Below are positions 1-64,000 of a DNA stretch of 64,000 nt, in pieces. This DNA comes from Rhodopirellula sp. SM50 (GTDB taxonomy: Bacteria; Planctomycetota; Planctomycetia; Pirellulales; Pirellulaceae), in the NCBI RefSeq assembly GCF_002289565.1, contig NZ_NTFY01000078.1:1-64000 (forward strand), read 5' to 3'. Position 1 is the first letter of the stretch; every line of letters begins with the position of its first letter. The notes under the pieces are model-generated. The model saw nothing but the letters and a program-made list of their open reading frames with translations, was not told where the DNA came from and searched no databases. The translations under genes were made by a program, and so were the position numbers.

Positions 1-150
1 AATTTTTCTGTCCGTTTTTGAAATCATGTCAAAAACGAAGGTGAGTGCTGATGTAAACCAATAACTCACAGCCTCGGAGGGCTCGCGCCCTGCCGCTAAC
101 AAAAAGCAGTGAAGGTGTTAGCGGAACGGCGAAGCAAGCAGCGAATAATC
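1..150. other. Gene-free left edge
   Basis: I see no gene here. The stretch at about 71-135 has a GC-rich segment around the words agggctcgcgccctgccgct and a second 'gttagcgg' word near 118, which looks like the intergenic repeat material found elsewhere in the window. It runs into the hairpin at 151-209. Confidence 0.4.
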
Positions 151-209
151 AGTGGGATAGGCTTCCAGCCTGTCATTTCGGCATCGACAGGCTGGAAGCC
201 TATCCCACT
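151..209. repeat. 24-bp perfect inverted repeat (hairpin, copy 1)
   Basis: The left arm at 151-174 (agtgggataggcttccagcc, then tgtc) is the exact reverse complement of 186-209, with an 11-nt loop. It lies just beyond the stop codon of the minus-strand gene ending at 226, so it could act as a terminator. It is not followed by a clear T-run on the minus strand. The same element recurs at 2192-2250 and 56610-56672, so it is a dispersed repeat first and a terminator only by inference. Confidence 0.75.
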
Positions 210-225
210 CTAGTCGATCCGAGAC

Positions 226-2169
226 CTATCGTCCGCTGGCTCCGATGCAGCCCAGCGCCATCGCGGTGATCCAGGCCGCATCGAACAGACTGCCCACCGA
301 GCCGATCGCAACGATCCCGATTAGGATGCATCCGAGCGTCGTCCCGACCGCTCCCCGGCCTGGCATGTCGCATCCCGGCCAGCAAGCAAACGCCAGCAGA
401 AACAACGCCGCGGCGCCCAACATGCCTTGGCATTGCCACAATTGCAGCAGCGCGTTCTTGGTGCGCCAGGCCAAGTGGTCATCACAGGTGAAAAACAGTG
501 TCGGAACATGCTTGTCGCCTCCCCCAATCGCAATCGTCAGGTCGTTGACGACCACCGGCTGGGCACCGGGATTGTAAAACGCCAGCGTTTGCAGTCGCAG
601 ATTGGCGAGTGTGGGAGCCGCCTCCTTTGGGCGGACGCTCTCCCGCGGATCCGGCACTCGAACGTTCATCTCAGCCGATTCCGCCGCCACATCAAACCTC
701 TTCGACGCCTTCTCATACGATTGAAACATTGATTTGACCGAGCGAATTACCGCGAGCCTCACCGGTTCGCCTTCGTCCTGACGCTCCCGCTCCAGTTTAC
801 CGTCAATGGTGACCTCGCTGCCTGCCGGAACCATCGTTTCGACATACAGCGGCCATCCCGCCGAAAGTCTCAATGAAAACTGCTCGTTTTGAAGCTGCAT
901 GGACGCCGGAGGAATCGCCCGGCCGTCGTCCATCGCCAAGAAAGTCGGCGTCGTTCCAAACCCGCTGCCGATGAACAAACGCCGCGGATCACTGACCACA
1001 TGTTTGGCAATTCTGGTCCAGTGCGCCAGACGCGTCCTGGAATCCTGGGCTGTGTTTTCAAACCGCGAACGGATCGCGTTGGGAATCTGGCAGGTCGCCA
1101 GACCGGCCAAGCACACCAACAATCCCACAATCATGACCGTCGAATAGGAACGCCCCCGGTCCCCGCCCACCGATGCCCGGCGTTTCCCATGCCAGTGGAC
1201 GCCCGCCATCCACAACGCCTCGGCACCCACAATCACGATCGTGGCCCGCGACATCGTCGCAAATGTCGCGTAAACGACCACCAGCAAGATGCCCACGTTG
1301 AACACCATCCGCAGCACACGATAGATTCCCCGCGTGGATTTCGTTGAGCTGTCGGCGACTTGGAACTTCGACGTCGTGTTGCCTGCCAACGTGTACCACG
1401 CCAGCGGAAACGCGATCACCAGCAGCGCATCAATGTGCTGACCGCCGACATGCATCGTCCAAATTGGACCGGACGCTCGGTGCACCTCGCTGAAGTCGAA
1501 CAGTCCGACGTAGATCATTCGCTCCCACACCACGCCCAAGCAAACATAGACCAAGGCGATCGTCGCCCCCACCGCGAAATAGTCGAAAATCGGAGGGGGC
1601 GGGGACGACGAATCGTCCGGCGATCGCAAGACGCCATCGGACACAACCGAACTCGTCGTGAGACAGCGGCAAACCACGCCAAACACGATCGCCCAGACAA
1701 ACCCCTTGGCCTGGCGAACCGCGTTCCAGCGGGTGAAGTAAACGGACAATTGATCGTCCCAGGGCGCTGCCGGCAACGAAATCCAGCCACGGACAAACGC
1801 GAGCACGACCGAGACGCCCAGCAGCATCCAAGCGAACGCGGCAAGGCGGTTGCCGCGAATGTTTGGCCCCACGAGCTGAACCTGTCGTTCTATCGCACAA
1901 GCCGCCAGGCATCCGGCCAAATTCCCCAACAAGATCGAGTCGTATTCCCGCACGACCAATTGACCGGTCCACGGATACGCATCGGCCATCACCAACGCCG
2001 CGGGAAACACCGCAAAGAACCACCACGGTCGCCAAAAACCAAGGCCGGCAAATGCCACCGCCAGACCGACCTGGATACCAGGCCAGACGGGATGCAGCCA
2101 AGCGACACCAATCGCCGCGATCATTGCGGCGGCGGAGAGGATCAGGGCGTTAATGCGATTTGCGGACAA
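226..2169 (-). CDS. Wzy/O-antigen-ligase-like membrane protein with soluble insertion
   Basis: This is a multi-spanning membrane protein with about ten or more hydrophobic segments, which I read as an O-antigen polymerase or ligase relative. Features typical of that family are the MSRATIV segment (about 306-312), the W..a......P....G.GFG stretch at 384-405, and the H.AW..KNALLQLWQCQGMLG stretch at 565-585, which matches the usual HN..L......G..G helix start. Between these last two lies a hydrophilic, beta-rich region (about 405-560) that is not typical. The start at 2169 is TTG with no clear Shine-Dalgarno; an ATG at residue 16 is an alternative. Matching hairpins in opposite orientation flank the gene. 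The family call is moderately sure; polymerase versus ligase cannot be decided. Confidence 0.6.
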   Translation of the reverse strand: MSANRINALILSAAAMIAAIGVAWLHPVWPGIQVGLAVAFAGLGFWRPWWFFAVFPAALVMADAYPWTGQLVVREYDSILLGNLAGCLAACAIERQVQLVGPNIRGNRLAAFAWMLLGVSVVLAFVRGWISLPAAPWDDQLSVYFTRWNAVRQAKGFVWAIVFGVVCRCLTTSSVVSDGVLRSPDDSSSPPPPIFDYFAVGATIALVYVCLGVVWERMIYVGLFDFSEVHRASGPIWTMHVGGQHIDALLVIAFPLAWYTLAGNTTSKFQVADSSTKSTRGIYRVLRMVFNVGILLVVVYATFATMSRATIVIVGAEALWMAGVHWHGKRRASVGGDRGRSYSTVMIVGLLVCLAGLATCQIPNAIRSRFENTAQDSRTRLAHWTRIAKHVVSDPRRLFIGSGFGTTPTFLAMDDGRAIPPASMQLQNEQFSLRLSAGWPLYVETMVPAGSEVTIDGKLERERQDEGEPVRLAVIRSVKSMFQSYEKASKRFDVAAESAEMNVRVPDPRESVRPKEAAPTLANLRLQTLAFYNPGAQPVVVNDLTIAIGGGDKHVPTLFFTCDDHLAWRTKNALLQLWQCQGMLGAAALFLLAFACWPGCDMPGRGAVGTTLGCILIGIVAIGSVGSLFDAAWITAMALGCIGASGR

Positions 2170-2191
2170 GGAAGGGGAGTGGCTAGTGGCT

Positions 2192-2250
2192 AGTGGGATA
2201 GGCTTCCAGCCTGTCGATGCTGGAATGACAGGCTGGAAGCCTATCCCACT
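2192..2250. repeat. 24-bp perfect inverted repeat (hairpin, copy 2, inverted)
   Basis: The arms at 2192-2215 and 2227-2250 are the same as in the 151-209 element. The loop (gatgctggaat) is close to the reverse complement of the first loop (atttcggcatc), so this copy is in the opposite orientation. The pair brackets the Wzy-like gene. Confidence 0.75.
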
Positions 2251-2330
2251 CTCAATCTACGAAACATGTTTTCAGCCTGTTTTTTAGGGGCAACGCAATC
2301 GGGCGATCCGATTCTCTCGATTCCCCTGTC

Positions 2331-2376
2331 ATCGTTCTGCCCTCATCGTTCTGCCACCCCATTATTCTGCCACCCT
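2331..2376. repeat. CATCRTTCTGCC repeat array (short)
   Basis: Three spaced copies of a CAT(C/T)(G/A)TTCTGCC word occur here. This is the same dispersed family that precedes several other genes in the window, here in the opposite orientation to most. It overlaps the last codons of the VanZ-like gene, so that protein's C-terminal tail (about the last ten residues) is encoded by the repeat. Confidence 0.6.
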
Positions 2377-3698
2377 CGCTCCGCCCCCACCGTCTCCAAC
2401 CCGAACACAAATTGATACGCCAACCAACCGACCGTCGCTCCACTCAAGTAAAGCAAAACGTCTGACGCATCGGCGATGTGCGGCTTCAGATACACCTGCA
2501 TCACTTCAATGAACGTGGCGGTGACCACGACGGCCATAGCAACCCAGACAATCGCGATCGCCCGCCGAATCCCTGCCAATTTCGACACACCGACCGCGAA
2601 ACAGAACCCGACGATCGCGAACAGCCCCAGTTTTAAGACCACATTGGATCCCGCTTCGAATTCCGAGGTGAAGTAATACTTCGCCAACGGCCAGTCCCAA
2701 AAATGCTCCCACGCCGTCTGGACCGCCTCGGCCGACTCCACCCAGCCGGTCGAACGCCCGAGTGTTCCCGCCGTGATCAATGCGAGCGCCAAGCCGCCTG
2801 ATGCAATCCAAAACGAAGCACGCGTCAAGAGTTTCATCCTTCCGAGCACCTGCGCACCAAAAATTCCGACCGGGACGCCCGCGGTCGCCGCAATCACATC
2901 CCAGATCGAAACGAATCGCGTAAACACCGGGATCTGCAGCAGTTCATTGGTCAGGGCAAACGCGATCGTCCCCCAAGCTGCCGTTCTTGCCCCACAGCAC
3001 ACAGTAAGCATTGCCGCCAGGATCGCCCCGCGGACAAGTGAAAGAAACAGAACTTTCAGCAAGTCGGGTGAGTCCAATCCGTTGAGCGTCGGCAACAAGA
3101 TGATCTTACCCGCGCGATACTTTGCGACGTAATCAGAGGGCTGCAGCATCAAATCCAGCGGCATCACCGCATACGCCAGATTCAAAAACACAAACACGAC
3201 GATCGTCCAGCGAAGTTTCTGGGAGGACTCCGCATCACGCAATTGGAACACCGCCTTCGCAAACGAACGTCCCAGAACCAGGTAGAGGATCGGTCCCAAC
3301 AACGCGCCGACACAGCCGGCGACGAGGTCGTTCAACGATTGCGTGCGAATCGGAAAGAACGCCTGGCAATATTCAATCCCCACTGCGACCGCACAGCACA
3401 CGCCCACGACGAGCGGCGAGAAAAGTACCAGCGGCCAGCGGGTCGATCGTCCCCAATCGATCGCCGCCGACATCAGGAAACTGGGCAACAGGATGATCAA
3501 TCCGTTCGCCACCCAGTCGGCACGTCGATAGATTCCCAAATGAAACCAAGGTAGCGACTTGAACGCGGCCGTTGCCTCCGCCCAACTTGTCGGCACGTAT
3601 CGCATCGGCAAGAACGATCCGTAGATCGCCAACGACAGCGTGGCGATCGCCAAGAACCCCAGCATGCGGCGCCGGCGGCGGTCGGACTCACTCACCAT
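2343..3698 (-). CDS. Membrane protein with three VanZ-like motifs
   Basis: This is a 451-residue polytopic membrane protein. The N-terminus has YGSFLP at 26-31, as in VanZ proteins. The family motif E..Q.....R..S..D.....G...G can be seen three times: at 109-135 (EYCQAFFPIRTQSLNDLVAG), at 252-278 (ELLQIPVFTRFVSIWDVI) and, more diverged, at 398-424 (EVMQ...DASDVLLYL). A usual VanZ domain is 130-160 residues, so this looks like tandem copies. The ATG at 3698 overlaps the end of the upstream lipoprotein gene by 11 nt, which suggests translational coupling. VanZ proteins occur in glycopeptide resistance and in many envelope loci; the substrate is unknown. Confidence 0.65.
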   Translation of the reverse strand: MVSESDRRRRRMLGFLAIATLSLAIYGSFLPMRYVPTSWAEATAAFKSLPWFHLGIYRRADWVANGLIILLPSFLMSAAIDWGRSTRWPLVLFSPLVVGVCCAVAVGIEYCQAFFPIRTQSLNDLVAGCVGALLGPILYLVLGRSFAKAVFQLRDAESSQKLRWTIVVFVFLNLAYAVMPLDLMLQPSDYVAKYRAGKIILLPTLNGLDSPDLLKVLFLSLVRGAILAAMLTVCCGARTAAWGTIAFALTNELLQIPVFTRFVSIWDVIAATAGVPVGIFGAQVLGRMKLLTRASFWIASGGLALALITAGTLGRSTGWVESAEAVQTAWEHFWDWPLAKYYFTSEFEAGSNVVLKLGLFAIVGFCFAVGVSKLAGIRRAIAIVWVAMAVVVTATFIEVMQVYLKPHIADASDVLLYLSGATVGWLAYQFVFGLETVGAERGWQNNGVAER

Positions 3699-5145
3699 TC
3701 TCGCCGTCTGGATTCAAGAGACCGACGCGCAGACAAAGCGGTAGGTGCCGCGACCCGTCGGCAGTTTTGTAGCCGCCGACCAAGTACAAATTCCCGTGGT
3801 CGTCGCGCGTATTGGAGCCATACAGCAGGACACTTTTCATGCCATGCTCCGGGACATCGGTGATTTCAACTTCAAACTTTTGCGCAACATCTTGCTCCAA
3901 ATCATAGACCACCCATTCGAACGAACTGCCCTTTCGTTTGGTAACGCCACCTAAATAGCGATCACCGTCAAGCGGTACCAACGACGACGCATAAGACTCA
4001 CCGTCGGGATGGAACCAGCCTACCGGGGCAACCTGTGTCGGGCCGCTATCGCTCGGCACGAGACGATAAAGATAGCCGATCGAAGTTGTGATCGCGATCG
4101 ATCCGTCGCGTAAATTCGCAAAGCCGACCAGACCGTGCGAGCTGGCGTTTCCCGTCACCGGATAATGCAACAGCGGTGTCGCCTGGATTTCCTCCAGGTC
4201 GGCATTCAATTCCACCAGCTCAACAATGGTGTCCGCCGCCGCACCATCGGACTGCGGCGTCGTCAATCGCGGCACGAACACATGACCGCGGGCGTCGGAG
4301 ACGACGTTTCGCGAGATGTGCCCCTTGTACGAACCAATTTCCCTGCGTTTCCAGTCGCCGCTGGAGGTGTCGTAGCGATAGACGACATGGCCGAAGTAAC
4401 CGAGTCCAAACAGGTAACGCCCAACCCCCGACAATGCGATCACGCCTTCGGGAACGGACTTCAAATGTTGCCACTGATCATCGCCGACGCGGCAGCGCCA
4501 AAAATGCGATCCCCAATAGGGCAATTGGCTACCGTCTTCGCGCTCGTTCCACTCATCCATCGATGCGAAATAGGTCCATCCGTCGTCCATGGTGATGAAC
4601 TTGGTGTGGATCTTCATTTGGCTCTCGCGGCACAGCGTCGGCTCCCCCTGCTTGGCGTCGGCGGCGATGCGGCCAGCTTTCAGCGGCAAGGTGGCTTCGC
4701 GTGCCAGGTCCAACCGATCGAGCGAGTTCATCACATCGCCGGCTGGCGAGAGCGTTTCGGTGGTCGGATCAAAGACGAACAGCCGAGCCGAGGGCCGCGA
4801 CGCGTCCTTGGTCCAAACCGTGGAGACTCCTAATAGAACATTGCCGGCGTCGTCACGGCCAGATGCACCCCAGATCGCAAACGTGCCAGGAAAATCGGGA
4901 ATCGGGATCCGGTCGATGGCGAGTTCGAGACCGTCGCCGCCCGCAACGGGCTGGAATCGAGTGCCGAGTCGCTGTTCGAACGTGCGCTCGACGATTGGTG
5001 GCGACTCGGGACTGACCGTGGCGTCCGCGTGGGCAGGCGGAACCGTCGCATCAGGCTCTGAAGCGTGGCGCGAGTTGCAGCCACCGAGAGTCAACGAGGC
5101 GATCAATAGGAGGATCGCAATTCGTGCGTTTTGAGGATGCCGCAT
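3688..5145 (-). CDS. Predicted lipoprotein, possible beta-propeller
   Basis: From the ATG at 5145 the product is 485 residues. It begins with a basic end, a hydrophobic stretch and a lipobox LGGC with Cys at about residue 23, so it should be an envelope lipoprotein. A longer reading from 5325 would add 60 residues translated from the upstream repeat array and is unlikely. The rest is rich in short WTYFAS, YRYDTSSGDW and GHVFVPRL segments spaced as in beta-propellers that line up blades. I recognise no catalytic motif. It is followed with an 11-nt overlap by the VanZ-like gene. It may sense or process polysaccharide at the surface, which is inference from context only. Confidence 0.6.
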   Translation of the reverse strand: MRHPQNARIAILLLIASLTLGGCNSRHASEPDATVPPAHADATVSPESPPIVERTFEQRLGTRFQPVAGGDGLELAIDRIPIPDFPGTFAIWGASGRDDAGNVLLGVSTVWTKDASRPSARLFVFDPTTETLSPAGDVMNSLDRLDLAREATLPLKAGRIAADAKQGEPTLCRESQMKIHTKFITMDDGWTYFASMDEWNEREDGSQLPYWGSHFWRCRVGDDQWQHLKSVPEGVIALSGVGRYLFGLGYFGHVVYRYDTSSGDWKRREIGSYKGHISRNVVSDARGHVFVPRLTTPQSDGAAADTIVELVELNADLEEIQATPLLHYPVTGNASSHGLVGFANLRDGSIAITTSIGYLYRLVPSDSGPTQVAPVGWFHPDGESYASSLVPLDGDRYLGGVTKRKGSSFEWVVYDLEQDVAQKFEVEITDVPEHGMKSVLLYGSNTRDDHGNLYLVGGYKTADGSRHLPLCLRVGLLNPDGENGE

Positions 5146-5150
5146 GGTGG

Positions 5151-5276
5151 AAGGCAGAATGATTCGGGGCAGAATGATGGAGACAGGTTGGCAAAACGAT
5201 GGAGGCAGGACGATTTCAGGGACCTGGCAGGATGATCGGCAGGGGGAGGCAGAATGATCCGGAGCAAAACGATGGG
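5151..5276. repeat. GGCARAAYGAT repeat array
   Basis: About seven spaced copies of a GGCARAAYGATG-like word (ggcagaatgattcggggcag and variants, including ggcaaaacgatgg and ggcaggacgat) fill this gap. The array directly abuts the start codon of the lipoprotein gene at 5145. Similar arrays lie at 50011, 51781, 53570, 54451 and 55166, each just upstream of a minus-strand gene start. Confidence 0.7.
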
Positions 5277-5353
5277 GGAGTGGTTGTTCGCGGGGCACTG
5301 GTATCCCGACACACGCTGACTGCATTTGCAGATTGACTCTCTCGTCGGTCCTG

Positions 5354-6577
5354 TCAGGTACTCGTTGCCGAGATCACATTGGATCTCTCGACGTTGTCTT
5401 GATTTGCGACAGCCGACCAATAGGCCCAACTGCCGAGCATCAATGCCATTTGTCCGTAAATGATCCATAGGAATGACGGCCATCGTACGGACCACATGTG
5501 CAGGGCGGTGATCGAAACAACGGGAACCGCCTGAATGATCGCGCACTTCCACCAGAACGTCGACTCCGCATCTCGCCATGCAAAGACGCACATCGCCAAT
5601 GCCACCGCAACGCTGATCCCGGGCATGACCACCTGCACATTGGGCACAACGCCTTCCACGTATTGGAACACGTTCTGTTTCGCCGTCGGACCGAAATGTT
5701 CAGGATCGTAAAGCCAGAACGGAACGTTCAGGCTGAAGAATACCAACGCGGCGATCACGGCATAAACCAGCATCCGTGACCAACCGGCGCGGACACCAAC
5801 GAACACGGCGGTCATCGGCAACAACAACAGAAAGTTGGTGCGTGAGGCCATTGCCACGCCGAGGAAAACCGCCGCCAGAACTTTCGGAGTCACGCCAGCG
5901 TTGGCGTCGGGGATGGCGGCAACGAAACATTGCAACGCGACCAAAACATACAACGTATTGGCAAACAGATCGTTCCCCGTCACCAGCGAATGCCAAACCA
6001 CCGGGCACAAACCGAGCAGACAGCAGAGCTGCAACAATGCGAGTCCTCCGTTGGCAAATCGCCAGGCCGCCACAGCGCATAATGCCGCCAGCCAAAACAG
6101 GTTTTGGTACGCCGCGTTGCCAATCAGATAAAACGGCACCGCCAGCACGATCGATCCGGGCATGCTGGAGAGCGGGTTGTCCAAATACGTGAGTGGGTAG
6201 TAGGGGTAGTCGCCCCGCAACAGAGCCGCCGCTGCCAAATTGTTGGCTTCGTCCTGATCGCTGCCCCCGCCGAGGTGATTGCGGGCGTTGGCGATCGGGT
6301 AGAGCACCGCGAACGCGGCCACAATGAGTAGGAAACTGGCGATGAAGCCGACGCCGACCGTCGACGCTGCCAAACCGCTGAACCACGCTACGATGCGTCT
6401 TCGATGCCATCCGCAAATCGCCAAGAGGATCTCGCCGAGAAGAAAGTAAACAAGCGACCAGACGCTATCGACTTTTTGAAACAGCCCCAAAGACGGCGTC
6501 AGCAAAAACGGGCCCAACACGAGCGCAGTCATCAGCGCGTCCCGCGGTTGAGAGTTGGCTCGTAATGGTTGTTTCAT
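5354..6577 (-). CDS. GT-C-like polytopic membrane protein
   Basis: This 407-residue protein (ATG at 6577) has about ten hydrophobic segments. The first periplasmic loop carries a hydrophilic, acidic stretch (GGGSDQDEANNL, then RGDYPYYPLTYLDNPL). That layout resembles lipid-linked-sugar GT-C glycosyltransferases, where an acidic residue pair in loop 1 is catalytic. An upstream in-frame ATG at 6643 would add residues coded by the dispersed repeat at 6589-6665, so the internal start is preferred. It lies between the kinase/nucleotidyltransferase and the lipoprotein. Family membership is inferred from topology and loop 1 only. Confidence 0.5.
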   Translation of the reverse strand: MKQPLRANSQPRDALMTALVLGPFLLTPSLGLFQKVDSVWSLVYFLLGEILLAICGWHRRRIVAWFSGLAASTVGVGFIASFLLIVAAFAVLYPIANARNHLGGGSDQDEANNLAAAALLRGDYPYYPLTYLDNPLSSMPGSIVLAVPFYLIGNAAYQNLFWLAALCAVAAWRFANGGLALLQLCCLLGLCPVVWHSLVTGNDLFANTLYVLVALQCFVAAIPDANAGVTPKVLAAVFLGVAMASRTNFLLLLPMTAVFVGVRAGWSRMLVYAVIAALVFFSLNVPFWLYDPEHFGPTAKQNVFQYVEGVVPNVQVVMPGISVAVALAMCVFAWRDAESTFWWKCAIIQAVPVVSITALHMWSVRWPSFLWIIYGQMALMLGSWAYWSAVANQDNVERSNVISATST

Positions 6578-6588
6578 GGAGTCCATCC

Positions 6589-6665
6589 CAGCGGGACGCG
6601 TGAGCGAGCGGCGCGTTGAAACATTCCAAGCAACGCGCGCCACTGGCTAACGCCACGTGCTGGCA
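6589..6665. repeat. Dispersed GCGGGACGCGTGAGCGAGCGGCGCGT element
   Basis: Two half-elements face each other: gcgggacgcgtgagcgagcg near 6591 and gcgccactggctaacgccac near 6637. The same pair of words, at various spacings and orientations, recurs at 14847, 53645, 54508 and 56693, and single halves occur at 50207 and 55240 and inside two glycosyltransferase genes. It does not code for anything I can recognise. Confidence 0.65.
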
Positions 6666-6690
6666 TGGTGCGTACCGGCATCTACCGCCA

Positions 6691-8847
6691 CTACCCTCCC
6701 TGGATGAACTTCACCCGTTTGGTCCAGGTCAGTGGATCGAGCCAGGTTTGGATCTTGGGCAGTGGGTAGTGCTCCAGGAACCAGATTGCGGTGCGGCGAC
6801 GGCGCGATCGATAGGCCCGTCCGTCGGGAAGCGATGCCGTTCTCATCAGCCGGTACAGCCTGCGGCGCCGGACCGCGTCGAGCGAAACCCCGGTCGTCTC
6901 CTTGATCCACCCTTCAGGCAAAGCGAGGCCAACCAGCTCGTCGGCCAATGCAAGCACGTTTCCAACGGTTCGCGTGAGCCCGTGATGCTTGCTCCGTTCG
7001 GAAAGCTCCCGCCAATCAAACGGCTTTCCATCCTCTGGCGATTCGACCAGGTAACGCAAGTCCCACAGGTCGCGACACGCGCGACGATACTCACCGGTAT
7101 GCCCAAGGTTGACCGCCGAGTGAATGATCCGATCGACCGGGTCGAGCCAAGAAAAGGGAGTTCCGCCAATCGGAACAGCCCGCTCGATCATTTCGTCGAC
7201 GGGAAACGAATAGGGATCGCCGATCGGTAGCAGTCGAAAATGCAAATCGATTTCGATGCGACGATACACGTGACGGCGTGGGGCTAACTCGTGCAGCCAG
7301 CGCCGGTAATACTGTTCGTCTCGGTCGCTGTTGTCTTCCATCGGTGCGAAATCGTTTTTGCGAAGCGAATCGTCGACGGCATCCAAGTGCTTGGGATGGA
7401 CCAGCAAATCGATATCGCTGGTCGTACGCCCGGCAGCCCAGTCGCATTTTGCCGCCAGGTAGGCGCTTCCCTTCAACAAAACCAGGGGGACGTTCAACGG
7501 TGCTAGAACTCGAGCGATCGCGTCGGTTTCATATTCGATGCTGCGATGATTGAATCGGGTCAGCCAATTCTGACGATCGATTCTGCGTCGCACCTGAATC
7601 GGCAATCGTGCGAAGTCATCACGTTTCTCAAGATCAACGGCTATTTGGGACAGCAATGCCGTGTGATTGGCAAACCGAATCACGCGATCCCATGTCGCAA
7701 GGTCCCAATCAAAGCACACGCTCGAGTCTTCGCGAAGCTGATTGACCAGCCCCAGGACCTCGATAGGACTTCGTTCGGTGACCAGCACCCGCGTGTTGAT
7801 GTCAGCAGGAAATGCGGTCGACGATGCCCCGTGTCCCGCCGCACCGGCAGCCTTTCGTTCCCGCGATTTCGGTTCCGCTTCATGTGAACAGAGCTCGGTC
7901 GACAATCTCTCCGGTCTCGGCGCGGATTGGACATTCAAGAGCTCATGCCCTCGCAGGAACTGTTCCGCTTCGGTAGCATCGTGGTACTTCAGCCGGAATC
8001 CCGGCGTCTGACGGGCAAGTTGGATCACTTCGTCGAACCCCCTGCGCCCCATCATGCGAAAATTGATTCCCAGCTGCGTCAATTTGATAAAGACTTCGTC
8101 GACCGGCATCCGTTCCAGTTTGCAGCCGATCGATGCATCGTCGCAGCGATCCGGCAAGACAATCGCTCCCAGCGGAAAGGTCTGTCCCGCAATCGCAACC
8201 GATTCTTCGGTCGGCCGGAGATGGGCGATGCTGCTGGGTGGATCGAGAATCTTTGCCGTCGGGCCGAACACGGCCCGCTCTCCAAATCGGGACCGGATCA
8301 AATCCAAGGACCGACCTTTCAAAATGGTTGGCCGGCCGAGTGCGTGGACGTGATGATCGTCCATATCCAACAATGCGGTCTCGTCACTGAGCAGTTTCCA
8401 CCCGGACAACATCAAAGTCGAAGCGAGCGTGCTTTTACCAGCCCCCGAATCGCCCGGAAAAATGACGACCTGATTGGAGCCCGGAAGTACAGCTGCCGCG
8501 GCGTGAATGGCCAGTTGCTGGTAGGACTGGCGAAAGAAGCACCAACTGGTAATCCATTCCATCGCGGCGACGGACAGACGCATCGGCCAGGTCTGCCAGA
8601 TCACACCGTCAATACTGCAGATGATTGCGCGATGGAGTCTTTCACGGCCGGCTTGAAAATCGAGCGTGAAATCCGGCAGGGCCACCGGATCGCGGAGTTC
8701 GCGGTGGGCTTGAATCGTGTGAACCGCATCCGCAATGACAGGGATATCACTGCGAACACGAAACTCATAGGGTCCGAAGCGAAACCCAAGGCCGCGTTGT
8801 AGCAGACGATCCGCGATGTCCGGCGCCGTGACTTCCTTGATCAACAA
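6691..8847 (-). CDS. HprK-like kinase fused to a nucleotidyltransferase (HPr-rel-A type)
   Basis: This 718-residue protein has two recognisable halves. Residues 1-300 are an HPr-kinase-related ATPase: Walker A GDSGAGKST at 132-140, preceded by HAAAA (115-119) and followed by LLSDETALL (152-160), as in the HprK-related kinase A family. Residues about 380-700 are a nucleotidyltransferase of the NTP_transf_5 type (PF14907), with LLKGSAYL (457-464), the DxD-bearing TTSDIDLLV (475-483) and a third acidic site in EIDLH (532-536). A low-complexity linker (about 305-350) joins them. These two activities are usually separate genes. It starts at TTG (8847), 103 nt after the PqqD-like gene. In lasso-peptide clusters the homologues phosphorylate or otherwise modify the C-terminal serine of a precursor; here the substrate may be the peptide encoded at 9258-9461. 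Confidence 0.75.
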   Translation of the reverse strand: MLIKEVTAPDIADRLLQRGLGFRFGPYEFRVRSDIPVIADAVHTIQAHRELRDPVALPDFTLDFQAGRERLHRAIICSIDGVIWQTWPMRLSVAAMEWITSWCFFRQSYQQLAIHAAAAVLPGSNQVVIFPGDSGAGKSTLASTLMLSGWKLLSDETALLDMDDHHVHALGRPTILKGRSLDLIRSRFGERAVFGPTAKILDPPSSIAHLRPTEESVAIAGQTFPLGAIVLPDRCDDASIGCKLERMPVDEVFIKLTQLGINFRMMGRRGFDEVIQLARQTPGFRLKYHDATEAEQFLRGHELLNVQSAPRPERLSTELCSHEAEPKSRERKAAGAAGHGASSTAFPADINTRVLVTERSPIEVLGLVNQLREDSSVCFDWDLATWDRVIRFANHTALLSQIAVDLEKRDDFARLPIQVRRRIDRQNWLTRFNHRSIEYETDAIARVLAPLNVPLVLLKGSAYLAAKCDWAAGRTTSDIDLLVHPKHLDAVDDSLRKNDFAPMEDNSDRDEQYYRRWLHELAPRRHVYRRIEIDLHFRLLPIGDPYSFPVDEMIERAVPIGGTPFSWLDPVDRIIHSAVNLGHTGEYRRACRDLWDLRYLVESPEDGKPFDWRELSERSKHHGLTRTVGNVLALADELVGLALPEGWIKETTGVSLDAVRRRRLYRLMRTASLPDGRAYRSRRRRTAIWFLEHYPLPKIQTWLDPLTWTKRVKFIQGG

Positions 8848-8950
8848 TGGTCAGCCTCAGGACGAGCAATCAAAAGAAAAAGCGTGGCGCAGAGCCTAGC
8901 TGGTGAGCGAGTTTGCGACAAACAAGCTTAGGCCGTACTGCAGACGCTTG

Positions 8951-9247
8951 CTACACACCAGACGCATCAATGAAACGCACCAATCCTAGCATTTCCATTT
9001 GCCGCAAGCATTCGCCGCAGTAATCGGCCAGCTTGTGGGGGTCGGCATTTTCCGACTGGGAGATGATTGATTGCACAATCGCCGATTCAGAAGTCGGGCC
9101 GTCGCATCTCCGCAGAAAGTCGAACACCGCCATGTCTAAGCGGCCGAAAACGGCGGTGTCCCAGTAGTGGGCGTTGAAAACAGCCCAGGACGAGCCGGAA
9201 AGCGGCTCGACCGTCGCGTCATCGCCAAGAACGATCCGACGCTCCAT
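8951..9247 (-). CDS. PqqD-like protein of the HPr-rel-A type
   Basis: From the ATG at 9247 this is a 98-residue protein with the build of the PqqD/RRE peptide-binding family: a beta-rich first half (LSGSSWAVFNAHYWDTAVF) and a helical second half (AVFDFLRRCDGP through CLRQMEMLGLV). PqqD relatives hold a leader peptide so that a partner enzyme can modify it, and one subfamily occurs next to HprK-related kinases. It begins 10 nt after the stop codon of the 67-residue peptide gene and is followed by the kinase/nucleotidyltransferase. A GTG at 9316 would extend it into the peptide gene and is less likely. Confidence 0.65.
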   Translation of the reverse strand: MERRIVLGDDATVEPLSGSSWAVFNAHYWDTAVFGRLDMAVFDFLRRCDGPTSESAIVQSIISQSENADPHKLADYCGECLRQMEMLGLVRFIDASGV

Positions 9248-9257
9248 CAAAGATACT

Positions 9258-9461
9258 TCAGGAACCCGTCGAGGTGGCTGAAGCGCTACCGTTGGTCGCT
9301 CGCGCCGTTTGCGCACTGCTGGCGATGATCGCGGGTGTCGCGATCGCGGCGGTAATCAGCAAGCGACGACTTTGGTTGCCGCTGCGCGCGACTGCCTTCG
9401 GTTGCTCGTTGTCTCGATCGAATTCGTTTTCGTTCACAGGTTGGTTTGACTCAAATTCCAT
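9258..9461 (-). CDS. Small peptide, candidate substrate of the PqqD/kinase unit
   Basis: The product is 67 residues. Residues 1-30 are hydrophilic and acidic (EFESNQPVNENEFDRDNEQP), like a leader. Next comes SRRLLITAA and a hydrophobic run (about 33-50) ending in ASSAQTARA, which looks like a twin-arginine or Sec export signal. The last dozen residues are small and polar (TNGSASATSTGS) and end in serine. The start at 9461 is supported by a GAGGAG Shine-Dalgarno nine bases upstream. It is first in a unit with the PqqD-like and kinase/nucleotidyltransferase genes. A role as precursor peptide is inference from that position and the C-terminal Ser; it could instead be a small exported or membrane protein. 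I recognise no family. Confidence 0.55.
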   Translation of the reverse strand: MEFESNQPVNENEFDRDNEQPKAVARSGNQSRRLLITAAIATPAIIASSAQTARATNGSASATSTGS

Positions 9462-9470
9462 TGTTGCTTG

Positions 9471-9476
9471 CTCCTC
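9471..9476 (-). promoter_or_regulatory. Ribosome binding site GAGGAG for the small peptide
   Basis: On the minus strand GAGGAG sits nine bases before the ATG at 9461. Clear Shine-Dalgarno sequences are uncommon in this window, so this one fixes the start of the 67-residue peptide and argues that it is translated. Confidence 0.6.
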
Positions 9477-9699
9477 GTGATGGAGTTCATTGAACTGCGC
9501 CTTTGAAAACAAATGCGCGGTCGGTTCATCCTCCCCACTCCCTAGATTAACTGCGTTTTTCGCCGAGAATACCCGCAATAACCGGGTTTTGACCAAATTT
9601 CGTCAGAATCACATCGACGCGCCCAAACTTTGAATACGATTCGATCGTCCGTTTGCAGGCGGTACTCCAGAGGGGTGATACAGAAGCATGATTTTTTGA

Positions 9700-10412
9700 C
9701 GGTATCTGGGGGTGTTGAAACTCTCTACTAGCTTCGCGACGGCTGAGTGTGATCGTAGTCGAAGCCGCCAGCCCCACCCCAGACGTGAGGTGTACCCATA
9801 TCTCCCGAACTCAATCCGCCTGCGGGGGACGTCAATTGTATTACTGAGCGTTTGCGTTTCTAGTGAAACGCCACACCGCAGAGCGGTGCCACAACACAGC
9901 CCGGGGTCGCGGAGCGCACCCCGGGTTGTGTCGAAATCGGAACTGGAACCCCAGCGGGGTTCAACAATCGACAGGTTGCGATCCTGGGGGGGCAAACTGC
10001 ACAAATCTGGCAAAACGCCTTGTTCAACCCCGCTGGGGTTGGCGGCCTAATGGTGGCCGGAACTTGGGGTGCGCTAACGCGACCCCAAGCTTTGATGTGG
10101 CACGCCGCTGGCGTGAAACCGCTGCCGCGGTGGAACGATAAATGCGTCAGGAATACAATTGATGTCCCGGGCAGGCCTTACCCCGCAAGGGGTAGAATCA
10201 AGTAGCCGGTGGTCGCCTTAGCGCACCACCGGAATCCCGAAAGCGATTGCGGTTTGCCCCCGGACGGGGTCACAGCGTCCAGACGCTGCGACCCACTTGG
10301 GGGTCGTGTTGTCCTGTTTTTTACCGTTCCGGCGGTGTTCGCTTCGCTCGCTCTGCCGGCTACTCTCTGCCATCCCATCCGGGATGCAAGCAAGTGGGTG
10401 AACCTAAGCCCC
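9700..10412. repeat. Intergenic repeat island
   Basis: About 700 bases with no believable gene, made of short GC-rich words that occur in pairs or as inverted repeats. Examples are ccccagcggggttcaac (9951) with its near reverse complement ttcaaccccgctggggtt (10022), aacacagcccggggtcg (9894) with caccccgggttgtgt (9919), ggtggtcgcc.. with ..gcgcaccaccgg (10208-10231), and gaccccaagc with gcttggggt-like words. Open frames here are spurious. It separates the peptide-modification unit from the GT4 gene. Bases 9477-9699 also hold nothing I can name. Confidence 0.55.
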
Positions 10413-11765
10413 TCACGATTCCACGGCCACCGGATTCTCAATCCACTCAAGCAACCGCTGCGCCTTCGCCTGCCACGATTCCGCTTCCAGCCGTTGGCTC
10501 AGTTCGTGGCCCCGTTCAGCGTCACCGCTTTCGTCGCCCCCGCCAGACAATTTCTCATGCACCATGCGTACGAACTCCTCCGCGTCACCGGCCACCTGTA
10601 AGAACGCCTTCCAGTCTTCCGTCGCCGGCAGCGGTGAAACCACGACCGGTTTGCCGGTGGCCAGGTATTCCTTCAGTTTCAGCGGCTGCATCGCCCGCGT
10701 GACCGGCAAATCCGCATAAGGCATGATTAGCACCTCGGCCCCCCGAGCCAGCTGGGGTAGCTCTTCAAACGGCAGCGAACCGGGCAATTCGATTCGGGTG
10801 TGCCCCAGCAGCCTTGGGTCGGGATCCTGCTGGGGACCGGCAAGGATGATCTTGCCCGCGTCCAACGAATCCGCCAACGCCAACACCCATTCCGCATTCA
10901 TCCGCCGATCCACTACGCCCCAGAAGAGGACGAGAGGGGGAGAGGGGGAGAGGGGGAGAGAGGGAGAGGAGGAACAGGAAGAGGAGCTTGTGGATTGCGA
11001 ATGGGTACTCCAGAAGCCGAGGTCGACGCCGTGGGTCAGTAGTTCGGCGTGGCAGTTCCGGCTGGCGAGGCTGTCGACCAGGTGGTCGCTGACGGCGATG
11101 GTGCGGTCGACCTTGGCGATTAGTTCGTCTTCCAGCCGGCCGAGTGTCTTGCCGTCTAGTCCCGGCCACACCGAAAAGTCATCGACGCAGTAATAGATCC
11201 ACGACTTCACCGGCAGCTTGCCGACCAAATCCGCCACGATCGGGATCGTCGTGATCGCCACCGCACCATCGGCCGCATCACGCAACTGCTTGGCCAACAA
11301 GTTTCGATTCAACCACCGATCCCAACGCCGCGACATCCACGGCCACATCTTCGCATCGATAATTTTGGGAGAGGAGGGAGGTGGGAGGAGGGAGGAGGGA
11401 GTGGCGGGGGGAGTTCCCAAAACCTGTGGATCGCTACAGCCAACCTGGGACGCGGGACTAGGCACTTGAACTTCGGATTCAACAACTTGGAAGTTGGAAC
11501 TTGAAACTTGAAACTCCCCCTCCCGTCGCTCGCGACGCATCCATCCGGCGACCTTTTCGAACCCTCGCCGCGCGGTGATCAAGTCCAATCGTGGCGGCCG
11601 CATCCCGATCGTGTTGACCCAAGTCACCTCATGTTCGGGCAGCAATTGCCGAATCAAGTGCTGGCAGCTCGACGGATGCCGCCCCCAATCGTCAGAAAAT
11701 ACGAGGAATTTCAAAGCATGTAGGGCATGCTGTGCATGCCGGTGCGGTTGTAGATGATGCGACAA
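10413..11765 (-). CDS. GT4-family glycosyltransferase with low-complexity inserts
   Basis: The ORF is 450 residues. The first strand LKFLVFSDDWG begins at residue 18, so a TTG at 11714 may be the true start; the TTG at 11765 would translate the palindromic repeat at 11719-11742. The C-terminal half has the GT-B donor-site pattern (VLFWGVVDRRMN, KIILAGPQQDPD, EVLIMPYADLPVTRAMQPLK, LKEYLATGKPVVVSPLP). Two stretches are unlike the family: about 80-130 (FQVSSSNFQVVESEVQV, then PSSLLPPPSSP) and about 245-275 (STSSSSCSSSPSLPLSPSPP). Both come from tandem-repeat DNA. Without them the length would be normal. Expected to be cytosolic, transferring sugar to a lipid-linked glycan. Confidence 0.7.
   Translation of the reverse strand: MSHHLQPHRHAQHALHALKFLVFSDDWGRHPSSCQHLIRQLLPEHEVTWVNTIGMRPPRLDLITARRGFEKVAGWMRRERREGEFQVSSSNFQVVESEVQVPSPASQVGCSDPQVLGTPPATPSSLLPPPSSPKIIDAKMWPWMSRRWDRWLNRNLLAKQLRDAADGAVAITTIPIVADLVGKLPVKSWIYYCVDDFSVWPGLDGKTLGRLEDELIAKVDRTIAVSDHLVDSLASRNCHAELLTHGVDLGFWSTHSQSTSSSSCSSSPSLPLSPSPPLVLFWGVVDRRMNAEWVLALADSLDAGKIILAGPQQDPDPRLLGHTRIELPGSLPFEELPQLARGAEVLIMPYADLPVTRAMQPLKLKEYLATGKPVVVSPLPATEDWKAFLQVAGDAEEFVRMVHEKLSGGGDESGDAERGHELSQRLEAESWQAKAQRLLEWIENPVAVES
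10921..10990. repeat. Purine tandem repeat (gagagggg) inside a GT4 gene
   Basis: A run of gagaggggga units on the plus strand, i.e. polypyrimidine on the coding strand. It encodes the serine/proline-rich insert in the glycosyltransferase. The reading frame is kept open. Confidence 0.7.
11360..11520. repeat. Purine-rich and 'acttggaa' repeats inside a GT4 gene
   Basis: The first part (11360-11410) is a ggaggaggga-type purine run; the second (about 11466-11515) contains repeated words such as acttggaagttggaacttga and acttgaaactc. Together they encode the FQVSSSNFQVVESEVQV and PSSLLPPPSSP segments of the glycosyltransferase. Confidence 0.6.
11719..11742. repeat. Palindromic element tgtagggcatgctgtgcatg (copy 1)
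   Basis: GGCATGCTGTGCATGCC is an imperfect palindrome. The same words recur at 51911-51932. It overlaps the 5' end of the GT4 frame. Confidence 0.55.
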
Positions 11766-11915
11766 GTGAGGGGCATAAGTTGGCAGGCACAGCGTGCGGC
11801 CTGTCGGTTTAGTCGATGCTCCGAGATCAGCGCGATCATCTCAGCCCGACGTGTGAGCGAGGGACGCGTTGCCCCTTGCTTACGCATGCGGGCTGAAATC
11901 GACAGGCCTTGTGCC

Positions 11916-13088
11916 CTACATGCATGCGATCTTTGCGACGGAATCGAGGACACTGCAAAAGCGATCGATGTCTTGTTCGTTGTTGTAAAGTTGTAGGCTT
12001 GCTCGAACCGTCGGCGCCATCGAGAGATGTTCATGCAACGGTTGTGCACAATGGTAGCCGGATCGGACACAGATCTGATCGCGTTGGCTGACGATTCTGG
12101 CTACCGCCGTGGCTTCCATGCCTTCGAGATGAAATGCGGCCAAAGGGCCACGACGACCTGACACAGGTCCGACGAGATTGAGACCAGGGATCGCACCGAG
12201 CCGCTGGAGTAGGTAGTCGGTCAGGGTCGCAAGCCGATCGGCGATCGCGTCCGGGCCGAGTTGCTGCAGGTAGTTCACTGCAGCTCCCCAACCGATCACA
12301 CTTTCAATCGCGGGTGTCCCGGCCTCGAAGGAATGTGGCGGGGATTGCATGGTCCATCCATCCAAATGAACCTGCTCCACCATATGCCCTCCCAGTAGTG
12401 AGGGCCGCATTTTCGGGTACCACTTGCGATCGACGATCAAGGCGCCGGCGCCGCTAGGTCCCAGCATTTTATGCGCACTGCACGCGATGAAATCAAGCTT
12501 CAGGTCATGCAGTTGTGGCGGATCATGCGACGCCGATTGGGCAGCGTCGACCAACAGCGCAGCGTTTTGCTTCTGCACCAGTTCCGAAATCATCCGAAGG
12601 TCAGTAACTGCTCCCAGCACATTGCTTTGGTGAGTCACCGCAACCAGTTGCGCGCCCGCGGCGAGGGATTCTTTGAGCTCTTGTTCATTGACGTTGCCGT
12701 CGGTATCGACGGAAATCCGATCACATCTCGGCACATCCATCCAGGGCACAAAGTTACTGTGGTGCTCCATCACCGTGACCGCCACGTGACCCAGAGATGG
12801 CAATCCGCGGCGTACCAAATTGATCGCTTCGGTTGCGCCGCGGCTAAAGACGACTTCGTCCGTGTCGGCACCGAACCACCGGGCAAGTGCTTCGCGAGTC
12901 GCTTCGAACCGATCCGTCGCTGCGACGCTCTTCGCGTGAACGGCGCGATGAACCGCTGCCGTGCCTCCCTCTAAGAACCAACGCACTGCGTCGATGACCG
13001 GCTGCGGCTTCAGCGTGGTTGCGGCGCTGTCCAGATAAACCATGCCATCGGCCAACGCCGGAAAATCGTCACGCCAAGGTTCAGACAC
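11916..13088 (-). CDS. Class V aminotransferase, cysteine-desulfurase (SufS/CsdA)-like
   Basis: This is a PLP enzyme of the SufS type. In the longest frame (from 13172) the PLP lysine is K235 in CSAHKMLGPSG, the substrate site follows EHHSN (136-140), and the catalytic cysteine lies in RSGYHCAQPLHEHL (C375), the signature of group II cysteine desulfurases. I place the start at the GTG at 13088 (VSEPWRDDFPAL), giving 390 residues; the upstream extension is cysteine-rich and unlike the family. No SufE, SufU, SufB or SufC gene is nearby. It could supply sulfur for Fe-S or tRNA chemistry, or act as a selenocysteine lyase-like enzyme. Its place among glycan genes is unexplained. Confidence 0.75.
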   Translation of the reverse strand: MSEPWRDDFPALADGMVYLDSAATTLKPQPVIDAVRWFLEGGTAAVHRAVHAKSVAATDRFEATREALARWFGADTDEVVFSRGATEAINLVRRGLPSLGHVAVTVMEHHSNFVPWMDVPRCDRISVDTDGNVNEQELKESLAAGAQLVAVTHQSNVLGAVTDLRMISELVQKQNAALLVDAAQSASHDPPQLHDLKLDFIACSAHKMLGPSGAGALIVDRKWYPKMRPSLLGGHMVEQVHLDGWTMQSPPHSFEAGTPAIESVIGWGAAVNYLQQLGPDAIADRLATLTDYLLQRLGAIPGLNLVGPVSGRRGPLAAFHLEGMEATAVARIVSQRDQICVRSGYHCAQPLHEHLSMAPTVRASLQLYNNEQDIDRFCSVLDSVAKIACM

Positions 13089-13248
13089 GATCGCACATCC
13101 CGTGGTTTGTTTTTTGCAAGGACAGGACGCACATGATAACCAATTTTCCTGTCCGCACCGAACTTGCGTCACCTGTTAAGGCTCGACGCCAGACCCAAAC
13201 ACACGCCGCTCGTGCTTTGTCAACGCGAAGTTTCAGGGTCAGCAAGAA

Positions 13249-13316
13249 AGTGGCGTAAGCTTCCAGCTTGCGTTTCACGAGTCAAACGAGGCGGCAAACT
13301 GAAAGCTTACCCACTT
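13249..13316. repeat. Imperfect hairpin between divergent-looking ends (17-bp arms)
   Basis: The arms gtaagcttccagcttgc (13255-13271) and gcaaactgaaagcttac (13294-13310) pair with two mismatches, and agtgg/ccact extends the stem. It resembles the 'ggcttccagcctgtc' hairpins in layout and lies between the CapK-like gene end (13380) and the desulfurase start. Confidence 0.6.
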
Positions 13317-13379
13317 TTAACCCGTGACAATGCGCGCGACGGTGAACACCACGCGGACCGAAACTCTTCGCGAGTTCCG

Positions 13380-14810
13380 CTACCGACGCTCCAGATCACC
13401 GCGAACATAGCGGAACTTTCCTCCCGCTTCGGGCCTCAGCGTCGAGACGACGTTGACGTCGACTCGCGGCTGTCCGCCGATCCATTGTGCGAAGGACGCG
13501 GCCAGAACCCCACGCTCGATCGAGGCATTTCTAATTGCCACCGCCGCGATCTCGTACCAGCCCTTGGACTTGACGCTGACCTGCGCCGAATCGACCACCG
13601 GTTGTGATTCGAGAAAGTCAACGACGTCATCGGTTGTGCACCAACCGCCTTCCCGATCGACGATCACGTCGTGGGCTCGGCCTGTCACCGTCAGCCTTGG
13701 CCCGGTCCGACCGCAGGCACAGGGCGAATGATCGATTCGCCCGACGTCACCTATCTTGTAACGGATCAGGGGCATCGTCAGGTTCATCAAGTCGGTGACC
13801 AGAACCCAGCCAAGCTCTCCGTCGGCGACTCGGCCCCCGTTCGCATCGACCACTTCGACGATAAAGAAATCGTCAAAGACGTGCAGCCCGTGGTGCTGGT
13901 CGCACTCACACGCGATAGAGCCGAATTCGGCGCTGCCATAGTCGTCCCAGAATTTTCCGCCGAAAGAGGTTTCCAGCAATTCTCGCTGTCCCGGCGTGAC
14001 ACGACTGCCCATCGTTTTGATCACCGGAATCGACAGCGGCTTGGCGTCGGAGTCGCGGAGATGTTTTGCGATCGTGGTCAGATAGGTCGCCAGAGCCTTT
14101 AGCAAGTACGGTCGATCCCTCCGTAGACCGGCGACGTATTGGTCCAAGATCTCTGGTGGCGGATGGGAACCGTGGATACCAAATCCGGAATAGGTCTTGC
14201 GGTTGAAGATCCAATTGCGTTCGACCAGTCCACGCAAATCACGAATCGATTTCTGCTCACGCAGTCTCCTCTCGCGAAGCATGCTCCACAGGTGCGAAAG
14301 CACGCCCTCGTCCTCTTCCCCCATTTCACCGCAAACATTTTCGCAGACTTCTGGCGGGATCTCGACCATCGGCATGCCGGGGCGGTATCCGCCGGCGAGT
14401 CGAAGCATCCGCAGGTTTGCTGCTCGCACAGCGTCACGTTTTTCAAAGCCCTGGATCGTGATCAAACGCTGCGCCGTCCCGCGTGTCGACATCATTCGCC
14501 AATCAGCCGGGTCGCTCCCATCGGTGACGCCATCTGGAAAGTTGGCCTCAATGTCGTCCTTGGTCGTAACGGGGACGGCGTTCAGCAGATCGCTGACCGT
14601 CGCCACAGACGAGTCTGGTTCCTGCAATCGGTCGTGATAGAAAGGGACGTTCGCTTGGGCGTGGGCCAGCAGTCGCTTGAGTGGCAAGGCTTGACGAGAC
14701 GAATCGGCAGGCAGTTCTACGGGCCTAGAAAGCGCAACGCTGTTGCTTGCCGAGGCAACGCAGCTGAGCCGCAGCAGCGGCTCAGCGACTAATCGTTTGA
14801 TCTGAAACAC
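13380..14810 (-). CDS. CapK/PaaK-like adenylate-forming enzyme
   Basis: This 476-residue protein belongs to the phenylacetate-CoA-ligase/CapK superfamily. Visible motifs are the MMSTRGTAQR nucleotide-binding loop (about 107-116), the DDYGSAEFGSIACECDQHHGLHVFDDFF block typical of CapK-like proteins, TDLMNLTMPLIRYKIGDVGRI, and the cysteine pair CACGRTGPR before TVTGRAHDVIVDREGGW. Such proteins activate a carboxylic acid as acyl-AMP and occur in capsule and exopolysaccharide loci, including XrtA loci. The start at 14810 is GTG. It lies upstream of the desulfurase-like gene, with a 291-nt gap. The acid substrate is unknown. Confidence 0.75.
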   Translation of the reverse strand: MFQIKRLVAEPLLRLSCVASASNSVALSRPVELPADSSRQALPLKRLLAHAQANVPFYHDRLQEPDSSVATVSDLLNAVPVTTKDDIEANFPDGVTDGSDPADWRMMSTRGTAQRLITIQGFEKRDAVRAANLRMLRLAGGYRPGMPMVEIPPEVCENVCGEMGEEDEGVLSHLWSMLRERRLREQKSIRDLRGLVERNWIFNRKTYSGFGIHGSHPPPEILDQYVAGLRRDRPYLLKALATYLTTIAKHLRDSDAKPLSIPVIKTMGSRVTPGQRELLETSFGGKFWDDYGSAEFGSIACECDQHHGLHVFDDFFIVEVVDANGGRVADGELGWVLVTDLMNLTMPLIRYKIGDVGRIDHSPCACGRTGPRLTVTGRAHDVIVDREGGWCTTDDVVDFLESQPVVDSAQVSVKSKGWYEIAAVAIRNASIERGVLAASFAQWIGGQPRVDVNVVSTLRPEAGGKFRYVRGDLERR

Positions 14811-14846
14811 GTGATAAACACTCTGCGGATGTTACGCCCCCACCCC

Positions 14847-14923
14847 AGCACGTGGCGTCAGCCAGTGGCGCGTGACGCTTGCGATACCCGCTCGCGCCGC
14901 TCGCTCACGCTTCCCGCTGGGAT
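14847..14923. repeat. Dispersed GCGGGACGCGTGAGCGAGCGG element, inverted copy
   Basis: The words agcacgtggcgtcagccagt and ctcgcgccgctcgctcacgc occur here in the opposite orientation to the copy at 6589-6665. It fills the gap between the PcRGLX-like and CapK-like genes. Confidence 0.6.
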
Positions 14924-14951
14924 CCTATGCCGGCATGCACGAACGTCGCGT

Positions 14952-17213
14952 TCAACCGAACAGCAGCCATGCGAAGATCGCTGCCATACTACCGATCCCC
15001 ACCACACCACCGGCAACCACCAACATTTTGAATCGTTTGATCGCAATGGCTCGCTGTGGCACAAACGTCCGGGGCTCGCCAAAATCATCTTCGATCTCTT
15101 CAGTAAACGCGGGAGCGTCACGATGTTCCACCAGCCATTCTCGTTGCCAACCGAAATTCAGCATCAAAATGACGGGGCGACACAGCGACTTCGTCGGTGA
15201 CTGGGTCAGATAGTCAACGACATAGTTGAAGAAGAAATCCGCCTTGGCACACATCCTTGCCCGGATGACTTCGTCGCACTCATAGCGGGCAGCATGTTCC
15301 AAGACATGCCATTTACGCATGTCCTGTGCAGACCAGGTTTCCGTAGGGTATTGCAACTTGTCCGGCTCCGACAGCGTGGGACGCTCATTTTCTGTCATCC
15401 AACGAGCGTAGTGCCGCAGACACGCAACACCGTAGCGAAAATCGCTATCAAGTTCGTCAAGATTCAGCTTGTAATCAACATACCGTCCCAGTGCCTGCAG
15501 ATACATCGTGTAGAACCAACGAAGCTCCGCATTGAGTAGGTCGAGTCGCGGCAAATCTTGTTTTGGATGGACCGTGCGTCGCATCAGCAGCGATGCGCGA
15601 TCCAAGTACTTTCGGTCGCCCGTGATTTCGTGGCCCGTCAACAATGCGTGCGTGGAATTTGCGGCTGCACGTCCTGGTCCATAGTAATCTTCACTGCTGT
15701 AAGTCGAATACCCGGTATCGGCACGGGAGAGCCATCGAAAGGGCGTCTTGCCTCCATCATCGATCCGCATGACATAGTCGGCACCATTGATCGCAGCGTT
15801 CTTGTAGCGTTCTTTGCCGGTCAACCAATAGGCAACCATCCAGCCGGTGTTGTAGTTGTGGGCTGCGGCGGGACCACCGCCGATCTGATAAACCTTGGCA
15901 AGCGTATCACCGGTTTGCCCCAGCTCAGACAAGTCCGTTCCACCTTGCATGCCCTCTGAAATACGCAGGTTTTTCGGATAGCTTCGATGCGTGGACGTGT
16001 GAGCATCCGCATAGTGGTACGTGTGCCAGAAGAGTCCGCCGTTATAGACCAATTTGTCTTGGTCGGTGTGGTAGGTGTCGATATCCCAGGCGTGATCAGC
16101 CATTGGGATCATCAACTCAAGCCAGCGTTTGTCTCCCGTGCGAAGATATTGGATTCCAAAACCAAGAGTGCAGTCGTACTGGTTGTTATAGTGTGAAATA
16201 AGCGGCGAATCGCCTTTGTGAAACACGGCTTCGTGGTCGCCCCAAACATCTCCGAAATTTCGCCATCCGTACTCGTCGACCTTTTCACGCTTGGTAAAAA
16301 AAGAATCATCGCCTTCGATTGCCTGATTAACGAGCGCCTCGTATCGTTTGTCGCTGGCGTCTGATCGCGGGGTCAAGTAAGGCCATGAAACCGAATCCGT
16401 TGACGCGCAACTCGCTGCATCAGCAGCATCGGATTCGACAAACTTCCGAAGTTTCGATTGAGCCGTCTCTGAACCATACGCCACGGCAAACTCGAACGTT
16501 TTCTGCTCTCCCCCTTGCAGTTCCTCTCCGCCGGTAGGTCGTCGAGGAAACAAACCGAGCCTCAGCCCTTCGGAATCTGCGAACATAGATGACGGAAAGT
16601 TCTGCCAAAAGTATCGGCACCCAATCGACAGACTTTTATCACCGAAATTTGCATTCAACACAGGTACGGCACGCAACCCGTCAAAACTCTGGCCATCCGC
16701 TTCAACATGATAGCCACGGAACGACAATGGAACGTTGCCGGAGCGGTCCACATGGACGCGACTATCCCAGTTTTGTCCGCCACTGGATGCTTGCAAAAGC
16801 TGAATGCTCCGTGTCGAGACTACCGATCGATCGCAATCAAGCAGATCAAGCGAAAGCGAGTCGACCTGACCCTGCGACTTTGGCTGGAAAGCAACCGAAA
16901 GTTCATCGACAACGACGTTTCCCTCTGCCCCCAAATCCCAGTTCCCGCCTGCATGACTCATCGCTAGCGGATTGCGTATGGTGAACTCAAAAGAACAGAA
17001 ATGACCATCCTCGATGAACGCAGCAGAAAGTAGCCCGACTAGCGGAGAACGTTTTGCCCCATTCGCGAATACGAGTTTCGCTGGGAACGCCCGCTCTCCA
17101 CACTCGGGAAAGTTTGGCAAGTACAAAGTTGAAGTTTGGTACTGAATGCCGTCGTGCTCGAGAACAACCTTGAAAACAATGCAATTCTGGACACCAACTT
17201 CTTCACCTGACAT
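14952..17213 (-). CDS. PcRGLX/YetA-like (exo-rhamnogalacturonan-lyase-like) tail-anchored protein
   Basis: From the ATG at 17213 the product is 753 residues. The N-terminal third is beta-rich and holds YFWQNFPSSM and ELQGGEQKT, words I associate with the PcRGLX/YetA family (exo-rhamnogalacturonan lyases). The middle and C-terminal parts are rich in aromatic helices (NNQYDCTLGFGIQYLRTGDKRWLELM, AAHNYNTGWMVAYWLTGKERY), as in an alpha/alpha toroid. There is no signal peptide. The last 30 residues hold a single hydrophobic helix (MLVVAGGVVGIGSMAAIFAW), so the protein looks tail-anchored, with the catalytic part probably cytoplasmic. It may trim or edit a uronic-acid-containing glycan. The family call is from memory of motifs. 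Confidence 0.55.
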   Translation of the reverse strand: MSGEEVGVQNCIVFKVVLEHDGIQYQTSTLYLPNFPECGERAFPAKLVFANGAKRSPLVGLLSAAFIEDGHFCSFEFTIRNPLAMSHAGGNWDLGAEGNVVVDELSVAFQPKSQGQVDSLSLDLLDCDRSVVSTRSIQLLQASSGGQNWDSRVHVDRSGNVPLSFRGYHVEADGQSFDGLRAVPVLNANFGDKSLSIGCRYFWQNFPSSMFADSEGLRLGLFPRRPTGGEELQGGEQKTFEFAVAYGSETAQSKLRKFVESDAADAASCASTDSVSWPYLTPRSDASDKRYEALVNQAIEGDDSFFTKREKVDEYGWRNFGDVWGDHEAVFHKGDSPLISHYNNQYDCTLGFGIQYLRTGDKRWLELMIPMADHAWDIDTYHTDQDKLVYNGGLFWHTYHYADAHTSTHRSYPKNLRISEGMQGGTDLSELGQTGDTLAKVYQIGGGPAAAHNYNTGWMVAYWLTGKERYKNAAINGADYVMRIDDGGKTPFRWLSRADTGYSTYSSEDYYGPGRAAANSTHALLTGHEITGDRKYLDRASLLMRRTVHPKQDLPRLDLLNAELRWFYTMYLQALGRYVDYKLNLDELDSDFRYGVACLRHYARWMTENERPTLSEPDKLQYPTETWSAQDMRKWHVLEHAARYECDEVIRARMCAKADFFFNYVVDYLTQSPTKSLCRPVILMLNFGWQREWLVEHRDAPAFTEEIEDDFGEPRTFVPQRAIAIKRFKMLVVAGGVVGIGSMAAIFAWLLFG

Positions 17214-17514
17214 AAAATTCACTTGACATTGAAAGAGACACTTTGCGCAGGTTATCTACCCACGTTAACTCTGCCGGTGAGATGCTGCTTCACATGTGAT
17301 GTTGGCGCGGTCGGTCGGAAATTGCTACCGCGGACTCGTGCACGATCTGCGTACTCCGTCGTTGCCCGTCAATATTTTCCGTCAACAAAGATTTCGAGCG
17401 GAGCACGCGAGACATTAGGCAGTGAATCGCAAGTGAAGCAGCGATTTCCAAATCCGACTATCGACTATTCGCACCGATTCTAGATGGCTAAACACTCCCA
17501 ATGCCCTCGCAAGA

Positions 17515-18375
17515 TCATTGACGCCGCCGCGCGAAAATAAATCCACAAGTAAAATTAGTGAACTCCACATAGCGGTCAATTTCAAAACCCAAATCAAGAA
17601 GTCTAACCACCAATTGCTGACTCTCTTCGACCTTCCTTTCTTTGCTGGATGCGTGCCACTCCATAGCAACTCGGTCAACTCGCTGCAAAGTTTCATCCGA
17701 ACTTTTCAAAACGATGTCAAATTCCGCACCCTCGCAATCCATCTTCAGAAACTGACATCGTTCTATTTCGTTATCCCTGAAAATGCTCTCAAGTGAGACT
17801 CCGGGCACGTCCTCATAATCATCTTCCGAATCTCCATTGGCCTCGATGATACTATGACCGCCCGTGAATTGGGTAAGGAAAATCCGAACCGGTTTGGACA
17901 CGCCAAGCACTGCAGCCTTCTCGGCTTTTACGTTGCTTAATCGATTGCGTCGCAGATTTGAAGTCAGCAACGCGAAGTTTTCCGATGTCGGCTCGTACGT
18001 GAATACACGCCCTTGTGTTGCACGCTGCCCCGCATAAACCGCAAAGCTTCCAATCTGTCCACCAACATCGATGACATTGTCAGTTGGATGAATCTCGTAT
18101 CCAGCTGGATTATAGTCGTTGTTGAGTAGAACGTTTTGAACGAAGCGGTCATCGGCAGAGCACCTTCGGATTCGCATGGTTGCGTTTCCGCACCGCATCG
18201 TCTTGTATCGAAGTCCTTTCTTGAGCAACCACGGGTCAAGCCGTTGCACCAACTGGTACGGTAGTCTTCGCTCCAGACAGATCGCTCGCAGCCCTCTGCT
18301 GATTACATTGCCCTGAGGTGGTGGCAGCGGCGGACCGATGTAAGACTCCGGCATCATCGTCTCACGGCTTGTCAT
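17515..18375 (-). CDS. FkbM-family methyltransferase
   Basis: This 286-residue protein has the FkbM fold pattern: NVIDVGGQIGSFAVYAG (SAM-binding motif I), VFTYEPTSENFALL (motif II acid), and DCEGAEFDIVLKS near the C-terminal third. FkbM enzymes O-methylate sugars or polyketides. The ATG at 18375 is preceded by AGGGGGA eight bases upstream, so I choose it over the TTG at 18399. It follows the class I methyltransferase gene. Bases 17223-17514 beyond its end hold no gene that I can see. Confidence 0.8.
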   Translation of the reverse strand: MTSRETMMPESYIGPPLPPPQGNVISRGLRAICLERRLPYQLVQRLDPWLLKKGLRYKTMRCGNATMRIRRCSADDRFVQNVLLNNDYNPAGYEIHPTDNVIDVGGQIGSFAVYAGQRATQGRVFTYEPTSENFALLTSNLRRNRLSNVKAEKAAVLGVSKPVRIFLTQFTGGHSIIEANGDSEDDYEDVPGVSLESIFRDNEIERCQFLKMDCEGAEFDIVLKSSDETLQRVDRVAMEWHASSKERKVEESQQLVVRLLDLGFEIDRYVEFTNFTCGFIFARRRQ

Positions 18376-18436
18376 TGTGCGGTCCCCCTGGCATTGCAAT
18401 CGAAAGAGGTCGCTCCTGAACCAACCATCGACAGTA

Positions 18437-19114
18437 TCATTGCTTTAAACCTTCGACGATCAGAAAATCTGATCGTTCGACAGACGCGACATCTTCGATC
18501 TGACTTTCATGAAACCGCCGTCTTCCGACTGAGCTAAATCCGGCAGATTCGAAGAGGTCGATGAGTTGTAATTCGTCATACTGCCACTTGTGTACGTGAC
18601 CAAGTGAACCGAACCAAATTCGACGTGTGCAAATGTCTCTGAAGTACATTCCGACATGGTTCGCCAGTTCTGTCGAGTCTCTCATTTGCCGACTTTTTCC
18701 CATCTCGAGATCAAACTTCTCAAGATAGGTTCGCCAGAATTCGACACCATCGGGCACGCATACCCGCAAAACTCCCCCCGTCTTCAGCACTCGATAGCAT
18801 TCGTGCGTTAGACGTCTCGCATCACCGATTTCAAAATGCTCCCAAAGCTCTCCCGCGTAAATTGCATCCACCGAATTGTCGTCGAATGGCAATCGTTTTC
18901 GCAGGTCCAGGATCCTCGTTTTCCGGTTAAACTCTGTCGGTGGGAAGATTCGCAGCTTAGTCAACAAAGAGTCGATTGGAGAGAGTCTTGACGCGAGCTT
19001 TGCGCGCATACTGCCATCGACATTAATCCAACCTTCTGGCTGCACCGGCCCGCATCCCAGGTTTAACTTTAGCGAATCCACACTTCGGGTCGGTGATTGT
19101 TGATCGGCAGTCAA
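18437..19114 (-). CDS. Class I SAM-dependent methyltransferase
   Basis: The 225-residue product starts with LKLNLGCGPVQPEGWINVDGS, the glycine-rich SAM site of methyltransferases found in glycan loci, followed by LPFDDNSVDAIYAGELWEHF and HECYRVLKTGGVLRVCVPDG. It ends in FSSVGRRRFHESQIEDV, as seen in similar proteins acting on glycans. The start is TTG at 19114, sharing four bases (TTGA) with the stop of the GT2 gene, so the two are translationally coupled. Its substrate is probably a sugar or a lipid-linked glycan. Confidence 0.75.
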   Translation of the reverse strand: MTADQQSPTRSVDSLKLNLGCGPVQPEGWINVDGSMRAKLASRLSPIDSLLTKLRIFPPTEFNRKTRILDLRKRLPFDDNSVDAIYAGELWEHFEIGDARRLTHECYRVLKTGGVLRVCVPDGVEFWRTYLEKFDLEMGKSRQMRDSTELANHVGMYFRDICTRRIWFGSLGHVHKWQYDELQLIDLFESAGFSSVGRRRFHESQIEDVASVERSDFLIVEGLKQ

Positions 19115-19929
19115 TGTTCTTGCAACTCCTGAGCCTTCTTTAGCAAATAGCGGTGAAGCTTCATGCCGTCCCGCGTAAATTCTTTAGGATTTCGCCGCAC
19201 CGGTTCGATCAATTTTCCGTCGTAGATCGCCAGATCGGGAAGGAAGTCTTCATCGAGCCAGTTGTAGGGTAGCAGATTAAAAATAAAACCTGGCAGATTT
19301 AGCCAGCGCAGCGTCCCTTGCTTGATTTGACCAACGACTCGCAGCTTCTGCCTCAATCGCGAGGGCCATCTGACGATGCCAAAATGGTGACAGACAAACC
19401 GCTCAGGCGCCACTGTCTGCTCATATTCCAAATCATCTAATCGTACGTTTGACCCGTCTCCCCAGACCCGCATCTCTGGCAAATTTTGATGCACTTGGTA
19501 TTTGTACTCAGCCCACTTCATTCGCGAGGGGCGAGCATTATAGACACGATAGTTGCCGTAAAAATGAATCCAGTCCAACTGAATGATCGGAAACGTAGTC
19601 GTTTCAATTGTCTGGCGCAGTCGGTCAAATTCCCATTCGGGGATAAATTCGTCCGGATCTAATAGAATACACCAATCCCCCCTGCATCGTTGCCGGGCAA
19701 TGTTCTTGAAGCCGGCGAACCACTCTTCGCCTTGAGGATCTCCCCAATCGGCAGAGAACAGCTTTACTTTTGGCCCTAAGCCCTGCAACGCTTTACGAGT
19801 CCCGTCGGTGGAATTGCCATCAAAGATGACGAGTTCATCGACCAAGGGCAGATGATGCTTCACCATCTCGACGACATGATAGTCGTAGTAGATCCCGTTT
19901 CGAACACAAGTGTAGAGTGAAAGTTTCAT
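19111..19929 (-). CDS. GT2-like glycosyltransferase
   Basis: The 272-residue product begins MKLSLYTCVRNGIYYDYHVVEMVKHH, then DELVIFDGNSTDGT (donor-binding loop) and GDWCILLDPDEFIPEWEF, where the LDPDE acidic cluster serves as the metal-binding DxD site. This form of GT-A enzyme is common in planctomycete and proteobacterial glycan loci. It lacks membrane segments. It is followed by the methyltransferase with a 4-nt overlap and preceded 11 nt away by the secreted-protein gene. Acceptor and donor cannot be read from sequence. Confidence 0.75.
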   Translation of the reverse strand: MKLSLYTCVRNGIYYDYHVVEMVKHHLPLVDELVIFDGNSTDGTRKALQGLGPKVKLFSADWGDPQGEEWFAGFKNIARQRCRGDWCILLDPDEFIPEWEFDRLRQTIETTTFPIIQLDWIHFYGNYRVYNARPSRMKWAEYKYQVHQNLPEMRVWGDGSNVRLDDLEYEQTVAPERFVCHHFGIVRWPSRLRQKLRVVGQIKQGTLRWLNLPGFIFNLLPYNWLDEDFLPDLAIYDGKLIEPVRRNPKEFTRDGMKLHRYLLKKAQELQEH

Positions 19930-19940
19930 TGGGGGTATCG

Positions 19941-21380
19941 CTACTCAACCAGCTTGTATGCCGCTAGGATGGGGTGCCTTTCGACGTAGTAGCTCCACGA
20001 TTTCGTGTAAAAAACCCAGAGTAACTTGGTTTCCTGGTCATAAATGACCGAACGCGCAATCCCCGGAACGCCCTGGCTGTCCAGCTTGTAGAATTTCCCT
20101 CGCACCTGATCCGGCTTCAACTGGCCGTGGGCGACTTTTGTAAAGTCGTCTGGATCGTAGACATAGATCACGTTGCGATGTGTCTGAGAACCACCTTCAG
20201 TCTGGTACTCATAGCGAAGGTCGCCTTTGGAGGCACGCAGAACCCAAATGACACCTTTGTAATCTGGATGATCAAGCCAGGCGGGGTTTCCTCGGATTTC
20301 GCCGGTGAAGTAGCCGGTTTCGCCATCGGGCGAGAAGACCCAAGTCAGGTGCGATTCGTAGTCATTGAAACCGCGTTCGATTTTTTCCTTTGTTGGGAAC
20401 GGTGGTCCGTCCGCAACATCCTTTCCGATTTCGTAGTTCGCGGCGAATCTCATAATCGTCTTGATACTCGATTTGCCCGTTAGCACTGCTGCCGCGGGTC
20501 CATAGGACCCACCTTGACCGCTTGGGAATCCACCCCTTGCGAGGCAAAGCCGGTGTCCGCTTGCATGTTTGTCAGCCCAGGACTTGGGCGCAAGCATCAT
20601 TCCACCGCCAAACACCGACATCAGGTTATCTGGTAGAGCCGGGGCAAAATCTGACACAACCGTCTTCTGTGGGTACTGAACTGCGGCAATCCACTGCGGC
20701 GGATCCGGCGTCGTGTCATACCGGCTATAGCAAGAGAGAAACAGCCGTCGCGATTCGTAATCGAACACCATTCCATTAGGTAGATGATAGCCGTTCATCC
20801 CCGTTTCATCAAAAAGCTGGCTTCTGGACCACACCGCTCCATTGGAAAGCATGGGCCATTTGTCCGGTGGGGTGTCGGGAGTACCCATGGGCACGGACAG
20901 TACACCCTCAACGACCTGTTTGCTGTTTTCGTTATTCAGGCACCATGCGTGAATCTTGCCATCGATCGTCGCGATCGTGCCGCCGCCCCACGCGAACCCC
21001 GTGGAAGCGGTTGTGGGCGTATTGAAATGCGGAAATCTGTAGCCTCCGACGAGCCTCATTTTGTCAGGCGAAAATAACGACCGTTCGTCCAATGTCGATA
21101 AGGTCCCGATTCCAAGATCGGGTTGACGCTCCGGAGAAGCGGCTGACTTAGTTTCTGACGCTGGCTTAGGTCGTGAATCGTCACTCGGTCCCGAGCGATG
21201 TTGTTCTGCTTTCCCCTCAAGCTCCGCGATGCGATCGGAAAGCATTTCGATGCGATCGATTAGCGATTTCAATTCCGTCAGAATTGAACGCTGAATCGGG
21301 ACCGCCGGCGCCCCCAATTCAGCGCCACCTTGGCCGCAGCAAGTCGCAGTGAATCCTAGCCAGAAGATGAACGTGCGCAT
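19941..21380 (-). CDS. Predicted exported protein with coiled coil, unknown function
   Basis: From the ATG at 21380 the product is 479 residues. It starts with a signal-peptide-like segment (MRTFIFWLGFTATCCGQGG), then a heptad-like helix (ILTELKSLIDRIEMLSDRIAELEGKAEQ). The remainder is rich in Trp, Tyr and Gly with repeated spacing (WIAAVQYPQ, VIWVLRASKGDL), which suggests a beta-propeller. The start overlaps the stop of the O-antigen-ligase-like gene by one base (TGATG), so the two are coupled. I recognise no family. It may bind or assist the ligase product in the periplasm, which is inference from the coupling. Confidence 0.6.
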   Translation of the reverse strand: MRTFIFWLGFTATCCGQGGAELGAPAVPIQRSILTELKSLIDRIEMLSDRIAELEGKAEQHRSGPSDDSRPKPASETKSAASPERQPDLGIGTLSTLDERSLFSPDKMRLVGGYRFPHFNTPTTASTGFAWGGGTIATIDGKIHAWCLNNENSKQVVEGVLSVPMGTPDTPPDKWPMLSNGAVWSRSQLFDETGMNGYHLPNGMVFDYESRRLFLSCYSRYDTTPDPPQWIAAVQYPQKTVVSDFAPALPDNLMSVFGGGMMLAPKSWADKHASGHRLCLARGGFPSGQGGSYGPAAAVLTGKSSIKTIMRFAANYEIGKDVADGPPFPTKEKIERGFNDYESHLTWVFSPDGETGYFTGEIRGNPAWLDHPDYKGVIWVLRASKGDLRYEYQTEGGSQTHRNVIYVYDPDDFTKVAHGQLKPDQVRGKFYKLDSQGVPGIARSVIYDQETKLLWVFYTKSWSYYVERHPILAAYKLVE

Positions 21381-22654
21381 CAGGATCCCCTTGAAACGAT
21401 TGGAAAGCCGGTACCACATGCGGCGGCACTCCCCGCCGAGAGGGCGATCAAGACATACATGCTTTCAACCATCGCGCCACTGGCAAACAGACTCGCTAGG
21501 AAGTATCCCGGCAGGCAGATTGCAAGTGCGAATAACGGGAGCAATTCCTCGTCGCTTGCTTTGTTGCGATGACGACGGTACGCCCGAAAGCAAATCCACC
21601 AGGGGACAACGTAGTACGTCAGGTAACAGAATAACGCAGGAATCCCACAACCGGCGCTGACCTCGAGGAATAAATTGTGAGGAGCCTTGTATCGAACATG
21701 GGAAAACTCATACGCGTATTTTGGGATCACGGCCTGCACCGCATAGGGGCCCACGCCCAGCATTGGGTAGTCGCGCGTGATCTCGTAACCAGCCTTCCAA
21801 AGCGTTATCCGACTCTCCGCTGAAGAATCACGATTTTCGCTCGATTCAAACGTGGACATAAACTCCCTGACCACGGATGGGCCGGCCAGTGCCGCCCCAA
21901 TCAAGACTGCTGCGGTAGTCCCTAGCACCGTGTAGCGGTTTTTAGGCATCAGCCAGATGGCGGTCGCCAAGATGAGAATCGTTCCCAACATTGTTCCCCG
22001 CGACTCCATCAACATCATTTGGTGGACTTGAAGCACCAGGATCACTGCCGCTGGCACTCTAGCGCGCCACTGTTTTGAAAAGACGCACAACGCAATTGAC
22101 CCCGCAATTGCGGGCACGGTGAAGACGGAATAGACATTGCTGTCGCCCTTCAGTCCCCAAGCCCGTTCGACAAAACGACAGACCCCTGTCGCAAAATAGT
22201 CTTCGTTGATTTGGTACGCGTTGTAGCCGTTGCTGATGACGATCACCCAAAGTAGACCAATCGCCTTCTGTGGCGAGTCCACCACACGTATCGTTACCAA
22301 CGTCATCACGATCATCTTGGTGACCGTATCCATAAAGGTCGCCGTGGGACCTGGAGCTACCGTTTGCTGCGCTGAAACGTATGCAATGGCCAGAAAAGCG
22401 ACCAACCCGCCGACGCTGAGCGCAAGCCAACCACGGAAGCGATTTCCAGATAGGCCGGTCAGTAACACGCCAATCAAAACGGAAAGACCGATATACTTTT
22501 GGTAGCCGAGTCCGGGCGGAATACTCCATCTCCATGTCCATTCCGGTTGCAAAAAGACGAAGGCGTAAAATCCAAGCAGCCCCCAATACGGCCGAAGAAG
22601 CCCCGCGATGACGGAGGCAGCGAAAATCGCGGTGACAAAAATATATCCGAGCAT
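21380..22654 (-). CDS. O-antigen ligase-like protein (exosortase-A-associated O-glycosylation ligase type)
   Basis: This 424-residue membrane protein has about ten hydrophobic helices. It begins RPYWGLLGFYAFVFLQPEW, the N-terminal pattern of the O-ligase group found in exosortase-A loci, and carries SRGTMLG, ESRITLWKAGYEITRDYPMLGVGPYAV and APHNLFLEVSAGCGIPALF, the Wzy_C-type loop with R...W and HN. Such proteins move a polymer from a lipid carrier to an acceptor. It overlaps the exported-protein gene by one base and lies 68 nt after the GT4 gene. The resemblance to the XrtA-associated group is recalled, not searched. Confidence 0.75.
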   Translation of the reverse strand: MLGYIFVTAIFAASVIAGLLRPYWGLLGFYAFVFLQPEWTWRWSIPPGLGYQKYIGLSVLIGVLLTGLSGNRFRGWLALSVGGLVAFLAIAYVSAQQTVAPGPTATFMDTVTKMIVMTLVTIRVVDSPQKAIGLLWVIVISNGYNAYQINEDYFATGVCRFVERAWGLKGDSNVYSVFTVPAIAGSIALCVFSKQWRARVPAAVILVLQVHQMMLMESRGTMLGTILILATAIWLMPKNRYTVLGTTAAVLIGAALAGPSVVREFMSTFESSENRDSSAESRITLWKAGYEITRDYPMLGVGPYAVQAVIPKYAYEFSHVRYKAPHNLFLEVSAGCGIPALFCYLTYYVVPWWICFRAYRRHRNKASDEELLPLFALAICLPGYFLASLFASGAMVESMYVLIALSAGSAAACGTGFPIVSRGS

Positions 22655-22722
22655 TTTACCTACAATTCAGAACGGTGCGTCGCCGGAACAATTTTGCTGC
22701 CGTCGCCGGTTGAACACTTCAT

Positions 22723-23868
22723 TTATTGCGAGCCAATCGAACGAAAGGCCTCATGGGCCTGTCGTGCCAAGCTGGGCCAGGCAAATCGCTCCACGACGTG
22801 CTGACGTCCAGCCTGTCCCATTTGTGCAAGCCGTGTGCGGTCCCCGGCGAGCGACCTGATCGTCTTTGTTAGCTGCTGCGTTGTATTGCAATCGATCACA
22901 TTCCCAGACAGGCCCACCCGCATCGTGTCGATTGTACCGCCACTCGCACCCGCGATCACTGGCTTTCCGCAGGCTTGAGCCTCCAGCAGCACCATGCCGA
23001 ACCCTTCGACGTCACGGCCGATCGTGCGATTGGCAAGCACGAACAGATCGCAGTGTTGGTAATATTGGCGGAGTGCCAAAGCGTCAATTTCCCCCACGAA
23101 TTCGACATGCTTGGCAACTTCCAGGCTGTCCGCAAGTCGCTCGAGCGACGCACGCTCCTCTCCTCCACCGACGATCACGTAATGCAGGTTAGGCAGTTCG
23201 TGGATCAACTCAGACAATGCACGAATCACGGTGTCATGCCCTTTCCGTGCTTGCAGTCGCCCGACCGTCATCAGCACCGTCTTGTCTGTCCAGCTTTTCG
23301 GCCGCCCGTGATCGCCCTCCGCTGGTACAAAGTAATCGGTGTCGACCCCCGGGTGCATCAGGATGATCTTCTCGGCCGGGATCGACCAATCGCTGAGTAA
23401 CAGCTGACGCGTGAATGACGAATTCGCGACGATGGCGGATGCGTGTTTGAGCACATTCTGTGTCAATAGCTTCAATTCGCGACTCGACATCGCTACGTTG
23501 ACGTCTTCGCCGTGAACGTAGCACAAGTAGGGAATCCCGTCGGTGAATTTGACGGATCTTGCCACAAGACCTTCGGAGAGTGGGCGCGACGCGTGAATGA
23601 GCTTCACCTGTCGGCGTCGAACAAGCCGTCGAATCAAGCGGATCTGTCGTGAATAGTGTCCCAAGCTATTGAATCGCGAAATCCCTCGGAATGGCATCGC
23701 GAGATTCAGACGCTCGATCTGCTGAGGATACTCTGCATCGCGCGGGTCATCGCCTTGCGAATTCCCGACCGCCATCAAGTAGCTACCAACCGTCTGGCGT
23801 TTATAAATCTCCCACAGCCAATTGCCACTGCCGCCTTTCTGTGGCGGAAAGACTTCGCTGAGCACCAT
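22723..23868 (-). CDS. GT4-family glycosyltransferase
   Basis: From the ATG at 23868 the product is 381 residues: MVLSEVFPPQKGGSGNWLWEI at the N-terminus, VHGEDVN and VANSSFTRQLLL in the acceptor domain, then the linker HPGVDTDYFVP, TVGRLQARKGHDTVIRAL, the UDP-binding VGGGEERASLERL and the E-x7-E motif region GFGMVLLEAQACGKPVIAG. This is a full retaining GT-B enzyme. The frame is open back to 23994, overlapping the carbamoyltransferase, and TTG codons at 23928 and 23925 are possible starts. Probably part of one transcript with the carbamoyltransferase. Confidence 0.8.
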   Translation of the reverse strand: MVLSEVFPPQKGGSGNWLWEIYKRQTVGSYLMAVGNSQGDDPRDAEYPQQIERLNLAMPFRGISRFNSLGHYSRQIRLIRRLVRRRQVKLIHASRPLSEGLVARSVKFTDGIPYLCYVHGEDVNVAMSSRELKLLTQNVLKHASAIVANSSFTRQLLLSDWSIPAEKIILMHPGVDTDYFVPAEGDHGRPKSWTDKTVLMTVGRLQARKGHDTVIRALSELIHELPNLHYVIVGGGEERASLERLADSLEVAKHVEFVGEIDALALRQYYQHCDLFVLANRTIGRDVEGFGMVLLEAQACGKPVIAGASGGTIDTMRVGLSGNVIDCNTTQQLTKTIRSLAGDRTRLAQMGQAGRQHVVERFAWPSLARQAHEAFRSIGSQ

Positions 23869-23932
23869 CGTGACTTGCCGATTCGTCGCGGTGGCAGGGG
23901 ATGATGGTGACGATGTAGAGTTCAACAATGGC

Positions 23933-25834
23933 TCACGAACTGATAGAGGGTGCCGCGTGGATCGCCTTCGCCTTCGCCTTCCCACTGCGGTCACGTCCGC
24001 TGGGATGAGGAATGAGAAACTGCCCGGCGGCCAAGTAGTCGATATTTCCTAGCACGAAGGCTCGCACCGCGTCGGCGGGCGAGCCAACGATCGGTTCCTC
24101 GTGCATGTTGAAGCTCGTGTTGATCAGGACTGAAATCCCCGTCATCGCTTCGTAGTGCTGCAGAATCTTGTGGAAGCTTGGGTTGGACTCCGGCGTCACC
24201 AACTGAGGCCTGGCCGTTCCATCGACATGCACCGCGGCCGGACTTTGCCGTATCATTTCGTCGGTGCAATCAAACGTAATCGTCATGAACTCGGATGTTT
24301 TCGCAACACCCTGCTGCATGCCCTTGAACAATTTTGGTGCGGCCTCGGCCAGTGCCGCTGGGGCAAACGGCATGAATTCCGTTCGCCCCAGTTGGTCATT
24401 GAGCCACTGATTGACTTCGGGATCTTTGGCCGGATACAGGATCGAACGATTCCCAAGCGCTCTGGGACCATATTCCATCCGTCCGTTGAATCGAGCGACG
24501 ATTCCGTCGTTTGCCAAGACCTCCGCGACGCGTCGTTCCAGGTCGTCGCCGCACTCTTCATAGTCGAGCCCCTCGGCCTGCAACGCCATCCGAATCTCGT
24601 CATCGCTGTAGTCTGGCCCCAGGTAGGCGTCGGCCAGTGGCTTTCCTTTGGCGGTCTCGTGCCCAAAGGCTAGCATTGCGGCACCGCTGGCACAGCCGCC
24701 GTCGCCCATATTGGGATAGACAAACGCACTTTGGACACCATCGATTTCGAAGATCCGCTGATTCAGCTTGACATTCGCATGCACGCCTCCCGACATGACG
24801 ACGCGTTTCAAGCCCGTTTCCTTCAGCCAATATCGGGCGCTTTCGCAGGCCACAAGCTCAAGCACGTTTTGGTACGCCGCGGCCACATCGCGTTTGGCGA
24901 AACGGAGCGCCATCGCGCGAGTGATCAAATAGTTCTGCGCGGCCAGGATACGAATGTCACCGTTGTCTGTCTCAAACCGATGAAGCAACAGATCGCGTAG
25001 CAACTCGGGTCGGCCGTAGGCCGCCAAACCCACAATTTTCCCCTCGTGACGACTCGGACGGAAACCGAGCGCGCTGGTCACTTGCTCGTAGAAGATTCCG
25101 AGGGAGTAGGGGAATTGATAGCGGTGCAGGTTCTCAATTCCGTCCTCGCCGGCTCGATAGACGCCGCCGCAACAGCCAGATCCATATCCGTCCAAGACGA
25201 GCACGAGCGCATCGTCGAAACCCGATGCATAAAATGAATTCGCTGCATGCGTATCGTGATGCTGGAAGCGTTGCAGTTTTCCCCGCAACCCGTAGCCGTC
25301 CAGTTCTCGTTCCAATTCGTCCGACCACTTTTTGTGGTCCGCAATCGCGTTGGTGACCCATTCGCGATAGTACTTTCGGTGCGCCCGTTGGTCGAGCGTT
25401 GGGTGGCTCGCAGTGGCTTGGTAGATTGCCCGTTTCCACCACGCCTTGGGCGGCATGAACTCGTCGCTCGCGTCATCCAGCCCCGGTATCCTGACGGACT
25501 GGTCCAATTGGTAATCCGTGTCACTCAGTTCGCGATAGGTCGCTGCGGAAGCGGCAAGTTTGTCGGCGGATTGAAATTTGGCATCGGCGGCCTGAGCGGC
25601 GCGAATCAACCGCGCTTCTTCGTCACCGTCAAAGAACGCGTAGGCGACCTTGTCGATGCTGTCGGGTGTCCATCCGGTTCGCTCAAACCCCAGCTTCAGT
25701 GCCAGGTGCGGAAATCCGCTTTGCAGCTTCACGCGACTGAGTCGTTCTTCGCCACAGGCAAATACAATCCGGCCATCCTCCATAAAGGAGACCGTGGAGT
25801 CCTTGTCGAGAGGACTAATTCCGAGAATTCGCAT
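23933..25834 (-). CDS. Carbamoyltransferase (NodU/CmcH family)
   Basis: The 633-residue protein matches the NodU/CmcH/TobZ family from end to end. The N-terminal domain has the ACGEERLSRVK motif and QHHDTHAANSFYASGF (metal-binding histidines), then DGYGSGCCGGVY. The C-terminal domain carries FNGRMEYGPRALGNRSIL, the adenylate-site signature, and LGRTEFMPFAPA. It uses carbamoyl phosphate and ATP to O-carbamoylate a substrate, here most likely a sugar in the glycan. It overlaps the NodB-like deacetylase gene by 20 nt, which points to coexpression. Length and motifs look intact. Confidence 0.9.
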   Translation of the reverse strand: MRILGISPLDKDSTVSFMEDGRIVFACGEERLSRVKLQSGFPHLALKLGFERTGWTPDSIDKVAYAFFDGDEEARLIRAAQAADAKFQSADKLAASAATYRELSDTDYQLDQSVRIPGLDDASDEFMPPKAWWKRAIYQATASHPTLDQRAHRKYYREWVTNAIADHKKWSDELERELDGYGLRGKLQRFQHHDTHAANSFYASGFDDALVLVLDGYGSGCCGGVYRAGEDGIENLHRYQFPYSLGIFYEQVTSALGFRPSRHEGKIVGLAAYGRPELLRDLLLHRFETDNGDIRILAAQNYLITRAMALRFAKRDVAAAYQNVLELVACESARYWLKETGLKRVVMSGGVHANVKLNQRIFEIDGVQSAFVYPNMGDGGCASGAAMLAFGHETAKGKPLADAYLGPDYSDDEIRMALQAEGLDYEECGDDLERRVAEVLANDGIVARFNGRMEYGPRALGNRSILYPAKDPEVNQWLNDQLGRTEFMPFAPAALAEAAPKLFKGMQQGVAKTSEFMTITFDCTDEMIRQSPAAVHVDGTARPQLVTPESNPSFHKILQHYEAMTGISVLINTSFNMHEEPIVGSPADAVRAFVLGNIDYLAAGQFLIPHPSGRDRSGKAKAKAIHAAPSISS

Positions 25835-26804
25835 GGTATTGCATCTCTAATTTTTCAGCGACGGCGGTGACTGTCGCGGGCGTAAATTCGGACCAAGTGC
25901 TAAGCAACGACAGGACGGTTTCAAGGCGTTGATAGAGCCTGCCGAGATCTACTTCCGATTTCGTGTACGAGTTCAGCCCGGCGACGAGGGACGAACTGTG
26001 CATCGTAAAATTGATGCACGGCAGCTGCATCGGTCGCAGGACCGACAACAGTTTGGGCATGGACTCGCCCATCGGATGCTCCAGGTTCAACCACACGCGT
26101 TGCAAAAGCAGGCGTTCGGCAATTCCGACGCACCGTAGATGGCGCAGCGGAGGACGCGCGCCCCATTCGTAGAATTTCTGCCAGAAAGCCCAGGGCTGTT
26201 TCGTGAATGCAAGGGTCAGAGGGATTTCCCAGAGGCCGGGTTTGCCCGGAGCGATTTCGCGACGGCGGGGCGTAAGATCGCGAGATCGAAAGTCGGGAGC
26301 GCCATCGTCGGGCCATGTGGTGAACGGCAAGATCGAGGCATCGGCGATACATCCGTGGGCATACAGGTGATCTTGAATCCAATCGCAGGTTGAATAGCGG
26401 CCCCCGCGAAAACTGGTCGGTGACAGGCCGTGCTCTGCGAAGATCTCCAAAACCGTGTTCAGTTTGGTGATCGCGACTGCCTGAGGCAGGTTATGTAAAT
26501 AACTCTCGCGAACGGAAACTTCGTTCGAATCGGCAAGCGGCGGCGTGTTCCAGGGATGAATATGAAACCCGATCTCAACATTCGGATGCGAGGCGAGCTT
26601 TTTGATGACGCCCGCGGCGTTGTGGTCAGCGAGGACAGTATGATTGACGAAGTACGTGACTTTCGCGTCGTACTTGTCGCATGCCTCCTGGAACTGGGGC
26701 AACGCCTGAATGTTGCTGACCGAGCGAGACTCGGTGGGGTACCCAGAGGACCAATCCCATTCCTCTTCGGTGTCGACCGTGATGGTGTATTGCGTTTCGT
26801 GCAT
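25815..26804 (-). CDS. NodB-like polysaccharide deacetylase
   Basis: From the ATG at 26804 the product is 329 residues. TVDTEEEWDW near the N-terminus supplies the catalytic and first metal-binding aspartates, FHIHPW gives the histidine pair (HxH rather than HxxxH), and SFRGGRYSTCDW is the third family motif. These features fit polysaccharide deacetylases that remove N-acetyl groups. No signal peptide is seen, so it may act in the cytoplasm on a lipid-linked glycan. It overlaps the GT4 upstream by one base (TGATG) and the carbamoyltransferase by 20 nt. N-deacetylation followed by carbamoylation in one operon suggests a decorated aminosugar. Confidence 0.75.
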   Translation of the reverse strand: MHETQYTITVDTEEEWDWSSGYPTESRSVSNIQALPQFQEACDKYDAKVTYFVNHTVLADHNAAGVIKKLASHPNVEIGFHIHPWNTPPLADSNEVSVRESYLHNLPQAVAITKLNTVLEIFAEHGLSPTSFRGGRYSTCDWIQDHLYAHGCIADASILPFTTWPDDGAPDFRSRDLTPRRREIAPGKPGLWEIPLTLAFTKQPWAFWQKFYEWGARPPLRHLRCVGIAERLLLQRVWLNLEHPMGESMPKLLSVLRPMQLPCINFTMHSSSLVAGLNSYTKSEVDLGRLYQRLETVLSLLSTWSEFTPATVTAVAEKLEMQYHANSRN

Positions 26805-27934
26805 CAAATTGAAATGAGTTTCTGGTAGACGTTGCTGACACGGTCTACAAATTGACCTTCGGAAAACCGATCTTCAACCCAGGCTCGTCCCTTTCGCCCC
26901 ATTTCTCGGCGGACCGAATCATTACGAAGAAGCTGCAAGGCGCGGTCCGCGTATTCTTGGTCGTCATCTTGCGTCACCAGAAAACCCGTTTGGCCATCGT
27001 CGACCACTTCATCTAGGGGACGCATGTTAGTTGTCAGCACAGGAACTTCACAGGCCTGAGCCTCCGCGACAACCAACCCAAAACCCTCTTCCTCGCTCGG
27101 GAGCACAAAGAGGTCACTGGCAGCCAGTATGTCTCGCGCCTGCTGGTCGGAAACCCGCCCCCAAAGACGAACGTTTTGGGTCAGTTGAAGTTCGCCAATC
27201 GTGTCATGTAGTGTCTCAACATAGGGCCTATCTCGCTCGCGGTGATCGCCAACGATATGAAACTGGGCCGAGGGGAATTCGCCGACAACTCGACCGGCCA
27301 TCCTCAAGAAACACGCGTGTCCCTTGTGCGGGGCGACCGTACCCAAAATACAAATATGTCGACAATTCGGATCGATCCCCAACGCGGATCGCAACTGGGA
27401 CTGACAGTGGTGCGGGCGAAACCACTCGGTATCGATCGGATTCCAGATCACTTCGACCCGCGATGCATCGACATCGCTAGGAAGGCAACGGACCACCTCA
27501 TCCCGGATGAACGCGCTGGGTGTGATGATGGAGTCGGGGGGAACCCGCAGCATCCATTTCAAAGTGCCTGAATTGAAACCGGGGTGATGGATATGACAGA
27601 CTTTCCGCAGTCCGGCACAGCCTCGGGCAGCGAGCGGATAAGGATATTCATTGGAGTGTAGCAACGAAGCCCCCTGCACGACGCGTTTGGCCAATAGTCG
27701 CACGACATTCAACGCCGCTTGCGGTACTGTCATTTGGTGGCCGCGGCAATCGATCCGTGTGAAGGGGATTTCGCTCGATACTAGTTCCTGTTCAAAGGGG
27801 CCGGCTTCGGGGATCACAGCATAGGGGCGGTAACGATCTCGATCCAAACGATTGATCAGCCGCAACAAGACCTTGTTTCCGCCGCCCACTTCGGCATTCG
27901 AGAACACATAGAAGATTGTCTTCTGCTTGGTCAA
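26804..27934 (-). CDS. GT4-family glycosyltransferase
   Basis: This 376-residue GT-B enzyme shows IFYVFSNAEVGGGNKVLLRL at the start, a histidine-rich CHIHHPGFN in the acceptor part, WNPIDTEWFRPH in the linker, LGTVAPHKGHACFLRM and HIVGDHRERDRP in the donor domain, and the SEEEGFGLVVAEAQACEVPVL block with E-x7-E. The start codon at 27934 is TTG, sharing four bases with the stop of the previous gene. It is part of a coupled set of glycosyltransferases. Confidence 0.8.
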   Translation of the reverse strand: MTKQKTIFYVFSNAEVGGGNKVLLRLINRLDRDRYRPYAVIPEAGPFEQELVSSEIPFTRIDCRGHQMTVPQAALNVVRLLAKRVVQGASLLHSNEYPYPLAARGCAGLRKVCHIHHPGFNSGTLKWMLRVPPDSIITPSAFIRDEVVRCLPSDVDASRVEVIWNPIDTEWFRPHHCQSQLRSALGIDPNCRHICILGTVAPHKGHACFLRMAGRVVGEFPSAQFHIVGDHRERDRPYVETLHDTIGELQLTQNVRLWGRVSDQQARDILAASDLFVLPSEEEGFGLVVAEAQACEVPVLTTNMRPLDEVVDDGQTGFLVTQDDDQEYADRALQLLRNDSVRREMGRKGRAWVEDRFSEGQFVDRVSNVYQKLISI

Positions 27935-29133
27935 TGTGCAGCTACCTTTTTTACCAATTCTTGCATCTTCCGCCGGATGGAATCCCAGTCGTATTTGTCG
28001 CTCACTTCAGTGAAACCGACGCGGGTACGCGCTTCAGCATGCTCGCGATTCGTCAATAGTCGGCTGACCTGTTCGGCATACTTCACGGGTGAGTTTTCAC
28101 AAAAGACACCCTGATCGCGTGTCAGGTCCAGCCCATACGCTCCAATCGTGGTCGTAACCACGGGCGTCATTTGCGCGAGTGACTCGATGATTTTTAAGCG
28201 AGTCCCGCCACCGGCGAGCAGCGGCGCAATACTGACACTGGCAGATTGCCAGAAAGGCTGCAAATCCTCCACGAAGCCGTGAGCGCGAACACCGTGCTGA
28301 CTATAGGCATTGTACGTCGCCGGATCAGCTCCGCCTCCGACGATATCCAGTGTCGCCTCGGGGCAGTCCTGGCGGATCAGCGGCCAAACCAACTGCAAGA
28401 ACCAATCCAATCCCTGTGCGTTGGGCTGATAGCCCAGCGAACCCACAAACAGCACCCGCGGCGGCCCATAAAATTCTTTACTCGGGGCCGATGCCGGAAT
28501 TTCCGTTCCGTTGGGAATGACGACGACGTTATGTCTTGGCACTCGACGGCGATCGGCTTCCGAGCATCTCGCCAGATAAGCAAACCTGGAGGGCAAATAA
28601 TATTCCCATGCCTTGAGTTTGATGACGTTCAAATAGTTCGCCGCTTTCGCACCGTACCAGGGGCTATTGCGAAGCAGAAAGTATTCTCGCACCGAATCAA
28701 AATCGTCGCCATCGAGCACGGTTTTTCTCGGGTCGTGCCAACCCAGACACATCGCGGTGGCAGCCTTGGAAATCCAAACGGCCTGATACTTCTCGCGTTC
28801 CACAAGTTCTGAAAACCACCGGCGTTGCTGCTGGTCCACGCTACCTAGGAATTCAAACGGCTTCAGCCGGCCCAGTGCAAGTTGATACCTTCCAACCGTG
28901 GAACTGTACTGCCTGCTGTAACCGGCAGAAAATCGCAGCAGGTCCCCATCGAGTGTGAAAACATTTCGACAATGGCTGTAAAGATCTTCGGGGAGAGGAA
29001 CATTCGACGGCTGAAAGACGATGACATCGAGTTCACTGCACTCCTGCAACGCTCGCAGTGTGTGCCATTGGCGAATGTCACCACCGCTTTGCAGTGGCCA
29101 ACGAATCGCAGGAGTGACAAACATGATTCGCAT
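27931..29133 (-). CDS. GT4-family glycosyltransferase
   Basis: From the ATG at 29133 the product is 400 residues. It begins MRIMFVTPAIRWPLQSGGDIRQW, which resembles the first strand of TIGR03087-like enzymes, and has VFVG-type strand VLFVGSLGYQPNAQGLDWFLQLVWPLI and the donor-site stretch SIAPLLAGGGTRLKIIESLAQMTPVVTT. Its start overlaps the stop of the GT2 gene by one base (TGATG). An upstream extension to 29172 has no support. Together with its neighbours it would add successive sugars to one repeat unit. Confidence 0.8.
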   Translation of the reverse strand: MRIMFVTPAIRWPLQSGGDIRQWHTLRALQECSELDVIVFQPSNVPLPEDLYSHCRNVFTLDGDLLRFSAGYSRQYSSTVGRYQLALGRLKPFEFLGSVDQQQRRWFSELVEREKYQAVWISKAATAMCLGWHDPRKTVLDGDDFDSVREYFLLRNSPWYGAKAANYLNVIKLKAWEYYLPSRFAYLARCSEADRRRVPRHNVVVIPNGTEIPASAPSKEFYGPPRVLFVGSLGYQPNAQGLDWFLQLVWPLIRQDCPEATLDIVGGGADPATYNAYSQHGVRAHGFVEDLQPFWQSASVSIAPLLAGGGTRLKIIESLAQMTPVVTTTIGAYGLDLTRDQGVFCENSPVKYAEQVSRLLTNREHAEARTRVGFTEVSDKYDWDSIRRKMQELVKKVAAH

Positions 29134-30050
29134 CACGAAGATTCGTTTTTGGAACCATGGTATTGGCCCCACGCGAGGCTAGCTTCGATCATCGGTTCAA
29201 TCCAACGGAGAGGCTTTGCAACGTAGCGTCGCCGCCGATAGTTGAATTCCGCAAGCAGCGCCTTGCGTAGCAACCATCGAGGACCTCCGAAAAGCGTCGC
29301 GGCATTTGAATGATCTGCAAATAAAGCCGCCGTCTGCCCTTGACCGTAAAAGTATCTTCGGAGATAGCTGAGAGTCATCCGTTCGCTGGGAATAAAATGA
29401 AGTACGCGAGCTTGAGGGATCCAACGCCCGGACAAACCTGCACGCAACAATGAAACCAGGACAGTGGTCTCGTCTCCACCGACCATTCCACTACCTTTCC
29501 GGCCTGTCTGGGGATCGAAAAGGTTTTGCCTCTGAACGTCCATCCGGACTGCAAAATTGGCTCCGAAGGGTATCTTCTCTTCCGTGAATGCAATCGGTTG
29601 ATCTCCCAGGTTACGGATCGCGTATGCGTCCTGGACCCTAGGCCAAATGGATTGGAACCAGGACGGCGGCTGCCGCTCGAACCACGGCTCCACGGGGCCC
29701 CCAAAGAACGCATCACCGGGGTTTTCACGAGCAGCGACCGCATAGCATGTCAGCCAATCATCATCGACCAGAACGTCATCATCGGTCCATAACAGAAGGT
29801 CTCCCGACGCGGCCGCGACGGCGCAGTTTCGTGAGTGGCTATGACCTTGCTTTGGTTCATGAAGGCCTCGGATTGGAAGCCGGCCTTGGTGGCGCTGAAC
29901 AACCGACGATGTATCGTCAGTACAATTGTTGTTTACGACGAGCACTTCCCAGTCGACACCGTCGGGGATTTTCAAGGCCTGCATCTTCTCAAGCGTCTGG
30001 TCGAGAAGTTTTGCACGATTCCAAGTGCAAATCGCTACCGAAATTTTCAT
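29133..30050 (-). CDS. GT2-family glycosyltransferase
   Basis: This 305-residue GT-A enzyme has KISVAICTWNRAKLLDQTLEKM at the N-terminus, LVVNNNCTDDTSSV, then LLLWTDDDVLVDDDWL, the DDD metal-binding motif. The GGDETTVLVSLLRAGLSGRWIPQARVLHFIP block near the end matches GT2 enzymes that act on glycans in exosortase-type loci. No membrane segment is present. Its stop overlaps the start of the next GT4 gene. Confidence 0.8.
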   Translation of the reverse strand: MKISVAICTWNRAKLLDQTLEKMQALKIPDGVDWEVLVVNNNCTDDTSSVVQRHQGRLPIRGLHEPKQGHSHSRNCAVAAASGDLLLWTDDDVLVDDDWLTCYAVAARENPGDAFFGGPVEPWFERQPPSWFQSIWPRVQDAYAIRNLGDQPIAFTEEKIPFGANFAVRMDVQRQNLFDPQTGRKGSGMVGGDETTVLVSLLRAGLSGRWIPQARVLHFIPSERMTLSYLRRYFYGQGQTAALFADHSNAATLFGGPRWLLRKALLAEFNYRRRRYVAKPLRWIEPMIEASLAWGQYHGSKNESS

Positions 30051-30068
30051 GCAAAAAAACCCATTGAC

Positions 30069-30980
30069 TTATGACCGTGTTCCCCAACCCAGAGAATCCC
30101 AAAGACGATACATCAAAGCAGGATAAATTCGGTTATTGAGAACCTGGTCGGCTTCGTGCTGACCTCTGAAACGCTCAAGGTGGGCTCGAACCTCTCGATA
30201 CGCCTTCCAGTTTCGCTCCGCCTTCAAACGCCATGCGTGACACGAAAGCTTTGAGCACCACGCCGCCGAAACCTGTCTTCGGCACTCTTCAGAGACTTGC
30301 TGATTCCCGGCAAGCCAACCTTCCACCGTCGCGTGCCATTTGAGCGGAGCATTGGTATTCGCAGACTGACTGGCAGAGTGCCTCCGGTAGCCTGTCAACG
30401 CTCTCGGCACGAGCTTGATTTCCCCGCCTTGAATCAACTCTAAACAGAAGACCAAATCTTCTGCGAAATGAATGTCCTCCGGGAACCGCGGGCAAGCTGA
30501 ACGTCGCACGATTAGAGACGATGAAGGCCCGACGAACGTGTTTTCAACTGCGAGTCTTTCAACCGAATAGCGTTCCGCTTCGGGGATCAAGTTGATCTGT
30601 GTCTCTCCCGTTGACGCTCCGAAGTAGTAGAGTTCGGTATGGACCGCGATGACCTCGTCTGTCGCCAATTCCAGCTGTGCTTCAAGTTTCTCAGGATGCC
30701 AAATGTCATCTGCATCCAACAACGCAATCCACTCACCCTGGGCTTCCTGGATGGCTCGATTGCGAGCGACGGATTCTCCCTGATTTTTTTGCCGAATCAC
30801 ACGTACTGGTGCACCCAACGATTCGGCGACGTCAGCCGAATCGTCCGTCGATCCATCGTCCACAACGATCACTTCCAGGACTGGATGTGTTTGCGCAATC
30901 GCCGATTCAAGCGTTTCACGCAGATAGGCGGATCCGTTGTAGCAGGGAATAACGACGGAAATGGTAGTATCAGAGAACAT
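30069..30980 (-). CDS. GT2-family glycosyltransferase
   Basis: This 303-residue GT-A enzyme starts ISVVIPCYNGSAYLRETLESAI, continues with VIVVDDGSTDDSADVAE and WIALLDADDIWHPEKLEAQL (the DADD motif), and has an EDLVFCLELIQGG stretch in the acceptor half. It is cytosolic. An 18-nt gap separates it from the next GT2. It is the first gene of the coupled set after a gene-poor stretch of nearly 1 kb. Confidence 0.8.
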   Translation of the reverse strand: MFSDTTISVVIPCYNGSAYLRETLESAIAQTHPVLEVIVVDDGSTDDSADVAESLGAPVRVIRQKNQGESVARNRAIQEAQGEWIALLDADDIWHPEKLEAQLELATDEVIAVHTELYYFGASTGETQINLIPEAERYSVERLAVENTFVGPSSSLIVRRSACPRFPEDIHFAEDLVFCLELIQGGEIKLVPRALTGYRRHSASQSANTNAPLKWHATVEGWLAGNQQVSEECRRQVSAAWCSKLSCHAWRLKAERNWKAYREVRAHLERFRGQHEADQVLNNRIYPALMYRLWDSLGWGTRS

Positions 30981-31936
30981 GCTAAGTAACGACTGCGCGA
31001 AAAACGGCCGTCAGCATCATTTGCATTAGAACGCTCACCGCTGCAACGCTGTGCTCTTGCTGGTCGTCATCGCAGGAGTGATGCTCGCGCCCGATCACTA
31101 GCTAAATCCAGTGCGGCGTTGTTGACGAAGTCTGGAGGCGATTTAACGAGATGCCGCTGTTGATGAGTAGAAACACTGAACCGTTCATGCTGACGTTGGT
31201 CATTTCCATCTATCGGAAATCCGATGTCGGCGGGACAGTCATTGGAAGTTCGCCATAAAGCGGTGTCGGGCCGAACGCTTATGCGACTTGCGTCCGCGAT
31301 TCAGTCGTCGATCGTTGAAACTGCATTTTTATACACAACCCTTCGTCGCGATATGAAGCTGCATGATGCACCGGAGAATAGATACGGCAGCATGGCAGAC
31401 TGCGTACGCAAGGTTAAAATGGGCAGAACTGGAACGAACAACCAAATTAGGTGGGCCAATCGGTTTGGACGGCGCAACGGCGATGAATATTCGTATTGAT
31501 ATCAAAACTAAATACGGCGTGTTGCTTTGACAAACTTATCACGACAAGCACGGCATTCGGGTTTCCGATTCGAGTCGTCTTACTGAAGAATGCCAGCGAG
31601 AACTGGGCAGCTTAAACCAGCACCGATACGGCAATGAGCAATACGGCGAGCTTTCGTTAAGTCTCTGACCACTGTTCGTTTCAATCGCACTACCACAGGT
31701 GGAGAAGATTGCGGGGCGCTGGCGAGCATCAGACCTGCGGTGTGCGCCGTTCTTGAATTTCGGACAGTCTTATGCGGCCACAAACGAGAAATAAGCCCAG
31801 GACCGTTTCGAACACCTGCTCGAATTTCCCAGCAACCTGTCAAAATCGATACAGGCACTCCCTCCAAGCACTGCTGCACGACGACCCAGTCGAAATCCTC
31901 GCAACGCATGCAAAAAGCAGCTTCTTGCTGTTCGTC
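30981..31936. other. Gene-poor stretch, unexplained
   Basis: I see no gene that I would defend. Short frames on both strands (91 aa on the plus strand at 31224, 109 aa on the minus strand at 31580) have low-complexity or random-looking composition, and stop codons are frequent in all frames. No inverted repeat or transposase remnant can be recognised. It may be a decayed gene or a promoter region for the minus-strand gene set starting at 30980. Confidence 0.4.
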
Positions 31937-32944
31937 CTATGTCGGCTTAATTTTGCGACACATTTCCGTCCACCTGACCCTGAGTGTCTGGAACAGAACG
32001 GACAAGAAAGCTTGAGACGCTTCGCCTAGATCTCTGCTTTCTACCGAGTCTCTAAGCAGTGTGTCGAACTGCCGGGCGGGACAACGATTTAGAATGGCTT
32101 CAACAGCTGCTATTCCTTCATTGTTAACCGACATTCCAGTTTTCAATTCATGAATTGCCGCATTCACCGTCTCCTCACTATCGGCGAAGACGCAGCCCGG
32201 AAAACTCCACGAGAAAATGACGTGTTTCCCACGCTGAAGGGCATCAAGAACCATTCTTGGCATCCCATCATGCTGTGTAACACGAAGCAAAATCCCAACC
32301 TCATCCCACACGTCTGACATGTTCCCCACCCATCCTAAGCTCTTGACGTTCGAATATTTTGCAAGTGAATGAGATTCGTCGGCAACGATGAGAAATTGGA
32401 CATCCGGATTGTTAGAGATTGCGCTTCGAACAATCGGTCCGCCGTAAAATTCTTTCCGGTTCGTTGGAAGGTATACAAGAACAGATTTGGGAAGTGTCTT
32501 GCGCTGACTCAAGTTTGCTGGGGGCTCTAGGGTCGTCACCGATGCAATATATTGGGATTTGATTCCGATCGACAACAACTCATCAACGAGGTGTGGCGAA
32601 ACTGCCACATTTACACTAAGGAAGCGGTTGAGCAAGTTTGTTTGACGTTGATCAAGCGGGTTATCCAGGCATTTCATCACGTCTGTGCCGACCCACCACC
32701 GAACAACCCTTGTTCCCAGCAATCGAGCAAGCGCAAGTTGCCGAATCATGAAATCAGAAGGCCCGTTGTATACGGTGAGGATGATCACGTCAGATTCGCG
32801 AGCACGTCGCACCCACGCGGCTGTGGATGAGCTTTCAATCTCTTCTAAAAAACTACACCGGAACCCTCGTTCCTCAAGCGTTTTCGCAAGGGAACAACAA
32901 GGGGCAGATCCAGTCGGCTTCTCCCCGACGAACGTGACGTGCAT
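31937..32944 (-). CDS. GT4-like glycosyltransferase (short form)
   Basis: This 335-residue protein begins MHVTFVGEKPTGSAPCCSLAKTLEERG. It has a Rossmann-like first half and, in the second half, SVLVYLPTNRKEFYGGPIVRSA, VQFLIVADESHS, SLGWVGNMSDVWDEVGILLRVTQHDGMPRMVLDALQRGKHVI, which is the donor-site pattern of GT4 enzymes with a reduced E-x7-E region. It is somewhat shorter than the usual 370-400 residues. Probably a glycosyltransferase of the same assembly line. Confidence 0.65.
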   Translation of the reverse strand: MHVTFVGEKPTGSAPCCSLAKTLEERGFRCSFLEEIESSSTAAWVRRARESDVIILTVYNGPSDFMIRQLALARLLGTRVVRWWVGTDVMKCLDNPLDQRQTNLLNRFLSVNVAVSPHLVDELLSIGIKSQYIASVTTLEPPANLSQRKTLPKSVLVYLPTNRKEFYGGPIVRSAISNNPDVQFLIVADESHSLAKYSNVKSLGWVGNMSDVWDEVGILLRVTQHDGMPRMVLDALQRGKHVIFSWSFPGCVFADSEETVNAAIHELKTGMSVNNEGIAAVEAILNRCPARQFDTLLRDSVESRDLGEASQAFLSVLFQTLRVRWTEMCRKIKPT

Positions 32945-32989
32945 ATCAGAGTACAGTTAGAATCATTAGTGACTGGTATATTGCTGCAC

Positions 32990-34291
32990 CTACTTTGCGT
33001 GAGAACAGATTCGGGTCGGCATAAAACGTCTAAATTTCCGTGCGTGCATGTGTAATTTGCGAAGTTTTCGCTTTGCTGTTTCCCAGAGCGTTTCCGCGCG
33101 GATGTCTTCGGATAGCAGTTCGGCGCGAGCCGGAGGAAGCTTAACTCGTAACGGGGCACGCAATCTCGCTTTAAGCCTAACAGTTGCCAACAAATCCTCC
33201 GAAAATGATTCAAAGACCTCTACCGTCCGCTGGATCGAAAAGTATTCGCTTACTCGTTGCCTTGCGTTCTTTGCCAGCTTCGCCCGAAGTGCGGGGCAGT
33301 TTGCAAGAAGTTCCAAGCAGTTGTCAAATGCCGCCTCCCGATCTACGCATTGCAGTCCTGTGATCTGATCGGATACAAGTTCAGACGTGCCGCCTGGAAT
33401 TCGCGTGGTAATGGGAACTAACCCCGTAGCCATCGCGTCCATCACGGCGCCTGGCGTTCCTTCGTAGTCCGATAGTAGTACACTAACTTGATAAGACAAT
33501 AACTCTCGCTGTAACTCTTCGGGGTGGACGGGGCCGTGGATCGTAACCATGTCCTCAAAATCTCGGCGATGGATCTCTTGCTCTAGCCACTCCTTTCCCG
33601 TCCCATCTCCGAAAAAACCTAGATGTTTGCAGACTCCCCGCTCTAGGTTTCGTAACATCGCTCCTGCGGTATCGCGAAATCGCTTCGCTTCTTCCTCGAA
33701 ACGTCCCACATAGCAAACGTTTATGCAGTGCTGGCTTTGGTCGCTGATCTGATCAGGGATTGGCACGCCGGAAGGAAGCCAGCAGTACTTTACATTATTT
33801 TTGTGCTCAGATTTCGCGATCAAATCGTCCATCAGAGTTCTCGACACGCACGCGACTCCACTCACGGCCCACTCATCTCGACGATAGTAGAACTCTTCCG
33901 CAATTGCCCATGAAAAGTCGCCATTCGATCGACAGTACCCAATTGTTGGAATTCCCGCTTCGCGGACCCAGCGTGCCGCGTAGTAACCGACCGGGAAAAT
34001 ATTAGGCACAAATATATCCGGCCGGTTCTTTTGCAACTGCTTCAATACCCAACGGACACCCTTGTCTGTTGTTACTGATGTCGAGGGCATCTTTTCAAAG
34101 GGGATTCCATATTCATCACGTAGCCATTCCAGGTTGGGCGACTCGTCACCTCCGAGTCCCAAAACTCGGATCTCGTGACCACGCTGAGCAAGCCTTGGAA
34201 GCAATCGCCGCATGTTTACGATCGGACCTCCCCGGTAATCTTTTCGATCGCTTATCAAAAAAGTAAAACGCACTCTGCCGCGACTCTCCAT
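32990..34291 (-). CDS. GT4-family glycosyltransferase
   Basis: From the ATG at 34291 the product is 433 residues. It begins with VRFTFLISDRKDYRGGPIVNMRRLLPRLAQRGHEI and has VGRFEEEAKRFRDTAGAMLRNL, HLGFFGDGTGKEWLEQE, VTIHGPVHPEELQREL and LLSDYEGTPGAVMDAMATGLVPI, which form the GT-B donor site. The C-terminal tail (about 50 residues, basic: RVKLPPARAELLSED, RKLHMHARKF) is extra. An upstream start at 34345 would add 18 unsupported residues. No partner gene is coupled directly. Confidence 0.75.
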   Translation of the reverse strand: MESRGRVRFTFLISDRKDYRGGPIVNMRRLLPRLAQRGHEIRVLGLGGDESPNLEWLRDEYGIPFEKMPSTSVTTDKGVRWVLKQLQKNRPDIFVPNIFPVGYYAARWVREAGIPTIGYCRSNGDFSWAIAEEFYYRRDEWAVSGVACVSRTLMDDLIAKSEHKNNVKYCWLPSGVPIPDQISDQSQHCINVCYVGRFEEEAKRFRDTAGAMLRNLERGVCKHLGFFGDGTGKEWLEQEIHRRDFEDMVTIHGPVHPEELQRELLSYQVSVLLSDYEGTPGAVMDAMATGLVPITTRIPGGTSELVSDQITGLQCVDREAAFDNCLELLANCPALRAKLAKNARQRVSEYFSIQRTVEVFESFSEDLLATVRLKARLRAPLRVKLPPARAELLSEDIRAETLWETAKRKLRKLHMHARKFRRFMPTRICSHAK

Positions 34292-34602
34292 TGGCCAGTA
34301 AACTTGGCGACGCCCGCTCTTAGCTTCCGATACGCAATCGCGCAAGCAAGTCGGGCGTAAGTAGAATATAAACCCATTTCTGATCAGCGCAGCACCAACT
34401 CGCCATACTGAGCTTCAGGTGCACGAATTAAGCAATAGGGAATTTGAGTGAATAGAGACCGCAACTGCTCCTCGTCATCACGTGCCAACAACGATCGCAC
34501 CAAAATCTAGTTCCAGTATTCGTCGACGCCTTGCTTCAGTGAACGCCTCTGCCAATAAATTTTGCCGGACTGGTTTTTCACTGTCCTGCTATGGAGATGG
34601 CA

Positions 34603-35753
34603 ATGGCTTCCCAGATCGATGTGTTTCACGATTGTTTTGACTAGATCGGCGACCCGCGAGTAGCGGGCCGGACGATCCATCCACTTAACTCGATTCTGTT
34701 CTTGGTTGTCTCGGCGGTCACCACAGGCGCGGACGGTCCAGATGAAATCGAAAGCTTCGGTGGTGAGAAATTGGACTGGCTACCCAAATTTGCAGACTTT
34801 GAATCCGGCATTCCTTCTCACGATACCATCACGCGAGCGCTGCCCTTGACCAAACCAGCCGCGTTTCAGAAGGCACCTCTTCAATGGCACGCTCATCTCT
34901 GCGAGATCAATTGGGACCATCCGAGCAAGGACGACGATCGTCCCGTTCCAGTTGCGATCGATGGCAAGACGGCGCGCGGATCCTATACCGATGCGGAGAA
35001 ATCCGATGCGATTCATATCGCCAGCGTTTGGGCGACCGAAAATGGAGTCACGCTTGCCCAATCCAAGGCCGACTGAAAATCCAACGAAATCACAGCGATT
35101 CCCGATTTGCTCGATCTGGTCGACGTGCTCAATGCGATCGTCACGCTCGACGCCATGGGATGCCGAAAGCCGATTGCTAAAAAGGTCGTCGAGGAAGGTG
35201 GCGACTATCTGCTCGCAGTCAAAGACAATCATCCCACGCCTTACGCTGCCATCGCTGGTCACCTTGAGATGGCCCACAACGAAGGACTCACAGACCAAGG
35301 TGTCCGAACAATCACGACCACGGCAAAGCAGGCCACCCATGAAGAGGAACACTCCTATGCGACCTGCCCAATCCCTAAAGCACTCCGCGAGTTGACCGAC
35401 CAGTGGAAAGCAACCAAAAGTATCTGCCAAGCGAATACATGCACGACTCGTGGCGACCGTCAATCGAGCGATGTTCGCTACTACATTTCGAGTTAAACTT
35501 CAAGGGTGAGTGAATTCCTAAATTGTGCTCGTAACCATTGGGGGACTGAGAGCGTGCACTGGGCTCTCGATGTTGTGTTTCATGAAGACCCGAGCGGCTC
35601 AGAACCCAAAACGCGACATCGAACAGGAGCTTCACTCGCCGGTTTGTGGCGACGCTCCTCAAGCAGGACACTCCAAAAAAGAGTCCCAAACGCAAACGTA
35701 AAATCGCTGACTGGAACACCGAATTCGTCGAGAAACTCCTGTTTGCAGCCTAA
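34603..35753 (+). pseudogene. ISAs1-family transposase remnant, three in-frame stops
   Basis: Read from the ATG at 34603, one frame keeps ISAs1-transposase words throughout: IGDPRVAGRTIHPLNSILFLVVSAVTTGADGPDEIESFGG, SGIPSHDTITRAL, VAIDGKTARGS, AIVTLDAMGCRKPIAKKVVEEGGDYLLAVKDNH, and NHWGTESVHWALDVVFHEDPS. The frame is broken by TAG at 34642, TGA at 35074 and TAA near 35494. The final part (LLKQD..KRKRKIADWNTEFVEKLLFAA, ending at 35753) continues in another frame, so a frameshift also occurred near 35600-35640. It is the only plus-strand coding sequence in the window and is inactive. Confidence 0.85.
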
Positions 35754-36413
35754 TCTTGGTGCGATCGTCGTGACGATGTGTCGACCACCGAAATGTCTGA
35801 TCAGATTGCCAGAATAGAGTTGGCCGGAATAGAAAAACGGAGCGACACTCTTCAGCCTTCTGCAAAAGGCACTGGGCCGAACCCACCGTGGGTGCAGAAT
35901 GCGAATATTTCCGCGCCATATGCGACCTCATTCGGACGTCCGCCCAACCAATCAACAACTTCGTCATAGGCTGACACCTCTCGAACCCGTTGGTGGTTGG
36001 GCCATACTCAACCAGACACCCTTGAGAAAACTCTTGCCCCATCCACCCCGTCGTTGCTCTACCCCCCCGCTTTACAACGCTCCTTTTATGCAAACTGCAA
36101 ACGACCTAGATTCGCCGATATAGATTGAGATGATTAACAGGTTATCGAGCTTGCACAATAACGCGCGTCCTAAATCGCTTTCCACAAGTTCGCCGTTTAG
36201 CTAAGCACTTCCCACAAACGAACCATGCCGTGTTGATCGCGCATTGAATAAAGTTACCATCAAACATCAAACCTGACACGTCATTCAAATTCGACAGACC
36301 ATCCCATCGTGAAGCGACCGCCTTAGTTGTCCTGACCCAGCGAGAGGTGCAACCCCTACCGCCCAGACGCTCAGCCAGCGTGTAACCGCCAAAGGTAGAA
36401 GATGGTATTAGAC
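35754..36413. other. Gene-poor stretch beside the ISAs1 remnant
   Basis: I find no gene here. Minus-strand frames of 144 and 107 residues exist (35659-36093 and 36142-36465) but overlap known sequence and have no recognisable motif. I cannot locate IS ends or target-site duplications by eye. Confidence 0.4.
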
Positions 36414-37382
36414 TCAGACTACCCCCGTATTCCCTGAAGACTTCGGGTTCCAGAACGGCCTCCAACTGACACCCGCTGCCTTAACAACTGGCCGAAGGAA
36501 TCTGAACCGGTTAAGCTCATGAGCGATTGGATACCGCACAAAAAGACGCGAAGCCTTAGATAATAACTGCAGCTTTTGTCCTAACGTCAAATTTTTGCTC
36601 TTGATGACGACAGCGAGTACTTGACACGCGATTGGCGTGCACTGCTGCACGCATTCGGAATGCTCGTCTGAGAAAACACACAGCACGCCAATGCGCTTGT
36701 AGGTACTTCCTGCAGCGTACTTTCCTAACTCTTCATGTGTTGTGTGCTTTTTCAGGCATAGCTCTTTGGCATGAATTATCTCGCCCTGCTCCGCCAGTGC
36801 AAAGAAATGATAAAACTGAGACTTGAAATGCGGAGAAACGTTTCCGGGTGCCGCATCAAGTACAAAAAGGCCATTCAAATACTGCTCAAAACGCGAATAC
36901 CGTGAGCAAAAAGCATCTTCGACTAACCTATCCAGACGCTCGTACGTCGACTTTCCCTTGCTATCCCAAGTCTCATATGACAACCAGTATTGACCGTCGA
37001 GATACCTGTCAGCACCGGGCCCCACAAGGACAGCTCTTGGATTGCCGACGAGATATCGAACACATATTTCAATAAAATCCAACGGAACTTCATCGTCATC
37101 ATGAAACCAGAGGAAGTACTTCCCTGAAGCCTTATCCTTAACGAATTGGTGATTTCCAACTGCACCCAAGTTGGACTCGTGGCGAAAGACCTTGACTCGC
37201 GAGTCGGATAACGCGTGTGATTCTGCGATCTGCAAAACCCTGACGTCAGGAGATGCGTTATCCGCGACAATAATCTCCAAATTCCTGAATGTCTGCGCCC
37301 GCAGTTGCGTTAAGGCACGATCCAGGTCATTCGGCCGGTTATAGCAGGGCAAGCCAACCGACACTAAATCTAATTGCGACAT
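36414..37382 (-). CDS. GT2-family glycosyltransferase
   Basis: From the ATG at 37382 the product is 322 residues. It shows LVSVGLPCYNRPNDLDRAL, IIVADNASPD and YFLWFHDDDEVPLDFIE (metal-binding DDD). The second half is less conserved and ends in a basic, Pro-rich tail. The longer reading from 37421 adds 13 residues with no support. It starts 15 nt after the truncated CmcI-like frame and next to a gene-poor region, so it marks the boundary of the decayed segment. Confidence 0.75.
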   Translation of the reverse strand: MSQLDLVSVGLPCYNRPNDLDRALTQLRAQTFRNLEIIVADNASPDVRVLQIAESHALSDSRVKVFRHESNLGAVGNHQFVKDKASGKYFLWFHDDDEVPLDFIEICVRYLVGNPRAVLVGPGADRYLDGQYWLSYETWDSKGKSTYERLDRLVEDAFCSRYSRFEQYLNGLFVLDAAPGNVSPHFKSQFYHFFALAEQGEIIHAKELCLKKHTTHEELGKYAAGSTYKRIGVLCVFSDEHSECVQQCTPIACQVLAVVIKSKNLTLGQKLQLLSKASRLFVRYPIAHELNRFRFLRPVVKAAGVSWRPFWNPKSSGNTGVV

Positions 37383-37396
37383 ACTATGAAGAGAGA

Positions 37397-37945
37397 TTAA
37401 GAGGCGATCCGCTGCGGGCACCCATCCAGCGCAACCGCAATCAGAAACTTGCCATGAATATCGCCGTCGATCCTATGACGTGGGCTCGCCCCCAGGTACT
37501 CCAAGACCGCTATTACGGGGCTTCCCCCTCCGCCCCAAGGGCGAACTAGGAAGGCGTTCGCCGGCATCAGCTCAATTACCGTCCCGAACACGACGCAGCA
37601 GCCCCCCTCCGCAACTAATGGGGCGAATACTTGAAGCTCTACCAGGACGTGCCCGTGCGCGTGAATTGAACCAAGGCAAACTATGATCCGATCGCACTCG
37701 TTGGCTAATGCAGATACTTTCCCGATTATTTGTGGAGCAATGCTTGAGCCCTCATGCATTTCGTTTCGCGATGTCATCGGACGTGCTTCGATGCCGATCC
37801 GATTACTTTCGCGAATTCCAATATCCACACCCAAAACTTTACGCCCTAGTTCTCTGCCGCTACTACCGTACTCAGCGTCACACAGATCCAACAACGCGAG
37901 CATGCAGGAACCAAATACTAACGATCCACCGTGCGCACCACGGAT
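37397..37945 (-). pseudogene. 5'-truncated CmcI-type (cephalosporin hydroxylase-like) methyltransferase
   Basis: The frame from about 37945 to 37397 gives roughly 180 residues that match the C-terminal three quarters of CmcI/rhamnosyl O-methyltransferase proteins: AHGGSLVFGSCMLALLDL, VLGVDIGIRESNRI, EGSSIAPQIIGKV, VCLGSIHAHGHVLVELQVFAPL, RPWGGGGSPVIAVLEYL. The missing N-terminus, including the start of the SAM site (the ETG.AHGGS region), is replaced by the end of the NeuD-like gene, with which it overlaps by about 20 nt. Family members have about 240 residues. No good start codon lies before AHGGS, so I call it a remnant; expression from MLALLDL (37903) cannot be excluded. Confidence 0.7.
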
Positions 37946-38580
37946 GCGGGAATTCCAACGACAACTGAATTCGCTGGCACGTTGCGTGTAACAACCGCTC
38001 CAGCGCCAACGATGCTGTTTTCTCCTATCTGAAGCCTCGGCAAGACAGTTGCACCAGCTCCGATCATTGAATTTTCGCCGACAGCAATGCAACCGCACAA
38101 GGTGGCACCTGGCGCAATGTGGACACCGTCTCCAATCTGACATTCGTGATCGACAGACGCACTGTGATTGACAATACATGCGTCGCCTATTGAAACAGCA
38201 GCCGCAACCGACGATCCCGCAAGCACCTGAGTACCTTCACCGACAATCGCGTTCTCGGCTACAAACGCACAGGGATGAATTAGCGGCGGCATTGAGAACC
38301 CGACCTCCAGTAGTGCCGACTGCATCGCCAAGCGTTCTCTACCACGAGACCCACCAATCGCGACAAGCGCGCGATGGTCACAGGCGTCTGGAGTCTCCGA
38401 CGTCCATTGCCGCAATTCTCTGATCGCGCCAAAAAGCCTTACACCCGGCAAAACCGAGGTCGCTGTCGGGGAGTTATCAAATAGCGCAACGACCTTCCCA
38501 CAACCTCTTCGGATGGCTTCTTCTAGAACAAGGGCATGCCCTGCACTTCCCCAAAGTACAAATCGCTGTACGTCACTCAC
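37918..38580 (-). CDS. NeuD/PglD-like sugar acyltransferase
   Basis: This 220-residue protein has a Rossmann-like N-terminal part (RFVLWGSAGHALVLEEAI) and a left-handed beta-helix C-terminal part with hexapeptide repeats (VGEGTQVLAGSSV through IGENSIVGAGAVVTRNVPANSVVVGIPASVV). The catalytic His-Asp region is NHSASVDHECQIGDGVHIAPGA. PglD-type enzymes N-acetylate UDP- or dTDP-linked 4-amino sugars. It starts at GTG (38580) just after the DegT aminotransferase gene, which fits acetylation of its amino product. Its end overlaps the truncated CmcI remnant. Confidence 0.8.
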   Translation of the reverse strand: MSDVQRFVLWGSAGHALVLEEAIRRGCGKVVALFDNSPTATSVLPGVRLFGAIRELRQWTSETPDACDHRALVAIGGSRGRERLAMQSALLEVGFSMPPLIHPCAFVAENAIVGEGTQVLAGSSVAAAVSIGDACIVNHSASVDHECQIGDGVHIAPGATLCGCIAVGENSMIGAGATVLPRLQIGENSIVGAGAVVTRNVPANSVVVGIPASVVRTVDR

Positions 38581-38592
38581 CGCGGAAGCCCA

Positions 38593-39726
38593 TTATGAAC
38601 GACAAAAGTCACGAATCCCTTCTAGCACATACTCAACTTCGCTATCTGTCAGGTCAGGATGCAAAGGGAGCGTAACACAACGGTTAATCTCTTCCTCAAT
38701 ATAATGGCAATCGCTCGCAAACTCTCGAAAAAGAGGCTGCAACGACAGAGGCGTATAGTGGCAGCCAGTCGCGACTCCTCGCGATTTGAGATGAATGATA
38801 AACTCGTCTCTATTTGGAGTACGGACTCCAAAAATCTGATATGCGTATTGATCCGGCCTATACGGAAGCAGAGGCAATATACTGCTATCGTTTGAAATGC
38901 CATTCATATAATGCTTCAGAATCTCCGACCTTCTTTGATTCATTTCCGGCAGTTTCCCCAGCTGGACAATACCAACTGACGCCGCCAAATCATTCATGTT
39001 GTACTTGTAGCCGAGTACGCTCAACTCATAGAACCAATGCATCGCATCTTTATTGGCGTCTGTGTACGCTTGAGCCGACTTCCAATTGTCTTTGTCTATT
39101 CCCACCCAACGCATTGCCCGCACATCCTTCAACAGATCCACGTCATTGGAGCACATCATTCCACCGTCTCCCGTCGTCATCAACTTCTTCTCCTCGAAGC
39201 TAAAGCAGCTGATATCCCCCCAAAGACCAAGGGGTGTGCCTTTATATTCGCTACCACTTGTGTGCGCACAATCCTCAATAATTTTCAGCTTCCGTTCTCT
39301 CGCCCACGGAACAAGCTTCTCCATATCGACGGGATGCCCAGCGTAGTGAACGGGCATTACAGCGACACAATCTCGGTCGTACTTTTTATCGAGGTCACTT
39401 AAATCCATCCCCAGTGTTATGGGATCGCTGTCAACAAAAACGGGTTCCAGTCTATTGTAGAGCACGGCTGTTGCAGTCGACGCAAAAGTCAAGGAAGGGA
39501 CTAGAACCTTCTTGCCCTCCGAAAACCTGAAGACGGCAAGTGCCAGATGAAGAGCAGCGGTTGCCGAATTAAGTGCAATTGCTTCGTTGCACCCCAAAAA
39601 CGCCTTCCAGGCATTTTCAAACTCATTGACTCTCGGGCCAAGCCCTATCCATGAACGCTCAAAGCAGTCTTGAACAGCCAACAATTCCTCTTGGCCAAGT
39701 GAAGGCTTAAAGAGACGGACATTCAT
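38593..39726 (-). CDS. DegT/DnrJ/EryC1/StrS sugar aminotransferase
   Basis: From the ATG at 39726 the product is 377 residues. The PLP-dependent fold shows ALNSATAALHLAL, VPSLTFASTATAVLY, DCAHTSGSEYKG and CFSFEEKKLMTTGDGGMM, where the second lysine (about K181) is at the PLP position. Because that lysine is present, it is an aminotransferase and not a CDP-4-keto-6-deoxyglucose-3-dehydrase (RfbH) type, which has His there. It lies between the RmlC-like and NeuD-like genes, directly downstream of the CDP-glucose enzymes. I infer a nucleotide-linked 4-amino or 3-amino-6-deoxy sugar. The frame extends to 39801, inside the epimerase gene. Confidence 0.85.
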   Translation of the reverse strand: MNVRLFKPSLGQEELLAVQDCFERSWIGLGPRVNEFENAWKAFLGCNEAIALNSATAALHLALAVFRFSEGKKVLVPSLTFASTATAVLYNRLEPVFVDSDPITLGMDLSDLDKKYDRDCVAVMPVHYAGHPVDMEKLVPWARERKLKIIEDCAHTSGSEYKGTPLGLWGDISCFSFEEKKLMTTGDGGMMCSNDVDLLKDVRAMRWVGIDKDNWKSAQAYTDANKDAMHWFYELSVLGYKYNMNDLAASVGIVQLGKLPEMNQRRSEILKHYMNGISNDSSILPLLPYRPDQYAYQIFGVRTPNRDEFIIHLKSRGVATGCHYTPLSLQPLFREFASDCHYIEEEINRCVTLPLHPDLTDSEVEYVLEGIRDFCRS

Positions 39727-39739
39727 TTTCTCAGCGTTA

Positions 39740-40288
39740 CTAGACACGAACGGCCCTTTCATTGGTCCAAGGTTCAGGTGACTGGTCCTTGTCTGAGACA
39801 ACCACAGGCACCTCAGGCCACTCTATTCCGTGGAACTTGTCATTCCAGATCAGTGTGCCTTCGTGCTCTGGTGAATAGGTCTCTGACACGAGATAGAGAA
39901 TTTCAGAGTTGTCTTGAAGTGTTAGAAATCCGTGAGCAAAACCTTGAGGGACGTACATCATCCTGCGATTCTCCGCGGTCAATTCCGTGCCAAACCACTC
40001 CCCATAAGTCGGAGACTGGTAACGGATATCCACCACGACATCCCAGATCGCTCCTTGCAAGCACCTTACGACTTTCACCTCCGCTTTCGGGGGACGCTGA
40101 AAATGCAGTCCACGCATGGTGCCACGGCGCAGGCTGAGCGACACGTTCATCTGCACCCAACGGCCATTAAGCCCGTGGTCGGCAAACTCTCGCTCGCAGA
40201 AATAGCGAGCAAAAAAGCCCCGATTGTCCTCCCGCTTTTCGAGGTCCAGGAGAAAAGCGCCGTCTAGAAAAAGTGGCGTGAAGATCAT
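39740..40288 (-). CDS. RmlC-like 3,5-epimerase
   Basis: This 182-residue protein has the dTDP-4-dehydrorhamnose 3,5-epimerase features: DNRGFFARYFCEREFADHG, VQMNVSLSLRRGTMRGLHFQ (catalytic His), VRCLQGAIWDVVVDIR and YVPQGFAHGFLTLQDNSEILYLVSE (Tyr/His loop). It is cytosolic. Its stop lies 14 nt before the start of the DegT aminotransferase. The preceding RfbG gene ends at 40285, overlapping this start by four bases. It may epimerise a CDP-4-keto-6-deoxy sugar, or serve the dTDP-rhamnose route encoded at 44-47 kb. Context favours the first. Confidence 0.8.
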   Translation of the reverse strand: MIFTPLFLDGAFLLDLEKREDNRGFFARYFCEREFADHGLNGRWVQMNVSLSLRRGTMRGLHFQRPPKAEVKVVRCLQGAIWDVVVDIRYQSPTYGEWFGTELTAENRRMMYVPQGFAHGFLTLQDNSEILYLVSETYSPEHEGTLIWNDKFHGIEWPEVPVVVSDKDQSPEPWTNERAVRV

Positions 40289-41349
40289 CTCTTTTGAAAT
40301 GCCTGTATTTGCTGTCGGGTAATATCGATGGCGTGGGCCCCTTCATGAACCGAGCGGTACCACTCTATCGTCTGCCTTACACTATCCGAAAAATCGAGTG
40401 TTGGCTGCCACTGCAAAACGCTTCTAGCTTTTTCAATCGTCAAGCCAAGCAACCCGGCCTCGTGTACCGCATTTCGTTCGGAAGCGTCCACCCACTGCCC
40501 TTCCCAATGCCGGAGTGACTCGGTAACCAAATCGCGGACGGTCCGGGATGACTCAGCACCCGGGCCAAAATTGAAACAGCTCTGAAGCTCCTGTTCTTCA
40601 GTTTCATGCATTCTCTGAGCCAACCTCAAATATCCAGATAGTGGATCAAGAACGTGCTGCCACGGTCTTACCGATTGAGGATTCCGGACCTGAACGACCG
40701 TCCCTTTAGCAAGCGACCTGACTAAATCGGGAACGATCCTGTCTTCCGCCCAGTCGCCCCCCCCAATGACATTGCCGGCGCGGGCAGTCGCAACCCTCAC
40801 CGCAGGAAACACAAGCCCCCCAGAAGGAAAAAACGAATCTCTCCAGCTCGACACTGCTATCTCGGCCGCTGCCTTGCTAGAGCTATATGGGTCATACCCA
40901 CCCAGAGGATCCGACTCGCGATAAGCGTACAGCCATTCGCGATTCTCGTAAACCTTATCAGTCGTTACGAAGACCGCCGAGCATCGGGAACGCATATTGC
41001 GAAGCGCCTCCAGCAGATTGACCGTCCCCATTACGTTTGTTTGCCAGGTGTAGGACGCTTCTCGATACGAACGCCTCACCAGCGGCTGAGCTGCCAGGTG
41101 AAACACGACATCGGGATTTACTTCGCCAACGCGCGCACCGATTAACTCTGCGTTTCGAATATCTGCGACAAAGTGATCGACATGGCTTGCTAGATTTAAT
41201 TGACAAAACAAGGATGACGCTGTATCAGGGTCTAATGAGTAGCCAAAAACCTTCGCCCCAAGTTGCACCAGCCATGTTGACAACCAGCTCCCCTTAAAGC
41301 CGGTGTGCCCGGTGACGAGAACTCGCTTACCGCTCCAGAATGACCTCAT
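40285..41349 (-). CDS. rfbG: CDP-glucose 4,6-dehydratase
   Basis: From the ATG at 41349 the product is 354 residues. It opens with RVLVTGHTGFKGSWLSTWLVQLG (NAD site of the SDR family, with the RfbG-specific FKGSWL), then DVVFHLAAQPLVRRSYREASYTWQTNVMGT and YDPYSSSKAAAEIAV (Tyr-x3-Lys catalytic pair). It converts CDP-D-glucose to CDP-4-keto-6-deoxyglucose. Its start overlaps the stop of rfbF by one base (TAATG) and its stop overlaps the epimerase start, so the three are one translational unit. Confidence 0.9.
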   Translation of the reverse strand: MRSFWSGKRVLVTGHTGFKGSWLSTWLVQLGAKVFGYSLDPDTASSLFCQLNLASHVDHFVADIRNAELIGARVGEVNPDVVFHLAAQPLVRRSYREASYTWQTNVMGTVNLLEALRNMRSRCSAVFVTTDKVYENREWLYAYRESDPLGGYDPYSSSKAAAEIAVSSWRDSFFPSGGLVFPAVRVATARAGNVIGGGDWAEDRIVPDLVRSLAKGTVVQVRNPQSVRPWQHVLDPLSGYLRLAQRMHETEEQELQSCFNFGPGAESSRTVRDLVTESLRHWEGQWVDASERNAVHEAGLLGLTIEKARSVLQWQPTLDFSDSVRQTIEWYRSVHEGAHAIDITRQQIQAFQKR

Positions 41350-42143
41350 TACCACACCTTCCAAGGAGCCTTGCCCGTTGCCCAAAGGCGCTCCAGTTGG
41401 TTCTTGTCACGAAGGGTGTCCATCGCCTGCCAAAAACCACGGTGCTGAAAGGCGGAAAGCTGCCTGTCCGCAGCAAGCTTTTCAAGTGGCTCCCCCTCAA
41501 AGCTGGTCGAATCATCTACGATGTAGTCAAAGACACCTGGCTCAAGAACAAAGAAGCCCCCATTAATCCACGCCCCGTCGCCTGCCGGTTTTTCTTGAAA
41601 ACTTGTGACACCTGAGCCGTCCAGGTCTAGTGCACCATAACGCCCAGGTGGCTGAATTGCCGTGACGGTGGCAACCGTTCCACTATCGGCGTGATGAGCA
41701 ATCAATTTATCGATTGCGATATCCGCAACGCCGTCACCATAAGTGAAACAAAATGTGCTATCACCGACATAATCACGTACCCGCTTAAGCCGCCCGCCGG
41801 TCATCGTCGCCTCCCCAGTGTCGACAAGCGTCACCGTCCAAGGCTCCGCAAATCGATTGTGGACCTCCATACGGTTGCGAGCCATGTGAAACGTCACATC
41901 CGACATATGAAGAAAATAATTCGCAAAATACTCTTTAATCACATACCCCTTGTACCCCAAGCAAATAATAAAATCATTGATCCCATGCTTTGAATATGAC
42001 TTCATTATGTGCCAGAGGATTGGCCGCCCTCCGATTTCAATCATCGGCTTGGGCTTTGTCTGAGACTCTTCACTGATTCGAGTCCCGAGGCCCCCTGCGA
42101 GTATTACAGCTTTTATTAGCGGTTGGTCTATGCATGCGGGCAT
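41349..42143 (-). CDS. rfbF: Glucose-1-phosphate cytidylyltransferase
   Basis: The 264-residue product has KAVILAGGLGTRISEESQTKPKPMIEIGGRPILWHIM, the nucleotide-binding signature with the RfbF-specific SEESQTKPKPM, and FCFTYGDGVADI (metal-binding Asp) and SFQEKPAGDGAWINGGFFVLEP. It makes CDP-glucose from glucose-1-phosphate and CTP, and feeds RfbG next door. The ATG at 42143 is the natural start. This is the first enzyme of the CDP-sugar branch in the window. Confidence 0.92.
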   Translation of the reverse strand: MPACIDQPLIKAVILAGGLGTRISEESQTKPKPMIEIGGRPILWHIMKSYSKHGINDFIICLGYKGYVIKEYFANYFLHMSDVTFHMARNRMEVHNRFAEPWTVTLVDTGEATMTGGRLKRVRDYVGDSTFCFTYGDGVADIAIDKLIAHHADSGTVATVTAIQPPGRYGALDLDGSGVTSFQEKPAGDGAWINGGFFVLEPGVFDYIVDDSTSFEGEPLEKLAADRQLSAFQHRGFWQAMDTLRDKNQLERLWATGKAPWKVW

Positions 42144-42181
42144 GCGATCATTCTTGCGAAATTAGGTTTCGGACAAACATC

Positions 42182-43372
42182 TTATACAGGCTGACTTATC
42201 GTGCATGCCAACTGGCACCAAGCAACTCCCCGTGAATTACCTCCATGAACTTCCATTCGATGGCCGTTAATCCATAAGGCCAGAATTGTACCGTGCGAGT
42301 CGGTTAGGCCAACGGAAACAGTGTAACTCCCAGGTTTCAGTGGGATCCCTTGTATTTCCATCTCCAGCTCATTCGTTCCAGGGCAAATCACACTATCAAA
42401 ATCGTCTGAGTTCAAGACGCATGAGGCGAGATACTGATCCGAGAGGTCGCGGACATTTATGGTCAACCGAAAGTTTTGCACGTGTTTTGCAGAGACGATT
42501 CTAATCACTCCAGCTACGCGTTCCGTGAAGTGAACTCGAGACGGTAACTCAACAAACTCTATTGATTCTACTGGATAGACGCACTCGACATGACCTAGAA
42601 CTTTTGCATCAGTCCCCATGTTCGCGTCGTTATATGCTTCGACGCCAAGCGTCGCATCGCCATCCCACTGAACCTCACCACGGGACAAAAAAAGCACTCG
42701 ATCACTAATGCGCGCTACGCTGGGCATGTCGTGCGACACGAAAACAACCGCGGATTCTTTTCGAAGCTCGTCAACTCGCCGGTAGCATTTTGTCCGGAAC
42801 GCAACATCTCCAACGGCTAGAACTTCGTCAAGCAAAAGGATATCCGGCGTTACTAAATTGACGGCAGTCGAGAAGCCGAGTCGCACTTGCATTCCCGAAC
42901 TGTAAGTTCTTACAGGCGAATCGATGAACTCGCTGATTTCAGAGAATTCAACAATCCGCTCGAAGCGATCTCTAATTTGACGTCTTGAAAGACCGAGGAT
43001 TGAACCATTTACATAGACATTTTCCCTCCCAGTCAAGACTGGGTCAAATCCTGCCCCCAGCGCAATCAATGCCGCAACTCTTCCTCGCATCCGTATTCGG
43101 CCGGTGTCAGGCTTGACCAGCCCATTCAACATTTTCAGCAGCGTCGTCTTGCCCGCACCGTTACGTCCAATGAGCCCCAGGCACTCGCCACGTTTTATCT
43201 CGAAATCAATTCCTTGGTTTGCCCAGAATTCACCGTCCCGAAGAGTTGCTGACGACTCGTTGCTTCTGGCCAAATCAGCGAACGAATCTTTCACGCCATA
43301 CCAAAGACTTTTTTTCAAGTCTCGGCAAAACTTCTTGCCAACATTTTCGGACGATACTAATACTTCGGGCAT
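42182..43372 (-). CDS. wzt: O-antigen ABC exporter ATP-binding protein with C-terminal sugar-binding domain
   Basis: The 396-residue product has a complete ABC domain: Walker A GLIGRNGAGKTTLLKML, signature YSSGMQVRLGFSTAV, Walker B PDILLLDEVLAVGD and the H-loop VSHDMPSVARI. Residues about 255-396 form an added beta-rich domain (VESIEFVELPSRVHF through SYTVSVGLTDSHGTILALW), as in Wzt proteins, which reads the modified end of the polymer. It pairs with the permease encoded 95 nt upstream. It would export a lipid-linked glycan across the inner membrane. Confidence 0.9.
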   Translation of the reverse strand: MPEVLVSSENVGKKFCRDLKKSLWYGVKDSFADLARSNESSATLRDGEFWANQGIDFEIKRGECLGLIGRNGAGKTTLLKMLNGLVKPDTGRIRMRGRVAALIALGAGFDPVLTGRENVYVNGSILGLSRRQIRDRFERIVEFSEISEFIDSPVRTYSSGMQVRLGFSTAVNLVTPDILLLDEVLAVGDVAFRTKCYRRVDELRKESAVVFVSHDMPSVARISDRVLFLSRGEVQWDGDATLGVEAYNDANMGTDAKVLGHVECVYPVESIEFVELPSRVHFTERVAGVIRIVSAKHVQNFRLTINVRDLSDQYLASCVLNSDDFDSVICPGTNELEMEIQGIPLKPGSYTVSVGLTDSHGTILALWINGHRMEVHGGNSRGVAWCQLACTISQPV

Positions 43373-43467
43373 CGATTAATAAACGTAAGATTAGACATGA
43401 GAGTTTTCTGGAATCGAGCGAGTGCCGTGCAAGCTGTTTTAAAGCTCTTGATAGTGGGTGTGTTTCG

Positions 43468-44367
43468 CTACATCCCCATACGAGCAACTAAATGCGGCAT
43501 CACCACGCGAAGTGCCAGCATCATGACAAAAATTGCGAAAAGAGAAACTGGAATCAAGAAAAGAATCGATCCGATTTGTTCAAGCGATCCGGTAGTCAAC
43601 ATATCGCGCCCACCCATTAAGATCGGCGTAAGTGGGTTCCAGGATACAACCGTCGCAGCCAACCCCGCTTCCGGCGGTGGATATACCACCGGTGCCATGT
43701 ACATCAAAAATCCCATCAGAATTGGAATTGCTTGTTGGATGTCTGAGTAGAGGCTTCCCAATGGCACTAGCAGCAACCCTAATGCCGTGCCAAGTGCGAA
43801 CATGGCCAGGATCACAACTGGAATAAATAGGATCGTCCATGGCGGAATCACTTTAAACAGAAAGAACGCCGGGATCAGCACAATTGTGTAGATCAAAAAT
43901 TCAAACACCACGCGAGCAGTGCCGGCAGCGACAAAGGCCTCCGGCGGCACTTTTAATTTCATAAATACTGGCTTTCCTGAATTAAATGCCTGCAGAGGAC
44001 TCTGTAGCAACTTGGCAAACGTCTGCCAAATGACGCTACCGATGATCACGAACAACGGATACGGCATGCCAGTATCGCTTATCGCTATTACTTTCTGACT
44101 GTTCAGAAACAGCCATACACCGGTGGTCATGACCGGTGGCAGCAACAGCCAAACGTAACCCAGGTAACTTTGTCGAAACTGAGCTTTAAGGTCACGTTGA
44201 AAGAGGATCCAAATCAGCTCCCGGCATTTCCAAAGATCGCTGAACACCTCGCGGATCAACTTGCCCGGGTTCGCCAGCGGCGACTCGGGGGAGTAGATCA
44301 CTTCGGGTAAGCCTTGGGAGACTTCGTCAGGAGTCATTTCGGCGGGAATTTCGGCCGTAAGCGACAT
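43468..44367 (-). CDS. wzm: O-antigen ABC exporter permease
   Basis: The 299-residue membrane protein shows the ABC-2 pattern of Wzm/TagG permeases: an amphipathic N-terminus with ELIWILFQRDLKAQFRQSYLGYVWLLLPP, about six membrane helices, and YPLFVIIGSVIWQTFAKLLQSPLQ and FLMYMAPVVYPPPEAGLAATVVSWNPLTPIL in the central part. It lies upstream of the ATPase gene. A 93-nt gap follows rfbA; I see no promoter I would defend there. Confidence 0.88.
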   Translation of the reverse strand: MSLTAEIPAEMTPDEVSQGLPEVIYSPESPLANPGKLIREVFSDLWKCRELIWILFQRDLKAQFRQSYLGYVWLLLPPVMTTGVWLFLNSQKVIAISDTGMPYPLFVIIGSVIWQTFAKLLQSPLQAFNSGKPVFMKLKVPPEAFVAAGTARVVFEFLIYTIVLIPAFFLFKVIPPWTILFIPVVILAMFALGTALGLLLVPLGSLYSDIQQAIPILMGFLMYMAPVVYPPPEAGLAATVVSWNPLTPILMGGRDMLTTGSLEQIGSILFLIPVSLFAIFVMMLALRVVMPHLVARMGM

Positions 44368-44460
44368 GGTTGGGCGGTACGTGGATAGTGATTGATATTT
44401 AGAAAAATGGCGTGAGACGCGTACGCGAAAAACTTTATTGAGTGAATGAACAGTCTGGTT

Positions 44461-45348
44461 TCATACCCCGATCGCCTGGGTCTGAAGAACCACGGTTTGA
44501 AGGTAGTTTCCGTATTCGTTCTTCATTTCCGCGGCGATCTGCGACAATTGCTCCGCATCGATGAACCCCATCCGGCAGGCAATCTCTTCCGGGCAACCGA
44601 TTTTGAGACCCTGCCGCTTTTCGATCGCGGCGACGAAGTTACACGCGTCTAATAGCGAGTCCCGGGTTCCCGTGTCCAGCCATGCGAAGCCCCGCGAGAA
44701 GAACTCGACAGAAAGCTCTCCTGACTCCAGGTACGTCTTGTTCACATCAGTGATCTCGAGTTCGCCGCGGGGCGATGGCTTCAGGCCGGACGCGATTTGC
44801 ACCACCCGATTGTCATAAAAATACAAGCCCGGAACCGCGTAAGAGGACTTCGGTACTTCCGGCTTCTCCTCCAGCGAGACGACCCGCCCATCGGAGTCAA
44901 ACTCAACAATCCCATACCGCTCCGGATCCTGAACACGATAGCCAAAGATGGTCGCGCCCGATGTCTGAGCCGACACCGATTCCAGCATTTTACTGAAGCC
45001 CTGACCGTAAAAAATATTGTCGCCCAACACCAGAGCGACGGAGTCATCCCCGACGAACTCGCGGCCGATAATGAACGCCTGCGCCAAACCGTCTGGGCTC
45101 GGTTGCTCTGCGTACGAAATTACCATCCCCCACTGCGATCCATCACCCAGCAATCGCTCGAACATCGGCAAGTCGTGCGGCGTGCTGATCAACAGAACTT
45201 CCCGGATCCCCGCCAGCATTAACGTTGACAGCGGGTAATATACCATCGGCTTGTCGTAGATCGGCAGCAACTGTTTACTGATGCCCTTGGTGATCGGATG
45301 CAGACGAGAGCCTGAGCCGCCAGCGAGAATAATGCCTTTACGCGTCAT
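44461..45348 (-). CDS. rfbA: Glucose-1-phosphate thymidylyltransferase
   Basis: The 295-residue protein begins [37 protein letters not shown], the RmlA signature, and has [12 protein letters not shown] and [23 protein letters not shown]. It forms dTDP-glucose from glucose-1-phosphate and dTTP. It is followed in the same direction by the ABC exporter genes and preceded by rfbB at 79 nt. Length is normal for the family. Confidence 0.93.
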
Positions 45349-45427
45349 GACATCAAGGGTTTTGAAGTGAGTGGTGAGTGGCTCGTTGAAAGCAAGTTCG
45401 ACTACGACGTCGAACCCTTCTTTGAAT

Positions 45428-46480
45428 CTAGCCAGTCGTCACTCCCAAACGCTCGCGTTGGTAGTTGCCGCTTGTGACCCGTTCAATCCACATGCTGTTG
45501 TCGATGTACCACTGTACTGTCTGGCGGATTCCACTGGCAAAGTCGGTTTGGGGTGTCCAACCGAGCGCGTCGCGAATTTTACCTGTATCGATGGCGTAGC
45601 GCCGATCATGTCCGGGGCGATCGGTAACGTGCGTGATCAACTCGTCGCATCGATGACCAAGTCCAGGAATCAGTGCTTGGACCGTTTCACAAATCGTTTT
45701 GACGATTTTTATGTTCGCTTGTTCACAATTGCCACCGACATTGTACGTCTCCCCGATTTCACCTCTCTCGAGTACGGCTTCCAATGCTGAGCAGTGGTCT
45801 TCGACATACAACCAATCCCGCACGTTCAACCCATCGCCGTAAACCGGCAACGGCTTACCTTCGATCGCATTGAGCGTCATCAACGGAATCAACTTTTCGG
45901 GGAACTGGTAGGGCCCATAGTTGTTGGAACAATTGGTCACCAACGTCGGCAAGCCGTAAGTATGCAACCACGCACGAACCAGATGATCTGACGCGGCTTT
46001 GGAAGCGGAATACGGCGAGTTCGGTGAATACGGCGTCGTTTCAGTAAAGTAACCTTCGGCCCCAAGCGAGCCGTAGACTTCATCGGTCGAGACGTGTAGA
46101 AATCGAAATGCACGCTGGGAATCGGCAGGCAACTTATTCCAGTACCCCAGTGATGCGTTGAGTAGTCGAAATGTGCCATTGATGTTGGTTTCAATAAACT
46201 CTCCCGGTCCGTCGATCGATCGATCAACATGCGACTCCGCAGCAAAGTTCAATACCGCATCCGGACGATGTGTGTCAAGCAGCGAAGCGACCAACTCGGG
46301 ATCGCCAATACTGCCTCGAACGAACACGTGATTGGGCCCTTCGGCAGGGATCGAATCCAGATTGCCGGCGTAAGTCAGCGCGTCCAGGTTGACAATCTTG
46401 TAGCGACCAGACTCAACGGCCCGGCGAACAAAACACCCGCCGATAAATCCAGCGCCGCCGGTGAGGAGAAGAGTCTTCAT
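45428..46480 (-). CDS. rfbB: dTDP-glucose 4,6-dehydratase
   Basis: The 350-residue product has [22 protein letters not shown] (NAD site), [43 protein letters not shown] and [47 protein letters not shown], all standard for RmlB. It makes dTDP-4-keto-6-deoxyglucose. It lies 79 nt upstream of rfbA and 42 nt after the reductase-like gene. With those it forms a dTDP-6-deoxysugar branch. Confidence 0.93.
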
Positions 46481-46522
46481 TGGGGTGATCAGTTGAGTCG
46501 GTTAGTGGAACGTTGCTAGGGT

Positions 46523-47449
46523 CTAGTGGCCAGCAGAGGAGCGGGATAGGTCTTGTTGCTCAATTCTCACTTCGCGATTTTCCGGTCGCCAGTTGGCCAA
46601 AGCCTGACGGATGCAGGCATGTATCGGACTGAGTTTGAGTCCCGCGTTGAGTGCTTTTGAGCAGTCCATTACACAATTGGACCGTGGGGTCTTGGCGGCT
46701 TTGGCCATGAACTCGCCTTCGGAGGCGAAGAACCGAAATTCTTTGTCACAGACGCCCGCCTCCTTGATCATCTCGACAACTTCCGAAGTGGTAACGCTTC
46801 CGGGATTGGTCAGATTATAGATGCCAACGGCCACGTTCTTGTCGAAACAGTCCAGACAGGCGGCGACGTATTCGGGGAGGTTGGAGAGACTGTTTTCGGC
46901 TTCGAGCAGGTTCTCGTAGCGTTGAACCTTTGAGAGATAATTACGTGGAGAGTCGATATTCGAAAAGGGAATGCGAAGCCGCCAGATGTAGCAGTTTGAT
47001 GCATCTGCAAGGACTTCTTCGCCGAGTGCTTTCGTGCCCGAATACCAACTGCAGTTGTTATTGCGGAAGGAGAAGTTGGGATCGTCTTCTTCGGTAAAAC
47101 CGCCGCCGTCACTTCGCCGGCCGGTGAAAATGCATCCAGAGGAGACATGCCCCCACGGAATCCCCAGCGTTTCGCAGGCTTCGTTGATCACTCCCGGCAG
47201 CACCGCATTGCCGGCGATGCAGTTGGCCTTGTCCAATTCGCAGGCGTCGACGTTCGGTTTGCCGGTGTAGCCGGCACAATTGATCAGTACGTCCGGTGAT
47301 GCGTCTTCAAGGACCGATAGCAAGGAACTGACCGAGTACACGTCACAGTTTGATCGCCCAATGGCGGTCAGCTTGTGACCGAGTTTATCGATCTGGCGTG
47401 TGAATTCGGTCCCGATGTAACCGGAAGCACCGAGGAGTGCGATGTGCAT
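46523..47449 (-). CDS. UER/RmlD-like nucleotide-sugar epimerase-reductase
   Basis: This 308-residue Rossmann protein begins HIALLGASGYIGTEF and has LINCAGYTGKPNVDACE, WYSGTKALGEEVL (Tyr136-x3-Lys140), SGCIFTG (Cys106) and SPRNYLSKVQRYENLL (Lys174). The GKPNVD, GCIF and PRN.L.K..RY words are those of the plant bifunctional UER1/NRS-ER 3,5-epimerase/4-reductases, where the matching Cys and Lys are, as I recall, the epimerase residues. It may therefore do both last steps to dTDP-L-rhamnose. A plain RmlD reductase is the alternative. It sits 42 nt before rfbB. Confidence 0.65.
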   Translation of the reverse strand: MHIALLGASGYIGTEFTRQIDKLGHKLTAIGRSNCDVYSVSSLLSVLEDASPDVLINCAGYTGKPNVDACELDKANCIAGNAVLPGVINEACETLGIPWGHVSSGCIFTGRRSDGGGFTEEDDPNFSFRNNNCSWYSGTKALGEEVLADASNCYIWRLRIPFSNIDSPRNYLSKVQRYENLLEAENSLSNLPEYVAACLDCFDKNVAVGIYNLTNPGSVTTSEVVEMIKEAGVCDKEFRFFASEGEFMAKAAKTPRSNCVMDCSKALNAGLKLSPIHACIRQALANWRPENREVRIEQQDLSRSSAGH

Positions 47450-47769
47450 GCTTATTTGGATCGGCGAGGCGTTAGTGGCTGATGCCGGGACTGGATGGTA
47501 GAGAAATGGGATGACGATCTAGCGATAGGGAAATGGGTGACAAGAAAACAGAAAGCAATATCATTCCGAACGATTTTCCTGTGCTCTATTTACTTGTCTT
47601 TGTAATCCAGACATGACGGAAACGCTTCTTTCTGCCCGCGATTTTTGTCATCTTCCGTCTCACCATCCGCTGAATTGACGCAAGAAATGGTCTTCCGGCG
47701 CATTGCATCAGTCGCCGGCACATGCTCTCGGGGTAGATCGACTTAGACCGAACTCTTCTTTTTGGTGAG
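47450..47769. other. 320-bp gap, no gene seen
   Basis: A few words such as gggaaatgggtgacaagaaa (near 47528) resemble the GGCARAAYGAT/acaagaaaatg repeat family. I find no gene, promoter or terminator I can support. Confidence 0.4.
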
Positions 47770-49119
47770 TTAGCACTTGCGGATCTTTTCACGGTTGCCG
47801 GTGATCCGTGCGGTCGCGTTGCGAGTGTCGATGACCAGAGCGCTGTGTTTGACAATCGCTTCGTAGTCGAAGGCTGTATGATCGGTAGCGATCAAGACTG
47901 CGTCGCACGACTTAAGGAAGTCCGGCGTTAGTTCTTGGCTTTCCATCGCGGGGAGATCGTAGTGCCGCATCTCTGGTAGACGCGGTACGTGGGGGTCGCT
48001 GTAGGTCAGCTCGGCGCCGAGTTCTAAGAGCAGTTCCATTAGTTCAAAGGAGGGACTTTCACGTGGGTCGTCGACATCTTTTTTGTAGGCGACTCCCAAC
48101 AAACAGATCTTGCTGCCTCGGATCGGCTTTTGAACTTCGTTGAGGAATTTCGCGGATTGCGAAACCACATAATTGGGCATCGCGCGGTTGACTTCGCCCG
48201 CCAGTTCGATGAAACGTGCGTTGCTGCCTTGTTTGCGCGCCAGCCACGACAGGTAGAACGGGTCGATTGGAATGCAGTGTCCGCCGAGTCCCGGGCCGGG
48301 ATAAAACGCTTGGAAACCGAAGGGCTTCGTCTTCGCGGCATTGATCACTTCCCAGACGTCGATGTTCATCTCGTCGAAGAGCACCTTCAGTTCGTTGACC
48401 AAGGCAATGTTGACGGCGCGATAGATGTTTTCAAGCACCTTGGACGCCTCAGCGACTTCGCAGCTACTGACCGGAATCACCCCGGCCACGGCCGACTCGT
48501 ATAAAGCCTTGGCGATCTGGAGGCTCGTCTCATCGATGGCGCCAACGACTTTGGGAATCCCGGCCGCCGAGAAATCCGGGTTGCCGGGGTCTTCACGTTC
48601 GGGGCTGTACGCCACGAAAAAGTCGCCCCCCGCTTTCAGACCCGATTTTTCCAGGATCGGGACCATCACGTCGCGGGTTGTCGTTGGGTAGGTCGTGCTC
48701 TCAAGCACGACGAGCTGTCCCGGACGCAGTGATTTAGCGATTGATTCGCAAGTGCTAACCACGTATTTCAAGTCGGGATCGCGAGCATCATCAAGCGGTG
48801 TCGGCACGCAGATCAGCAGCACATCGGGTTCACTGAGTCGTTCCATTTCCGCGGTCGCGTCAAAGGCTTTCTTTTCCAGCCAGGCCGCGATCTTTGCGTC
48901 GTCAATGTGTTTGATGTAACTCTTGCCCGCCAGCAATGAGTTGACTTTGGTTGCGTCGACGTCGAATCCGGTGCAGGAGAAGCCGGCACTGGTAAATGCG
49001 TCGATCAATGGCAGTCCGACGTAGCCGAGTCCGATCACGCCAACGATGCACGTTCGCGATGAGATCGAGTCAAACAGTAATTGGGCAGGTGCTGGCGATT
49101 CGGCTTCGATGGTGGACAT
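47770..49119 (-). CDS. Nucleotide sugar dehydrogenase (WbpA/WecC-like)
   Basis: The 449-residue protein has VIGLGYVGLPL (NAD site, 28-38), CVPTPLD, NIYRAVNIALVNELK and FYPGPGLGGHCIPIDPFYLSW with catalytic Cys at about 282. The PFGFQAFYPGPGLGGHC form is typical of UDP-GlcNAc 6-dehydrogenases (WbpA) and of the WecC/TviB group rather than UDP-glucose dehydrogenase. It would give a UDP-linked aminosugar uronic acid for the glycan. The start is ATG at 49119. It lies beside the acyltransferase gene with a repeat-filled gap between. Confidence 0.85.
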   Translation of the reverse strand: MSTIEAESPAPAQLLFDSISSRTCIVGVIGLGYVGLPLIDAFTSAGFSCTGFDVDATKVNSLLAGKSYIKHIDDAKIAAWLEKKAFDATAEMERLSEPDVLLICVPTPLDDARDPDLKYVVSTCESIAKSLRPGQLVVLESTTYPTTTRDVMVPILEKSGLKAGGDFFVAYSPEREDPGNPDFSAAGIPKVVGAIDETSLQIAKALYESAVAGVIPVSSCEVAEASKVLENIYRAVNIALVNELKVLFDEMNIDVWEVINAAKTKPFGFQAFYPGPGLGGHCIPIDPFYLSWLARKQGSNARFIELAGEVNRAMPNYVVSQSAKFLNEVQKPIRGSKICLLGVAYKKDVDDPRESPSFELMELLLELGAELTYSDPHVPRLPEMRHYDLPAMESQELTPDFLKSCDAVLIATDHTAFDYEAIVKHSALVIDTRNATARITGNREKIRKC

Positions 49120-49150
49120 GGGAAGGTTTGTGGTGGCTGGTGCCGGAGTG

Positions 49151-49328
49151 GGCTGGCAGAAAAATGGGGGGCAGAAAGATGGGTGGGTAATTAGAGGCAG
49201 GAAAATGAGTGACAGGAAAATAGCGAATACATATTCAGTCGGTGAATTTTCTTGTCATCCATTTTCTTGTCTGTTGTCTCCAAACGCTTTGCAGGTCATT
49301 TTTTTGCCCATCATTTTTCTGCCATTCC
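49151..49328. repeat. GGCARAAYGAT-family array with inverted halves
   Basis: The left part (ggcagaaaaatggg, ggcagaaagatggg, ggcaggaaaatgagtgacag) and the right part (cattttcttgtctg, catttttttgcccatcattttt) are inverted to one another around an AT-rich centre near 49225-49245 (agcgaatacatattcagtcg). A hairpin or paired-array element is possible. It lies upstream of the dehydrogenase gene (49119) and next to the acyltransferase gene end. Confidence 0.6.
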
Positions 49329-49333
49329 CCGCC

Positions 49334-50002
49334 TCAACTGACTAACGTTTCGTCCGCGCGGACTTCGTCCACTTGGGTGGCAGTTGCCCCCGCGGTGTTG
49401 CTTGCCGAGACAGTACTCGGTTCTCCGCGCTTGCCTACCGGGCGCGCGGGATTTCCGACAGAAATGGTTTGTGGCTGGGTCGGTTTGGTCACGATACTGC
49501 CGGCTCCGACGACACACTGCGCGGCGATATCGGCCAATACGAACGATCCGCCGCCGATCCAACTGTCGCGGCCGATGCTGATTCGCTGGAGCGTTCCGGG
49601 TTGATCACGGATGGGGACGTCGAGCCGGCTGATGCCGTGGGATTGCGGGCCGCTGGGGATTTGCACGGCTGGGCCGAGCAAGACGTCGTCGTCGAGTGTG
49701 GCCAGACCGATCATGCAACGCGGGCCGATGTAGACGTTTTGGTGAAGCCGGGCACCGGTTTTCGAGAACAACACACCGAAACAGATCGTCGCGGTGGGAT
49801 CACAGTGGTCGAGCGTGAAGCGGTAAAAGGCGACCCGGAGGTAGCTGCCGAGTTTGCCGGGGATCAGGGAGAGTAACTGGGAATGCGATTCGAGGGAGCT
49901 GTCGGCGGAGGAGAGGACGGAGAGTAGCAGGTGGGTGAGCAGCAGCGGTGAGATGATCCCGATGGCGATGGTTTGGACGGTTGTTTTCAGGAAGGTGGTC
50001 AC
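49334..50002 (-). CDS. Left-handed beta-helix acyltransferase
   Basis: The 222-residue protein has an N-terminal membrane-like helix (IGIISPLLLTHLLLSVL) and then hexapeptide repeats (CFGVLFSKTGARLHQNVYIGPRCMIGL, LGPAVQIPSG, ISIGRDSWIGGGSFVLADIAAQCVVGAGSIV), as in sugar O-acetyltransferases such as WcaF- or VatD-like proteins. Start is GTG at 50002. The last 30 residues (EPSTVSASNTAGATATQV and after) are low-complexity and seem to come from dispersed repeat DNA. It probably acetylates a sugar of the glycan. Confidence 0.7.
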   Translation of the reverse strand: MTTFLKTTVQTIAIGIISPLLLTHLLLSVLSSADSSLESHSQLLSLIPGKLGSYLRVAFYRFTLDHCDPTATICFGVLFSKTGARLHQNVYIGPRCMIGLATLDDDVLLGPAVQIPSGPQSHGISRLDVPIRDQPGTLQRISIGRDSWIGGGSFVLADIAAQCVVGAGSIVTKPTQPQTISVGNPARPVGKRGEPSTVSASNTAGATATQVDEVRADETLVS

Positions 50003-50010
50003 CGGGGAGT

Positions 50011-50078
50011 GGGCAAAACGATGGGGGCAAGACGATGAAGGCAGGGAGGCAGAATGATTCGGGGCAGAATGATGGGGT
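50011..50078. repeat. GGCARAAYGAT repeat array
   Basis: Four to five copies (gggcaaaacgatgggggcaa, gcagaatgattcggggcag and variants) directly abut the start of the acyltransferase gene at 50002. Confidence 0.65.
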
Positions 50079-50206
50079 GGGTGCTTGGGGGTTAGCCACG
50101 AAAAACACGAATATGCACAAAAAAGGAAGACATCGTGTCGAGTGGGCGGCCGTTGGGTTTCGTGGCTTTTTGTGTTTTTTGCGGCAACGAATGGCTTTTG
50201 AATTGG

Positions 50207-50245
50207 CGTCGCGCCGCTCGCTTACGCGTCCCGCTGAGGTGGCTA
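50207..50245. repeat. Half copy of the GCGGGACGCGT element
   Basis: The sequence contains gcgccgctcgcttacgcgtc followed by ccgctgagg, the reverse complement of the gcgggacgcgtgagcgagcgg element. It lies at the 3' end of the GT4 gene. Confidence 0.5.
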
Positions 50246-51787
50246 GGTGGTGGCTGCTAAAGCTCGCCGCGTTGTGGACGACTGCGGGGCGAGTTGTTGG
50301 TATAGGTCGTGGTACTTGTCGACGGCGCCCGAGAGGTTGAAGTGTTGCTGGACTTGCTGGCGGGCGGATTGTCCGAATTGGTGGGCCAGCGCTGGATCGG
50401 TGAGGAGTTCGAGCAAGCGGCCGGCGAGGGCGGTGTCGTCGGCTCGGGGGACCAGGTAGCCGTCGATGCCTTGTCGCAGGTGTTCGGAGTTGCCGCCGAC
50501 GTCGGTGACCACGCTGGGGCACTCGCTGGCCATCGCTTCGAGCAGGGTGAGCGAGGCCGCTTCGCTGACGCTGGTGAGCGTGAACACGTCGACCGCGCGG
50601 AGGATGTCGCCGACGTCGTCGCGGATGCCGAGGAAGCGGATGCTGGAATGCCAGCGGGACGCGTCAGCGAGCGGCGCGTGGGTTGGGGCGAGTGGATCGG
50701 TTGGGATAACCGACGCAGGCGACCCTCCCCTCGCTGCGCTCGACCCTCCCTGTAAGGGAGGGTGGCTTTTGGGGGATTGGGGTGTCGCGCCGGTCGCTGA
50801 CGCGTCCCGCTGGGGTGTCGCGACGCTCGCTGACGCGTCCCGCTGGGGTGGGGCGCCGGTCGCTGACGCTTCCCGCTGGGGTGGACTGGACGCGTTGCGG
50901 TCAGGGGTGGCGGCTAAAGCCTGGACACCAGCACTCGTTGGTGTGCAGCCTTTAGGCGCTTCCGCGTTGCGGTCAGGGGTGGCGGCTAAAGCCTGGACAC
51001 CAGCGCGTTGGAGGTCGTCGATTAGGGTTTCGATGTTTTGGCGTTCTTCGCCGTCGCCGACGAGCAGTAGTTGGGCTTCGGGGAGTTTTTCGTGGACTCG
51101 CGCCCAAGCCCGGATCAACGTGGCGTGGTCTTTGACGATGTGGAAGCGTGCGATGCAGGCCGCGTAGGGGCGATCGGGGTCGAGGCCGAGTTTTTGGCGG
51201 AGTGCGTTGCGATGGGCTTCGTCGCCTCGCGGTGGTAATTCGGCAAGGTCGACTCCGTTGGCGAGTGTGAAGGCATCTGGAAAGCCTTCGATCTCGCGGA
51301 GTGCCTTGGTGCTGAAGTCGCAGCAGGCCGTGGTGATGTCGGCGTAACGGTTCAGCAACCAGCGATTGGCCATGTGGCGTTTCCAGGAGATCACGTCGGG
51401 GTAATGCCGCCCGTGTTCGGTGAACAGGATTTTTGACTTGGCTCGGTGACGCAGCCGTGCGAGTGCGGAGTAGAAAAACGGGGTGTATTGGTGGGCGTGC
51501 AGGACTTGGATGCCGCGATCACGGATTTCGCCGGCCATCCGCCGGGGGACTTCGGCGTCAAAGCCGGGCTTCCGATCCAGCACGATGACCGGAACGCCTT
51601 GATCGCGTAGCTGGTATCCGAGTTCGCCGACATCGTCCAGACAGAAAATCGTTGCCTCGATCTGGTCACCCAACCGCTCGATGATCTGTTTGACCAGAAC
51701 TTCCGCACCCGCCACTTGCATCTTGTGCATGACGAATGCGACGCGGATGGGGGGATGGGGTGCGTGGTTCAAGGGAGAGTGGGGCAA
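50243..51787 (-). CDS. GT4-family glycosyltransferase with repeat-derived insertion
   Basis: The 514-residue product has IRVAFVMHKMQVAGAEVLVKQI, ADITTACCDFSTKALREIEG, TLANGVDLAELPP, ARFHIVKDHATLIRAWARVHEKLPEAQLLLVGDGEE and, after a break, IRFLGIRDDVGDIL and SVSEAASLTLLEAMASECPSVVT (E-x7-E). Between LIDDLQ and SSIRFLG lie about 120 residues coded by 50645-51006 (REASATGAPPQRDASASVAT and similar), derived from several dispersed repeats. Removing them leaves the usual 390-400 residues. The first codon, TTG at 51787, lies in the repeat array at 51781. The insertion falls in a surface loop of the donor domain, so the enzyme may still work. Confidence 0.75.
   Translation of the reverse strand: MPHSPLNHAPHPPIRVAFVMHKMQVAGAEVLVKQIIERLGDQIEATIFCLDDVGELGYQLRDQGVPVIVLDRKPGFDAEVPRRMAGEIRDRGIQVLHAHQYTPFFYSALARLRHRAKSKILFTEHGRHYPDVISWKRHMANRWLLNRYADITTACCDFSTKALREIEGFPDAFTLANGVDLAELPPRGDEAHRNALRQKLGLDPDRPYAACIARFHIVKDHATLIRAWARVHEKLPEAQLLLVGDGEERQNIETLIDDLQRAGVQALAATPDRNAEAPKGCTPTSAGVQALAATPDRNASSPPQREASATGAPPQRDASASVATPQRDASATGATPQSPKSHPPLQGGSSAARGGSPASVIPTDPLAPTHAPLADASRWHSSIRFLGIRDDVGDILRAVDVFTLTSVSEAASLTLLEAMASECPSVVTDVGGNSEHLRQGIDGYLVPRADDTALAGRLLELLTDPALAHQFGQSARQQVQQHFNLSGAVDKYHDLYQQLAPQSSTTRRALAATT
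50645..51006. repeat. In-frame repeat cluster inside a GT4 gene
   Basis: Several dispersed families meet here: gacgcgtcccgctggggtg units (50800-50880), the ccctcccctcgctgcgctcg/ctgtaagggagggtggct pair (50724-50770) and two copies of ggcggctaaagcctggacac (50926 and 50984). All 362 bases are read as codons in the glycosyltransferase with no stop. Confidence 0.75.
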
Positions 51788-51898
51788 GACGATGGGGGCA
51801 AAACGATGGGGATGGGAAGGCAGAATGATTCGGGGCAGAATGATGGGGTGGGGTCAGATGGATGTTGGTCAAAACATTGGGTGGTCAAAAAATGGTAG
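51781..51898. repeat. GGCARAAYGAT repeat array
   Basis: Copies such as ggggcaagacgatgggggca, aaacgatgggg, ggcagaatgattcggggcag and aaaacattgggtggtcaaaa follow each other. The array contains the TTG start codon of the GT4 gene. Confidence 0.65.
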
Positions 51899-51910
51899 GA
51901 AGATTAGTTT

Positions 51911-51958
51911 TGTAGGGCATGCTGTGCATGCCGGATTGTGATGCACAGCATCACCTAC
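51911..51958. repeat. Palindromic element tgtagggcatgctgtgcatg (copy 2)
   Basis: The words tgtagggcatgctgtgcatg match 11719-11738, then gtgatgcacagcatcaccta forms the opposite half. It lies downstream of the TIGR03087-like gene. Confidence 0.55.
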
Positions 51959-51989
51959 TTTGCTGCCATCTCCCCCCGATCAACTCGTT

Positions 51990-53576
51990 TCAGGATGCAC
52001 AGCATGACCGACGGCCACCAACCGCGTCCTGGATGAGTTGCGTGATGTGTTGCATGCGGGCTGACCAGGCGTAGTGGTTGACGACCAGGTCTCTCGCGGC
52101 GCTGCCGATTGACACGCGGCGCTGGGGGTTGCTGGCGAGATCGCAAATTGCGTCGGCCCAGGCCGCTTCGTCGTCGGCGATGATGAATTCGCTGCCGTCG
52201 ATCGCGTCGATGCCTTCGGCGGACTCTGTGGTGGTGATCACTGGCAAGCCACAGGCCATCGCTTCGAGGACTTTGTTTTGGATGCCGCGGGCGAGTTTCA
52301 ATGGGCTGATCGCGATGTCGGCGGCGTGCAGGTAGGGGCGGACGTCGGGGACTTCACCGACAAGCGCGACTCCGTCGATGGACGCGAGGTCTTGGACGAC
52401 TTGGTTGGGCCGGCGGCCGACGATGGTGAGCTGGACGTCGAGGCGCTGGCGGAGGGATGGGAGGATCTTGGTGCAGAACCAGACCAGGCCGGTGACGTTG
52501 GGCGGGTAGTCGAGGACGCCAGTGAAGAGCAAGTGGCTCGTGGAAGAAGACCCTCCCCTCGCTTCGCTCGACCCTCCCTGCAAGGGAGGGTGACTTTTTA
52601 ATTGGGATGACGAGCCAGTCGCTGACGCGTCCTGCTGGTGTGACGCGCCGGTCGCTGACGCGTCCCGCTGGGGTTGGGTCGCCGCTGTAGGCATCAAGCT
52701 AAGCGGTGGCTTCACGCTTTGAATGGATTCACCCTCCCTCAGGGAGGGTCGCGGAGAAGTTGGCGACGACGCGGGGAGGGGGTGATGTGGTGGCACGGCC
52801 GGTGGTGATTGGCGATCCGCCGCGGGAACCCTCCCCTCGCTTCGCTCGACCCTCCCAGAGGGAGGGTGACTTGGGGACGGACGGAAGTAGTCGGTGTTGA
52901 CTCCGTTGGAGACGCCGTGGACGGGGGTATCTGTGGGGATCGTGGACTTGAACAGGTTGGCTTCTTGGTCGCTGACGAGTGTGATCGCGTCGGCGCGGTC
53001 GGCGATGCGGTGTTCGAGATCGCGGACGCGTTTGGATTCGATGGCGTAAATCCAGCTTTTTGGGCCCGAGTGGTCGACCGACAGTTGTCGCCATTTCTCG
53101 CTGTCGACGTCGACCAGGTCGACGATCATCGGCGTGTCGCGGAAGGCGTCGTGGTCGACGTAGGGGAACATGCTGCTGCAGAACACCAACGCGGCGTCGA
53201 ACGGCTGAGCTTGCTGGGAGGCGAGGACTTGATCGGTGATCGTTGGACTGTGGAACAGGCCTTCGGTGAGGCTGTGGCCGCCGAGCAGGGAGCCGCCGGC
53301 TCGCAGCCAACGGGTCTTGCCGACCGGTGCCGTGATGACGGCTTGGCAGATTTGGTTGACGTGTTGCAGTTCCGCATCGGAGACGGGTTCGTCGTGGGGA
53401 CAGGCCAGCGTGACGTCAAACGATTCGGCCAGCACACGCATCAGGTTGTAGGACCGGATCCGGTCGCCGCGGTTGGGCGGATAGGGGAACCGATGCGTCA
53501 GCAGCAGGACGCGTTTGCGGCGTGCGGTGCCGGTTGGCGTGGTGCGGGGAGCGTTGACGGTGGTGGTAGGGGGCAA
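51990..53576 (-). CDS. TIGR03087-like XrtA-associated glycosyltransferase with repeat insertion
   Basis: The 528-residue product shows the words of the exosortase-A-associated GT family TIGR03087: LLLTHRFPYPPNRGDRIRSYNLMRVL, DLVDVDSEKWRQLS, SWIYAIESKRVRDLEHRIA, DAITLVSDQEANLFK, NGVNTDYFRP, then LLFTGVLDYPPNVTGLVWF, VQLTIVGRRPNQVV, ISPLKLARGIQNKVLEAMACGLPVITT. Between NTDYFRP and LLFTG about 113 residues (coded by 52536-52873) are repeat-derived. Without them the length, about 415, is usual. The first usable start is TTG at 53576, which lies in a repeat array. It should build the core glycan of the XrtA locus. Confidence 0.8.
   Translation of the reverse strand: MPPTTTVNAPRTTPTGTARRKRVLLLTHRFPYPPNRGDRIRSYNLMRVLAESFDVTLACPHDEPVSDAELQHVNQICQAVITAPVGKTRWLRAGGSLLGGHSLTEGLFHSPTITDQVLASQQAQPFDAALVFCSSMFPYVDHDAFRDTPMIVDLVDVDSEKWRQLSVDHSGPKSWIYAIESKRVRDLEHRIADRADAITLVSDQEANLFKSTIPTDTPVHGVSNGVNTDYFRPSPSHPPSGRVERSEGRVPAADRQSPPAVPPHHPLPASSPTSPRPSLREGESIQSVKPPLSLMPTAATQPQRDASATGASHQQDASATGSSSQLKSHPPLQGGSSEARGGSSSTSHLLFTGVLDYPPNVTGLVWFCTKILPSLRQRLDVQLTIVGRRPNQVVQDLASIDGVALVGEVPDVRPYLHAADIAISPLKLARGIQNKVLEAMACGLPVITTTESAEGIDAIDGSEFIIADDEAAWADAICDLASNPQRRVSIGSAARDLVVNHYAWSARMQHITQLIQDAVGGRRSCCAS
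52536..52873. repeat. In-frame repeat cluster inside the TIGR03087-like gene
   Basis: Words shared with the insert at 50645-51006 include ccctcccctcgcttcgctcg (52555 and 52830), cctgcaagggagggtgactt (52578) and gcgccggtcgctgacgcgtc (52648). They are read as SPSHPPSGRVERSEGRV, QRDASATGASHQQDASATGS and similar without a stop. Confidence 0.75.
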
Positions 53577-53636
53577 GACGATGGGGGCAAAACGATGAAG
53601 ACAGGAAGGCAGAACGATACGGGGCAGAATGATGGA
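53570..53636. repeat. GGCARAAYGAT repeat array
   Basis: Copies gggcaagacgatgggggcaa, aacgatgaagacagg, ggcagaacgatacggggcag lie immediately upstream of, and include, the TTG start of the TIGR03087-like gene. Confidence 0.65.
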
Positions 53637-53644
53637 TTGGATGT

Positions 53645-53800
53645 TAGCGGGAGGCGTGAGCGAGCGGCGTGTGGGGTCAGGTCGTCACGCGCCACTAGCT
53701 GACGCGGCGTGCTGGGACGGATGCTAGCGGGACGCGTGAGCGAGCGGCGTGTGGGATCAAGTTATCACGCGCCACTGGCTGACGCCACGTGCTGGGATGG
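53645..53800. repeat. Two tandem copies of the GCGGGACGCGT element
   Basis: The words gcgggaggcgtgagcgagcg (53649) and gcgggacgcgtgagcgagcg (53728), each followed about 40-50 bases later by a cacgcgccact..ctgacg half (53688 and 53766), give two near copies of about 75 bp. The whole 53577-53880 gap holds only repeats. Confidence 0.65.
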
Positions 53801-53880
53801 GGCGTGCTGGCATGCAGTCCAATTCGTGACGCACAGCATCACCTGACTTTGCTAACAGCTAACCAGCTAACGGCTAACAG

Positions 53881-54441
53881 CTAAGTTTGGAAGACGTCTT
53901 TGACGTTGAGCTTCCATGCGGGGACGGCGGGGCTGCAGTCGAGGGTTTCGCCGAGTTGGTAGACTTCGATTTGCTTGCGGGAGGGGTAGCGGTGGATCGT
54001 TTGGGTTTCGGGATCGACCAGCAGGACCAGTTTGGTGCCGGCGTCGAGCCACTGGAAGGCTTTGGATTCGACGCGTGAAAATCGGTCACTCGGTGAGAGG
54101 ACTTCGACGGCCAAGTCGGGCGCGAGAGGCAAATAGGCGACTTCGTCTTTGATGGTTGCGTGACGTGCTTTGCTGACGAACGCGACATCAGGGGCGAGGA
54201 CGGTGTCGGGATCGGTTTCAATCCGGAAGCCGGTCTCGGCTGCATAAACGACTCCCAAATCGTTCGCGTCGACATGCTGCATCAGCAGATGAGCCACGCG
54301 GACAGCGATGCGGCCGTGACGGCCGCCGGCGGGTGACATCATCCGTAATTCTCCTGCGACGAGCTCGTAGCGGTACCCGTCAGTGACCATGCCGAAGAGT
54401 TGTTCGGCAGTCGTTAGCGTGGGTGTCGTGCGGGCGGGCAT
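53881..54441 (-). CDS. Uma2-family (DUF820) protein
   Basis: From the ATG at 54441 the product is 186 residues. It has YELVAGELRMMSPAGGRHGRIAVRVA, VLAPDVAFVSKAR, LAPDLAVEVLSPSDRFSRVESKAFQWLDAGTKLVLLVDPETQTIHRY, the D-x(n)-E-V-L-S-P restriction-endonuclease-like core of Uma2 proteins. The longer reading (54561) adds residues coded by the GGCARAAYGAT array. Uma2 proteins are abundant in cyanobacteria and planctomycetes; their role is not settled. It lies among repeats beside a second Uma2 gene. Confidence 0.85.
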   Translation of the reverse strand: MPARTTPTLTTAEQLFGMVTDGYRYELVAGELRMMSPAGGRHGRIAVRVAHLLMQHVDANDLGVVYAAETGFRIETDPDTVLAPDVAFVSKARHATIKDEVAYLPLAPDLAVEVLSPSDRFSRVESKAFQWLDAGTKLVLLVDPETQTIHRYPSRKQIEVYQLGETLDCSPAVPAWKLNVKDVFQT

Positions 54442-54450
54442 GGGGAGAGT

Positions 54451-54499
54451 GGCAAAACGATGAAGACAGGATGGCAGAATGATACGGGGCAGAATGATG
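54451..54499. repeat. GGCARAAYGAT repeat array
   Basis: Copies ggcaaaacgatgaagacagg and ggcagaatgatacggggcag directly precede the start of the first Uma2 gene at 54441. Confidence 0.65.
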
Positions 54500-54507
54500 T
54501 GTGGGAT

Positions 54508-54585
54508 GCCAGCGGGACGCGTGAGCGAGCGGCGCGTGGGGACCAGTGCATCACGCGCCACTGGCTAACGCCACGTGCTGGTGTG
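54508..54585. repeat. Dispersed GCGGGACGCGTGAGCGAGCGG element
   Basis: Both halves are present: agcgggacgcgtgagcgagc near 54511 and cacgcgccactggctaacgc near 54552, in the same arrangement as at 6589-6665. It separates the two Uma2 genes. Confidence 0.65.
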
Positions 54586-54593
54586 GGTGAGCG

Positions 54594-55130
54594 CTATCGA
54601 AAGAGTTTTTGCTGGTCGATGGTGATAGTGCAACCGTCTGCTAGGTTCACGGTCAGGCTTGCGGTTTCATTGGGACTGGAAACGTAGTGGCCGTCTTGGA
54701 GTGTCAATTGTGTCACGACACTTGTCTCGGTGTCGATGATCAAGTAGTGGGCGACTTGCTCGCGCTGGTAAAGTTCGCGTTTGTAGCCAAGGTCGTTGGT
54801 CCGGGTGGATGGCGAGAGGACTTCGATGACTAATGAGGGCATTGAATGGAGATGCCGGTCGGGGATCTCTCCGCAGACGACCAGCAGGTCGGGACGAACG
54901 ACCGTGTCGTCGCTGACAACCCAATCCAGTTCCACGATGGCCTGACAGTCACAACCGTTGGCTTCGATCTCGGATTGAATCAGCCAGGCCAGACGTGTGA
55001 CCAGTAATTGGTGCCGACCGAAGGGCGACGGCGTCATCGCAATCGGTATCCCCTGATGCAATTCCCAGTCGCCCTGCCATTGGCAGTAGTCGCCGTAGGT
55101 GTAGTGGGGAAGGAAACTGGGTTGTGACAT
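54594..55130 (-). CDS. Uma2-family (DUF820) protein
   Basis: The 178-residue product has YCQWQGDWELHQGIPIAMTPSPFGRHQLLVTRLA, VELDWVVSDDTVVRPDLLVVCGEI, SLVIEVLSPSTRTNDLGYKRELYQREQVAHYLIIDTE, the conserved D...E.L.P core. It is clearly diverged from the neighbouring Uma2, so the pair is not a recent duplication. The start is ATG at 55130. Function in a glycan locus is unknown. Confidence 0.85.
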   Translation of the reverse strand: MSQPSFLPHYTYGDYCQWQGDWELHQGIPIAMTPSPFGRHQLLVTRLAWLIQSEIEANGCDCQAIVELDWVVSDDTVVRPDLLVVCGEIPDRHLHSMPSLVIEVLSPSTRTNDLGYKRELYQREQVAHYLIIDTETSVVTQLTLQDGHYVSSPNETASLTVNLADGCTITIDQQKLFR

Positions 55131-55165
55131 GGGGAGGGTGAACGGCTAGACGTTAATGGCTAGTG

Positions 55166-55230
55166 GTGGCAAAACGATGGGGGCAAAACGATGAAGACAG
55201 GAAGGCAGAATGATACGGGGCAGAATGATG
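55166..55230. repeat. GGCARAAYGAT repeat array
   Basis: Copies ggcaaaacgatgggggcaaa, acgatgaagacagg, ggcagaatgatacggggcag lie upstream of the second Uma2 gene. The same words recur at 53570 and 54451. A half copy of the GCGGGACGCGT element follows at about 55240-55272. Confidence 0.65.
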
Positions 55231-55276
55231 TGTGGGATGTCAGCGGGACGCGTGAACGAGCGGCGCGTGGGGGCAA

Positions 55277-55352
55277 AGACAGGAAAATGGGTGACAAGAA
55301 AATGATTTGGGGACGCAACATTTTTCTGCCCCTGATTTTTCTGCCATTGTTC
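55277..55352. repeat. Mixed GACAGGAAAATG / CTGCC repeat pair
   Basis: gacaggaaaatgggtgacaa on the left and catttttctgcccctgattt..ctgcca on the right are inverted to each other, resembling the paired array at 49151-49328. Confidence 0.5.
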
Positions 55353-55382
55353 GGTCAGTCGACTCATGATGCATAGCATCAC

Positions 55383-55468
55383 TCTCCCCCTCTCCTTGTC
55401 TCCCCCTCTCCTTGTCTCCCCCTCTCCTTGTCTCCCCCTCTCCTTGTCTCCCCCTCTCCTTGTCTCCC
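55383..55468. repeat. 16-bp tandem repeat TCTCCCCCTCTCCTTG, about five copies
   Basis: The unit tctccccctctccttg is repeated about 5.3 times head to tail without spacers. It is a polypyrimidine run and not a CRISPR array. The purine strand resembles the run inside the GT4 gene at 10921-10990. Confidence 0.85.
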
Positions 55469-55674
55469 TCAAAGCGGACTTCGTCCGCTTGGGTGACAGG
55501 CGGTTTCTGTTTGCCTGGCAACCATGCGGTTGAATTGGAATGTTTTGGGGGTCAAACGTCGCCAGGGGTTGCCTGGTGGCGGTCGACGCGGGGGGCCTGC
55601 GGGAATCTCACCCGCGGATGGTCACTGTCGGTGACCGGTCGCACTCGATGGAACGGGAGGGCTCGGTGGCTGGT

Positions 55675-56577
55675 TCATCGACTGATCGAGGCGTTTAGAT
55701 CGGAGCGTTTGTCTGCGGTTTTCTTCTGATGCCACTCGGCATCCTTTCGTGATTCGGTCATGGTTCCGAACGACAATCGGTTCATCATACGACGCAGTTT
55801 CCGTTCAGTACGTTCTAGTCCGATGTAATGTCGGAAAGCGGCCGAGCGACGTAAACCTTTCACGCGGGGTTGCTGGGGGTCGATTTCCCAGGGGTGAATG
55901 TAAAACATCGCCGGTCGGTGTTTCTTTTCGATCGACTGAATCGCGCGGACGGTCAAGTGAAGTGGTAGCAGCCGGAAATACCCTCCCCCGACCGGCACCG
56001 GCGCTTTGCCGAACCTGGCGATCGATGGCGGATATTCGCGGATCGGTCCGTGCGTCGTCTTGCGTGTATGGATTTCTTTTCGCGAGCCCGGGACGCCGTA
56101 GCGGTCGTGTCCCGCGATCGGAAAGATGCTGCTGTCGTCGGTGAATCCGTGTTCGACCAGAATGTCCAGAGCCCAGAGTGATTCTTGAATGATCGAAAAA
56201 CTGGGGGCGCGATAGGCGGTCGGTCGGATGCCGCAGGCCGTGTAAATGGCATCGCAGCTGTCGCTGATGTCCTTGGCGAATTCATCCGGAGTGATTTCGT
56301 AAACCAACCGGTGCCAATAGCCGTGCGATGCGATTTCGTGTCCTGCGTCGGCGATCCGCTTGACTAGTCGCGGAAACCGTTCGGCGACCCAGCCCAAAAC
56401 GTAAAAGGTCCCCCGCACCTCGACTTCATCGAACAGGGACAGCATGCGATCGGTACTGCGTTCGACCCTGCTTTCCAGTTGGTCCCAATCTGAACGGCAC
56501 ACGCGATCTTCCATGCCGGAGACCTGGTAGTAGTCTTCGACATCGACGGTCATCGCGTGAATCGGGCGGCCGGTCAT
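55675..56577 (-). CDS. XrtA-type polysaccharide deacetylase (DUF3473)
   Basis: The 300-residue protein begins with the motif MTVDVEDYYQVS (catalytic Asp-Glu-Asp) and continues with FYVLGWVAERFPRLVKRIADAGHEIASHGYWHRLVYE (His pair of the NodB domain), YRAPSFSI, GGGYFRLLPLHLTVRAI and MFYIHPWEIDPQQPRV. The last two stretches are typical of the DUF3473 tail of exosortase-locus deacetylases (TIGR03006). It may start at residue 9 (56553). It should act on the glycan in the cytoplasm or periplasm; no signal peptide is seen. Next in the block is the sugar transferase, about 350 nt upstream. Confidence 0.85.
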   Translation of the reverse strand: MTGRPIHAMTVDVEDYYQVSGMEDRVCRSDWDQLESRVERSTDRMLSLFDEVEVRGTFYVLGWVAERFPRLVKRIADAGHEIASHGYWHRLVYEITPDEFAKDISDSCDAIYTACGIRPTAYRAPSFSIIQESLWALDILVEHGFTDDSSIFPIAGHDRYGVPGSRKEIHTRKTTHGPIREYPPSIARFGKAPVPVGGGYFRLLPLHLTVRAIQSIEKKHRPAMFYIHPWEIDPQQPRVKGLRRSAAFRHYIGLERTERKLRRMMNRLSFGTMTESRKDAEWHQKKTADKRSDLNASISR

Positions 56578-56609
56578 GATGGTGGGGGTTGGAAGAGTTG
56601 ATGGTGCGA

Positions 56610-56672
56610 AGTGGGATAGGCTTCCAGCGTGTCATTCGTTTTCAGCATCGACAGGCTGGAAGCCTATCCCAC
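56610..56672. repeat. 24-bp inverted repeat (hairpin, copy 3)
   Basis: The arms agtgggataggcttccagcg (56610) and acaggctggaagcctatccc (56651) pair, with one mismatch (cagcgtg against cagcctg). The element matches the copies at 151-209 and 2192-2250, more than 54 kb away. Confidence 0.7.
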
Positions 56673-56692
56673 GTTTTACGAGATTGGTTTTT

Positions 56693-56828
56693 GGGTCGCG
56701 CCACTGGCTAACGCGTCGTGCTGGGGTGTGCCGCCGGGCCACTGGCTGACGCGGCGTGTTGGGGGTGGCGGCGGGGCCGCCGGGCCACTTGCTAACGCGT
56801 CGTGCTGGTGTGTCGTGCTGGGATGGCG
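56693..56828. repeat. Cluster of CACTGGCTAACGCGTCGTG half-elements
   Basis: Four head-to-tail half-copies (gcgccactggctaacgcgtc, gggccactggctgacgcggc, gggccacttgctaacgcgtc and a shorter tgtcgtgctggg) follow each other, with ggcggggccgccgggcc between. Confidence 0.55.
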
Positions 56829-56931
56829 ACGGGGATTGGGGCCGCATGGTTGTATTTAGGTCGATGCGGAAGAGGAGTGGTTGACCAAAGACGAGGTGGT
56901 CAGCAAACGGACATGCGAACTGATACGGGTT

Positions 56932-57879
56932 TCATTTTGGTGCATGGCGACGGTCGCAACGAATCGCGGGGTTGTGCCGATGATCGGGGCGGTCGGTTCG
57001 CTCCGCAGCGTTGCTTGCCACTGAAACCCCTTGTTCGGGAAACAGCTTCCGATGGTCGGCCGGCTGGATGATGACAGATTCGGCCACCAAGGGGGCACGG
57101 CACAGGGACAGCATCTTCATCGCTCGACCACCGCGGATTCCGATGACACGCAATCCTGTCGCGGTCAGCATTCGCAAATCCAGCCACAGGTCCGCGTTCT
57201 GGATGTACAGCAGGTCCAGGAACTGTTTTCGTTTGACGTCGGCGACGGTTTCGTCGGGTTCCAGGTTGATCTGGGCCAAGCCGGTGACGCCGGGTTTGAC
57301 GACGTTGCGGTGGTAGTAGTCGTCGATGAACGTCGTCAGCACTTCGCAAATCTCCGGCCGCTCGGGACGCGGTCCGGTCAACGCCATTTCGCCTTTGACG
57401 ACATTCCACAACTGGGGCAATTCGTCCAGGTGGGTGCGGCGGAGGACTTTGCCCAGCGGCGTGATGCGTTTGTCTTTCTTGGTGCTCCAGACGGGCTTGC
57501 CGCCCCGTTCAGCGTCGACGTACATCGAGCGCAGCTTGTAGACGTAGAACGTTTCGCCGTGCAGCCCGACCCGTTTTTGGCGATAGATCCCCGGTCCTCT
57601 GGACGTGATCCGGATCAGTCCAATCAGCACTGCGATGACCGGCGCCGCAGCGAGAAACATCACCCCGCCGAGGACACGTTCCATCGCGTACTTGCGGCGA
57701 AAGTATTTGGCGCGTTCAACGGCGATGCGTTTGCAGTCATCGATGCTGGACGTCCGCCGCGGCTGTTCACGCGGATCACGCATGTCTGCGCGTTCCCGGT
57801 CGCTGACCGCCGTCGAAATCGAGGAGTCTTCATCGCTGTCGTAGTAGTCGTCGTCATGTGGCGATGCAAAGTCAAGCAC
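56932..57879 (-). CDS. Polyprenyl-phosphate sugar-1-phosphate transferase
   Basis: The 315-residue protein has one membrane helix (VLGGVMFLAAAPVIAVLIGLI, about 78-98) and the bacterial sugar transferase core: SRGPGIYRQKRVGLHGETFYVYKLRSM, TPLGKVLRRTHLDELPQLWNVVKGEMALTGPRPERPE, KPGVTGLAQINLEPDETV and DLWLDLRML. It lacks the four N-terminal helices and the CoA-binding-like domain of WbaP/ExoY-long forms, as in XrtA-locus transferases. It would load the first sugar-1-phosphate onto undecaprenyl phosphate. The start is GTG (57879), and the tail after residue 260 is variable. Confidence 0.85.
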   Translation of the reverse strand: MLDFASPHDDDYYDSDEDSSISTAVSDRERADMRDPREQPRRTSSIDDCKRIAVERAKYFRRKYAMERVLGGVMFLAAAPVIAVLIGLIRITSRGPGIYRQKRVGLHGETFYVYKLRSMYVDAERGGKPVWSTKKDKRITPLGKVLRRTHLDELPQLWNVVKGEMALTGPRPERPEICEVLTTFIDDYYHRNVVKPGVTGLAQINLEPDETVADVKRKQFLDLLYIQNADLWLDLRMLTATGLRVIGIRGGRAMKMLSLCRAPLVAESVIIQPADHRKLFPEQGVSVASNAAERTDRPDHRHNPAIRCDRRHAPK

Positions 57880-57891
57880 GGCGCAATCCTT

Positions 57892-58542
57892 TTATTGAAC
57901 GAGTTTCTCAAGGTGGGGCAAGAATGCTTCTAGAAACGAATGACAGGGATCAATCGCCGATCCGGTCACGGGACCGGCAAGCTGGATCTTGTACAAGTCA
58001 TCAGTCAGCCAAAAACGCGGGCTGTCCGCGGCGACGAATGCCCCACCGTCGCTCCATCCGTAATACACGGCCAACGATGCTTCTGGCTCGTCATCGCGGC
58101 TGAATTCGACCGACCACACGTGGTGGCGGTTCTCTTTGGTCTCGAACGTCTCCATTCGACGCGGTCGGGTTTGATTGGTTCCGACCGAGCTATAACAAAC
58201 TTCGGGAGTATGCACCGCGATCGGACCTCGTGGACCGTACATGATGGCAAAATTAACCATCACGCCGGTTTCGGTGTGTTGGTAAACACGAACGACCGAG
58301 CCGTAACATCGCAGCAACCGCTGAGTTGACTCAGGGAGCTGTTGCTCGTCGAGCATCGTCCAGGGACCGATCGCTGTCGGCAATTGATTGAGCAATGTCG
58401 CTTGATCGGATCGCGACGTTTGCGTCGTCCAGCGTCCGTCCAAGTAGCCATGCACAACACCCGACAGCAATGTCAGCGCCAATAGGCTGGCGACGATGAC
58501 GCGTCGTGACTGGATCGGGTGGGATTGATTTGAATCGGTCAT
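57892..58542 (-). CDS. EpsI/exosortase-associated protein (DUF3485)
   Basis: The 216-residue protein starts with one membrane helix (RVIVASLLALTLLSGVVHGYL, about 14-34), then LPTAIGPWTM and the motif HTPEVCYSSVG (about 133-143), which corresponds to the H.PEVC....G signature of EpsI proteins that accompany exosortases, either as separate proteins or fused to them. Its presence marks an exosortase locus, although the exosortase gene itself is not in this window. It is 12 nt from the sugar transferase start. Confidence 0.85.
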   Translation of the reverse strand: MTDSNQSHPIQSRRVIVASLLALTLLSGVVHGYLDGRWTTQTSRSDQATLLNQLPTAIGPWTMLDEQQLPESTQRLLRCYGSVVRVYQHTETGVMVNFAIMYGPRGPIAVHTPEVCYSSVGTNQTRPRRMETFETKENRHHVWSVEFSRDDEPEASLAVYYGWSDGGAFVAADSPRFWLTDDLYKIQLAGPVTGSAIDPCHSFLEAFLPHLEKLVQ

Positions 58543-58625
58543 GGTTTTGCGGTCAGGCTAGCTTTGTCCAGTTTTCCGTCAATCGTTTGAAATGCGAGAA
58601 GTGTCGGGTGAATAAATCGTCAAGT

Positions 58626-61600
58626 TTAGGCGGCCTCTTTGGCATCTGATGCACCGGTACCGAGTCGTTGTTGCAACTCCTTCAACGCATCACGTTCGGC
58701 GGGCGTGAGACCTTGGAGATCCAAATCCCGGAAGTTGATCTCGGACCAAATCTTCTTTGCGTCCTGGAGCCGATCGAGTTTCAAGAGCGCTTGCACCAAG
58801 TGAAATTGATACCGGGGCAGATTTTTTTCTTCACCGCTTTGGATCGCCTTCTCAAATTGTCGCACCGCTTCTTGAACCCGGTTGCCGCGTAACAGGACAG
58901 TCCCCTTTGTGTCCAGCAACTCCGCGTCTTCGCCCGCAACCTCGATCGCGTCGTCAATGTGTTTGAGCCCTTCGAGTTCGCGGCCGGGCAATTCGGCAAA
59001 AATCATCGCCAGATTGTTCAACGGTCGAAGCCGCCGCGGGTCGGTGCGTAAGACTTTCAGATACAACGCGATCGCTCTTTCGTTTTCGCCGCGCTGCATC
59101 GCCCAGGTGGCGACACTGTCGTTGAGCGCCGCGTTCTCGGGGTACGCCTTGACCGCTTCGTCCAGAATTTGGGTATGGTGTGGTTCAACCATGTCCGGAT
59201 CAAGAGCTAGCAACGCTTCGACCAGCAAGACGGCCGTGGTGGCCGCGGGCTTTTCGTCATAGCGCTCCGCTGCGACTTCGGCAGCCTGGTCGTATTGCCC
59301 CGCTAGCGACAACGCCACGATGTAATTGGCAAAGGAATCCTTGTTGGCTTCGTAGGCACGGCGGAACCACGCCAGGCCTTCGTCAATGAATCCGTTCCTC
59401 AACAACGCTTCACCGGCAACCGTTTCCACTCCGCCGGCCGCGGTGTTGGCATTTCTAGTCAATGGGTCGTTTGCCCACTGATCCAAGATTGATGGCAAGT
59501 TCTCTTTGTCGCCACCCTGTCCAGCCAGCATCATTTCGATCTTCAACACTTCCAACGACGATTCGGGCAACGTTTTCAATCGTTCGATGACTTGGCGTGC
59601 TTCATCCAGATCACCTTCGTCATTGACGGAAATCAGGAATCCGCAATAGCGGGTCAAGTCGACCAGTGCAGGATTGTCTCGATCGGCGAGTTGCTTGAAC
59701 ACTCTTCTCGCTTCGGCAATGTACTGGTCCTTATCGAACTGCTTTTGTTCCGACGGAGTCAGCTGGTCGTACTTTGAGGCCATTTCGAACATCAATGCGG
59801 CTTGGACACGAGAAGCCCCGAGACCGATTTCCGTCGGGCTACCCGCCATGTCACGCAGCAATCGGACCGCTTCCTGCCGCTGGTAATGCGAGCCTTTCGA
59901 CGCGAGGATCAGTGCGTACACCAAACGGTTCTGTTCGGTAACGGCCTGATCGCTGTTGAGCAACTTGGCGATTTGATCCCAGTCGATTTCTTGACCGCTG
60001 TCGATCAACTGTGCTGCCAGTTCGGTGCGGATCCGAGGGTTGTTCGGGTCCTGACGGAACGCTTGTTCCAAAATGGCCAAAGCGTCTCCACCTCGGCTTC
60101 TTGATCGCAGCAACCGCACCAACGCCATCTGCGCCTTGAAGTCGGGACGGAGCTCATTGGCGGCCTTCAACTTGTCGATCGCTTCGTCGACACGATCCAG
60201 GGCGATCAACGCCTTGGCCTCCAGCATCAATCGGTCCGCATCCTTCAAATCGCTATCTTGAAGTTCAGCGAGCGCCGCTTCGATCTTCTGGTTGTCAGCG
60301 ACTTCCACCGCCAGACTCATTCGTGCCGACGCGACCGCCGACTTTTGAGCGGGCGTGTCGGCCAACCGGGCGGCTTTGTCGATCGCCTCGTCGGCGTTCT
60401 TCAATAGTTGTTCCGCATCGAGCGTCTCGACGACGTCACTATCGGAAATCGCACGGGCTCTCATCACCAGTGCGAATCGTGCGTAGACCAACCAAGCAAT
60501 CGGGTCATCGACGTTGTCCACGGCAATTTGCTTGGCGGCGTCCAAGGCCTGTGAATAGTCACCTTTGCGAATCGAAATGCCGATCGAGATTTCGTCGTAG
60601 GGATCTAAATCGGTCTGGGTGGCGATGCCCGCCAGCCGGATCTCGCGTTCGGCTTCCTCGTCGCGTCCGAGTGTCAGCAATGCCTGCCAGAGCAGCTGTC
60701 GGGTACGAAGTTGTCGATCACCGGAGTTGATGCCGCGACGCAATTGTTCGACTGCCGACGCATAGTTTCCGCTTGCGAACGACAACCAACCGCTGAGCGC
60801 GACGGCATTTCCCCAATTGGGACGCAGGGACTGCAATCGGCTGATCAGTGACTTGGCCCGCGTGTAATCTCTCTCGTCTCGTTGCACGCCTCCCCGCGCC
60901 AGCAGTTTTTCCACCAACTGGGTCGCATCGATCAACAACGAATACGCCGGCGATGTCTCCGTTTGGCCACCGGTCACGCGAGCGCCCGAACGATACCCTT
61001 CGACACGGTGCAATTCGGACAGGAATTGCTCCATCTCCGCGGTCTGCTCTTGCAGCTTGGCAATTTGATAGAGCGAGAAATAGACCGCGGGGGTCCGTTG
61101 AGCTTCGGGTATGCGAAGCAGCGCCTGTTTGGCCAGATCGGGTGATCCGGCACGTTTGGCGTATTCCGACGCCGTTTGCGCAAGTCCGGTTGCGGCTTGT
61201 GGATCGGACTCCATGGCCTTCAACAGCAGCTCGCTGGCTTCGGCATGCTTTCCGGACGCGGCGAGCACACGGGCGCGCAGCAATTGCTGCTGAACGGGAG
61301 CGAAATCCTCGCTCAGGTCGAGTCGCTTGAGGACCGTTTCGGCTTGTTCAGGTTTGCCTGCTGCCGCCAGCCTCTCCGCCGCGTACATTTGTAACTGGCT
61401 GTCGCCCGGGTTCGATTCAGCCAGCGCGGAGATCTTGTTGGCAAGCTCTTCCGATTGAAGGTATTCCTCGGCGAGAACGCCATCCGGTGGCAACTGAGCC
61501 CGCAGGGTTTGCAAGCGAAGCTGTTCTTCGGCAAAGGTGTCACCGGCTTTTTCCAGCAATTCTTCCAGTTCGCGGATCCGCGAACGGAGTGTCGCAATCT

Positions 61601-63629
61601 CGCGCTGTTCGGGGATCAATCGCAACTGGTACGCAAACTCAGCCTCCAGCGAGGCAACGCGGACACGGGGGACGTTTGACAGACGGGCTCGCTGCCATTG
61701 TTTGGCTGCCTGCAAGCGGTTCCCCGACCGGGTCCAGGCTTCACCGCTGGCTTGCACCAGTGCCTCATTGGTCGGAAATAGCTCGGCGGCTTCGGTCAGC
61801 GTCGTTGCCGCCAAGTCCCAGGCGAGCTGTCGCTGGTAGGCTCCGGTCAATTGCGAGATACCCGCGATTCGGATCTGGGGTTCCAGACGGATTTCGTCGT
61901 CGGTCAATCCATCGAGCAATCCGATGATCTGCAGATCGTTTTCTGACGACGTTTCCATGCCGGCAATGACGGTTGCGCGAGCCACCTTCTTTTTCCAATC
62001 GGCGTTGGTGATCGCTTCAGCGAACGCCGTTCGGTCGGCTAAGCTGATTTGATCGCTGGTCATCAACATCAATTCACTCTTCTTGGCATCGATGACGTCG
62101 GCGAACTTTCTAATCGCATTTTCAGCTGCTTCGGTTGCCGCAGGTTTCGCGGCTCGGTCGGCGTCCGCCGCACGCCGCGCGAGCGCCCAGGCGACGTTGC
62201 CAAGCAGATCCAGGTTGTCGTCATTGACGACCGTCAGCCCCTCCTGCCAGAACTCAATTGCTCGATCCAAGTCTCCCGATGATTCGGCGAGCAACCCGGA
62301 GACTAGGTAAGTTTGCTTGACGGCTTCCGGGCGGACCGGGACCGAGTCGACCCCGAGGTCACGCAGTTGTTTCAGCCAGTCGCTGGCAAGCTTGATTTCT
62401 TCTTCGGTCGCGATTGAGACGGCGGCACGGTCGACGATCGATCCGGCACCGAAATAAACACACTGGTAATCCCAGACCAACGCCTCGGATTCTGCACTCA
62501 AACGCAGCCCCGGCTCCGGCTTGTCTTCCTCGGTGTCGTCCGTTTCCGATTTGGGTTTCGGAAAATCTTGCGCCGCCAGCCTGGCCGATGCTTCGGCGGC
62601 GGCGGCCTTGATCAACTCACTGGCCTTGACGCTTTCACCGGCCATGGATGCGTACCGATAAAGCAAGATTTTGGCACGCGAGTCCGGACGCGCGTGAAGT
62701 CCCAGCAAAACCGAATCCAGGACTTCGGCGGTGTCCTCGTCCAGCGACGAAATGGTTCGGGTAAACGATCCGACATTCTGCTCATCACTGGCGATTGCGA
62801 TTCCGAAGGATTCCGGTTCAGTTCGCAGCAGCGCGATGAAGGAACCGACCAGATCCAGGTCATCCGGATTTCGTTTGACCGCTTCTCGCAACACAATTCC
62901 CGGAGGTTGTTGGGACAGCCAGCCATAGTAGTCCGCTTCCGGCTCAACCGCATTAGGATCGCGATCTTGGTAGAGCATTTCCTGGACCTGCCCGACGATC
63001 GCGATCGCCAGCCACCTGTGGGCTTCGGCGTCGTTGCGATCGGCGTCGAGCAGACGGACGTGACGCTCGACGTCTTTGAAAAAATAGCCACCGCTTTGGA
63101 TCAGGCGGTTGATCAACCGCTTGCGCAGATCACGTCGCGTTTGCGAATTGACATCATCCAGGTCGTCGGCCGTGCCCAGGTAAGCAATCGCAGTACCGAG
63201 ACGCTTTCGCGCTGTCGTGACACGCTGGGCTAGGTTTTCTCGCGTGGCCGAATCCGCGGCCGAATCCGCGGCGATTGCGGCACGAAGGATCTTCTCCCGG
63301 TCATCTGGATGCAGCAGTAGATAGCTGGACAACCAGCGAACTTCCTCGGCAGGCTTGTTATCAGCCGCCGCTTGATCGGCGCGGCTGAGGAAGGTGCTCG
63401 CCGCCTTGCTGGAATGGTAGGCGTAAGAAGCGACCGTTGAAAGCACCAGTGCCACCACTCCCAGTGCGGTATAGCCGACCAGACGCCAATCCATCACCCA
63501 TCGATACCGCCGATCGTTCAGCTTTCCAGCATGCGATTCAGAAATCACCTCCGAATCCTGGCGATGATCAGCTTGCTGCGGCGAGGCGATTGGAGCGTCG
63601 CCGTCTACACTCGTGGTGGGCTGGGGCAT
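58626..63629 (-). CDS. Very long TPR membrane protein
   Basis: The 1667-residue product has one N-terminal membrane helix (about 49-70: RLVGYTALGVVALVLSTVA) and is otherwise alpha-helical with many tetratricopeptide units (for example AIALYLKVLRTDPRRLRPLNNLAMIFAELPGRELEGL and TKGTVLLRGNRVQEAVRQFEKAIQ). The domain outside the helix is likely periplasmic. Proteobacterial XrtA loci have a shorter TPR protein (PrsT, about 900 residues), which this recalls. Such repeats often scaffold assembly complexes. It precedes the EpsI-like gene by 83 nt and follows the BY-kinase gene. Confidence 0.75.
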   Translation of the reverse strand: MPQPTTSVDGDAPIASPQQADHRQDSEVISESHAGKLNDRRYRWVMDWRLVGYTALGVVALVLSTVASYAYHSSKAASTFLSRADQAAADNKPAEEVRWLSSYLLLHPDDREKILRAAIAADSAADSATRENLAQRVTTARKRLGTAIAYLGTADDLDDVNSQTRRDLRKRLINRLIQSGGYFFKDVERHVRLLDADRNDAEAHRWLAIAIVGQVQEMLYQDRDPNAVEPEADYYGWLSQQPPGIVLREAVKRNPDDLDLVGSFIALLRTEPESFGIAIASDEQNVGSFTRTISSLDEDTAEVLDSVLLGLHARPDSRAKILLYRYASMAGESVKASELIKAAAAEASARLAAQDFPKPKSETDDTEEDKPEPGLRLSAESEALVWDYQCVYFGAGSIVDRAAVSIATEEEIKLASDWLKQLRDLGVDSVPVRPEAVKQTYLVSGLLAESSGDLDRAIEFWQEGLTVVNDDNLDLLGNVAWALARRAADADRAAKPAATEAAENAIRKFADVIDAKKSELMLMTSDQISLADRTAFAEAITNADWKKKVARATVIAGMETSSENDLQIIGLLDGLTDDEIRLEPQIRIAGISQLTGAYQRQLAWDLAATTLTEAAELFPTNEALVQASGEAWTRSGNRLQAAKQWQRARLSNVPRVRVASLEAEFAYQLRLIPEQREIATLRSRIRELEELLEKAGDTFAEEQLRLQTLRAQLPPDGVLAEEYLQSEELANKISALAESNPGDSQLQMYAAERLAAAGKPEQAETVLKRLDLSEDFAPVQQQLLRARVLAASGKHAEASELLLKAMESDPQAATGLAQTASEYAKRAGSPDLAKQALLRIPEAQRTPAVYFSLYQIAKLQEQTAEMEQFLSELHRVEGYRSGARVTGGQTETSPAYSLLIDATQLVEKLLARGGVQRDERDYTRAKSLISRLQSLRPNWGNAVALSGWLSFASGNYASAVEQLRRGINSGDRQLRTRQLLWQALLTLGRDEEAEREIRLAGIATQTDLDPYDEISIGISIRKGDYSQALDAAKQIAVDNVDDPIAWLVYARFALVMRARAISDSDVVETLDAEQLLKNADEAIDKAARLADTPAQKSAVASARMSLAVEVADNQKIEAALAELQDSDLKDADRLMLEAKALIALDRVDEAIDKLKAANELRPDFKAQMALVRLLRSRSRGGDALAILEQAFRQDPNNPRIRTELAAQLIDSGQEIDWDQIAKLLNSDQAVTEQNRLVYALILASKGSHYQRQEAVRLLRDMAGSPTEIGLGASRVQAALMFEMASKYDQLTPSEQKQFDKDQYIAEARRVFKQLADRDNPALVDLTRYCGFLISVNDEGDLDEARQVIERLKTLPESSLEVLKIEMMLAGQGGDKENLPSILDQWANDPLTRNANTAAGGVETVAGEALLRNGFIDEGLAWFRRAYEANKDSFANYIVALSLAGQYDQAAEVAAERYDEKPAATTAVLLVEALLALDPDMVEPHHTQILDEAVKAYPENAALNDSVATWAMQRGENERAIALYLKVLRTDPRRLRPLNNLAMIFAELPGRELEGLKHIDDAIEVAGEDAELLDTKGTVLLRGNRVQEAVRQFEKAIQSGEEKNLPRYQFHLVQALLKLDRLQDAKKIWSEINFRDLDLQGLTPAERDALKELQQRLGTGASDAKEAA

Positions 63630-63686
63630 GGTTGGGTCTTGATTACGTCGCGATTCGATTTAACACGTGAAAACGGGTTCGTTGAA

Positions 63687-64000
63687 TCAACTTCTGTGTG
63701 CGGTCTCCGCTAACATTTGCCCGAAATCGCTGTACTTGTAATCTCCATATCGATAGGAGTACTGTCGCGGCGTCACGCCGCTGAAAATGGTTCCCACGAC
63801 ATTTGCCCCAGAGGCTTCCAGCCGATGCGTCGTCCGGACGACACTATCCAGTCGGGTCAGATCACGCATCACACAGACCAATGTGGAATCGACCGTCGAG
63901 GCGACCGCCAAGGTCTCACCGGCCGACAACACCGGTGCAGTATCCAGGATCACATATTGATAGGACTCAAGCGCCTCGTCCATCAGCTCCTTCATCGAGT
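63687..64000 (-). CDS. BY-kinase / CpsD-type tyrosine kinase, C-terminal part only
   Basis: The gene runs off the right edge; its visible end is about 104 residues. ESYQYVILDTAPVL is the Walker B region of bacterial tyrosine kinases, VASTVDSTLVCVMRDLTRLDSVVRT follows, and the C-terminal stretch RQYSYRYGDYKYSD is a tyrosine cluster of the kind autophosphorylated in Wzc/CpsD. These kinases regulate polymer length and export. The N-terminal part, presumably with the Walker A site and perhaps Wzz/GumC-like helices, is outside the window. Confidence 0.8.
   Translation of the reverse strand, partial: SMKELMDEALESYQYVILDTAPVLSAGETLAVASTVDSTLVCVMRDLTRLDSVVRTTHRLEASGANVVGTIFSGVTPRQYSYRYGDYKYSDFGQMLAETAHRS

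Follow-up and report, generated by a model that had tools for sequence, protein, structure and literature searches.

The window analyzed here, a stretch of 64,000 nucleotides from Rhodopirellula sp. SM50, codes for a three-gene module composed of a precursor-like small peptide, a PqqD-like RRE protein, and an HprK-like kinase fused to a nucleotidyltransferase (NTase), in that order (Table 1). We consider it fairly likely that these genes form a linear, non-lasso module resembling that of the linear polyphosphorylated peptides (LPP) and close to the HPr-rel-A families, in which the leader of the peptide is a twin-arginine signal peptide and which would include phosphorylation and export steps. 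Judged from its sequence, this leader looks like an export signal and not like the leader of a lasso peptide, and the arrangement suggests that the peptide may be tagged within the cell and exported afterwards.

Table 1. Features of the peptide module and its conserved neighbors in the window
Feature	Position	Strand	Description	Basis
VanZ-family membrane protein	2343..3698	-	Downstream conserved neighbor	Domain match, tblastn
Fused kinase-NTase gene	6691..8847	-	TTG start, 718 aa	
PF14907 NTase domain	6928..7698	-	Residues 384-640	Pfam, invariant residues
HprK-like kinase half	7948..8847	-	Residues about 1-300	TIGR04352, 1ko7 match, invariant residues
PqqD-like RRE adaptor gene	8951..9247	-	98 aa	
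Precursor-like peptide gene	9258..9461	-	ATG start, 67 aa, C-terminal Ser	Translation, relatives
Tail	9261..9296	-	Residues 56-67 (TNGSASATSTGS); variable, Gly/Ser/Thr-rich	Boundary placed by eye after AxA
Leader	9297..9461	-	Residues 1-55; acidic n-region, twin-arginine motif, hydrophobic core, AxA end	
Shine-Dalgarno GAGGAG	9471..9476	-	9 nt 5' of peptide ATG	
Strongly conserved stretch 5' of peptide	9517..9680	-	Probable regulatory region	Congener alignment
TuaH-like glycosyltransferase	10413..11765	-	Upstream conserved neighbor	Domain match, tblastn

The peptide proposed in the preliminary description, with its 67 residues, Shine-Dalgarno, and final Ser, was confirmed in all of these respects. 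The trio is kept in three congeners (14 examined), with the Shine-Dalgarno reading GAGGAG and GCGGAG in two of them. Among the three congeners, the dN/dS of the peptide is 0.15 to 0.27 and the tail evolves faster than the leader; on this sequence comparison, the peptide is coding and held by purifying selection. Mean column identity is 87% over the aligned positions 9462-9720 of the three congeners, and the strongly conserved stretch at 9517-9680, probably a regulatory region, occurs in a single copy in its own genome and had no match in Rfam.

The second gene is predicted to have the PqqD/RRE fold, as the preliminary description had proposed. The NCBIfam model PqqD_rel_X (TIGR04353) matched it at an E value of 1.8e-4 (22.4 bits, under the cut-off of 35), a profile of the PqqD-like family (built from an alignment excluding the Vibrio row) matched TbiB1 across its full length at 2e-6, and the AF2 model (pLDDT 76) gave TM scores of 0.67 to 0.74 with PqqD (5sxy) and TbiB1 (5v1u/5v1v). 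Several designed helical proteins outranked TbiB1 in the profile search through short helical stretches, and two bacterial methyltransferases were among the top five matches in the structure comparison; the PqqD and TbiB1 matches were preferred because they cover the whole domain.

The single protein carrying both kinase and NTase also stood up to the domain searches. Its kinase half scored 168.2 bits against HprK_rel_A (TIGR04352), below the cut-off of 200, and matched HPr kinase 1ko7 at 2.5e-7, with His115, Gly137, Lys138, Thr140, Asp155, and Asn262 invariant in 18 sequences. The other half matched NTP_transf_5 (PF14907) with 139.5 bits (cut-off 31.2), and a Lys-Gly pair, one Arg, and a DxD motif are invariant in 17 sequences. 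By sequence, then, this is an HprK-like kinase fused to a PF14907 NTase with the catalytic residues retained in both. Comparison of the NTase with solved structures gave nothing useful (best E value, 0.51), and the AF2 model of the fused protein (pLDDT 35) was not usable.

Gene linkage supports the module. The preliminary description had made its case depend on the kinase keeping a PqqD-like and a peptide neighbor in related genomes, and relatives of the fused gene (E ≤ 1e-25) have a PqqD-like gene and a small peptide with an RR leader next to them in 17 of 17 planctomycete genomes (10 of 199 in a first sample and 7 more from 10 of 397 in a second). The eight best places of a peptide profile in the 199 family genomes (E value of 1e-5 or better) all adjoin an independently located fused gene, three of them being rows of the profile itself. 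This three-row profile gave many chance matches above 1e-3 and missed the G440 and G486 peptides, both of them read by eye. A leader profile frozen beforehand matched the peptide in all six newly found genomes, three of which share one genus and two another, with E values of 4e-7 to 4e-3. In 400 kb of control DNA, comprising 2999 ORFs, it found nothing at E ≤ 0.01. The best three control matches (0.018 to 0.022) open ORFs of 438 to 444 aa and look like Tat signals.

At the same threshold, the leader profile matched 30 of 45 kinase-bearing loci, 14 of the 30 being seeds (29 of 45 if the doubtful match of L094, in a 290-aa ORF, is discounted). The 45 were drawn from 46 loci, L099 having no kinase match, and retain near-duplicates such as L080/L081, L077/L078, L092/L118, L114/L117, L113/L116, and the three congeners. 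Among the 15 loci with no profile match, an RR peptide was seen by eye or regular expression in L088, L096, and L107, and none was found by any of these means in the other 12. With clades left out, 6 of the 14 seeds stay at E ≤ 0.01, five more fall at 0.012 to 0.073, no better than the best control matches, and all three alphaproteobacterial seeds are lost. Two other detectors were discarded: a crude hydrophobicity scan missed peptides read by eye (e.g., in L006 and L009), and an RR...P regular expression matched 32 of 2785 short control ORFs versus 56 of 2455 near kinases, a background too high for an enrichment test, so that the profile was used instead.

In the window the module lies between glycan genes, in keeping with the tie to glycan assembly suggested in the preliminary description. 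A tblastn comparison found the TuaH-like glycosyltransferase in L002, L076, L077, L078, and L082 and the VanZ-family protein in L068, L076, L077, L078, and L082, each having no match in the other 8 loci compared. Such a position between glycan genes would suit a peptide that is a small exported protein merely sharing the operon, with a glycan, a lipid carrier, or an exopolysaccharide enzyme as the substrate of the kinase-NTase. The 12 kinase loci with no visible peptide point the same way, as does the gene order: S. meliloti and Ensifer have the peptide downstream of the NTase, and Rhizobium has it upstream in a changed order. However, we find this explanation distinctly improbable given the linkage in all 17 of the planctomycete genomes, an RRE in the module, a domain known for binding leader peptides, and the tandem pair of peptides in L106 and L109. 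Kinase, NTase, and peptide are also grouped on alpha- and gammaproteobacterial plasmids, and on those of Vibrio and Sphingomonas the neighbors are fatty-acid/phosphonate genes and phosphate-uptake and glmU/glmS genes, which argues against this explanation as well. In the annotation of these plasmids, the peptide is hypothetical or unlisted.

The leader itself combines the features of a Tat substrate: a twin-arginine motif (SRRLLI, residues 31 to 36), a hydrophobic core containing IATPAI, and an AxA end (TARA); TatC is encoded in the same genome. In the three congeners 41 of its 55 columns are invariant, and the remaining peptides read show the same layout. The Tat- or Sec-like hydrophobic segment noted earlier behind an acidic leader is not incidental; it forms the conserved center of the twin-arginine leader. 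A loose hxxPxh pattern occurs in the core of 27 of 28 peptides, L088 being left out because its match falls in the c-region, and the exact [YW]xxPx[LVIFAM] in 9 of 28; the window peptide has IATPAI at this place, with no aromatic YxxP. Motifs of the aromatic-xxP type are those described as bound by the RREs of lasso and LPP systems (PMC13381572). Pfam TAT_signal did not match the window peptide, and of ten others scanned only that of L114 matched, below the cut-off (E value, 0.57).

This failure leaves some room for a leader in which the arginines and the hydrophobic core serve only as the RRE-binding surface, the same modification being followed by release through an ABC exporter or lysis, or by retention in the membrane. 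An O-antigen type ABC exporter pair is present in the window (42182-44367), and LPP is reported to employ a dedicated SipW-like peptidase (LppS) and an MsbA-like transporter (PMC13381572). Nevertheless, neither a SipW-like nor an MsbA-like gene was found among the 40 window ORFs scanned, many of the 28 leaders share an [ST]RRxFLK-like motif, a hydrophobic core, and AxA, and the top control matches of the profile are Tat-like signals starting large ORFs. We therefore regard a leader with no export function as unlikely.

The tail is proposed to be the modified part. Ser occurs within six residues after AxA in 24 of the 28 peptides (at +4 in the window) against a shuffled mean of 16.5 (p 0.0006; for window sizes of 3, 5, 6, and 7, the four tried, p was 0.19, 0.0014, 0.0006, and 0.0046), the peptides being non-independent and the AxA boundary set by eye; the other 4 have no Ser in their first six tail residues. 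Tails of 212 and 104 aa occur in the loci of Vibrio and Sphingomonas, respectively, so the product would not be a short peptide in every case. Although the window peptide and those of both congeners end in Ser, only 7 of the 28 peptides do so, the others ending in P, N, D, T, A, K, G, I, Y, or R. A conserved C-terminal Ser, the modification site in the preliminary description, is thus not borne out.

That site had been taken from paeninodin, and the window does contain the paeninodin trio of RRE, HprK-like kinase, and PF14907 NTase, three families found together in the paeninodin and pseudomycoidin clusters (PadeK, PsmK, PsmN; PMC9266682). Against a lasso-like precursor whose C-terminal Ser is modified by the kinase and NTase stand not only the variable last residue but also the lack of lasso enzymes, in agreement with the preliminary description: no asparagine-synthetase-like cyclase or lasso-B2 domain was detected by Pfam among the 40 window ORFs scanned, and the single PF13471 match in the genome, in an 853-aa frame, scored 23.3 bits, below the cut-off of 26. 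Lasso membership was rejected on the variable last residue and the PF13471 score, and paeninodin-type tailoring is very improbable; on the sequences compared, the C-terminal Ser mechanism fails and is to be dropped, while the module of peptide, RRE, kinase, and NTase stands. By analogy, the LPP-like reading, with the Ser directly behind the leader, fits better: LppK is reported to phosphorylate Ser3 of its core (PMC13381572). Its reported failure to act when Thr replaces Ser3 (PMC13381572), like the four peptides with no early Ser, speaks against this reading.

For this LPP-like module we infer the following sequence of binding, chemical, and export steps. The PqqD-like RRE would grip the leader by its hydrophobic hxxPxh core, shielding this core from the export machinery, and the kinase half would phosphorylate, perhaps polyphosphorylate, the Ser (perhaps Thr) directly behind AxA. 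The PF14907 half would then attach a nucleotide or a sugar to the Ser phosphate; this step is the weakest, because the products of Bacillota LPP are reported to be the same after deletion of the NTP transferase (PMC13381572). Finally, the RRE would release the leader, Tat (or Sec) would carry the peptide out, and cleavage by signal peptidase would liberate a short modified tail, which in the window may serve the surrounding polysaccharide locus. A bolder version, which we hold only tentatively and think rather unlikely, is that of widespread ribosomal peptides whose RiPP leader is a twin-arginine signal, with the RRE as an export gatekeeper covering the signal core until the kinase-NTase tags the residue adjoining the cleavage site, and an exported phospho- or phosphosugar peptide that primes or anchors surface polysaccharide. 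Under the LPP-like reading, a peptide-modification adaptor may occupy an export signal and in this way couple modification to secretion, the HPr-rel-A system would gain a concrete candidate substrate in Planctomycetota, Alphaproteobacteria, and Vibrio, and the newly described linear phosphopeptides would be carried past Bacillota.

By analogy, the closest known system is LPP, described in Bacillota by Popov et al. in 2026 (PMC13381572). The "new class" of the preliminary description is less novel than proposed, because that paper had already described RRE/HprK/NTP-transferase clusters of non-lasso type from the capsule loci of Bacillota. As far as that description goes, both share a discrete RRE, an HprK-like kinase, an NTP transferase, no lasso cyclase (here, among the 40 ORFs scanned), a capsule-locus setting, and a conserved N-terminal leader followed shortly by Ser and a variable C-terminus. 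In contrast, the LPP leader reads YxxPxVLxHQxIxFETxxS, whereas the window leader is a twin-arginine signal peptide reading IATPAIIASSAQ and an aromatic-xxPx[h] core is found in only 9 of 28 relatives; kinase and NTase are fused in the window lineage; and LPP is described as restricted to Bacillota, while the window-type module occurs in Planctomycetota and Pseudomonadota. Titles and abstract openings searched in the literature gave no twin-arginine leaders alongside an RRE/HprK set. The HPr-rel-A families of NCBIfam (TIGR04352, TIGR04353) match the kinase and the PqqD-like gene, and the plasmids of Vibrio and Sphingomonas have NTase genes annotated next to these two; the window proteins score under both curated cut-offs, which are passed by relatives in L006, L007, and L008 (TIGR04352) and L084 (TIGR04353). 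Our literature search found no paper naming HPr-rel-A, HprK-related kinase, TIGR04352, or TIGR04353. The Tat proofreading chaperones TorD and DmsD are cytoplasmic proteins that keep hold of a twin-arginine leader while its cargo is being completed, and the idea of such a holder would be the same here, although their fold is unrelated and the holder in this module would be an RRE.

Translation and family searches upheld the coordinates and gene identities assigned to the module in the preliminary description: the fused protein matches TIGR04352 (168.2 bits, NCBIfam) in its HprK-related half and PF14907 (139.5 bits, Pfam) in its second half. The kinase and the PqqD-like protein both score under the curated NCBIfam cut-offs and are therefore divergent, and neither the window peptide nor nine other peptides reached any NCBIfam family above cut-off.

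Features of the window and of compared loci (L-numbers, from relatives or plasmids)
Feature	Source	Coordinates	Strand	Remarks
Peptide, 67 aa	window	9461-9258	minus	first of trio
PqqD-like protein, 98 aa	window	9247-8951	minus	second of trio
Fused kinase-NTase, 718 aa	window	8847-6691	minus	third of trio
Conserved stretch	window	9517-9680	minus	about 165 nt long, 5' of peptide
Glycosyltransferase	window	10413-11765		upstream of module; also in L076, L077, L078, L082
VanZ protein	window	2343-3698		downstream of module; also in L076, L077, L078, L082
Weak GH127-like protein	window	14952-17222	minus	within glycan locus
RR leader with 212-aa tail	L087, Vibrio alfacsensis plasmid	5863-6687		several Cys near tail start
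Tandem pair of different RR peptides	L106	3836-4436		beside single kinase
Tandem pair of different RR peptides	L109	863-1330		beside single kinase
RR leader with Lys/Ser repeat tail	L107	6088-6621		adjoins HprK-like gene

The same trio is present in two congeners, where the peptide (75% identical to each) is better conserved than the PqqD-like protein (50%) or the fused enzyme (65-69%). Among the three species, the nonsynonymous-to-synonymous divergence ratio spans 0.15-0.27 over the full peptide and 0.14-0.18 over the leader; for the tail it is 0.45 and 0.22 in two species pairs, the third being saturated. Judged by these sequence comparisons, the peptide is a genuine gene, with a conserved leader and a variable tail. 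The stretch 5' of it, single-copy in the genome and without a match in an Rfam search, is conserved among three congeners far above the synonymous sites of the peptide, and is possibly a promoter or leader RNA.

A profile of three peptide sequences, run against 199 family genomes, gave eight hits at E≤1e-5 (three being its own rows), all a few hundred bases from a fused kinase gene located independently in the same genomes. In two further family genomes the kinase and NTase genes are unfused, and an RR peptide and a PqqD-like gene lie upstream of them. Searching 397 genomes across the class yielded seven more, namely G386 (already examined as locus L085) and six new ones, partly related (three of one genus, two of another). 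A leader profile fixed before these six were found recovered the peptide in all of them, separated from the kinase by the PqqD-like gene. The neighbourhood on which the preliminary description relied thus holds in related genomes, the full set occurring in 17/17 planctomycete genomes with a fused-gene relative at E≤1e-25. Such relatives are scarce (3 of 14 genus, 10 of 199 family-sample and 10 of 397 class-sample genomes, with just the best few candidates scored per genome).

TIGR04352 matches (E≤1e-8) occur in 60 of 392 phylum genomes, and larger stretches were examined in the window's own genome and 24 of the other 59. An RR peptide adjoins the kinase in 11 of these 24 loci (nine by profile, two by pattern; the doubtful L094 left out). 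Of 20 plasmid records retrieved by tblastn, 12 were examined (Vibrio, Sphingomonas, Methylobacterium, Parasedimentitalea, Methylosinus, three Sinorhizobium, Ensifer, two Rhizobium and Leisingera); the RR peptide adjoins the kinase in 11, ten by profile and Sphingomonas by eye, and none was seen beside the Methylosinus kinase. Since just some of the plasmid loci gave a PqqD-like match (separate in L088, inside the kinase frame in L113, L114 and L117), the plasmid set is related but not identical. In two Sinorhizobium loci (L092, L118) the peptide lies 3' of the NTase rather than 5' of the kinase, whose frame has an N-terminal extension. Overall, 30 of 45 loci with a local kinase match had a leader-profile match (E≤0.01) no more than 3 kb away, seeds accounting for 14 of the 30, versus none of 2999 control ORFs (400 kb sampled at 20 sites within the phylum), where the best three (E 0.018-0.022) were Tat-signal-like starts of 438-444-aa ORFs. 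With each clade left out, six of the 14 seeds still reached E≤0.01 and five scored 0.012-0.073; all three alphaproteobacterial seeds were lost.

The leaders share a mostly acidic n-region, a twin-arginine motif ([ST]RRxFLK-like in many, SRRLLI in the window peptide), a hydrophobic core with Pro and a small-x-small end. According to PMC13381572, most discrete lasso RREs recognise [Y/W]xxPx[L/V/I/A/F/Y]; exact [YW]xxPx[LVIFAM] lies within the core of 9/28 leaders, and in the window core, IATPAI, the Pro and the hydrophobic positions are kept whereas the aromatic residue is missing. Scanning for RR followed by [YW]xxPx[LVIFAM] in uncharged sequence returned 14 of 2671 module ORFs, among which nine are precursors of this set, against 4 of 2999 control ORFs. 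The tails are hydrophilic, rich in Gly, Ser and Pro and 7 to 54 aa long in 26/28 peptides, the exceptions being Sphingomonas (104 aa) and Vibrio (212 aa); given the latter, with its Cys, the module may also modify larger exported proteins. The conserved C-terminal Ser of the paeninodin-type tailoring proposed earlier was not borne out, Ser being last in 7/28 peptides. A Ser within six residues after AxA is present in 24/28 peptides against 16.5 expected with shuffled tails (p 0.0006), for related rows, an AxA boundary placed by eye and four window sizes, the three-residue one giving p 0.19.

All 18 kinase sequences compared share His115, Gly137, Lys138, Thr140, Asp155 and Asn262 (numbered as in the window protein), and the best solved structure for the family profile is HPr kinase 1ko7 (2.5e-7, around the P-loop). 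A review reports a His-Lys-Asp-Asp motif in lasso kinases (PMC9266682); in the present set Asp155 is followed by Glu in most sequences and by Asp in two. In the NTase, Lys-Gly, one Arg and DxD are invariant across 17 sequences. The predicted structure of the fused protein was not usable. A profile search with the PqqD-like family matched the lasso adaptor TbiB1 (2e-6), and a model built from two sequences (pLDDT 76) resembles PqqD 5sxy and leader-bound TbiB1 (TM 0.67-0.74, with Foldseek E of 0.004-0.005 and no match below 0.001).

The window forms a polysaccharide locus encoding Wzy, numerous glycosyltransferases, sugar-nucleotide enzymes and an ABC pair of the O-antigen type, resembling the capsule setting described for Bacillota LPP clusters (PMC13381572). 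Counterparts of the flanking glycosyltransferase and VanZ genes were not found in L083-L086. The glycan link does not hold everywhere, since the module has different neighbours on the Vibrio and Sphingomonas plasmids. The GH127-like protein has a relative (63% identity) near the L076 module.

The linear polyphosphorylated peptides (LPP) of Bacillota are the nearest worked example: as described in PMC13381572, their leader is bound by an RRE, LppK phosphorylates Ser3 of the core and a SipW-like signal peptidase cleaves the leader. Among the window ORFs scanned, none was recognised as a dedicated peptidase; the window leader resembles a complete signal peptide and the genome encodes TatC. From these features, the LPP precedent and the Ser near AxA, we infer that the RRE would bind the hydrophobic core of the signal, phosphorylation would occur next to the bound core, the NTase half would carry out a further transfer, and export and then cleavage would follow. 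The demonstrated part of this scheme comprises linkage, architecture, fold and residue conservation.

A lasso system was rejected, as defining features that were tested proved to be lacking. The tandem RR peptides of L106 and L109 are reminiscent of RiPP clusters with several precursors. We read the module as acting in the LPP manner, yet do not assign it to LPP because the LPP leader motif, looked for in the window peptide, was not found there. A leader that is RRE target and export signal at once may be new, and so may a candidate substrate for HPr-rel-A, the NCBIfam system (TIGR04352, TIGR04353) that the module lies near but under its cut-offs.
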